A stretch of DNA of 28,983 nucleotides from a virus. The stretch covers positions 1-28,983 of the IMG/VR virus record IMGVR_UViG_3300036770_007026, one strand, 5' to 3'. Shown one piece after another: positions 1 to 28,983 of this stretch (positions within the stretch are counted from its first letter, which is position 1; the number at the start of each line of letters is the position of its first letter). The notes beneath the pieces are model-generated. The model searched no databases and was not told the DNA's origin. It worked only from the letters and a program-made list of their open reading frames with translations. The translations under genes and the position numbers were made by a program.

Positions 1-1299
1 CTGCTGGAAAGATTCGACTCGCATTTCGCTGGTTCCGGCTCCCCGTGGGCTGCTGGCTACAGCAATATCACAGTTAGGATCAACGACACACAAACTCTGA
101 CCGTGACGGGCGCAAGTTTCTCGGGCGGTACTAATTGGAGAGTGGAGGTAGCAGAAACTCCCGCCTCGGATCCCACAGCCGTCACAACAGCGGAATTCTT
201 CTACGATTTCGTCTCAACATTGGAATTAGACAGAGACAATAATAGTTATGCTATAGCACTAGATGACAGCAACTTCCGTGTCAACACTCGCAGAGATATC
301 AGATTAGAATCCGGCGACGATATCTACATCGACGGCCGTAGCAGCATGCGTCTGCGCAACCTCAGTCGCACCAGCGGTATCACCATAGAGACTGACTGGA
401 ATAACGAGGCATATGAATGGCGGTTTGGAGAGGATGGCACTTTCCAAATACCCGGTGACACTGCCGTAGCGGGCCACATAACTGGCACCAGCAGTGCCAG
501 CACTCTGGTGCTTGGGGCTGAACCCAACAGCAATACCTACATCCAACTCAACGACACGGTGGACAGCACTATCAATACCGTGGCCAATCTGGAAATCCGC
601 ACTGATGTCGCTGGCACTGCTAAAACTTGGACATTTGGCACAGATGGTAGCCTAGAGATTCCGGGTGATATCAAGAGCGAAAATGCCGTCAACATTGATA
701 TTAACTTGAGTGATTCTACGCTACGCCGTTGGCGATTTGGTGAGGACGGGGACCTAACTCTGCCCACCGACGGAACTATACAGGTAATCAACGGCAATCT
801 AAGCCTATCCGCTGAAAATTATATCATCATAGATGTCACAGGTAACGGTCAGATCAACATCGGCAATGATAATACAAATGGAACTCCTATTTTATTGGGT
901 AATAAAACCTATGGTGGCACCGTAAATGTTGTTGGAGATTTGAGAATCAGCACAGGAGTGATGGAAAGATTTAGTTCCCTGAGTGGTGCTACAGGAGTAG
1001 TAACCCATAACTGCGCCAATGGTCATATCTTCTATCATACCACACCAAGTGCCAACTGGACAGTTAATCTCACGAATCTTGGTATATTATTAAACCATGC
1101 TACCACTGTAACTGTTGTCATAGAACAGGGCGGAACTGGCTACTATCCAAACGCTGTCCAAATCGATGGCAATGCTGTTCCGTTGGTCTGGCAAGGCAAC
1201 GCTACACCAACTCCAAGCAGTAATAGAATAGATGTGGTCACATTCAGCATACTTTATGACGGCCTATATACCGTGCTCGGACAACTAACAGGATTCTAA
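1..1299 (+). CDS. Tail fibre-like virion protein, 5' truncated
   Basis: The frame is open from base 1, so the GTG at 103 is not the real start and the N-terminus lies outside the window. The visible 432 residues are rich in Thr, Asn, Gly and Ser, as in beta-helical fibre proteins. A WxFGxDGxLxxPxD motif occurs three times, with its Trp at about residues 140, 210 and 244 (bases 418, 628, 730). Such motifs recur in long structural proteins of T4-like marine phages. The C-terminal ~110 residues form a compact module (GHIFYHTTPSANWTVNLTNL ... LYTVLGQLTGF) that I recognise from aquatic-phage fibre tails. Its likely role is in a distal tail fibre or baseplate appendage that contacts the host. The lectin-like gene follows directly, after the TAA. 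The fibre class is well supported; the exact fibre is unknown. Confidence 0.75.
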   Translation: MLERFDSHFAGSGSPWAAGYSNITVRINDTQTLTVTGASFSGGTNWRVEVAETPASDPTAVTTAEFFYDFVSTLELDRDNNSYAIALDDSNFRVNTRRDIRLESGDDIYIDGRSSMRLRNLSRTSGITIETDWNNEAYEWRFGEDGTFQIPGDTAVAGHITGTSSASTLVLGAEPNSNTYIQLNDTVDSTINTVANLEIRTDVAGTAKTWTFGTDGSLEIPGDIKSENAVNIDINLSDSTLRRWRFGEDGDLTLPTDGTIQVINGNLSLSAENYIIIDVTGNGQINIGNDNTNGTPILLGNKTYGGTVNVVGDLRISTGVMERFSSLSGATGVVTHNCANGHIFYHTTPSANWTVNLTNLGILLNHATTVTVVIEQGGTGYYPNAVQIDGNAVPLVWQGNATPTPSSNRIDVVTFSILYDGLYTVLGQLTGF

Positions 1300-2022
1300 A
1301 TGTTTAGTTCATTCTCCGGATCTTTCAGTTATGGTCGTAGGCGGGTTATACCAATAACTCCGCCCGGATTCGCTAATCCCACTCTGACTATAGGATCTGC
1401 GGTCACTGTTCAAGCAACCAGCCCTTTCGCAGGTGGTGGTAACAGTTATAGATTTAGCAGTAGCACCAACAGTTATATCACTACACCAGGTAGCAACGAC
1501 TGGGCAGTAGGCACCGGTGATTTTACCGTGGAATGGTTCAGCAATCAAAGCACCACTTCACAATTTCAAAGAGTATTCACTGTAGGCGATTACCCCAACA
1601 TAAAGATAGGCGTCAGTATAGAGTCAGGCACATTCTACTACTGGGCCAACAACAGTTTCCGCTACAGTTCTTCCGGTGCCACTACTACCAGCACTTGGTA
1701 TCACTGGGCGGTGGTCCGACAGAGTGGCACTACCTATGTTTATAGAAACGGTACCTTGAGAGGCAGCAGTATTTCTGACACTAACAATATCACTGACAAT
1801 ACTACCACATTCGTCGTGGGCAATACCAACACATTTGCTACTAACTCTGCGTTTGTGGGAGATATCACCAACTTTAGATTCGTTAAAGGACTGGCAGTTT
1901 ACACAGGTGCGTTTACCGTGCCTACCGCAGCACTGACCGCAGAATCAGCGGCTAATCCCTACGGTGGAAGCAATACTGTTGCCGTAGGTGAGGGATTCAC
2001 TAAATTGCTGCTGGTGCCTTAA
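1300..2022 (+). CDS. LamG/concanavalin A-like lectin fold protein (putative adhesin)
   Basis: A 240-residue protein starting at the ATG directly after the fibre stop, with a weak AGGA about 10 bases upstream. Residues ~65-215 look like a LamG-type jelly roll: SNDWAVGTGDFTVEWF, then STWYHWAVVRQSGTTYVYRN, then FVGDITNFRFVKGLAVY. These match the usual order of strands and the 'W.H.A.VR..G..Y.Y.NG' signature. Such domains bind carbohydrate and are common at fibre tips, so a receptor-binding or fibre-decorating role is inferred from fold and position. The first ~40 residues are a linker rich in Ser, Gly and Pro. No catalytic residues of a glycanase were seen. Confidence 0.72.
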   Translation: MFSSFSGSFSYGRRRVIPITPPGFANPTLTIGSAVTVQATSPFAGGGNSYRFSSSTNSYITTPGSNDWAVGTGDFTVEWFSNQSTTSQFQRVFTVGDYPNIKIGVSIESGTFYYWANNSFRYSSSGATTTSTWYHWAVVRQSGTTYVYRNGTLRGSSISDTNNITDNTTTFVVGNTNTFATNSAFVGDITNFRFVKGLAVYTGAFTVPTAALTAESAANPYGGSNTVAVGEGFTKLLLVP

Positions 2023-2051
2023 CGGTAAATATACGATAAAGAGAGCGTAAA

Positions 2052-2597
2052 ATGGCCATACAAACGATCAACATAGGTAATGTAGTAAACGATGGATTAG
2101 GTGATGATCTACGAACTGCGTTCCAGAAAGTAAATGCTAATTTCACAGATTTAAATGCTAGCCTAACCGTTACCGCTAAAAACATAGGTATTTCTGGCGA
2201 AGGAATTTTCGCTCAAAAAGTAGGTACTGAACTACAATTCAAAAATATCATAGGTGGTACAAAAATTACTCTCGATGCATTTGATAATCGTATAGTAATT
2301 AATAACACACAAACTGATGCTTTTGAAAACATCACGACACAATCGGGAACGGTTTCGGCAAGCAGTCATACAAATATAACCATACAAGGTGGTAACGATA
2401 TCACCGTCACAGCGGCTAACAATATTATAACCGTCGATACCATATTAGATCTTAATCAAATTCTAACAGTCTATGACTTTGGCCCAATCAATCCACCGTT
2501 CAACAGCGTGATACAATTTCTATCATCAGCGACCAATATCGATTTTGGAACTATAACAATACCCTCTGGATTAGAAATAGATCTAGGGTCAATCTGA
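2052..2597 (+). CDS. Virion structural protein with tail-type N-terminal module
   Basis: 181 residues, preceded by an AAAGAGAG ribosome site. The N-terminus (NIGNVVNDGLGDDLRTAFQK followed by VNANFTDL) is the 'NDGxGDxLRxAFxKVNxNF' module found at the start of many tail and baseplate proteins of T4-like marine phages. The remainder is a Thr/Asn/Ile-rich beta-structured region with repeats such as NITIQGGNDITVTAANNIIT. It probably forms part of a baseplate or fibre connector. The gene at 5094 opens with a related module, suggesting both attach to the same type of partner. No enzymatic motif is present. Confidence 0.65.
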   Translation: MAIQTINIGNVVNDGLGDDLRTAFQKVNANFTDLNASLTVTAKNIGISGEGIFAQKVGTELQFKNIIGGTKITLDAFDNRIVINNTQTDAFENITTQSGTVSASSHTNITIQGGNDITVTAANNIITVDTILDLNQILTVYDFGPINPPFNSVIQFLSSATNIDFGTITIPSGLEIDLGSI

Positions 2598-2607
2598 GGA
2601 GAAAGCA

Positions 2608-5097
2608 GTGGCAGTTACATGGATCACTCCGGCAGGCGACCTAGGCACAGTTACTGAAAGACAGATACTGAATATTCCCGTACAGGCCACAACTGATCAA
2701 GATGCTATTTTTTATTCTTTATTAGCCGGAAATTTGCCTAGAGGACTTAGATTAGAATCAACTACCGGAATAATAAAAGGCAGTGCCACGGAAGTCCGTC
2801 GATTTACCACTAGTCGATTTGTTATCAGAGCCGACGACGGAAAAGATATCGAAGATAGAACTTTCAGTATAAACGTTGATGGATCAGATGTTCCACGCTG
2901 GCTCACTGAACAAGGATTTTTGCAAGTAGGTAACGGGGAAAATTATTTTGTACTAGATAACGAACAAGTAAACTTTGCTCTATCAGCGATTGATTCGGAT
3001 CTAATAGCCGGTGATACTCTAGAATATTACCTAGTTCCGAGCGGAGGAGAGTTACCCCCCGGTCTTTCTTTAAGTCGTGATGGCATAATATCCGGATTCA
3101 CTGATCCTATATTTGCATTAGAAAACGTCACTAATCCCACCGGCGCATTCGACACCAACGGTTACGATATAACTTATTATGATAAACCAGAAGCCAAATC
3201 CAATGGTTTCGATACCTATCTGTATGACAATGTAACTTTTGATTACACAGAACCTAGCAGAGGTCCCAGACGGCTCAGCAGATTCTATACGTTTATTGTA
3301 GCAGTGTCAGATGGCGTCAGTGAAGTAAGAAGAGTGTTCCGTATCTGGGTAGTCACTGAAGAATTTCTGCAGGCAGATAATAGCATTGTTCAAGTCGATA
3401 CTAATTTGTTTCGATCTGACAATACTGGAGACCGAGTTCCTATATGGATCACTGACAGTTACCTAGGAAGATATCGAGCAGATAATTACGTAACTGTATT
3501 CTTAGATGTATACGATCCTCCCAGCCTTTCTGGAGTGATAACCTACTTCCTGCTTTCTATTAATCCAGATGATGGTAGTCCTAGCGTTTTACCTCCCGGA
3601 TTGCAATTAGATACCATAACTGGAGAACTCGCAGGACGGGTTCCGTATCAAAATGCTGTGACTAAAACCTACAAATTTACCATGCAGGCTATAGATTTTC
3701 CAGCATCATTAGCAACTACCACTTATACCTTTGTAGGTATCTGGAACTCGACTAGAGAATATCTTCCTAACGAAGCAGTGACCTACTTAAATCTTATCTT
3801 CATTGCTCTCGAAAGAAATAGAAATGTCATACCAGCAGAAGGCACCATATGGAATCAAGCAGTGGCCACTGCAGAAAAAACTTTCACCATAGACATCATT
3901 GGAGAAATAGAAAGCGCCATAGAGTGGATTTCAGATTCTGATCGAGGATCTATTCGACCTAATCAACCCAGTGCATTATTCGTAGAAGCACGTAGTCTCT
4001 ACTATGGCGGCAAGGTAGTCTACGAATTGACTTCGGGTGTTTTACCTCCAGGACTAACTTTATTAAGTACCGGTATCATACAAGGCAAGGTAAAACAATT
4101 CGCCGATGATCAAGGACCTGGAATCATAAGATTTTACGAAAGAGTCGATAGTATAAATCTGTTGGAAGACAGTTCAAGTCTATCCAGAGATTACACATCG
4201 GCATCGTTTGATAACGGATCTACTACATTCGATCGAAAATTTACATTTTCAATCAAAGCCAGAGATACTGCTAATTTTGCAGAAAACATAAAAGATTTTT
4301 CAATATTTGTAGATACTCAAGTAGAGAAATCTTTCGCTAATTTATATTTCAAAGCGTTTCAGAATAAAGCAAAAAGATTAGAATGGTACGATTTTATCAC
4401 TAACAGTGATATTTTTCGAAGTGAAGAAATATATCGATACGGAGATCCAAATTTCGGGATACAATCCGAATTACGTATATTAGTATATGCTGGAATAGAA
4501 AGCGTAGATGCTGTAAAATATGTACAGGCAATGAGTCGAAATCATTATCGAAAACAGATTCATTTTGGAGATCTCAAATTTGCAGCAGCCAAAGATCTCG
4601 TAACTCAAGAAACGATTTATGAAGTGATATATGTAGATGTGGTAGATGATCTAGAAAAAAATGGAAAAAGTATCAGTCAAACAGTCTATTTGCCAGATAA
4701 CATTAACAGCAAGGTATTGGTTAGTTACGATGCTATTAAGATCGACAGCGATATTCCATTAGTCAGCGATCGAGACCATCAACGAATATTTCCAAATAGT
4801 ATTAAAAACATGAGAAAACGCATCAAGGCAATCGGTGAAAGAGATCGTACATTTTTACCACTTTGGATGCGATCTATTCAAAGTGACAATTTCGTTGAAA
4901 CCGGATACGTTAAATCTTTGATTTTATGTTACCTTAAACCTGGTTTCAGCGAATCAGTAATTTCTCGAATCAAATCTATCGATTACGATTTCAAAAGCAT
5001 AGATTTTACTGTAGATCGATATGTAATAGATATTTTAGACGGACAAATAGAGGATAAATACCTAGCATTTCCGCAACGTGGAGAAAAATTACCGTGA
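2608..5097 (+). CDS. Large virion protein with four Ig-like (He_PIG) repeats
   Basis: 829 residues from a GTG start, supported by GAGGAG seven bases upstream (2596-2601). Four putative Ig repeats are marked by the LPxGLxLxxxTGxIxG signature: at residue ~43 (LPRGLRLESTTGIIKG), ~148 (LPPGLSLSRDGIISG), ~328 (LPPGLQLDTITGELAG) and ~479 (LPPGLTLLSTGIIQG). The last ~260 residues are more polar, lack such repeats and may form a separate attachment domain. Ig-like repeats of this kind decorate phage tails and give weak carbohydrate contacts. With fibre genes on both sides, a tail or baseplate-associated structural role is likely. The 3' end overlaps the next GTG start by four bases (GTGA), implying coupled translation. 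Confidence 0.72.
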   Translation: MAVTWITPAGDLGTVTERQILNIPVQATTDQDAIFYSLLAGNLPRGLRLESTTGIIKGSATEVRRFTTSRFVIRADDGKDIEDRTFSINVDGSDVPRWLTEQGFLQVGNGENYFVLDNEQVNFALSAIDSDLIAGDTLEYYLVPSGGELPPGLSLSRDGIISGFTDPIFALENVTNPTGAFDTNGYDITYYDKPEAKSNGFDTYLYDNVTFDYTEPSRGPRRLSRFYTFIVAVSDGVSEVRRVFRIWVVTEEFLQADNSIVQVDTNLFRSDNTGDRVPIWITDSYLGRYRADNYVTVFLDVYDPPSLSGVITYFLLSINPDDGSPSVLPPGLQLDTITGELAGRVPYQNAVTKTYKFTMQAIDFPASLATTTYTFVGIWNSTREYLPNEAVTYLNLIFIALERNRNVIPAEGTIWNQAVATAEKTFTIDIIGEIESAIEWISDSDRGSIRPNQPSALFVEARSLYYGGKVVYELTSGVLPPGLTLLSTGIIQGKVKQFADDQGPGIIRFYERVDSINLLEDSSSLSRDYTSASFDNGSTTFDRKFTFSIKARDTANFAENIKDFSIFVDTQVEKSFANLYFKAFQNKAKRLEWYDFITNSDIFRSEEIYRYGDPNFGIQSELRILVYAGIESVDAVKYVQAMSRNHYRKQIHFGDLKFAAAKDLVTQETIYEVIYVDVVDDLEKNGKSISQTVYLPDNINSKVLVSYDAIKIDSDIPLVSDRDHQRIFPNSIKNMRKRIKAIGERDRTFLPLWMRSIQSDNFVETGYVKSLILCYLKPGFSESVISRIKSIDYDFKSIDFTVDRYVIDILDGQIEDKYLAFPQRGEKLP
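5053..5060 (+). promoter_or_regulatory. T4-late-like promoter box GATAAATA
   Basis: The octamer GATAAATA, followed by C, lies 33 bases before the GTG start at 5094. The T4 late promoter consensus is TATAAATA at -10 with no -35 element. The box sits inside the end of the upstream coding region, so chance is possible, but the same octamer precedes 10884, 19992 and 26476. Confidence 0.4.
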
Positions 5098-5678
5098 GTA
5101 ACATCAATTATTTGGGCATAAATGAAAACTTTCCTGTAGCAGGAGAGGACAATGACACGCAGGTATTCCGTGACAATTTTGATACCATCAAAACCAGTTT
5201 ACAGATAGCCAAAGATGAAATTACAGATTTAGAAGATAACACGGCTAGATTAGATATAGACAATGATTTCAATCGGACTCTTATAACTCGCGCAGTTATG
5301 CAAGATAATTATGAAAAAAGATTTGACGGCGGAACTATCACAGCACCATTAGTGATTGATTTCGAAAACGGTTCATATCAGATTTTTCGATTTGGCGCAG
5401 ATACTGTGATTGAGTTTTTAAACTTTCCAGACAGTAATACAATACCTCCAAGCGTAGGTAAACTCACTTTAGAATTATACGGCGACGGTACCACACGTAC
5501 CTTAACATTTAGTACCAGCGGCGGCACAGTATTAAAAAAGAACAGCACTTTTCCTGCACCGTTTACAGTTACCAGTCAAGAATTAGCGGCAGGTGGTGGG
5601 AACCCGATTATCGTCGAAGTTTGGCGACATAAATCAGACAGGATTTTTCTCAATTATCTAGGGCAGTTCGCATCATAA
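5094..5678 (+). CDS. Virion structural protein, tail/baseplate module family
   Basis: 194 residues from a GTG start, with GGAG ten bases upstream. The start overlaps the stop of the Ig-repeat gene (GTGA). The N-terminus (NYLGINENFPVAGEDNDTQV, then FRDNFDTIKTSLQIAKDEI) is the second recognisable tail module of T4-like marine phages, 'FPxxGxDNDTQxFRDNFxxIKxxL'. It is followed by a short predicted coiled coil around residues 30-55. The C-terminal half is a beta-rich domain ending RIFLNYLGQFAS. Probably a baseplate or fibre connector made with the preceding proteins. Its enzymatic role, if any, is not visible. Confidence 0.65.
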   Translation: MSNINYLGINENFPVAGEDNDTQVFRDNFDTIKTSLQIAKDEITDLEDNTARLDIDNDFNRTLITRAVMQDNYEKRFDGGTITAPLVIDFENGSYQIFRFGADTVIEFLNFPDSNTIPPSVGKLTLELYGDGTTRTLTFSTSGGTVLKKNSTFPAPFTVTSQELAAGGGNPIIVEVWRHKSDRIFLNYLGQFAS

Positions 5679-5679
5679 A

Positions 5680-5916
5680 ATGTTTTATCCATTTGAACAA
5701 AATCTTTCTGAATTGAAAGATAATGAATTGGAAGAAAAAGTCCAGGAATTAACTAAAAAATATTATCAGGCATCGCGGTTAGGCAAGCCAGAACTGTTGA
5801 CACAAATCTCTACGTTTGTTACAATGTATAAAGATGAATTATCAAAAAGATATTATCAACGTACACAGACCGAACTCAATGGCGATTTGGATCAACTGAT
5901 CAATGTTAACAAATAA
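5680..5916 (+). CDS. Conserved small hypothetical protein
   Basis: 78 residues, starting one base after the previous stop. It is strongly charged and helical, with a probable coiled coil over residues 8-60 (SELKDNELEEKVQELTKKYY). It has no Cys, no membrane segment and no catalytic motif. It is followed with a 14-base overlap by the DnaE-like gene, so the two are probably co-translated. I cannot assign a function. Confidence 0.6.
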   Translation: MFYPFEQNLSELKDNELEEKVQELTKKYYQASRLGKPELLTQISTFVTMYKDELSKRYYQRTQTELNGDLDQLINVNK

Positions 5917-6367
5917 ATTAGAAGCAATCACTGAAGCGGTAATGATTCACGGTCCGGAAATTTTATCCGACTGCACGATTTCTTCAGAAGATCTGATTCA
6001 ATATCTAGATAGGATTTCTAAAGAAAAATTACTTTATCCAAAACCACTAGATAAAATAGATGTCGAAAAATGGTTTATTCCAGAAAATTATATAAACATG
6101 GACATCGAAGAATTTTTAATTAATCTCTGCCCAAAAGAAAATCAAGATAGATTGATCAAAGAATTAGAACTATTTCATAGATACAAAATGATTCCTGTTC
6201 TAAAAGCAATGAAATATATAGTAGATACGCTGAGAAAAAATAACATAGTATGGGGTGTAGGACGTGGGTCTAGTGTCGCTAGTTATGTGCTCTTTTTACT
6301 AGGTGTACATAGGATCGACAGTGTTAAATACGAATTACCAATAGAAGAATTCTTTAAGGAGATATAA
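5903..6367 (+). CDS. Short DnaE-like protein (Pol III alpha pre-catalytic segment only)
   Basis: 154 residues. Residues 85-154 resemble the part of bacterial DNA polymerase III alpha just before its active site: a helical stretch (KELELFHRYKMIPVLKAMKY), then VWGVGRGSSVASYVLFLLG, then IDSVKYELPIEEFF. In DnaE the equivalent is PxGPGRGSxAGSLVxYxLxIT, then IDPLxxxLxFERFLN, followed at once by the catalytic PDFDxD. The phage protein stops right where the aspartates would begin. It therefore keeps the GRGS nucleotide/phosphate-contact motif but cannot polymerise. The phage has its own family B polymerase at 28129. It may be a regulatory or accessory replication protein, or a decoy. Resemblance is clear by eye; function is unknown. 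Confidence 0.6.
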   Translation: MLTNKLEAITEAVMIHGPEILSDCTISSEDLIQYLDRISKEKLLYPKPLDKIDVEKWFIPENYINMDIEEFLINLCPKENQDRLIKELELFHRYKMIPVLKAMKYIVDTLRKNNIVWGVGRGSSVASYVLFLLGVHRIDSVKYELPIEEFFKEI

Positions 6368-6368
6368 A

Positions 6369-6599
6369 ATGGGTAGAGTCTACACAAGCATGCAAGGTAA
6401 ACCGATAGATATGGACAGGTTGTCTTTAAAAAACGAACTTACTCCTGCTATCGGAAACATGAAGGTAAACGCCAGGGGAGACGAATTAGGACCGGGCGGT
6501 CAAATCTTAAGAACCAGAGAACAGATATTACAGGATTATTATAAAAATAATCCCAGAGCACTCAAAGAAGAAGTTGCTACGAGAGGAAATAAAAAATAA
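6369..6599 (+). CDS. Conserved small hypothetical protein of T4-like phages
   Basis: 76 residues with a strong AAGGAGATAT ribosome site. The sequence contains a Gly-rich central stretch (VNARGDELGPGGQILRTREQ) and begins GRVYTSMQGKPIDMDRL, a pattern I associate with small conserved proteins of marine T4-like phages. It is basic and probably partly disordered, with no membrane segment or Cys. Its stop overlaps the start of the co-chaperonin gene (TAATG), so the two are co-expressed. Function unknown. Confidence 0.65.
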   Translation: MGRVYTSMQGKPIDMDRLSLKNELTPAIGNMKVNARGDELGPGGQILRTREQILQDYYKNNPRALKEEVATRGNKK

Positions 6600-6958
6600 T
6601 GAGTTCGTCGTATACTGTCAAACATGTCAAAATACGTGCATTGCACGACAATATTATCGTGACTGGAATGAATTTCGGTGAAAGAAAGACGCAGGGCGGA
6701 ATCGTATTGCGCAGCGATGACGGGAAAAGTCACGGCATTAGGCCGCGATGGGGTCAGATATATAAAATCGGACCTGAACAAAAAGAATTCAGTATCGGTC
6801 AATGGATCTTGATAGAACATGGTCGATGGACCAGAAGAGTTCGTATAGACGACGGCGAAAGTGAAAAAGATATTTGGCGAATAGATACCAATGCTATTTT
6901 GGCAGTATCAGACGATGCACCTGATGCAGATTCTGAAATAATAGTAGACAGCATCTAA
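6599..6958 (+). CDS. GroES/gp31-like co-chaperonin
   Basis: 119 residues, longer than host GroES (~97) and similar to T4 gp31 (~111). Residues 10-24 (VKIRALHDNIIVTGM) match the first GroES strand. A mobile loop follows at 27-40 with GGIVL at 33-37, the segment that docks on GroEL. PRWGQIYKIGPEQ (49-61) and GQWILIEHGRWTRR (67-80) are further conserved strands, and DTNAILAVSD closes the barrel. In T4, gp31 replaces GroES so that GroEL can fold the major capsid protein; the same role is inferred. The extra acidic C-terminal tail (after ~105) is not typical of GroES. Confidence 0.85.
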   Translation: MSSSYTVKHVKIRALHDNIIVTGMNFGERKTQGGIVLRSDDGKSHGIRPRWGQIYKIGPEQKEFSIGQWILIEHGRWTRRVRIDDGESEKDIWRIDTNAILAVSDDAPDADSEIIVDSI

Positions 6959-6959
6959 C

Positions 6960-7199
6960 ATGGGTTTGAAAAAAAACTGGGACGTTTTCGATATCGCTAA
7001 TCAAATTAATGCATTGGCCAGAGAATGTTCCAGTCCATATAACGACGGTTTCACAGCATTTGAATTTAAAAAAGATCTCTATCAGATCAAAAATGCCATA
7101 GATCATGCTCTTAAAATATCTCCAGACTTTGGAGATATGGAGCAACAGTGGTTGACAGAACAGGAAAAAAAGCGTATCATTAAGCATCTAAAGTCTTAA
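6960..7199 (+). CDS. Conserved small hypothetical protein
   Basis: 79 residues, starting just after the co-chaperonin stop. It opens MGLKKNWDVFDIANQINAL and has a short central motif ARECSSPYNDGF with one Cys, then a charged helical C-terminus. This arrangement is familiar from marine T4-like phages but has no known function. There is no membrane segment. It ends directly before a good AAGGAGAT site that serves mazG. Confidence 0.6.
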   Translation: MGLKKNWDVFDIANQINALARECSSPYNDGFTAFEFKKDLYQIKNAIDHALKISPDFGDMEQQWLTEQEKKRIIKHLKS

Positions 7200-7208
7200 G
7201 GAGATACG

Positions 7209-7610
7209 ATGACTAATCCATTCCTGGATCAAGAAAAATTTATGAGAGCGTGTGGTCAGACCACGGACCAACGCAATGCTGATCAATTTAACATGTACCT
7301 TCAACTTATCGAAGAAGAAGCCGAAGAACTGAATCAGGCTATCAAAAACAAAGATAAAGTAGAAATGTTAGATGCGTTAATTGATATGCTAGTTGTTACT
7401 GTGGGTGCGATACATTCTCTTGGTGCAGACGGCGAAGGAGCATGGAACGAAGTGATGCGCACTAACTTTGCTAAAGTCGATCCGGAAACTGGAAAAGTCC
7501 GTAAGCGAGAAGATGGCAAGGTACTAAAGCCAGAAGGTTGGCAGCCACCTAATCTTAAACCATATCTTAACAAAGAATCATCTTATCTAAGACAAGGTTA
7601 TGAACAATGA
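7209..7610 (+). CDS. mazG: MazG-like nucleotide pyrophosphohydrolase
   Basis: 133 residues preceded by AAGGAGAT. The all-alpha MazG metal-binding pattern is present: EEEAEE at 35-40, then E52, D55 and D59 in VEMLDALIDMLVV. This is the EExxE...ExxD arrangement that binds Mg2+ and cleaves NTPs to NMP and PPi. The N-terminus (FMRACGQTT) and the C-terminal DPETGKVRKREDGKVLKPEG extension match the short phage form. Phage MazG proteins are thought to clean up or re-balance nucleotide pools, or to alter alarmone levels, during infection. The physiological substrate cannot be read from the sequence. It overlaps the next start by four bases (ATGA). Confidence 0.8.
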   Translation: MTNPFLDQEKFMRACGQTTDQRNADQFNMYLQLIEEEAEELNQAIKNKDKVEMLDALIDMLVVTVGAIHSLGADGEGAWNEVMRTNFAKVDPETGKVRKREDGKVLKPEGWQPPNLKPYLNKESSYLRQGYEQ

Positions 7611-8356
7611 CTGTTAATGTTTATTGGACTAGATCAAATCCGGGATGGGGCGATCTAGAAAAATTAGGCTTTCCTACCAGCACATACATGAGTCCCATGC
7701 GCATCGAGGAACCAGTATCTCTCATCAAACACCTAGATTATAAAAATTTTTTCGGACCTCTTGTTAGTAAATGCCCAGCAGTGATCGATGATTTGAAAAA
7801 TACCTTTGTTATCAAAAGTCCTGTTGATCTTACTCTATACATTGAAAATAATTCTTTTAAAATAGATCATCAAGAATTGGACTTCGCCCAATCATTTATA
7901 GGTGAACCCCAGGGAAAATTCGGAGTGCATCAGTTATCTTTCTGTTACAATTTTTTCAGCGAAAAAAGTTTAACTATAACTCAGTTGCCCGCATTTTATG
8001 ACAGTAATAGTTTTATTAATAATACCTTTGCTATATCTGGTAGTTTTGATATTGGACGCTGGTATAGACCTTCCGGTAAACCTGCGTTTATTATAAAACC
8101 AGACGCTAAGAAAATAACTATAAAGCAAGGTGATGCCTTGCTTTATGTAAAATTTAATACACCAGACAAAATTAAACTAGTCGAATTCGATGACAGCGAA
8201 TTTTTAGCAATGAAAGAACGCAGTCCAGAATGGATCTGCGGGACACTAAAAAGGCACACAAACAGTATTATATCCCTATCAAAATGTTACGAAATATTCG
8301 ATCAATACAAAATGCGCAGGCGTGTTTTAAAAACAATTAAGAAAAATTTAATTTAA
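7607..8356 (+). CDS. Conserved hypothetical protein (249 aa)
   Basis: Starts in the ATGA overlap with mazG. Mixed alpha/beta composition with many aromatic residues, opening VNVYWTRSNPGWGDLEKLG and containing FDIGRWYRPSGKPAFIIKP around residues 148-166. It is soluble, with no signal peptide. The pattern is familiar from marine T4-like phages, where it stays unassigned. Position between MazG and the clamp loader gives only a loose hint of a role in nucleotide or replication metabolism. Confidence 0.6.
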   Translation: MTVNVYWTRSNPGWGDLEKLGFPTSTYMSPMRIEEPVSLIKHLDYKNFFGPLVSKCPAVIDDLKNTFVIKSPVDLTLYIENNSFKIDHQELDFAQSFIGEPQGKFGVHQLSFCYNFFSEKSLTITQLPAFYDSNSFINNTFAISGSFDIGRWYRPSGKPAFIIKPDAKKITIKQGDALLYVKFNTPDKIKLVEFDDSEFLAMKERSPEWICGTLKRHTNSIISLSKCYEIFDQYKMRRRVLKTIKKNLI

Positions 8357-8367
8357 AAGGCTCAACA

Positions 8368-9288
8368 ATGAAAGAACTATGGGTAGAAAAATATCGTCCT
8401 AAAACACTAAACGAATATGTTTGGAGAGACGACGAACAAAGAAAACAAGTACAGACTTGGATCAAAGAAAAAAGTATTCCTCATCTACTGCTAAGTGGTA
8501 CGCCGGGTATCGGAAAAACTACTATGGCTAAAATGCTGATCAATGAAATTGGTATTGAAGATTATGATGTTCTAGAAATCAATGCTTCCAGAGAACGTGG
8601 ACTAGACTTGATGAAAGAAAAAATAACCAATTTTGTCAGCATGATTCCCTTTGGCCCTTTTAAAGTAGTTCTTTTAGATGAGGCAGATCGACTAACACCG
8701 TTCGCCCAGGATGCCCTAAAAGGCGTCATGGAAGAATACAGCAATTTTAGTAGATTCATTTTAACCTGTAATACTCCTAGTATGATTGTGCCAGCGATTC
8801 ATAGTCGTTGTCAGCAATTTCATTTTACAAGATTGGACCCCGTAGAATTTACCGCCAGGGCCGCTACTATTCTTGTAAATGAAGAAATAGATTTTGAATT
8901 AGATGTCTTGGATACTTATGTGAAATCAACATATCCCGACTTACGAAAATGCATTAACCTGTTACAACAAAATAGTAGAGATAGTAAATTATACACACCA
9001 AATCAAAATGATACCGGAACGCTAGAATGGAAATTTGATATGGTCGAACTATTCAAGGCAGGAAAAATCACAGAAGCACGTAAAATGCTTTGCGGTAAAG
9101 TTCAAGCAGACGAAATCATTGAAATTTATAGATGGTTGTATAATAATCTCGATATCTTTGGCAGCGACGAAAATCAAGATAAGGCGATACTTATCATTAA
9201 GCAAGGAATCGTTGATCATCCTATTTGCGCAGATCCAGAAATTAATCTATCAGCCACTTTAGTTAGGTTGGCTAAATTAAATGGTTAA
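8368..9288 (+). CDS. 44: Sliding clamp loader ATPase, gp44-like
   Basis: 306 residues (T4 gp44 is ~319). The N-terminus LWVEKYRPKTLNEYV is the classic RFC/clamp-loader opening. Walker A GTPGIGKTT spans 44-52, Walker B VVLLDEAD 100-107, sensor 1 is LTCNTPS (132-138), and SRC at 146-148 carries the arginine finger. The C-terminal ~140 residues form the collar-type helical region. It would form an ATPase ring that opens the gp45 clamp and loads it on primer-template DNA for gp43 polymerase. In T4 the clamp also activates late promoters. No obvious gp45 is in this window. It overlaps the next gene by eight bases. Confidence 0.88.
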   Translation: MKELWVEKYRPKTLNEYVWRDDEQRKQVQTWIKEKSIPHLLLSGTPGIGKTTMAKMLINEIGIEDYDVLEINASRERGLDLMKEKITNFVSMIPFGPFKVVLLDEADRLTPFAQDALKGVMEEYSNFSRFILTCNTPSMIVPAIHSRCQQFHFTRLDPVEFTARAATILVNEEIDFELDVLDTYVKSTYPDLRKCINLLQQNSRDSKLYTPNQNDTGTLEWKFDMVELFKAGKITEARKMLCGKVQADEIIEIYRWLYNNLDIFGSDENQDKAILIIKQGIVDHPICADPEINLSATLVRLAKLNG

Positions 9289-9772
9289 GAAAAGTAATGT
9301 TACTAAAGGTAAGGATAGTTATGATGCCGAATTAAAAACCGGGCTAGTTGCTTTTTTTAATAAAAATGTCACACCATATCCCACTGATGTTGGAGCACCT
9401 AGTTTCGATCTAATTCCTGTCCAAAAACAAAAGGACATAATGATCAATCATGCTCGAATGTATGCTCAACAAGAATATGATAGAATAATGGAATTAGTTA
9501 AAGTTTTACAAAAACAAGCAGCCAATATCAAACGCCGGCTAGATGTAACAGACATGGTACACTCTGCGGAATATCAATTCCAAATAGTCATGGGGCATTG
9601 CTACTGGTTAGCATGGGATACAAGAAAACAAAAAATGCTATTAGTTACATTGGGGCCTAAAGACTGGGCAACTGGCGCTCCGGAAAATTATGATTATCAA
9701 ATGTGTGTTAAGTATATGGGCGACCATACTTGGTTAGAAGTTGACGACTTAGGAAATCCTATAAATGAATAA
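9281..9772 (+). CDS. Conserved hypothetical protein, DUF2452-like; gp62 position
   Basis: 163 residues, overlapping the clamp loader gene by eight bases and so co-translated with it. The sequence has GAPSFDLIPV, then a long helical segment (residues ~50-90), then VHSAEYQFQIVMGHCYWLAW and LGPKDWATGAPE. This order (GAPxF, helix, YxFxxxxGxxYxL, P.xW) recalls DUF2452-family proteins found in bacteria and phages. In T4 the clamp loader's small subunit gene 62 sits next to 44, so a gp62 role is possible by position, but I cannot see gp62-specific residues. Family resemblance is moderate and function unknown. Confidence 0.5.
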   Translation: MVKKSNVTKGKDSYDAELKTGLVAFFNKNVTPYPTDVGAPSFDLIPVQKQKDIMINHARMYAQQEYDRIMELVKVLQKQAANIKRRLDVTDMVHSAEYQFQIVMGHCYWLAWDTRKQKMLLVTLGPKDWATGAPENYDYQMCVKYMGDHTWLEVDDLGNPINE

Positions 9773-10007
9773 CAGATACATGATAGTTTGTTACGTGAAA
9801 AAACCAGATGGTAAGTTTGATGAACTGACTGAATTTAAAAGACACTATAGAACCAGCCATTTGCAAACTGCCAAGGTCATACTAGATCTTAAAGAAAAAA
9901 AAGTCATTAAAAATGGTCTAAATCCCGATGCCTCCTATGGAGATATGATCGAGTTTTATAAAAGGATGATAGGAGATCGTTTGACCCCCTATCTACCTAA
10001 AGATTAA
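9765..10007 (+). CDS. Conserved small hypothetical protein
   Basis: 80 residues, overlapping the previous gene by eight bases. It begins NNRYMIVCYVKKPDGKFDEL and is a small soluble alpha/beta protein with basic patches (LKEKKVIKNG) and a C-terminal DMIEFYKRMIGDRLTPYL. It is the last gene of the + strand run. Its stop overlaps the stop of the convergent phoH gene by four bases, leaving no room for a terminator between the two. Function unknown. Confidence 0.6.
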   Translation: MNNRYMIVCYVKKPDGKFDELTEFKRHYRTSHLQTAKVILDLKEKKVIKNGLNPDASYGDMIEFYKRMIGDRLTPYLPKD

Positions 10008-10741
10008 TTATCACCGTATATAGATAATATTTCTTTTACTGCTTCGTGTCGTTCGATATCTCCTACCGTAAAATGACACAGATCCACGTATCTATGATTT
10101 TCAAAATTATTATAGAGATTCAAGAACTCTAAAAGGCCATTGTTACTAGGACGGTCTGCTTGCTGAAGATCACCGGTAACTACCATCTTGGACCCTTGAC
10201 CTAATCTAGTAAGTAACATCTTCATCTGGCTGGGCGTAGCATTTTGCATCTCATCTGCGATAATCACAGCGTTTTTGAACGTTCTGCCTCTCATGTATGC
10301 TAAAGGACTGGTTTCAATCACCCCCTCGGTTATCATATTAGTAATTTCTTTAGCATAGTAATTTTCTGCAAAAACATCCATTATAGGTTTAGTCCAGGGT
10401 TCCATTTTTTGCTGTAGGTCCCCAGGTAAAAACCCATGCTCTTCGTCCACTGATACAGCAGGCCTAGTAATGATAATCTTATAAGCATCCCCATATTTGA
10501 GTTGATCAATCGCCCATTGCACCGCAAGCATGGTTTTACCCGTACCGGCTGGACCGATAGCAAAAACTATCATCTTTTCAGGATTGTTAAGTTTTAACAG
10601 GTAAGATTCTTGATTGAGGTTTTTTGGGTAGATTTGAACCCTATGACGCTTTTGATGTTGATTATCTACTAAATTGATAACGTTTGACTGCTGATCTTGA
10701 TGAGAGTAAGACTTGTTTGCTACTGCTCTTTTACGCTTCAT
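10004..10741 (-). CDS. phoH: PhoH-like P-loop ATPase
   Basis: 245 residues on the reverse strand, with AAGGAGG upstream of the start (10753-10759 on the + map). A basic N-terminal tail (~40 residues) precedes the PhoH core: Walker A GPAGTGKT at 63-70, the conserved ITRPAVSVDEEHGFLPGD (91-108), Walker B VIIADEMQNA at 159-168, and LLTRLGQGSKMVVTGDLQQ. This matches the C-terminal ATPase domain of phage and bacterial PhoH, often described as an RNA helicase-like or phosphate-stress protein, whose true function in phages is unsettled. It is the only reverse-strand gene here, so it needs its own promoter, presumably in the divergent region at 10742-10883. Confidence 0.88.
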   Translation of the reverse strand: MKRKRAVANKSYSHQDQQSNVINLVDNQHQKRHRVQIYPKNLNQESYLLKLNNPEKMIVFAIGPAGTGKTMLAVQWAIDQLKYGDAYKIIITRPAVSVDEEHGFLPGDLQQKMEPWTKPIMDVFAENYYAKEITNMITEGVIETSPLAYMRGRTFKNAVIIADEMQNATPSQMKMLLTRLGQGSKMVVTGDLQQADRPSNNGLLEFLNLYNNFENHRYVDLCHFTVGDIERHEAVKEILSIYGDN

Positions 10742-10883
10742 ATAAGGTTAGCCCTCCTTGTTAAGTGCTAGGCACGGACCTTGGACCGTTGTGCCCGTAC
10801 CGAGCACAAAAGTATTTAACAAAGTCCTCAAAAAGTTAACTACAATGATAAACTTCTCATCGATAAATACAAAGGGAGATATT
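10742..10883. promoter_or_regulatory. Divergent intergenic region between phoH and gene 10884
   Basis: 142 bases without a convincing gene; the + frame stays open from 10758, but that N-terminus is unlike the family and has no good ribosome site. The region holds the phoH ribosome site (reverse), alternating GTGC/GCAC tetramers at 10765, 10772, 10791 and 10804 that can form alternative hairpins, a direct repeat GGACC-TT-GGACC, a weak sigma70-like pair on + (TTAACA at 10816, TACAAT at 10841, long 19-base spacer) and the late-like box at 10862. Both transcription units probably start here. Confidence 0.5.
10862..10869 (+). promoter_or_regulatory. T4-late-like promoter box GATAAATA
   Basis: GATAAATA followed by C, 14 bases before the ATG at 10884, in non-coding DNA. 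The match to TATAAATA is 7 of 8. The spacing is tight: transcription starting about six bases downstream would begin next to the AAAGGGAGAT ribosome site, giving an almost leaderless message. Confidence 0.45.
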
Positions 10884-11405
10884 ATGGCTGATATTAAGGA
10901 CGTTATACAAAATATAGAGCAGATCTATGGATCTAATAATAGTCTAAACATACTAAAAGATTTCGAGCGTGTTATAGACGAATTAGATGTCTATGTTTTT
11001 GAAAATTGGATCGACGGCGAATTGATCGCTGGCCCAAAAGAAAGTCGTTATTTCGTAGAATGTACTTTCATGTGGCCTAAAGAAAAAATGCCGGAACCGG
11101 TCGGCGGGCAAAGATTACTTGATTACGGATGCAAAGTTCAATTCGCAGAAAGTCAAATGTCCAAAGTACGAAAAATTAAATCGCCCGACGATATCCGTCC
11201 AGGAACCAGAAAAGGCAAAATCGATCAGGAAGATATTTGGATGGTTAAAATTACCATGCCTAAAAAATTAATGAGTGATATCAATAGAGGTTATAAAACA
11301 TTAGATAAAAACAAAGTAGAAGATATACTTAATCAAAATAATGTCGTTAATGTACAACCCGAACCCGCACAGGAACCAGCAAATGCAGAACAACCTGCCG
11401 CTTAA
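10884..11405 (+). CDS. Conserved hypothetical protein of T4-like phages (173 aa)
   Basis: The reading frame is open from 10758, but I place the start at 10884 (MADIKDVIQNIEQIYG), which has AAAGGGAGAT five bases upstream. The 42 residues before it are compositionally unlike the rest. The body contains DFERVIDELDVYVFENW, SRYFVECTFMWPKEKMPEP and KITMPKKLMSDINRGY, a family I associate with marine T4-like phages and which has no assigned role. The C-terminus is a Pro/Ala/Gln tail, likely disordered. It overlaps the next gene, so the pair is probably made together and may form a complex. Confidence 0.65.
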   Translation: MADIKDVIQNIEQIYGSNNSLNILKDFERVIDELDVYVFENWIDGELIAGPKESRYFVECTFMWPKEKMPEPVGGQRLLDYGCKVQFAESQMSKVRKIKSPDDIRPGTRKGKIDQEDIWMVKITMPKKLMSDINRGYKTLDKNKVEDILNQNNVVNVQPEPAQEPANAEQPAA

Positions 11406-12123
11406 TGAAGGTTTGAGATCTAACGATCTCAAAGAAATGATGTACAACACCTTAGAGATTGATACCTATAAATCTAAAATGGGAGAAGATCGAGATGTAT
11501 GTGTGCTTTCTTTTAGAGTAAAAGATCGAGCACCGGCCAAGGATCTAATGGAATTCATCGAGAAAGGTTACAATTTTGTATTAGATGCCGATGTAAGTTC
11601 CGGTGAAAACAAACAAGGAGAATATTTGGTTTTCGTCGAATTAGATCGTACAGAAAAACTTGCAGAACAGATACAAGAATTGATGTATGGTATTAAGAGA
11701 CTTACAGAAATAGATTCTTACAAATTTAGATATCATAAAAATAGTAAAGATTATGATTTAACCACAGAATCAATTAAATCTCTTGTTCCTTCCACTCCGT
11801 TAGATTATGAAAAGGCAATGAATAGATTACAGGTAGAGAATTACAAAAGATTTTTCAATAAAACTCTCATGGACGATTTATCATTAGAAAAAGACATTAT
11901 TACATTTTATAAACCTTTTAATAAATCATACAAGTTTAAAATTATCGAAGATCAAGACACAATAACTATAGCAGAGGACGCAATATCTTTAGATGAAAAA
12001 TCTATAGGAGAAACATTTTGGCTTACTAAAATGTTTGGAGATTATAATATCGCCAAGATCGGTGAAAATTTTCTATTCACCAACGGAAACAAATCAATTT
12101 TATTACAGAGGATAGACCAATGA
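11383..12123 (+). CDS. Conserved hypothetical protein of T4-like phages (246 aa)
   Basis: The frame is open from an ATG at 11341, but the ATG at 11383 (MQNNLPLNEGLRS) has AGGAA at proper distance, reduces the overlap with the upstream gene to 23 bases, and directly precedes the conserved LRSNDL opening. The first half has DVCVLSFRVKDRAPAKDLMEF and GEYLVFVELDRTEKLAEQI, while the C-terminal half is beta-rich (TFWLTKMFGDYNIAKIGENF). It is a recurrent partner of the preceding gene in aquatic phages. Function unknown; possibly virion-associated. Its stop overlaps the endolysin start (ATGA). Confidence 0.6.
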   Translation: MQNNLPLNEGLRSNDLKEMMYNTLEIDTYKSKMGEDRDVCVLSFRVKDRAPAKDLMEFIEKGYNFVLDADVSSGENKQGEYLVFVELDRTEKLAEQIQELMYGIKRLTEIDSYKFRYHKNSKDYDLTTESIKSLVPSTPLDYEKAMNRLQVENYKRFFNKTLMDDLSLEKDIITFYKPFNKSYKFKIIEDQDTITIAEDAISLDEKSIGETFWLTKMFGDYNIAKIGENFLFTNGNKSILLQRIDQ

Positions 12124-12749
12124 GTTTTACATTCGACTTTAAAAAAGAGCATCTACAGTCATTGATAGGAAACAATCCCTATCTAGATTATTGGTATAAC
12201 GCACTATGCGAAATACTACCTGTATATGAAATCAATACTCCGGAACGTGTGGCTGCATGGCTGGCACAGTGCGCACACGAAAGTGGCTATTTTAAATTTC
12301 TAAAAGAAAATCTCAACTACCGCGCAGAAAGTCTATTAAAAACTTTTCCTAAGTATTTCAAAACTCTAGAGGAAGCAAAACAATACGAACGTCAACCAGA
12401 GAAAATCGCCAACAGAGTCTATGCTAACCGTATGGGCAACGGTGACGAAGCATCGGGCGATGGTTTCCGTTATCTAGGACGCGGTCTCATACAATTAACT
12501 GGTAAGAATAACTACACATTCTTCGCTGCCAGCATCGATACTCCATTAGAACAGATTCCAGAATATCTACAGACATTCGAAGGTGCTGTTCAGAGCGCTT
12601 GCTGGTTCTGGGAACAGAACAATCTCAATCAATTCGCTGACAGTAAAGATATCGTCACTATGAGCAAACGCATCAATGGCGGTACTATCGGTATGGAAGA
12701 TCGCATCATGAAGTACGAAAAGTGCCTTAAGATGTTTGGAGCAAAATAA
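12120..12749 (+). CDS. GH19-type endolysin
   Basis: 209 residues: a stand-alone glycoside hydrolase family 19 (chitinase-like) domain without signal peptide. The probable acid is E54 in WLAQCAHESGYFKF; the second acidic cluster is GNGDEASGDGFRYLGRGLIQ (106-125), followed by LTGKNNY. This family cuts peptidoglycan sugar chains in phages. The lack of a signal sequence means it needs a holin to reach the wall. It heads the lysis cluster and abuts the spanin gene (stop and ATG share one base). It is a second, distinct GH19 from the LysM-GH19 protein at 24845. Confidence 0.88.
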   Translation: MSFTFDFKKEHLQSLIGNNPYLDYWYNALCEILPVYEINTPERVAAWLAQCAHESGYFKFLKENLNYRAESLLKTFPKYFKTLEEAKQYERQPEKIANRVYANRMGNGDEASGDGFRYLGRGLIQLTGKNNYTFFAASIDTPLEQIPEYLQTFEGAVQSACWFWEQNNLNQFADSKDIVTMSKRINGGTIGMEDRIMKYEKCLKMFGAK

Positions 12750-13249
12750 TGTTCGGTATAGGCGGTATCATCAAGGCCATAGTGGCCTTGATTATCGTAG
12801 TAGTGTTAGCAGGTGGTGCTTGGTATGTCACAGGACTACGTGCTGATCTAGCAGTTAGCGAAATAAACAATAAAAAATTACAAGATGGTATCGATGCTCA
12901 ACAGGCCTTGATGGAACAAATGAGGGCAGACGTCGCACAGATACAGAACATCAATCAAGACCTCAAGAAAGAAAACGAAAGACAGCAGGCTGAGGTTAAA
13001 GCACTGTCGAATCGTTTCAGCCAGAATGCACGAGGTGAAGTTCGCGATTTCGGCGCCTTGGCTGCTGAAAGACCGGATGCTATACAACGTGCTGTGAATC
13101 GCGGAACAGTCAATGCCATGCGATGTCTAGAAATAGCCAGCGGAGCACCGTTGACAGAAAAAGAATTAAACGCCAGAAACTCTAGCGAGATAAACAGGGA
13201 GTGCCCATCAATTGCGAATCCAAACTATAAGCCTAGCGCTGGTAACTAG
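12749..13249 (+). CDS. Inner-membrane spanin (Rz-like)
   Basis: 166 residues with one N-terminal membrane segment at ~7-29 (IVALIIVVVLAGGAWYV) followed by a long charged coiled coil (~33-90, DLKKENERQQAEVKAL). The C-terminal domain contains NRGTVNAMRCLEIASGAPLT, a motif shared among marine phage lysis genes. Single N-terminal anchor plus periplasmic coiled coil is the i-spanin architecture. The o-spanin candidate starts inside its 3' end in another frame, as Rz1 does within Rz. Together they would fuse inner and outer membranes at the last step of lysis. Confidence 0.75.
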   Translation: MFGIGGIIKAIVALIIVVVLAGGAWYVTGLRADLAVSEINNKKLQDGIDAQQALMEQMRADVAQIQNINQDLKKENERQQAEVKALSNRFSQNARGEVRDFGALAAERPDAIQRAVNRGTVNAMRCLEIASGAPLTEKELNARNSSEINRECPSIANPNYKPSAGN

Positions 13250-13610
13250 TCTTTTATTGACCGGTTGTGCCAGTTTTAATCTGTTCGGAAACAGAGTCAA
13301 GCCTGTGGAGATTCAAACCAAGGCGGTAGAACGCACACCTCTAAATTTAGATGCACCGACTCCTTTAAAGTCTAAACCGGTAGAATGGATCTTGATCACT
13401 CCGCAGAACGCCGAAGAAGTATGGGCAAAATTGAGAGAGAAAAATGCGGACCTAGTGTTGTTTGGTCTCACTGACGATGGCTACGAAGAACTGTCTATGA
13501 CCATGGCAGAACTAAGGAATTACATAGCCGCACAGAGACAGGTCATCATCAAATATAAAGAATACTACGAACCTAAGAAAGACGAAGCGAAAACCGAAGA
13601 AAAGAAATGA
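13212..13610 (+). CDS. Outer-membrane lipoprotein spanin (Rz1-like), TTG start
   Basis: 132 residues beginning at a TTG, with GGGAG ten bases upstream (13197-13201). A lipoprotein signal peptide is clear: basic start, hydrophobic core, lipobox LLLTGC with Cys19. No ATG or GTG in frame would preserve the signal sequence. After a Pro-containing linker (PVEIQTK to SKPVEW), the C-terminal part has VLFGLTDDGYEELSMTMAEL and AAQRQVIIKYKEYYEP, a pattern common in aquatic phage lysis loci. It overlaps the i-spanin gene by 38 bases in another frame and would anchor in the outer membrane as its partner. The acidic/basic tail is KDEAKTEEKK. Confidence 0.72.
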   Translation: MRIQTISLALVTSLLLTGCASFNLFGNRVKPVEIQTKAVERTPLNLDAPTPLKSKPVEWILITPQNAEEVWAKLREKNADLVLFGLTDDGYEELSMTMAELRNYIAAQRQVIIKYKEYYEPKKDEAKTEEKK

Positions 13611-13831
13611 CAGATAATGACGAAATCAAAGAACTAGGTTGGTTCGCTCGATTATTTAGAAAAAGAGCAAAACTGACCTATTGGTTGGATCAGCAAGCAT
13701 ATGTCACTGAAGTTTGTTTTTTCAAAGAAGTTTCGCCAGAGTGCATCATGTTTAGCGATTATTATACGAAAAAGAACACTATGGTCAAGTATCGAAACAA
13801 GATAACCTATGTCTTGGAACAGGTCAAGTAG
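13607..13831 (+). CDS. Conserved small hypothetical protein in lysis cluster
   Basis: 74 residues starting in an ATGA overlap with the lipoprotein gene. It is soluble, with a basic patch (ARLFRKRAKLTYW) and two Cys (VCFFKEVSPECIMF). No membrane segment or known motif is evident. Being translationally coupled between spanin and holin candidate, it may be a lysis accessory or regulator, but nothing in the sequence proves this. Confidence 0.55.
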   Translation: MTDNDEIKELGWFARLFRKRAKLTYWLDQQAYVTEVCFFKEVSPECIMFSDYYTKKNTMVKYRNKITYVLEQVK

Positions 13832-13839
13832 GAGAAAAA

Positions 13840-14070
13840 ATGAGTTGGTTTCGTAGCATATTTACAGACGGCACGGACGACGGAATCAGCAGCAAACGTG
13901 TGGTAACCATATTGGCCTTTCTTATGTGTTCGGCAGGATTTATCGGGGATTTGTTTTGGGATCTAGATGTTAAGGATGTGATATTTGAATCAATGATGTA
14001 TATAGTTGTAGCAGGACTAGGGTTTACAGCATCAGAAAAATTTTCGAAAAATAAGAAGAGTGACGAATAG
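13840..14070 (+). CDS. Small two-TM membrane protein, holin candidate
   Basis: 76 residues with an AGGAGA ribosome site. It has two hydrophobic segments (~20-38, RVVTILAFLMCSAGFIG; ~50-64, ESMMYIVVAGLGFTA) joined by an acidic loop, and a charged C-terminal tail KNKKSDE. Size, two membrane spans and place next to endolysin and spanins fit a class II type holin. The SSKRVVTILAF opening resembles small holin-like proteins of other aquatic phages. The proteins at 14127 and 14369 are also membrane proteins, so the holin assignment among the three is by best fit only. Confidence 0.6.
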   Translation: MSWFRSIFTDGTDDGISSKRVVTILAFLMCSAGFIGDLFWDLDVKDVIFESMMYIVVAGLGFTASEKFSKNKKSDE

Positions 14071-14126
14071 GTTGATTTTTAATGAATTTTTTGTTAAATA
14101 AAGTTGTAGTTTTAATAGGAGCGGGT

Positions 14127-14378
14127 ATGAATTCTGATAAACATCTAGCGAGATGGTTGTTTTTGTTGATACTTCTGCCGATAGGTCTAGCAGCATTCAG
14201 CGGTGATCGTTTCCGTTATCCTTGCCAAGATCCCACAAATTGGGATAAGGCAGAATGCCAAAAACCTCAGTGCGAAGTAACAAGAACCTGTCCGGAACAT
14301 ATTTTCAAGGGCGAAGGTCCAAAGGGTACGGCTACCCCGGCAGTAACAGTGGCCACTAAGGAAAAGGGATGCAACTGA
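14127..14378 (+). CDS. Membrane-anchored, Cys-rich small protein
   Basis: The frame is open from 14082, but the ATG at 14127 has TAGGAG six bases upstream, while 14082 has no ribosome site. That gives 83 residues: a short cytoplasmic tail, one membrane span at ~9-24 (RWLFLLILLPIGLAAF), then an outside region with Cys at 33, 44, 49, 55 and 82, suited to disulfides in the periplasm (YPCQDPTNW, KPQCEVTRTCPEHIF). Family known to me only as conserved in marine phages. Possible roles are lysis control or superinfection exclusion, unproven. Its stop overlaps the downstream gene. Confidence 0.6.
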   Translation: MNSDKHLARWLFLLILLPIGLAAFSGDRFRYPCQDPTNWDKAECQKPQCEVTRTCPEHIFKGEGPKGTATPAVTVATKEKGCN

Positions 14379-14914
14379 TGGAAAAGATAGAACTCAAAGA
14401 CGGTAAAGAAATGTTTATATACACAGAAGAGCAATTAATGGCTCGCTTGAAATTCTTTATAGGTATCTGCCTAGCACTAACGCTAACAGGTATTGTGTTT
14501 GTGGTACTTTATTCACTGATATTTGTTACACAACCAATGAACGCGATCGCTCCTATCGATCAAAAGTTCTTTGAATTAATCATACCTATCGCGACATTTT
14601 TGACAGGTACATTGTCGGGTATAATGCTAGCAGGCAATGACAAGGACGCTAGAATGAAGGCATTGGAAGCTGCTAATAAAGGAGGATCTCCAAGTCCTAC
14701 TCCTAGCACACCGTCTTCTGGTGGTTTTTCTGCTAGTGCCAATATCGGTGGTTCGAGTTTTAGTTTTAACAAACCTGCTGCCACACCAAGTTTCGGAGCA
14801 CCGGCTGCTCCTAGTGCTACTGCTAGTTTCGGAGCACCGGCAGCACCTGCCTCCCCGATGATGAGCAGCACAGGTAAGCCTATGCCTGTACAGGACGACG
14901 AACCAGAATTATAA
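14369..14914 (+). CDS. Two-TM membrane protein with low-complexity SFGAP tail
   Basis: 181 residues. ATG at 14369 (AAGGA six bases upstream) and ATG at 14378 (AAAGGG upstream, TGATG overlap) are both plausible; the protein differs only by three residues. Membrane spans at ~29-52 (FFIGICLALTLTGIVFVVLY) and ~68-88 (IIPIATFLTGTLSGIMLAG) form a hairpin, so both ends should face the cytoplasm. Residues ~105-172 are low complexity, Ser/Pro/Ala/Gly-rich, with PSFGAPAAPS and ASFGAPAAPA repeats. This tail may be a linker or a phase-separating, weakly interacting region. It is a second holin candidate, but the long tail is unusual for one. Confidence 0.6.
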   Translation: MQLMEKIELKDGKEMFIYTEEQLMARLKFFIGICLALTLTGIVFVVLYSLIFVTQPMNAIAPIDQKFFELIIPIATFLTGTLSGIMLAGNDKDARMKALEAANKGGSPSPTPSTPSSGGFSASANIGGSSFSFNKPAATPSFGAPAAPSATASFGAPAAPASPMMSSTGKPMPVQDDEPEL

Positions 14915-14948
14915 GAAGCAAACTATGAAAAACCTAAAGGAGATAGAT

Positions 14949-15188
14949 ATGTTTAAAAAAATGATTTTCGCAGCAGGGTTGGCGCTGGCTGTTTCTATGC
15001 CTGCTTATGCCGACAAGCATGAGAAGAAAGCAGAACCAGAAACTAAAAAAGTCTGTGTTGATGTACAGGGCAAAGACGGCAAGCCAGTAATGGACCCAAA
15101 AACTAATAAACCCAAACAGAATTGTATCACTGTAAAAGTTCGTGAGAAATTCGAAGGTACTAAAATCGAAGACGCTAAGAAAAAGTAA
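14949..15188 (+). CDS. Small exported (periplasmic) protein
   Basis: The frame is open from 14925, but the ATG at 14949 has AAAGGAGAT five bases upstream and gives a textbook signal peptide: MFKKMIF, hydrophobic core AAGLALAVSM, cleavage after PAYA. The mature ~58 residues are highly charged (KHEKKAEPETKKVCVDVQGK), with two Cys about 20 residues apart that could pair in the periplasm. No enzyme motif. It closes the lysis operon, followed by a terminator. It may alter the envelope or help lysis; function is not identifiable. Confidence 0.65.
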   Translation: MFKKMIFAAGLALAVSMPAYADKHEKKAEPETKKVCVDVQGKDGKPVMDPKTNKPKQNCITVKVREKFEGTKIEDAKKK

Positions 15189-15213
15189 AGAGATATCTCA
15201 TCTCTGTTAAATA

Positions 15214-15241
15214 AAAAGGACTGCGTAAGTAGTCCTTTTTT
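15214..15241 (+). terminator. Rho-independent terminator after the lysis cluster
   Basis: Perfect 10-bp inverted repeat AAAAAGGACT (15214-15223) and AGTCCTTTTT (15232-15241) with an 8-base loop, continuing into a T tract. A smaller inverted repeat, AGAGAT ... ATCTCT (15190-15206), lies just upstream. It separates the lysis cluster from the dnaJ operon. Confidence 0.88.
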
Positions 15242-15257
15242 TATTACAGAAAATATC

Positions 15258-16100
15258 ATGGACTATTATTCTACTTTAGGTGTTGATAGAAACGCCACAC
15301 AGGACGAAATTAAAAAGGCCTATCGTAAAATGGCCATGCACCATCATCCCGATCGGGGCGGTGACGAGAAAAAATTTAAACAAATTTCAGAGGCTTATGA
15401 AATCTTAAGCGATCCTCAAAAAAAACAAATGGTCGATATGGGTGTGGATCCTAAAAATCAATCGCAAGGAAACGGATTCGGGCATCAAGGTCCTTTTGAA
15501 TTTCATTTCAATGCTAATAACTTTGACGATATATTTGGAGGCTTTGGTTTCGGAGGGTTTGGACATAGGCATGTTCAGAGAAATAAAACTATCAGTCTTA
15601 TGGTAGATCTCACGCTAGAAGATATTTTACAAGGCAAAAATCTCGATGCCGAAATATCTATTCCGGGTGGTCGGAAAAAAATTATTAATATCGTAATTCC
15701 TTCAGGAATAGAAGAGGGACAGCAAATAAGATATCAAGGAATGGGAGACAACAGTATTTCCAATGCTCCGCCTGGAGATTTAATAGTTAATATACGAGTT
15801 ATCCCTCATGGTGTATTTAGAAGAGAGGGCGACAATTTAGTATTAGAAAAATTTATTTCGGCATGGGATGCTATGGTAGGAACAAAAATAGACATCGTCA
15901 CATTGGATAAAAAGTCTTTAGAAATTATCGTACCGGCAGGTAGCCAACCAGAAACAGTATTAAGTTGTAAAAATGAAGGATTACCAAATATGCGTAGCAA
16001 ATTAAGAGGTAATCTGTTAGTTAAAATAAAAGTTAAAATACCAAAACTTACAACTACCAAACAAAGAGATCTCGTAGAACAATTAAAAAATGGATTATAA
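15258..16100 (+). CDS. dnaJ: DnaJ-like chaperone, class B (no zinc finger)
   Basis: 280 residues. J domain at 1-63 with HPD at 30-32 in HHHPDRGG, the residues that stimulate Hsp70 ATPase, and the helix IV pattern [18 protein letters not shown] Gly/Phe-rich linker follows (residues ~72-112, [10 protein letters not shown]). C-terminal substrate-binding beta domains cover ~113-270 ([36 protein letters not shown]). The CxxCxGxG zinc repeats of DnaJ are absent, so it is CbpA/DnaJB-like. No phage Hsp70 is seen here, so it presumably directs host DnaK. The ribosome site is weak, and the start lies 16 bases after the terminator, so read-through or a promoter overlapping the terminator must supply expression. 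Confidence 0.87.
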
Positions 16101-16584
16101 TCTAGGACCACATGCTAGTCTTCAACAAATTAGTACTCCTTGGAATTTTTCGGAGGACGGCGACGCTGAAAAATTAGAATTCGATTTGTGTTATACTATG
16201 CAAAAACATATGGGGATAGGATTGGCTGCCAACCAAATAGGAATCACCAAGCAGATTTTTGCTATGGGAAGCAATAACATTCCAGGATTTCCTAAACCCT
16301 TTGCTGTATTCAATCCAAAGATAGTTAGCGTAGGTCAAGAGAAAGAAATATTCAAAGAAGGATGTTTAAGTTTTCCTGGACTATGGTTATCTATAAAAAG
16401 ACCAAAAAAAATAATAGTGGAATATCAAAACAGTCGAGGAGATCTCATAGAAGCAGAAATGGACGGATTGATTTCTAGATGCTTCCAACATGAATTTGAT
16501 CATCTTAACGGTGTGTGTTTTGTTGACATCGTTAGCCCTCTGAAGTTAAAATTAGCAATGCAGAAATTAAGGAAACAAAAATAA
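16090..16584 (+). CDS. def: Peptide deformylase
   Basis: 164 residues. All three deformylase motifs are intact: GIGLAANQ at 42-49, EGCLS at 90-94 (metal ligand C92) and QHEFDHLNG at 133-141 (ligands H134 and H138, catalytic E135). It removes the formyl group from initiator Met of new proteins. It is slightly shorter than most bacterial forms and has no C-terminal extension, as in phage versions. Overlaps dnaJ by 11 bases and clpA by one (TAATG), so all three are co-translated. Likely it keeps N-terminal processing going when phage translation is at its peak; an active enzyme is expected. Confidence 0.92.
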
Positions 16585-18917
16585 TGATAGAACCCAGCCA
16601 GCATTTGCACAACATCTTCAACGCCGCTGTTGAAGTGGCTAAAAAATTAAACCATGACTATATTACCATAGAGCATTTAATTTATAGCATAATGTGTGAT
16701 CAAGAATCGTACGATATGATTTCTAATTTTGGAGCAGATGCAAATTTTATTAAAACTAATATAGATCATTATCTAAAAAATAATCTAAACGAAATCGTTT
16801 CTCAGACTCCGGTACAGAAACCTAAAAAAACAACCAGTGTTGAACGTGTTTTAAATCGTTGTTTTACTCAGGTGTTATTTAGTGGAAGACAACGCATGGA
16901 AGTCGCTGATGTCATTATTAGTGTGCTGGCTGAAAAAAATAGTTTTGGTTATTACTTTTTAAATAAAAGCGGGTTGACTAAAGAAAAATTCGTAAAATAT
17001 TTCCAAGATAATGTTGTCATAGAAGAAGAACAAGAAACCACTATTCCGGCAACTACCAATAATCAGATAGAAAGAATTTTAAATCAATTCTGTACAAATC
17101 TAAGTCTGCAGGCCAAACAAAGAAAAATCGATCCTGTTATCGGTCGCGATGAAGAATTAGAAAAAATTCAACTAATTCTCGCACGTAGAAACAAATGTAA
17201 TGTTCTCATGGTCGGTGAACCAGGGGTCGGTAAAACTGCGATTGCAGAAGGTTTAGCTAGAAAAATATTCGAAGGTAAAGTCCCTAACTTCATCAAAGAT
17301 CACATAGTTTATACTTTAGACATATCATCTCTATTGGCTGGTTCTAAGTATCGAGGAGATTTCGAAGAACGAATCAAGGCTGTGTTTACCGCATTAGAAA
17401 AAAAAGGTAAAATAATTTTGTTTATCGACGAAGCACATATGATGCAAGGAGCAGGGGCTGCTAATCAATCAAGCAATGATATGAGCAATATGCTCAAGCC
17501 TATATTGACGAAAAAATCTATGAAAATTATTGCGTCAACCACTTGGGAAGAATATCGCAAACATTTTGAAAAAGATCGTGCTTTGATGCGCAGATTCCAG
17601 AGAGTCACCATAGACGAACCCAATGAAGAATTAAGTATCAAAATCCTAAAAGGATTAAAAAAATATTATGAAAAACATCACGAAGTAAAAATTACCGATG
17701 CTGCCATAGAGCATGCAGTTAAGTTATCAGTAAAATATATGAGTGATAAAAAACTTCCGGATAAGGCCATAGATATTTTAGACTGTGCTGCGGCTAGATA
17801 TAAACTGAAAGATGACGAGAATATGGAAGGCGTAGAACAGATCGTAGACATCGAGCAGGTTACCTATGAACTTAGTAAGATGATCAATATGCCATTAGAA
17901 ATCGTCGCTCAGAAAGAAAGTAAAAATCTATCTGATCTAGAAGAAAATATGAAATCGGTAGTTTTAGGTCAAGACAGTGCTATAGATGTGGTATTAGATA
18001 AAATATTCGTGAGCCAGGCCGGAATGAAAAATCCCAACAAGCCCATCGGTAGTTTCTTATTTTTAGGACCTACTGGTTGCGGAAAAACCGAAACTGCTAA
18101 ACAACTAGCAGAAAAGATGGGCATGCAGATGATAAGATTTGATATGAGCGAATATCAAGAAAAACATTCTGTAGCCAGACTGATCGGTGCTCCTCCGGGA
18201 TATGTAGGTTATGAAGACAATTCGGGTCAACTAATTACTAAATTGCAAGAGACTCCTAACTGCGTGTTATTGTTGGACGAAATCGAAAAAGCACACCCGG
18301 ATGTTTCTAATATCCTATTACAGTTCATGGATAATGGGTTTGTCACAGGGTCGAATGGCAAACAGGCCGACGGTCGCAACTGTATCCTTATCATGACCTC
18401 AAACTTAGGTGCTAGAGATAACGAAAACAACACTATCGGGTTCGGCGAGTTAGAAAGAGATGGTGAAGACGATAAAGCCATCAAGAAATTTTTTGCCCCG
18501 GAATTTCGTAATCGTTTAGATGCCGTAGTAAAATTTGGCAAGTTGAGCATTGAAACCGTAGAAAAAATCGTACACAAATTTATCAACGATTTAAATCTTC
18601 AACTTAAAGATAAAAATATCGAGATAGTAGCCGATGACAATTCAGTTAAATGGCTAGCAGAAAAAGGATACGATAAGAAGATGGGAGCAAGGCCGTTGGC
18701 GAGATTGATCGATAATAAAATCAAGAGTCCGTTGAGCCGTCGAGTATTGTTTGGCGATCTAGTCGATGGCGGAAACGTGCATATCCAAATACATGAGGAA
18801 GAGGTTACTTTTGCTATTTCGGAAAGATCGAAACCATTGACTAAACAACAGAAAAAATTGTTGAAAAGAGGTACTCCTTTAGTCGTAGAAGAAAAAATCG
18901 AAAATGCAGCAACATAA
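16584..18917 (+). CDS. clpA: ClpA-like AAA+ unfoldase
   Basis: 777 residues (E. coli ClpA 758). Clp N-domain repeats cover ~1-145. D1: Walker A GEPGVGKT at 211-218, pore loop SKYRGDFEER, Walker B FIDEAH at 280-285. D2: Walker A GPTGCGKT at 495-502, pore loop GYVGYE, Walker B LLLDE ending at 566, arginine-finger region PEFRNRLDAV. There is no ClpB-type middle coiled coil. The IGF tripeptide at 618-620 lies where ClpA and ClpX carry the loop that docks into ClpP. It would unfold proteins and feed them to host ClpP, since no phage ClpP is in this window. The 3' end overlaps the next gene by 14 bases. Confidence 0.9.
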   Translation: MIEPSQHLHNIFNAAVEVAKKLNHDYITIEHLIYSIMCDQESYDMISNFGADANFIKTNIDHYLKNNLNEIVSQTPVQKPKKTTSVERVLNRCFTQVLFSGRQRMEVADVIISVLAEKNSFGYYFLNKSGLTKEKFVKYFQDNVVIEEEQETTIPATTNNQIERILNQFCTNLSLQAKQRKIDPVIGRDEELEKIQLILARRNKCNVLMVGEPGVGKTAIAEGLARKIFEGKVPNFIKDHIVYTLDISSLLAGSKYRGDFEERIKAVFTALEKKGKIILFIDEAHMMQGAGAANQSSNDMSNMLKPILTKKSMKIIASTTWEEYRKHFEKDRALMRRFQRVTIDEPNEELSIKILKGLKKYYEKHHEVKITDAAIEHAVKLSVKYMSDKKLPDKAIDILDCAAARYKLKDDENMEGVEQIVDIEQVTYELSKMINMPLEIVAQKESKNLSDLEENMKSVVLGQDSAIDVVLDKIFVSQAGMKNPNKPIGSFLFLGPTGCGKTETAKQLAEKMGMQMIRFDMSEYQEKHSVARLIGAPPGYVGYEDNSGQLITKLQETPNCVLLLDEIEKAHPDVSNILLQFMDNGFVTGSNGKQADGRNCILIMTSNLGARDNENNTIGFGELERDGEDDKAIKKFFAPEFRNRLDAVVKFGKLSIETVEKIVHKFINDLNLQLKDKNIEIVADDNSVKWLAEKGYDKKMGARPLARLIDNKIKSPLSRRVLFGDLVDGGNVHIQIHEEEVTFAISERSKPLTKQQKKLLKRGTPLVVEEKIENAAT

Positions 18918-19575
18918 TATCACTAAAAAGAAATTCTACGGAAAATGGTTGTATAAGTCTACCTTAAAGATTCCTGGGATCGCGATTCTTCGCGTACTTT
19001 CATTAGATGATGCTATTGATTTTTTAAGTCGACCGCATACAGATAAGCGTGTTGTTCTCAATCTTTATAAGAAGGCGTTAGATAATGATAAAGATATGAT
19101 CGATTTATGTTGTTATCTCAAGTCTTTAAACATCGAAGATTGGTACAAAAGAATCGAAAGAGATAATATCGATCTTTATACTAACGATTCAGAAATTTTT
19201 AAAGATCTAATTAATAAATTTCAGCATATACTGTATCTGAAAAGCGAACCAGACCTTTCGAGAAAACATGACTATGATAACAGTCGTCATATCGTATGTA
19301 AAAAACTTCCCCACGATCGATATAGGTATAAAATTTTTCTCAAACCTCATAAAATGAGAGGTAGCAATTCTGCCAAGCATGAGTATATCAATTGGTTGGA
19401 AAATCAAAAAAATGTGTTAATAACTCAATCAGTCAAAGATTGGTTTATTCGTACTGATTGGAACTGGGATCCGAGGTATATGTTAGTTGAAGACCATAAA
19501 ACACTGCTGTTTTTACACATGAGAAATGCAGAAGTTTTAGGGAGGACATACGAATATGTACTATCCGATAAATAA
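18904..19575 (+). CDS. Conserved hypothetical protein of T4-like phages (223 aa)
   Basis: Starts inside the end of clpA and opens with a basic, aromatic motif KKKFYGKWLYKSTLKIPGI. It is rich in Tyr, Trp, Lys and Arg, with YRYKIFLKPHKM and WFIRTDWNWDPRYMLVEDH further on. Soluble, no membrane segment. I recognise the KFYGKWLYK opening from other marine phage proteins without a known role. The basic/aromatic content would suit nucleic acid binding, but that is only composition. Confidence 0.6.
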   Translation: MQQHNITKKKFYGKWLYKSTLKIPGIAILRVLSLDDAIDFLSRPHTDKRVVLNLYKKALDNDKDMIDLCCYLKSLNIEDWYKRIERDNIDLYTNDSEIFKDLINKFQHILYLKSEPDLSRKHDYDNSRHIVCKKLPHDRYRYKIFLKPHKMRGSNSAKHEYINWLENQKNVLITQSVKDWFIRTDWNWDPRYMLVEDHKTLLFLHMRNAEVLGRTYEYVLSDK

Positions 19576-19578
19576 GAC

Positions 19579-19947
19579 ATGCCCATTGAAAATACAATAT
19601 TATTATCAAACATAAGCGCAGAATCGTCTCCGAGCACGTTTTCTTACGGAGAGAAAAAAAAGGCTGCAGGATATCATAAAATCAATGATGGGTTACATAC
19701 AGCCGTTTATACTGTAAATAGTTTTTCTGGAATTATAAAAATACAAGGAACATTAAATTTATATCCCGGAGAAACTGATTGGTTCGATATCGATAACACC
19801 GAAATAGGTGGTGATAGTTCGGAAATAGGCGGTATTGATGGGCAAAATTTAACTATCTCACGCAATTTCATCGGTAATTTTCTTTGGATACGTGCAGCCT
19901 ACTACCTAGAGAACGGTATAATAGTAGATCTTAGGTTTAGTTACTAA
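19579..19947 (+). CDS. Probable virion structural protein (122 aa)
   Basis: Begins three bases after the previous stop. It has a Ser-rich start (TILLSNISAESSPSTFSYGE) followed by a beta-rich body: FSGIIKIQGTLNLYPGETDW, FDIDNTEIGGDSSEI, and the C-terminal NFLWIRAAYYLENGIIVDLR. This layout matches small beta-sandwich proteins beside structural genes in cyanophage-like genomes, hence the tentative structural call. It is the last gene before the late-like promoter at 19960. Confidence 0.5.
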   Translation: MPIENTILLSNISAESSPSTFSYGEKKKAAGYHKINDGLHTAVYTVNSFSGIIKIQGTLNLYPGETDWFDIDNTEIGGDSSEIGGIDGQNLTISRNFIGNFLWIRAAYYLENGIIVDLRFSY

Positions 19948-19959
19948 AAAATTATTCAC

Positions 19960-19967
19960 GATAAATA
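19960..19967 (+). promoter_or_regulatory. T4-late-like promoter box GATAAATA
   Basis: GATAAATA followed by T, in the 44-base non-coding gap 24 bases before the ATG at 19992, with GGAAGAT as ribosome site. It is the best-placed copy of this motif in the window and would drive the tagged gene cluster as late genes. Confidence 0.6.
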
Positions 19968-19991
19968 TAGTATTACCTCACGGAAGATACT

Positions 19992-21101
19992 ATGAGAGAC
20001 CTTTTAAGTAAATTAGATGCTATCGTAAGCGAAACAGCACTGAATCCTAACGATCCCAAAGGCGATTATGATGCCAAAAAGAAAGCCCTAGATAACCTAG
20101 AAAGGGGCGGAGAAACTGACAAGGCTGCTATCCAACAACGTAGACTAGATCTAGACAAAGAAGCCAAAAGCAAAGGTGTCAAAGAAAGCACAGTTTTCGA
20201 AATCGGTGATGCGTTTGGCATTAGTTTTTCAGAAGATCACGAAATCGCAACAGAAATCGTTGGTTTCGTAGAAGATGGTATCGTTATTGAACTAGATGAT
20301 ACAGCATTAGGTATGTTAGAAGAGCAGGGTGTCTTGTTTTTAGAAGGCGAACTGGTCAACGAAGAAAAACAAAAAGGTCTAGACGGTAAAGCCTGCTGGA
20401 AGGGCTACAGACGCATGGGCACCAAGATGAAGGGCGGCAAGCGTGTAGACAACTGTGTCAAAGTCAAAGAAGACGAAGATGTAGAAGAAAGCGGACTACA
20501 ATACTACACAGGTAAAAAGAAATACGGCAAAGATGGTATGGCTGCACTGGCCAAAGCAGGACGCGAAGGAGCCAGTGAAGAAGAACTAGGACGCATCAAA
20601 GATAAATTCAAGAAAGAAGATCACGGACCCGAAGATCCCGAAGCAGATTACAATGTTGGCGAATATGACCGTGAAGGTGACATGGCCAAAGATCAACTAC
20701 GTACCGTCAATGATGCTGCCAAAGAACTCTACAGCATCATCCAAGCAGACGAAAATCTCCCTGAGTGGGTACAGGCTAAAATCACTAAAGCAATGGATTA
20801 CTTAGACACGGCCCGTGATTATATGAAAGCCAACAAGTATGCTGAAGACTTTGACATGGATGAAGCCAAGTATCAAGGCAAAGAAGTTCCCCTAGGCAAG
20901 AAACTGCCAGGCGATGTCAAGAAATCAAAAGTATATGTACGCAAGCCCAACGGCAAAGTGGTCAAAGTAAACTTCGGCGACAAAAAAATGCGTATCAAGA
21001 AAAGCAATCCGGCACGTAGAAAATCTTTCCGTGCTAGACATAACTGTAAAAATCCAGGTCCACGTTGGAAGGCACGTTATTGGTCTTGTAGGAGCTGGTA
21101 A
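19992..21101 (+). CDS. Modular basic protein, capsid-cargo candidate
   Basis: 369 residues built from several short modules that I recognise as free-standing pieces in other marine phage proteins: GKACWKGYRRMGTKMKGGKR with a second Cys at 155 (residues 132-156); KKYGKDGMAALAKAGREGA (177-195); YDREGDMAKDQLRTVNDAAK with WVQAKITKAMDYLDTARDYM (225-278); and a very basic Cys-bearing end (YVRKPNGKVVKVNFGD ... PGPRWKARYWSCRSW). The N-terminus MRDLLSKLDAIVSE resembles the leaders of the following genes. Sites of the form VEE|S (164-167) and MDE|A (289-292) resemble gp21 protease sites. A DNA-associated internal head protein is inferred. It overlaps the next start (TAATG). Confidence 0.6.
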   Translation: MRDLLSKLDAIVSETALNPNDPKGDYDAKKKALDNLERGGETDKAAIQQRRLDLDKEAKSKGVKESTVFEIGDAFGISFSEDHEIATEIVGFVEDGIVIELDDTALGMLEEQGVLFLEGELVNEEKQKGLDGKACWKGYRRMGTKMKGGKRVDNCVKVKEDEDVEESGLQYYTGKKKYGKDGMAALAKAGREGASEEELGRIKDKFKKEDHGPEDPEADYNVGEYDREGDMAKDQLRTVNDAAKELYSIIQADENLPEWVQAKITKAMDYLDTARDYMKANKYAEDFDMDEAKYQGKEVPLGKKLPGDVKKSKVYVRKPNGKVVKVNFGDKKMRIKKSNPARRKSFRARHNCKNPGPRWKARYWSCRSW

Positions 21102-21433
21102 TGTTATTGAAAGAAATGTTTAGTCCTATCGGGGCACCCAAAGAAGAAGAAGATATCAATTGGTTAGATGATCTTAAATTTTTTATCGATAACGACGATA
21201 GAATGCTTAATCAATTTTTCTTTCCTGCTGTTAAAAAACACAAACTTCATCAGGGCAATCCAAATGCTTATAAACTCTATATTAAACCGCTGAGTAAATG
21301 TAAAGAAGCCTATTGTGAGAAATTCGAAATCGAAAAGCCTGAAGAAAAATTTACAAAAGAAAAAATTATTGAATTAGCCAAATATATTGCTTCAGAGCAA
21401 GAAAAATATTTAAAAAAAGGCGATTACGAATAA
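21101..21433 (+). CDS. Tagged small conserved protein (MLLKEMF leader)
   Basis: 110 residues, with start and stop overlaps on both sides (TAATG). The leader MLLKEMFSPIGAPKEEED is followed by a conserved helical body: INWLDDLKFFIDNDDRML, NQFFFPAVKKHKLHQGNP, YKLYIKPLSKCKEAYCEKF and KEKIIELAKYIASEQEKYL. There are two Cys five residues apart (CKEAYC). I know this family only as a recurrent small protein in aquatic T4-like phages. The leader matches its neighbours' tag, so packaging into the head is possible. Function unknown. Confidence 0.6.
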   Translation: MLLKEMFSPIGAPKEEEDINWLDDLKFFIDNDDRMLNQFFFPAVKKHKLHQGNPNAYKLYIKPLSKCKEAYCEKFEIEKPEEKFTKEKIIELAKYIASEQEKYLKKGDYE

Positions 21434-23148
21434 TGCTTCTAAAAGAATTATTCGAAGATACTGTTAAACATGTGACCTTCTGTTTCGGCAGGATGAATCC
21501 CCCCACCATAGGACACAAGCAGGTGTTGGATACTATGAAAAGCCAAGGTGGCGAGATGAAGATATTCGTCAGCCAGAGCCAGGATCCAAAAAAGAATCCT
21601 CTAGATTACTCGACCAAAGTCAAGTTTATCAAGGCCATGTTTCCTGAATATGCCGGAGATGTGGTAGAAGATTCGAGCCTGAATACTGTGGTCAAGGTAG
21701 CGTCATATCTCTATGATCAAGGTTATACCGCGGCAACATTCGTAGCAGGATCAGATCGTATCGATGCTATGAAACAATTATTAAATGATTATAATGGTGT
21801 AGAAGGTAAAAGTCACGGTTACTATAAATTCGAAGTTTTAGATTTCGCATCCAGCGGCGAACGTGAAGATGGGGCCGAAGGCATTGCCGGTGTTAGTGCA
21901 TCTGGTGCTAGAGCCGCGGCTGCCAATGGAGACTTAGAAGCATTCAAAGAAGCCACAGGGGTTGGAGAATTATCACAGAAATTATACGATGCTGTGCGAA
22001 AAGGAATGGGTATCAGCGAAGATTTAGACAAATCACTGCAAGAAGCTATATCGCCCGAAGAAGCCATAAGGAGCATAGTGAGCACAGCAGACAGCATAAC
22101 CAAAGTCTATGGTGATCTCAAGACCATGGCAGAGAAATGGGTATACAACAACGGCACGTTGAAAGGCTTCCACAGGAATGCCGCCGGAGTAGGCAAGCGT
22201 TGGTATGACACATTCTTCTGGAACAATATGGATAATGATCTAAGATTGTTGTTGGCGAAAAATCCCAAAGCCGCAGGTAAGCTGCGAGACTTTTTCGATA
22301 TAGAACGCGATGACAAAGGTCATATAAGTTTTACTATCATAGGAAGAAGCCTACCAAGGATACTTAATCACGTAGGTGAGCAGATGAACAACAAAGATCT
22401 AAAGCGTTTCGCTGCGGAATGGTTTAGGAAGCACAAAGACTACGAAGACTATCTCGGCAGAGTAGAAGCAGAAGTCAACGACGAAGAAGATGATGACTTC
22501 ACACCTGCACCTAAACAGCCTAAAGATAATGTAGTAGGACGCCAGAATGCTGCTGCAGAAGATATGGTCAATCAGATCCTGCGAAGCATAGACAAGAAAG
22601 TGGCAGGTGAGATACGCAATGCCATTGCCCGTGAACCTAATAAACTACAGGCACTGCAGAGGGAGTTAGCCAAACGCGATATCAAGGTAGGCGAATCACT
22701 GGATGAAGATTGGCGCAAGAAGTTGGCTGCGGCAGGAGTAGCGGGAGTAATGGCTATGAATCCCGCAGTAGCAACAGAAAAAGATTCTATTCCTATCGTA
22801 GCAACTATCGTTATTGACGGTGAAACTAAGCGCTTGGACCTCACACCTAAAGGATTTGATGATGTCCGAGATGCCGAGAAATGGTTAGACAAGTTCATGC
22901 GTGATCGTGGTATCATGAATTGGCAAGGAAAGATAGAAAGAGGTGAGCCAGGTACAGGTCAGTATCAGCGTGTGAGAATCATGGGTGCAGGTGGATTAGA
23001 AGCCGCCAACAATGAGGATATACGCAAAGTTAAAGGTGGTTACAGATTAGTCAGTAAAAAATCTGGAAAAAACCTAGGAACATATCCTACCAAAGCCGGC
23101 GCAGAAAAAAGAGAACGAGAAGTCCAATACTTCAAGCACAAGGGTTGA
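21433..23148 (+). CDS. Tagged nucleotidyltransferase fused to multi-module C-terminus
   Basis: 571 residues. After the tag MLLKELFED, residues 11-195 form a cytidylyltransferase-like (HIGH superfamily) domain: GRMNPPTIGH at 19-28 (the TxGH nucleotide-binding motif), SQSQDPKKNPLDYSTKVKFI, VAGSDRID at 104-111 and VSASGAR at 154-160 in place of ISSTxxR. Relatives are NMN/nicotinate adenylyltransferases; the exact substrate is not visible. A protease-like site LQE|A lies at 202-205, at the domain border. The rest contains helical modules, an alanine-rich hydrophobic stretch (AAAGVAGVMAMNPAVA) and a basic end (GGYRLVSKKSGKNLGTYPTK ... YFKHKG). An enzyme delivered with the DNA is plausible. Confidence 0.68.
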   Translation: MLLKELFEDTVKHVTFCFGRMNPPTIGHKQVLDTMKSQGGEMKIFVSQSQDPKKNPLDYSTKVKFIKAMFPEYAGDVVEDSSLNTVVKVASYLYDQGYTAATFVAGSDRIDAMKQLLNDYNGVEGKSHGYYKFEVLDFASSGEREDGAEGIAGVSASGARAAAANGDLEAFKEATGVGELSQKLYDAVRKGMGISEDLDKSLQEAISPEEAIRSIVSTADSITKVYGDLKTMAEKWVYNNGTLKGFHRNAAGVGKRWYDTFFWNNMDNDLRLLLAKNPKAAGKLRDFFDIERDDKGHISFTIIGRSLPRILNHVGEQMNNKDLKRFAAEWFRKHKDYEDYLGRVEAEVNDEEDDDFTPAPKQPKDNVVGRQNAAAEDMVNQILRSIDKKVAGEIRNAIAREPNKLQALQRELAKRDIKVGESLDEDWRKKLAAAGVAGVMAMNPAVATEKDSIPIVATIVIDGETKRLDLTPKGFDDVRDAEKWLDKFMRDRGIMNWQGKIERGEPGTGQYQRVRIMGAGGLEAANNEDIRKVKGGYRLVSKKSGKNLGTYPTKAGAEKREREVQYFKHKG

Positions 23149-23152
23149 TACG

Positions 23153-24316
23153 ATGAAAGCCAAAGAATTTGAAATAAAGAAAAGAGATCCCAACTGGCGA
23201 GCCATGCAGGACATACGACGCAGTGGCGCAGGTGGTCAGCACAAAGATAAGAAAAAAGCCGCCAAGCAAGGTGAGGTCAAGCATAAAGGACAGATGGCGG
23301 AAGGCTCCGGGAACAATGACAACAATGATTTCTATTCTGGATTATACGCAGAACTGTTAGGCGATGTGAACAACCATTCAGTGACCGACATGGTCAACAC
23401 TAAAAATAGCATCAAACGTGCGTTAGAAAGTGGCCGACTAAGCCTAGCCGATGTCAAATCAGAAATCCATCAACTTGAATCTGAACTTAAAAAGCAAGGT
23501 GTGGCGGAAGGCTCGTATACTACAGAAAAACAAATCAAAACTAGAATTCGTCAAATAATGTATGATCGTAAATTGTCAGGTACGGAAAGTAATGCAGGCG
23601 AATTAAATAGGCTAAAACAGCAGTTAAAAGATATTCGCAGCCAACAAGATGTCTCGGAAGGCGGCGAACCCGATGAAAAATATTTAGACAAAGTCATCAG
23701 CGACCTACACAAGGATGCACTGGGGTTCCGTCCGGATCAAGAGTTCGGCCAAGAGTGGATGTCAAGCAGTTTCGAAGAGAAACTCGAGATCTATCACAAC
23801 TTACTGAAGAGTCTGCACAGCGATATGGATGAAGGCATCGGTGGTACCATCGTGGGTGGTGTAGGACAGTTCTTCGGCAACAAGATCGATCCCCTGGCTG
23901 GTGAAATAATGAGAGCCCACGGTGAGATAGCTGGCCGTAAAGCAGAATACACCATCAGAAAGTATATGCATCTGCTAAAGCAGGCACTTGAGAAACAACT
24001 GAAATCTGGTGACGAGAACGAAGATATGAAAGAAACACAAGACGATTGGGGCAGCATGAGCCACAGAGAATTCAAACGTCGAGAACTGCAACACGAACTG
24101 GGACACGAGGATGATCCCGAATTCCAAAGGCAGATGCGAGAAAAAGATCGTGGCCCGTGGTATATCAGGATAGACGGCAAGATTTATAAGCAGAAGGGGG
24201 AACCTAAAGTGTTCGACTGGAAGAAAGGCGCCAATAACTATGCTCTGGCTATCGTAAAAAATCGTCCCGAGTTAAAAGATAAAACCGTATTAACAAGAAA
24301 TCCTGTAGATCAATAA
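23153..24316 (+). CDS. Tagged mosaic protein with repeated xAEG linkers
   Basis: 387 residues. Tag MKAKEFEIKK, then a basic module DPNWRAMQDIRRSGAGGQHK with KDKKKAAKQGEVKHKG. MAE|G (48-51), VAE|G (117-120), VSE|G (167-170) and MDE|G (225-228) separate the modules; each has the hydrophobic-x-E|small pattern of T4 prohead protease sites. The end module (SHREFKRRELQHELGHEDDP, GPWYIRIDGKIYKQKGEP, DWKKGANNYALAIVKNRPEL) is one I recognise from other marine phages. No catalytic residues are visible. Cutting at these sites would release five pieces. A late internal head role is inferred from tag and sites. Confidence 0.55.
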   Translation: MKAKEFEIKKRDPNWRAMQDIRRSGAGGQHKDKKKAAKQGEVKHKGQMAEGSGNNDNNDFYSGLYAELLGDVNNHSVTDMVNTKNSIKRALESGRLSLADVKSEIHQLESELKKQGVAEGSYTTEKQIKTRIRQIMYDRKLSGTESNAGELNRLKQQLKDIRSQQDVSEGGEPDEKYLDKVISDLHKDALGFRPDQEFGQEWMSSSFEEKLEIYHNLLKSLHSDMDEGIGGTIVGGVGQFFGNKIDPLAGEIMRAHGEIAGRKAEYTIRKYMHLLKQALEKQLKSGDENEDMKETQDDWGSMSHREFKRRELQHELGHEDDPEFQRQMREKDRGPWYIRIDGKIYKQKGEPKVFDWKKGANNYALAIVKNRPELKDKTVLTRNPVDQ

Positions 24317-24525
24317 TGGAACTTGAAGAATTAAAACGTCTGGCTGGTATCACAGAATTCAAAGGTTACCAACCATACGGTGGTAGCAATATTTCCATCA
24401 CTGGAATGGAAAAACAAGAATTAGAAAAGAAACATAATATCAAACCCGGGACGCCCGAATGGTTTCAGTTATGGTTTTCGAAACCTTATCTCACAGGTGA
24501 ACCACCAGTAGGAAAAAGAAAATGA
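24316..24525 (+). CDS. Tagged small conserved protein ([12 protein letters not shown])
   Basis: 69 residues, coupled to the upstream gene by TAATG and to the next by ATGA. The leader [14 protein letters not shown] is followed by a short conserved module [18 protein letters not shown] and [20 protein letters not shown], familiar from small phage proteins of unknown role. No Cys and no membrane segment. Its place in the run and its leader link it to the cargo-like group. Confidence 0.55.
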
Positions 24526-24848
24526 TCGAAATAACCGATTCGGCGAAAATTAAAATCATCGATCTACTATCTGAAGAAAATGACCCTACTTTGAAATTAC
24601 GAACATTTGTTCAAGGTGGAGGATGTAGCGGATTTCAATATGGATTTACGTTTGATCAAGACCAGAACGACGACGATTTTGAATTTCCTTTAAATGAGCA
24701 TCATAAAGTTTTAATAGATTCTATGAGTATGCAATATCTCCAAGGGGCTGTGATAGATTATAAAGAAGATTTATCGGGATCAAGTTTTTCAATAAAAAAT
24801 CCTAATGCAGAAACAACATGTGGTTGCGGCAGTAGTTTTTCAATATGA
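24522..24848 (+). CDS. A-type Fe-S carrier (IscA/ErpA-like)
   Basis: 108 residues. The family's three conserved Cys are present: C35 in [12 protein letters not shown], and C100 and C102 in TTCGCGSSF. The core [20 protein letters not shown] is the standard beta/alpha segment. A-type carriers accept Fe-S clusters from the Isc/Suf machinery and pass them to target proteins. It has an ordinary N-terminus ([12 protein letters not shown]) and lacks the tag of its neighbours, so it probably acts in the cytoplasm during infection. It overlaps both neighbours (ATGA), so it is co-translated with the tagged genes. No isc or suf partner is in the window. Confidence 0.88.
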
Positions 24849-26056
24849 GAGCACACGAATTCGTCACTGAAAGAAAGCGTAAACGCAAAAAGCCTCGTTG
24901 GGCGGCTTACGGTCCCGGTCCCTATGGCGGCTACGGATTTGCTACTGGTTATAGTGGAGATGGTGGCGGTGGCGGTGCTGTAGGAGAAGCATCTTATCCT
25001 GGTAATATAGGAATGATGGAACTACACAAATTCTTTTCGAAGGCCACAGATTTTGAAAAGAACCTGCTGAAAGATTTAATCGAGAAAAAAGATTTCAGCC
25101 GTGCTTGGGCATTGATACAAGGTATTACAGGAGTTAAACTACAGGGCAAAGAATTTGAGCACTTTGCCGCAGAAGGTTGGAAAGATACGTTAGCAGGATT
25201 AGCCTTAGGTGCTGGTGTTGCGTTGGGCAGTGGCGCTGCTGAAGCCAAGGTAGAAAAGGTACAGGTCAGCAGAGGCGATACGGTATATTCTATCGCTAAA
25301 GCCTTTGACACCACTCCGCAGATAATACAAAAATTAAACAAATTAGATAAAGACTTTACCATCAAACCCGGGCAAACTATCAAAGTCCCAGCAGGCGAAG
25401 TTGTAGATATTCCAGACAGACCTTCAAAAGAAAAGAAAGCAGAACCAGAAAAGAAAAAGCAATCTAAACCAGATGCTAGTAAAACTCTAACAGGCACCAT
25501 ACACGAATCTGCTTTAACCAGAGCCGCTAGAGAAGCAGGTATCACAGATCCTATAGAACTGGCGGCGTTTCTAGCACAGACAGCACACGAAAGTGATAAC
25601 TTCAAAGCGATGGTTGAATACGGTGATAAGAGTTATTTTAAACAGTACGAACCCAGGTTTCTCAAAGATAAGAAAACTGGTAAGATCATCATAGATCCTA
25701 AAACTAAAAAATATAAAAACTTTAATGAAAAAGCAGAAGACTTAGGCAATGATAATCGTGGCGATGGTGTTAGATATAAGGGGCGAGGTTATATACAGAT
25801 CACTGGCAAAGACAACTACCGTCGTGTAGGCGAAAGAATAGGTGTAGATCTCGTAAATAATCCCGAGCTGGCGGAAAATCCAGAGATAGCAGCCAAAATT
25901 GCTATAATGTACTGGAAACTACGCACACAACCCAAAGTAGATGATTTCAACGATGTTCGTGCCGTGACAAAAACTATCAATCCTGGATTAGATCAATTAG
26001 CGAAACGAAAAGAACTTTTTCAAGATTTTAAAAAATTTAAGTTAGCGTCAAGATGA
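24845..26056 (+). CDS. Tagged LysM-GH19 lysin, virion cargo candidate
   Basis: 403 residues. The tag MRAHEFVTE closely resembles the T4 IPIII targeting peptide. Next come a basic stretch [10 protein letters not shown], a Gly/Tyr-rich region ([20 protein letters not shown]), a VGE|A site (46-49), a helical module, an AAE|G site (108-111), a weak hydrophobic helix (115-133), LysM at ~137-181 ([24 protein letters not shown]), a charged linker and a GH19 domain (~215-400) with likely acid E249 in LAQTAHES and [20 protein letters not shown]. It would bind and cut peptidoglycan. The tag and cleavage sites suggest packaging in or on the virion and use at entry rather than release, unlike the endolysin at 12120. 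Confidence 0.75.
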
Positions 26057-26253
26057 AAATTAGTGAAATACTCAACGAAAACTTTGCTGACGGTAAGCGC
26101 AAAGGAAAAAGCCGGCCTGGGCGTGTGAAACGTGCTGGTGCGTCTTGTAAGGGATCGGTCTCAGATCTACGTGCCCGTGCTAAAAAATATGGTGGCGAGA
26201 AGGGCAAAATGTATCATTGGTGTGCTAATATGAAGGGCGGTAAGAATAAATAA
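26053..26253 (+). CDS. Tagged small basic Cys protein
   Basis: 66 residues with start ATGA overlapping the lysin stop. Leader [15 protein letters not shown], then a very basic module KGKSRPGRVKRAGASCKGSV, DLRARAKKYGGEKGK and MYHWCANMKGGKNK with two Cys. This short module is recurrent in aquatic phages. Net charge is strongly positive, which would suit DNA condensation inside the head. An ILNE|N site could be where the leader is removed. Function is inferred from composition. Confidence 0.58.
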   Translation: MKISEILNENFADGKRKGKSRPGRVKRAGASCKGSVSDLRARAKKYGGEKGKMYHWCANMKGGKNK

Positions 26254-26259
26254 TATATT

Positions 26260-26445
26260 ATGAAAATAAAAGAAATTTTCGAAACAGCCACAGCAGAAAC
26301 AACAACATCTGCAAATGTTACTGTGGGTGCTGTTTATAAAAATAAACCCGGAAAAACACCCAAGAACAAAGACGGCACCGCTAAAAACGCCTTAGATATG
26401 AAAGATGCTAACTTGCTAACGGGCGGCTCTTTGGTCAAGAGATAA
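26260..26445 (+). CDS. Tagged very short protein (61 aa)
   Basis: 61 residues with the leader MKIKEIFETATAE, then Thr/Ser-rich residues and a basic region with NKPGKTPKNKDGTAKNALDM and ANLLTGGSLVKR. No fold is evident and it is likely disordered. The ribosome site is weak. An AATAAATA lies at 26245-26252, and its stop sits inside the promoter box at 26441. Because the leader matches its neighbours, I keep it as a real gene. Confidence 0.5.
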   Translation: MKIKEIFETATAETTTSANVTVGAVYKNKPGKTPKNKDGTAKNALDMKDANLLTGGSLVKR

Positions 26446-26448
26446 ATA
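26441..26448 (+). promoter_or_regulatory. T4-late-like promoter box GATAAATA
   Basis: GATAAATA followed by C, 27 bases before the ATG at 26476 and overlapping the stop of the preceding gene. A TAGGAAA ribosome site follows at 26462-26468. Fourth copy of the motif in the window. Confidence 0.5.
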
Positions 26449-26475
26449 CAATATCAACCTTTAGGAAATCTAAAA

Positions 26476-27396
26476 ATGGACTTCAAATCGTTAATCAGCA
26501 AAATCAGCGAGTTAGATGACAAAATCGAAACTATTGCCGCTCCTGAATTGCCAAAAACCATTAAACTCAACGAAGATGCAGAACTTCGTGTATTAGCCGG
26601 TACTTCGAGCATTCTTGAAGAATCTAAAAAAATGAAAAAAGAAGAGAAAAAAGAGAAAGTCGAAGAAGGCGGTCTCGATATGAATCTTATTAAATCTGCA
26701 CAAAAAGGTCAAGAAGGCAAGCCCATTGGCAAGCCGGATCCCGAAAGCGATAAGAATGTCAAGAAAAAATACGGTTATAGAATGGACGGTGAGCCTGCAG
26801 AACGTGATGACGATCCTACCAAGCAAGAGCGTCGTGGTCGCAAGCGCAAGAACGAAGATGTAGAAATCAACACAGAAAAGTTCAAAGACAAGTTTACTAA
26901 GATGGTTGAAGCCAAGAAAGAAAAAATGTCTAAAAAAGACAAGAAGATGGACGAAGCTAAAAAACCGGACGATGATAACGACGGCGTTCCAAACTGGGCA
27001 GATAAGAAGCCAGGTGAAGATGACAATGCTGACAAGAAGGGAGAAAAGAAAGAAACCAAAGGTCTTTCTGCCAAGCAGAAAAAACTTCCTCCTGGATTAC
27101 AAAAGGCTATCGCTAAAAAGAAAGGCACAGCAGAAAGCGTAAAGACTTCTAAAAAAGTTGTAGCCGAAAGCGTAGAACCAAAACTAACACTTAAAGATAT
27201 GTTGAAGATCGTCAAAGAGAGCGGTGGACAACAGCAGATCGATCCTTTAGATAAAGCATTATGGACCTGGGCTAATCGCGTGGCAGCCAGCAAGATCCAG
27301 GAAAGCCAGAAAGCAGAAATCTTTGCTGCTATGATCTACGAGCGGAACGGTGGAAATTTTGAGATGTATGACGTTCTATCAGAAGACCAAAAGTAA
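26476..27396 (+). CDS. Highly charged prohead-core-like protein with multiple protease-type sites
   Basis: 306 residues, mostly Lys and Glu. The leader MDFKSLISKISE resembles the tags upstream. At least seven hydrophobic/Thr-x-E|G/A/S sites are visible: VEE|G (62-65), MVE|A (143-146), MDE|A (158-161), TAE|S (218-221), VAE|S (229-232), VKE|S (247-250) and IQE|S (274-277). T4 core proteins (gp22, gp67, gp68) are likewise charged and cut to small peptides by gp21. A DxDxDG loop (DDDNDGVPNWAD, 165-176) looks like a thrombospondin type 3 calcium site. The C-terminus (ALWTWANRVAASKI onward) is a folded-looking helical module. A prohead core or internal head peptide precursor is inferred. It ends before the terminator at 27415. 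Confidence 0.55.
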   Translation: MDFKSLISKISELDDKIETIAAPELPKTIKLNEDAELRVLAGTSSILEESKKMKKEEKKEKVEEGGLDMNLIKSAQKGQEGKPIGKPDPESDKNVKKKYGYRMDGEPAERDDDPTKQERRGRKRKNEDVEINTEKFKDKFTKMVEAKKEKMSKKDKKMDEAKKPDDDNDGVPNWADKKPGEDDNADKKGEKKETKGLSAKQKKLPPGLQKAIAKKKGTAESVKTSKKVVAESVEPKLTLKDMLKIVKESGGQQQIDPLDKALWTWANRVAASKIQESQKAEIFAAMIYERNGGNFEMYDVLSEDQK

Positions 27397-27414
27397 TTTA
27401 GCCAAACGCTAACT

Positions 27415-27446
27415 AAAAGCCAGTCACAGGTTGACTGGCTTTTTTT
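27415..27446 (+). terminator. Strong Rho-independent terminator
   Basis: Perfect 12-bp stem AAAAGCCAGTCA (27415-27426) and TGACTGGCTTTT (27432-27443), 5-base loop CAGGT, then further T. It ends the tagged cluster. Its 3' arm contains the -35 hexamer of the next promoter. Confidence 0.92.
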
Positions 27447-27459
27447 ATGACTATATAAT
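27431..27459 (+). promoter_or_regulatory. Sigma70-type promoter for dsbA-like gene and downstream genes
   Basis: TTGACT at 27431-27436, a spacer of exactly 17 bases, then TATAAT at 27454-27459: one mismatch to the full bacterial consensus. The -35 element is embedded in the 3' arm of the terminator stem. Transcription should begin near 27466, giving a leader of roughly 17 bases with AGGAGA. It would be read by host RNA polymerase early in infection. Confidence 0.82.
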
Positions 27460-27482
27460 AGTCCTATAACAGGAGAATGTCT

Positions 27483-27749
27483 ATGGCTAAAATGTATGGT
27501 CCCGAAGAAAAGGCAAAGTTAGAAAGATTAATCAGTGAAGGATCTAATGTGCTTCGTGAAGTTGAAGATCTACAAGAAGGTCTCAAAGAAACGGTCAAAG
27601 CAGTTGCAGAAGAACTTCAGATCAAACCCAGTATCATCAACAAAGCGATCAAGATCGCACATAAAGACAATTGGAAGAGTCATGAGGAAGAGTGGGATGA
27701 GATTGAAATGATTTTGGGCGTCACGAAACGATTGCCCGAAAAGGATTAA
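27483..27749 (+). CDS. DsbA-like double-stranded DNA-binding protein
   Basis: The first in-frame ATG (27477) is only one base from AGGAG; the ATG at 27483 has proper spacing and gives MAKMYGPEEKAKLERLI, 88 residues. The protein is a coiled-coil-like helix (SNVLREVEDLQEGLKETVKA) followed by VAEELQIKPSIINKAIKIAH, which looks like a small helix-turn-helix type segment. Length, the 'KPSxxxKAIxIAHK' segment and the helix in front agree with T4 DsbA (89 residues), a DNA-binding protein that stimulates late transcription in vitro. Recognition is by eye. It is driven by a strong early-type promoter. Confidence 0.62.
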   Translation: MAKMYGPEEKAKLERLISEGSNVLREVEDLQEGLKETVKAVAEELQIKPSIINKAIKIAHKDNWKSHEEEWDEIEMILGVTKRLPEKD

Positions 27750-28049
27750 ATGCACCAAATAACAAATGCAATCGTTGACATTTATCGCTGGGCAGAAAGA
27801 GATTACCGTGAGTGGCCGTTTAGATTTGTTGTGGAAGTCTTGGCTTGGGCTATTAGTATTGGCTGTAGTATTACTATGGCTGTCACCGTTCCTACCCCAC
27901 CCTTACTCGCTTTATATCCTATTTGGATCATTGGTTGCAGTATGTATGGTTGGGCTGCTTGGACTCGTGGGAGTTTTGGTATGCTTGCTAATTATCTGCT
28001 ACTTGTCACTATCGACACGGTAGGTCTAGTACGAATGCTAATTAATTAA
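27750..28049 (+). CDS. Small membrane protein, three predicted spans
   Basis: 99 residues, beginning directly after the previous stop. A short amphipathic start (IYRWAERDYREWPF) is followed by hydrophobic segments at about 24-45 (VVEVLAWAISIGCSITMAVT), 50-68 (PPLLALYPIWIIGCSMYGWA) and 76-97 (MLANYLLLVTIDTVGLVRML). It is a conserved small membrane protein of T4-like marine phages in my recollection, without known role. Expressed with the dsbA-like gene and DNA polymerase from the promoter at 27431. Could alter the host membrane or exclude other phages; unproven. Confidence 0.65.
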   Translation: MHQITNAIVDIYRWAERDYREWPFRFVVEVLAWAISIGCSITMAVTVPTPPLLALYPIWIIGCSMYGWAAWTRGSFGMLANYLLLVTIDTVGLVRMLIN

Positions 28050-28099
28050 TAAATATGAATGAGATGGTAGGCAGGGCCATAAACCGCAGGTTAGGTATT

Positions 28100-28117
28100 T
28101 GTGAGCCGTAAATCACA
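28100..28117 (+). promoter_or_regulatory. Hairpin at the DNA polymerase ribosome site (possible translational operator)
   Basis: TGTGA (28100-28104), 8-base loop GCCGTAAA, TCACA (28113-28117), ending three bases before GGAG at 28121. T4 gp43 represses its own translation by binding a short hairpin with an 8-base loop just 5' of its ribosome site. The architecture matches; the loop sequence does not. Confidence 0.35.
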
Positions 28118-28128
28118 TATGGAGAACT

Positions 28129-28983
28129 ATGAGTTACGTTGACGCATTCTATGATCGCGACGATGACATTATTCGTGTCGTTGAACGCAATGACAAAGGC
28201 GAAAGGCATTATAAAGATTATCCTGCTCGCCACTTGTTTTATTATTACGACCCCCGGGGAAAATATCAATCGATCAAGGGAGAACCCTTGTCTAGAGTCT
28301 CCTGTAAAAATGTTAAAGAATTTAGAAAAGAATTAGCCATACATTCAAATAAACGTTTATATGAATCGGACATCAATCCTATCTATCGATGTTTAGAAGA
28401 TCACTATCTCAATGTCGATGCTCCAAAACTAAATGTAGCATTTTTCGATATTGAGGTAGATTTCGATCCAGAGCGTGGATACGCATCGCCTGAAGATGCA
28501 TTTATGCCGATCACTGCGATCGCTGTTCACCTACAATGGTTAGATACTTTAATATGCCTCGCTATTCCTCCAAAAACATTGTCCATGGATGAGGCCAAGA
28601 AAGCCGTAGAAGAATTTCCAAATACCATACTGTTTGACAACGAATCAGAAATGTTGGACAATTTCTTACATCTTATCGAAGATGCTGATGTATTAAGCGG
28701 TTGGAACTCAGAAGGATTCGATATTCCCTATACTGTAAACCGTGTCATTAAAGTTTTAGGTAAAGAAGATACTCGCAGATTCTGTCTATGGGATCAATAT
28801 CCTAAAAAACGCGAATATGAAAAATACGGAAAAACTGCTACGACATACGATCTTATCGGACGAGTGCATCTAGATAGTCTAGAAATGTATAGAAAATATA
28901 CCTATGAAGAAAGGCATACATATCGACTAGATGCTATTGGCGAGATGGAGATCGGAGAATCAAAGACGGTATACGAAGGATCG
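28129..28983 (+). CDS. 43: DNA polymerase, family B, gp43-like (3' truncated)
   Basis: The ATG at 28129 has GGAG five bases upstream, and the frame stays open for 285 codons to the window edge. The visible part is the N-terminal domain and most of the 3'-5' exonuclease. ExoI is AFFDIEVDFD with D107 and E109; ExoII is GWNSEGFDIPY with D198; FCLWDQYPKK and YDLIGRVHLDSLEMYRKY follow. T4 gp43 carries its exonuclease acids at D112, E114 and D222, so order and spacing fit. It copies the phage genome with the gp44-loaded clamp. The polymerase active site lies outside the window. Unlike structural genes it is expected early, consistent with the sigma70 promoter upstream. Confidence 0.93.
   Translation, partial: MSYVDAFYDRDDDIIRVVERNDKGERHYKDYPARHLFYYYDPRGKYQSIKGEPLSRVSCKNVKEFRKELAIHSNKRLYESDINPIYRCLEDHYLNVDAPKLNVAFFDIEVDFDPERGYASPEDAFMPITAIAVHLQWLDTLICLAIPPKTLSMDEAKKAVEEFPNTILFDNESEMLDNFLHLIEDADVLSGWNSEGFDIPYTVNRVIKVLGKEDTRRFCLWDQYPKKREYEKYGKTATTYDLIGRVHLDSLEMYRKYTYEERHTYRLDAIGEMEIGESKTVYEGS

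Follow-up and report, generated by a model that had tools for sequence, protein, structure and literature searches.

Leader peptides resembling the T4 head-loading kind suggest that an uncultured phage packs several unlike proteins, enzymes included

Capsid-targeting sequences of phage T4 are short N-terminal leaders carried by otherwise unlike proteins, namely the internal proteins IPI, IPII and IPIII and the Alt protein, and are processed by gp21. As described in the review literature, they are 10-19 residues long, with hydrophobic residues at positions 4 and 7 serving targeting and L/I at position 8 and Glu at position 10 serving processing. A foreign protein provided with the IPIII leader alone is reported to be packaged, with removal of the leader. 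The T4 leaders quoted in an earlier note on the DNA analysed here, MKTYQEFIAE of IPIII and MELITELFDE of Alt, are exact.

Enzymes, among them cytidylyltransferase/NMNAT, SAM hydrolase and a kinase, have been repeatedly reported in virions of marine cyanophages, whose authors were unable to tell packaging from contamination. The portions of these reports consulted mention no leader, and two of them leave contamination open; for Synechococcus phage S-CREM2 the authors did not rule out that their virion preparations were contaminated. Published virion proteomes of S-CREM1 (14 proteins) and S-SZBM1 lie outside the counts given below. None of the titles listed from the open-licence PMC literature dealt with leaders for capsid targeting in cyanophages or in marine phages related to them, or with a copy of a capsid protein arm.

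The window, i.e. the whole stretch analysed, comprises 28,983 nt of record IMGVR_UViG_3300036770_007026 from an uncultured T4-like phage. Nine genes of the run 19992-27396 had been picked in the earlier note as sharing an N-terminal tag, and all nine reading frames and their quoted N-termini are as given there (Table 1; genes are named by their first nucleotide). In our reading, to which we assign a probability of about three in four, these leaders target their owners to the capsid as in T4: cargo is loaded into the head, the leader is cut off, and the mature proteins are retained, some of them being delivered. The head of this phage would then probably contain a number of unlike proteins, enzymes among them. 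By sequence, the leaders share a short N-terminal core, hydrophobic-x-E/D/Q-hydrophobic-hydrophobic-(x)-E, which begins one residue earlier than in T4. It is conserved in orthologues, absent from the Fe-S carrier of the run, and matches leaders of reported virion proteins in related phages.

Table 1. Putative leaders, controls and the capsid arm copy in the window. A slash marks the putative cut. Counts refer to unique orthologues; for 19992, 21433 and 24845 only to those whose match reaches the N-terminus.
Feature	Position	Strand	Evidence
Leader MRDLLSKLDAIVSE/ of gene 19992-21101 (369 aa)	19992..20033	+	[LIV]xE/[TS] in 17/17 orthologues
Leader-like MLLKEMFS of gene 21101-21433 (110 aa, helical)	21101..21124	+	pattern in 15/15 orthologues
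Leader MLLKELFE/ of cytidylyltransferase-like gene 21433-23148	21433..21456	+	15/15 orthologues
Leader-like MKAKEF, no cleavage Glu, gene 23153-24316	23153..23170	+	M[KR]AK[ED][FI] in 19/19 orthologues
Leader of gene 24316-24525 (69 aa)	24316..24357	+	[LIV]xE/[FY] in 16/16 orthologues
Untagged Fe-S carrier within run	24522..24848	+	Fe-S_biosyn; internal negative control
Leader MRAHEFVTE/ of LysM + GH19 hydrolase gene 24845-26056	24845..24871	+	21/21 orthologues
Second GH19 endolysin, no leader (control)	12120..12749	+	PHROG 181 endolysin; N-terminus MSFTFDFKK
Leader MKISEILNE/ of gene 26053-26253 (66 aa)	26053..26079	+	cleavage pattern in 9/12 orthologues
Leader MKIKEIFE/ of gene 26260-26445 (61 aa)	26260..26283	+	21/21 orthologues
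TATAETTTSANV, diverged copy of major capsid protein mature N-terminal arm	26284..26319	+	in gene 26260
MDFKSLISKISE, weak leader candidate of gene 26476-27396	26476..26511	+	M[DN]F[KR][ST]L[IL] in 16/16 orthologues

The nine leaders are unequal in quality. Those of 21433, 24845, 26053 and 26260 are clear, of the form hydrophobic or Ala-x-E-hydrophobic-hydrophobic-(x)-E. In 19992 and 24316 the leader is longer, ending in VSE (putatively cut as VSE/T) and ITE, respectively; 21101 and 23153 possess the core without a cleavage Glu; and 26476 is weak, the later Glu of MDFKSLISKISE not being kept among its orthologues. A plausible cleavage Glu stands at the leader end in about six of the nine: L/I-x-E, the gp21 site, ends the leaders of 21433, 24316, 26053 and 26260, and V-x-E those of 19992 and 24845; 21101 and 23153 have neither, and in 26476 such an ending is not conserved. 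Many relatives carry leaders that fit the T4 spacing exactly. In the window the spacing is kept but starts at residue 3, with 21433 and 26260 one residue short before the Glu. Measured against the 4-7-8-10 positions, 19992 and 24316 are longer and three other window leaders match partially.

Glu at position 5 followed by a hydrophobic residue, the feature singled out in the note, indeed occurs in 7/9 named genes and in 0/35 other genes of the window. Met residues inside the proteins of the window show it at a rate of 7/173, which gives a binomial chance of 6e-9 for the named genes, under a criterion picked post hoc on data already seen; by a stricter null, in which the columns of the 41 called N-termini were shuffled, at least seven matches arose in 15 of 2000 runs. 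The Fe-S carrier, described earlier as untagged, is so throughout its family, with the pattern in none of 12 unique orthologues. With a profile trained on 18 leaders from other phages, the nine named genes rank higher than the remaining 35 (Mann-Whitney p 7e-4), but the top match in the window is gene 5680, a probable decoy. The profile scores of 21101, 19992 and 23153 are close to zero or negative, and 24316 lies outside the top 20.

The product of 21433 matches CTP_transf_like and the PHROG cytidyltransferase, with no PDB sequence relative at E <= 0.001, and that of 24845 has LysM and Glyco_hydro_19 domains. Residues 1-14 of the 19992 model fall below pLDDT 50, yet this model is poor overall (mean pLDDT 55.5); in 21101, residues 1-15 do so ahead of a confident helical domain, and for the fold of this fairly confident model (mean pLDDT 80.7) no PDB match at E <= 0.001 was found. 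The part of the 26053 product behind the leader has a net charge of +15. In its family the mature part, beginning ENFADGK, is conserved and leaders vary among relatives, some resembling the leader of 24845; the three unique orthologues lacking the cleavage pattern start with MP and are leaderless.

The T4 pattern was further tried in other phages. In T4 itself, positions 4-7-8-10 match 5/261 called genes, which are ipII, ipIII, alt, gp24 and 61.1. In S-CREM2 they match 6/219 genes, five of them in the 52-protein mass-spectrometry virion list (Fisher 0.003, with 33 gene starts already inspected beforehand), and three of these five are enzymes. S-SCSM1 alone shows no enrichment (1/48 virion vs 2/212 other proteins, p 0.46); with both phages pooled, the pattern occurs in 6/100 virion vs 3/379 other proteins (p 0.0035). 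The full T4 spacing predicts S-CREM2 virion proteins better than Glu5 plus a hydrophobic residue, which by itself fails as a predictor there (1/52 detected vs 9/167 undetected proteins). Also discarded after trial in S-CREM2 were [LIVF]xE by itself anywhere in residues 1-16, which is not predictive (11/52 virion vs 30/167 other), and a looser core pattern (5/52 vs 6/167, p 0.09). The recombinase UvsX fits the T4 pattern in S-SCSM1, where the fit is due to chance, and in S-SM2, where the gene calls missed the cytidylyltransferase leader and left UvsX as the sole match. The 50-kb C48C1 has the pattern in 5/78 genes vs 0/310 internal Met, three in the matching block and two outside; the annotated start of its cytidylyltransferase is probably too late, an upstream GTG giving MIKNFSQYLLE. 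Melnitz has the strict pattern in one gene, at a chance expectation of 0.71.

The cytidylyltransferase family of 21433 is common to the window and to the enzymes of marine cyanophage virions. Its members are reported as virion proteins of S-SM1, S-SCSM1 and S-CREM2, and in all three they carry a T4-type leader; for the S-SM2 cytidylyltransferase the pattern is present in all of the 80 loci retained of 438, with position 9 variable. Other virion proteins of the cytidylyltransferase gene block in marine cyanophages are untagged: the matching block of S-SCSM1 encodes seven virion-labelled proteins, with the tag on one and absent from six. The earlier proposal that one tag loads many proteins is on this evidence too wide. 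What is supported of the proposed cargo system is a T4-type leader on unlike proteins including enzymes, backed by the published virion detection of relatives and by the gp21-type protease that two of the related genomes encode. Since a pattern defined in T4 finds five virion proteins and one other match among 219 genes of S-CREM2, the question of packaging becomes testable in any sequenced T4-like phage, and the leader pattern points out probable cargo in lineages that, like that of the window, are uncultured.

The lineage of the window resembles T4 in its short N-terminal leader, with hydrophobic residues at the two putative targeting positions and a Glu at the putative cut, in the unlike owners, and in the gp21 and gp23 families of two relatives. 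It differs in the earlier start of the core, in members without a cut site, in the grouping of several tagged genes into a single run close to the gene for DNA polymerase, and in tagging a cytidylyltransferase and a LysM/GH19 hydrolase. Because the window holds no head genes, gp23 included, the gp21 protease that such a system requires is seen in relatives only. It is encoded together with gp23 by two of ten related records, both larger than the window (G002 and G003; gp21 above the Pfam cut-off), and neither family has a match in the other eight, which are possibly incomplete (one has 147 kb). The window-type pattern occurs in 6/321 genes vs 0/1282 internal Met of G002 and in 5/132 vs 0/531 of G003, and five of these eleven matches lie outside the run; the strict T4 form shows no excess over the nulls in either genome.

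We envisage that the leader would bind the prohead core during its assembly and carry the attached protein inside, and that a gp21-type protease would then cut after the last Glu of the leader. The mature proteins would remain beside the DNA inside the head, and some of them at least may reach the next host cell. Such cargo would be mixed, consisting of the cytidylyltransferase (NMNAT-like), the LysM/GH19 wall hydrolase, basic small proteins and the 26260 protein, which after the cut would have at its N-terminus a copy of the arm of the mature major capsid protein (MCP).

This arm copy, overlooked in the earlier note and new here, is a separate surprise beside the leader pattern. Proteins of the 26260 family and the MCPs of relatives share a stretch directly after a Glu, with consensus [ST]ATAGATSAGNV, and the leader Glu occupies the position of the Glu that precedes the mature MCP arm. 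In one relative the two stretches are identical in 14/14 residues and in 2/14 codons; with 12 codons differing synonymously, it is the amino-acid sequence itself that seems to be under selection. The window copy TATAETTTSANV scores 34 against the arms of G002 and G003, whose own copies score 67 and 60. When the post-cleavage arm of gp23 was compared with its own genome, gp23 aside, the small-protein gene ranked first in seven of eight phages (T4, S-SM1, S-SM2, S-SCSM1, S-CREM2, G002 and G003) and third in Melnitz; S-SM1 and S-SM2 were only partly searched, and the highest score among 1000 shuffles is not surpassed by that of S-SM2. Across the eight phages each arm copy best matches the arm of its own phage or its own group. 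In T4 this small protein is 61.1, in which the part resembling the gp23 arm lies behind a T4-type leader. Like members of the 26260 family, T4 61.1 and PHROG 696 are small proteins resembling the arm of their own phage's MCP; direct homology of 26260 to 61.1 is unconvincing (E 0.061), the likeness being in each case to the phage's own capsid protein. The PHROG 696-type proteins of cyanophages S-SM1, S-SCSM1 and S-CREM2 have no clear N-terminal leader, unlike 26260. The labels "major capsid" or "major head protein" are given to small proteins of this type in some GenBank records and in PHROG 696, so automatic annotation has already seen the likeness. We tentatively suggest, at somewhat less than even odds, that T4-like phages keep a small leader-loaded gene (26260, T4 61.1) in which the protease cut exposes a copy of the MCP arm, and that the copy replaces the arm on the inner wall or competes for the protease, so anchoring cargo or timing head maturation.

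The leader might instead tie its owners to the prohead core as core or scaffold parts, which the protease would degrade and which would mostly exit the head, with no delivery to the host. The protein that G002 and G003 encode between gp23 and gp21, where gp22 would stand, starts with MLD[IF]VKQLFE/N, the protease has an LSE site at its start, and an acidic neighbour in G003 starts with MADKSLIEQMLERLVNE; 26476 is long and charged, with no domain match above cut-off. Cytidylyltransferase and GH19 with LysM are, however, no scaffold parts, and relatives of the former have been reported in purified virions, which makes this alternative unlikely. Short hydrophobic and charged N-terminal stretches can target proteins to the membrane or other sites, and the leader could be such an address, e.g. 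an amphipathic helix directed to the inner membrane or a replication site; the fit of UvsX, a recombination protein, would agree with this. We regard it as quite improbable, given that the leaders match the T4 spacing and keep their terminal Glu, that MCP-like residues follow this Glu in 26260, and that tagged relatives have been detected in virions.

Descent of the genes from one ancestor by duplication, with the leader as the remaining likeness, would account for the small mature domains shared by some genes of relatives and for the 73 of 130 tagged proteins (53 loci) that fall into one similarity cluster, but the cytidylyltransferase, the GH19 hydrolase and the 26260 protein belong to different clusters or families, and the 26053 family keeps its mature part while its leader changes, sometimes to a 24845-like one; this origin is very improbable. 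Least probable, bordering on negligible, is a DNA or mRNA feature, such as coupled start sites or ribosome binding, instead of a peptide. Many genes of the run overlap or abut the preceding one and Glu5 is GAA every time, but the other leader codons differ synonymously between genes, so the likeness is mainly at the peptide level, and the untagged 24522 likewise overlaps its neighbours.

Elsewhere in the window, gene 14369, one of the 35 others, has Glu5 with Lys next to it, and the small ORFs following the 12120 endolysin look like membrane and lipoprotein lysis genes.

On sequence grounds, genes of the forward run 19992-27396 share a genuine leader of capsid-targeting type that is conserved among orthologues. 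The run comprises the nine genes singled out in the note, named here by start coordinate, with one Fe-S carrier among them, and lies in a virus record of 28,983 bases that also encodes an endolysin and T4-like replication genes (a clamp loader and the start of a B-type DNA polymerase). These leaders and the capsid-targeting sequences of T4 internal proteins are probably the same known kind, but the window lineage differs by a shorter core, clustered mixed cargo and a copy of the capsid arm, the mature N-terminus of the major capsid protein (MCP; gp23 in T4). No earlier description was found in title listings of open-licence PMC papers.

All nine N-termini quoted in the earlier note proved correct on re-reading. 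Glutamate at position 5 followed by a hydrophobic residue is present in seven of them, compared with none of the 35 other window genes and 7 of 173 internal methionines of window proteins. As this criterion is post hoc, a pattern with T4-derived positions was used instead. According to PMC9026906, the first ten residues of IPIII suffice for targeting (positions 4 and 7 act in targeting, 8 and 10 in processing), gp21 protease cleaves after L/I-x-E, and Asp at position 10 prevents processing but not targeting. The T4 genome encodes MKTYQEFIAE in IPII and IPIII and MELITELFDE in Alt, just as the note gives for IPIII and Alt, and MAKINELLRE in gp24; the IPI leader is longer. Our pattern requires hydrophobic residues at 4 and 7, [ILVFM] at 8 and Glu at 10, its residue sets being fixed with leaders of several phages, some from S-CREM2, already seen. 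It matches five of 261 called T4 genes (ipII, ipIII, alt, gp24 and 61.1; 0.28 expected from internal methionines), IPI not being caught.

The pattern was compared with virion proteomes. In phage S-CREM2, six of 219 genes match, and five of these are among the 52 proteins that PMC10665884 lists for the virion (Table 3; Fisher p 0.003): SAM hydrolase gp6, gp13 (detected by a single peptide), kinase gp14, gp136 and cytidylyltransferase gp154, the 55-aa gp175 being absent. The authors of that paper consider contamination possible. The Cas9-like virion protein gp12 has FASFMAE/A (slash, presumed gp21-type cut) at residues 19-25, away from its annotated start. Phage S-SCSM1 (260 called genes; 48 virion-labelled in the record, 45 counted by its paper) gives three matches, alone not significant (p 0.46): NMNAT, a virion protein; SSCSM1_30, unlabelled and flanked by virion-labelled genes; and UvsX, taken as a chance match. 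The UvsX start fits the pattern in S-SM2 as well, a warning for automatic scans. Pooled, the pattern occurs in 6 of 100 virion versus 3 of 379 other genes (p 0.0035). The proposal that one tag loads unlike proteins holds in part: tagged enzymes are virion-listed in S-CREM2, but between two DNA primase-annotated genes of S-SCSM1 six of seven virion-labelled proteins (89, 90, 92, 93, 95, 97) lack the pattern.

Clear enzyme domains are found in two of the nine genes, 21433 and 24845. Cytidylyltransferase T4-GC190 was reported in S-SM1 virions (Sullivan 2010, PMC3037559), and its start there is MKKFSAFLNE/A; corresponding starts are MKSFFQFLSE in S-SM2, MKSFLQFLKE in S-SCSM1, MKNFSSFLTE in S-CREM2 and MKKFSEIIE in Melnitz. 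The annotated start in C48C1 (OQ984149) falls within the domain; the true start is probably a GTG just upstream, giving MIKNFSQYLLE, late annotation hiding the leader. All of the best 80 of 438 S-SM2-type loci, close relatives and not 80 independent events, have the T4 pattern, with residue 9 free (N, T, S, K, G) and 4, 7, 8 and 10 constrained. A 50-kb stretch of C48C1 has it in 5 of 78 genes, three near the cytidylyltransferase and two elsewhere. The whole Melnitz genome gives one strict match, which is chance level (0.71 expected); its block holds further genes with looser leaders of similar look. As for the paired GH19 wall hydrolases of the window, the untagged copy presumably serves lysis and the tagged one the virion. 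By eye only, the conserved C-terminus of 19992 (..YQGKEVPLGKK..VVKVNFGDKKMRIKK..) seems to recur in C48C1 behind a T4-type leader.

Genes and stretches with coordinates. Fractions are unique IMG/VR orthologues with the leader, counting matches that reach the first residues; those beginning further in, e.g. L056 and L061 (21433) and L017 (24845), are excluded.
Record	Position	Feature	N-terminus	Leader conserved
Window	19992-21101			17/17
Window	21101			15/15
Window	21433	cytidylyltransferase-like; Pfam CTP_transf_like 7.9e-7, PHROG 3041 1e-45	MLLKELFE	15/15
Window	23153-24316			19/19
Window	24316			16/16
Window	24845-26056	LysM + GH19	leader	21/21
Window	26053			9/12
Window	26260			21/21
Window	26476		weak leader candidate	
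Window	5680-5916	probable decoy	MFYPFEQNLSE	
Window	12120-12749	second GH19 endolysin	no leader	
Window	28129	start of B-type DNA polymerase		
T4	18966-19130	61.1	MKTFKEFIKE	
S-SCSM1	80211-81227	UvsX	MDFLK[DE][IV]VKE	
S-SM2	124970-125974	UvsX	MDFLK[DE][IV]VKE	
C48C1	63514	cytidylyltransferase		
C48C1	68091-68408	possible 19992-like C-terminal part, ..AEYQGKKV..VVKVSFGD	MKKFKQYIDE..	

Members of the 26053 family keep the same mature part (ENFADGK..) but differ in the leader (MKISEILN-, MKAHEFIT-, MRISDIIN-, MRIAELL-, others), which three unique orthologues lack altogether. The Fe-S carrier, described earlier as untagged, has a leader in 0 of 12 unique orthologues. A window-type pattern, derived from the window and hence not independent for orthologues, matches 6 of 321 genes in G002 (a 281-kb contig) and 5 of 132 in G003, two larger relatives encoding gp21 and gp23, and none of their 1282 and 531 internal Met sites, respectively. 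Five of the eleven matches lie outside the run (G002 6610, 98705, 99127; G003 17662, 17778). Neither gp21 nor gp23 was found in eight other related records (37 to 147 kb, possibly incomplete). Leader-like stretches also open three genes beside gp23 in G002 (89371-91956) and G003 (8345-10970): the one that occupies the gp22 position, the one for the protease, and an acidic neighbour. Gene 5680 has the top leader-profile score in the window; we take it as a decoy, similar starts in G002 (DLSE) and G003 (DLSA) not always keeping Glu.

The G002 MCP reads ..RKYLAE/SATAGATSAGNVATLNR.. and its 26260-family protein MKIREIVE/SATAGATSAGNVAIGAVY; from Glu onward 14 of 14 residues are identical, with only 2 of 14 codons shared. 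Among the best 80 of at least 599 MCP loci, [ST]-[AP]-x-x-G-x-T-x-x-G-N follows Glu in all 79 read, one with a cut start being omitted. When called genes were scanned with their own phage's MCP arm (S-SM1 and S-SM2 in parts only), the small copy gene was the best non-gp23 match in seven of eight phages and rank 3 in Melnitz. Scores of copy versus next were 71 vs 39 (T4 61.1), 62 vs 42 (S-SM1), 83 vs 39 (S-SCSM1_97), 95 vs 40 (S-CREM2 gp160), 67 vs 44 (G002), 60 vs 35 (G003) and 40 vs 32 (S-SM2, within the range reached by 1000 shuffles). Virion lists include both S-SCSM1_97 and S-CREM2 gp160. The window copy TATAETTTSANV is more diverged, scoring 34 against the G002/G003 arms. Twelve further MCP-bearing records searched with the G002 copy all have the arm in the MCP, two (G011, G012) with a separate copy gene; gp23 occurs in 2 of 10 copy-bearing records searched (G023, G024). 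Leader, Glu and arm are arranged as in G002 in G011, G012 and G023, while the copy in G024 has no leader within the stretch inspected. Because the residues after Glu resemble the capsid protein, a gp21 substrate in T4, this arrangement supports the leader Glu as the putative cleavage site. T4 61.1 itself has a full T4-type leader followed by a gp23-arm-like stretch; it has matches in 1437 phage records at E up to 1, some of which may be gp23-like genes, and a few are annotated as major capsid protein.

By analogy with T4, the prohead core would recognise the leader and a cut would follow after Glu, as the MCP-like context supports. For one window family, relatives have been reported in virions; the window products may be injected and act in the host as T4 internal proteins and Alt do. 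The products of 21101 and 23153 would be targeted and not trimmed, as T4 allows with Asp at 10. Gene 23153 also contains four internal [LIVM]xE[GAS] sites (MAEG, VAEG, VSEG, MDEG), which could be further protease sites.
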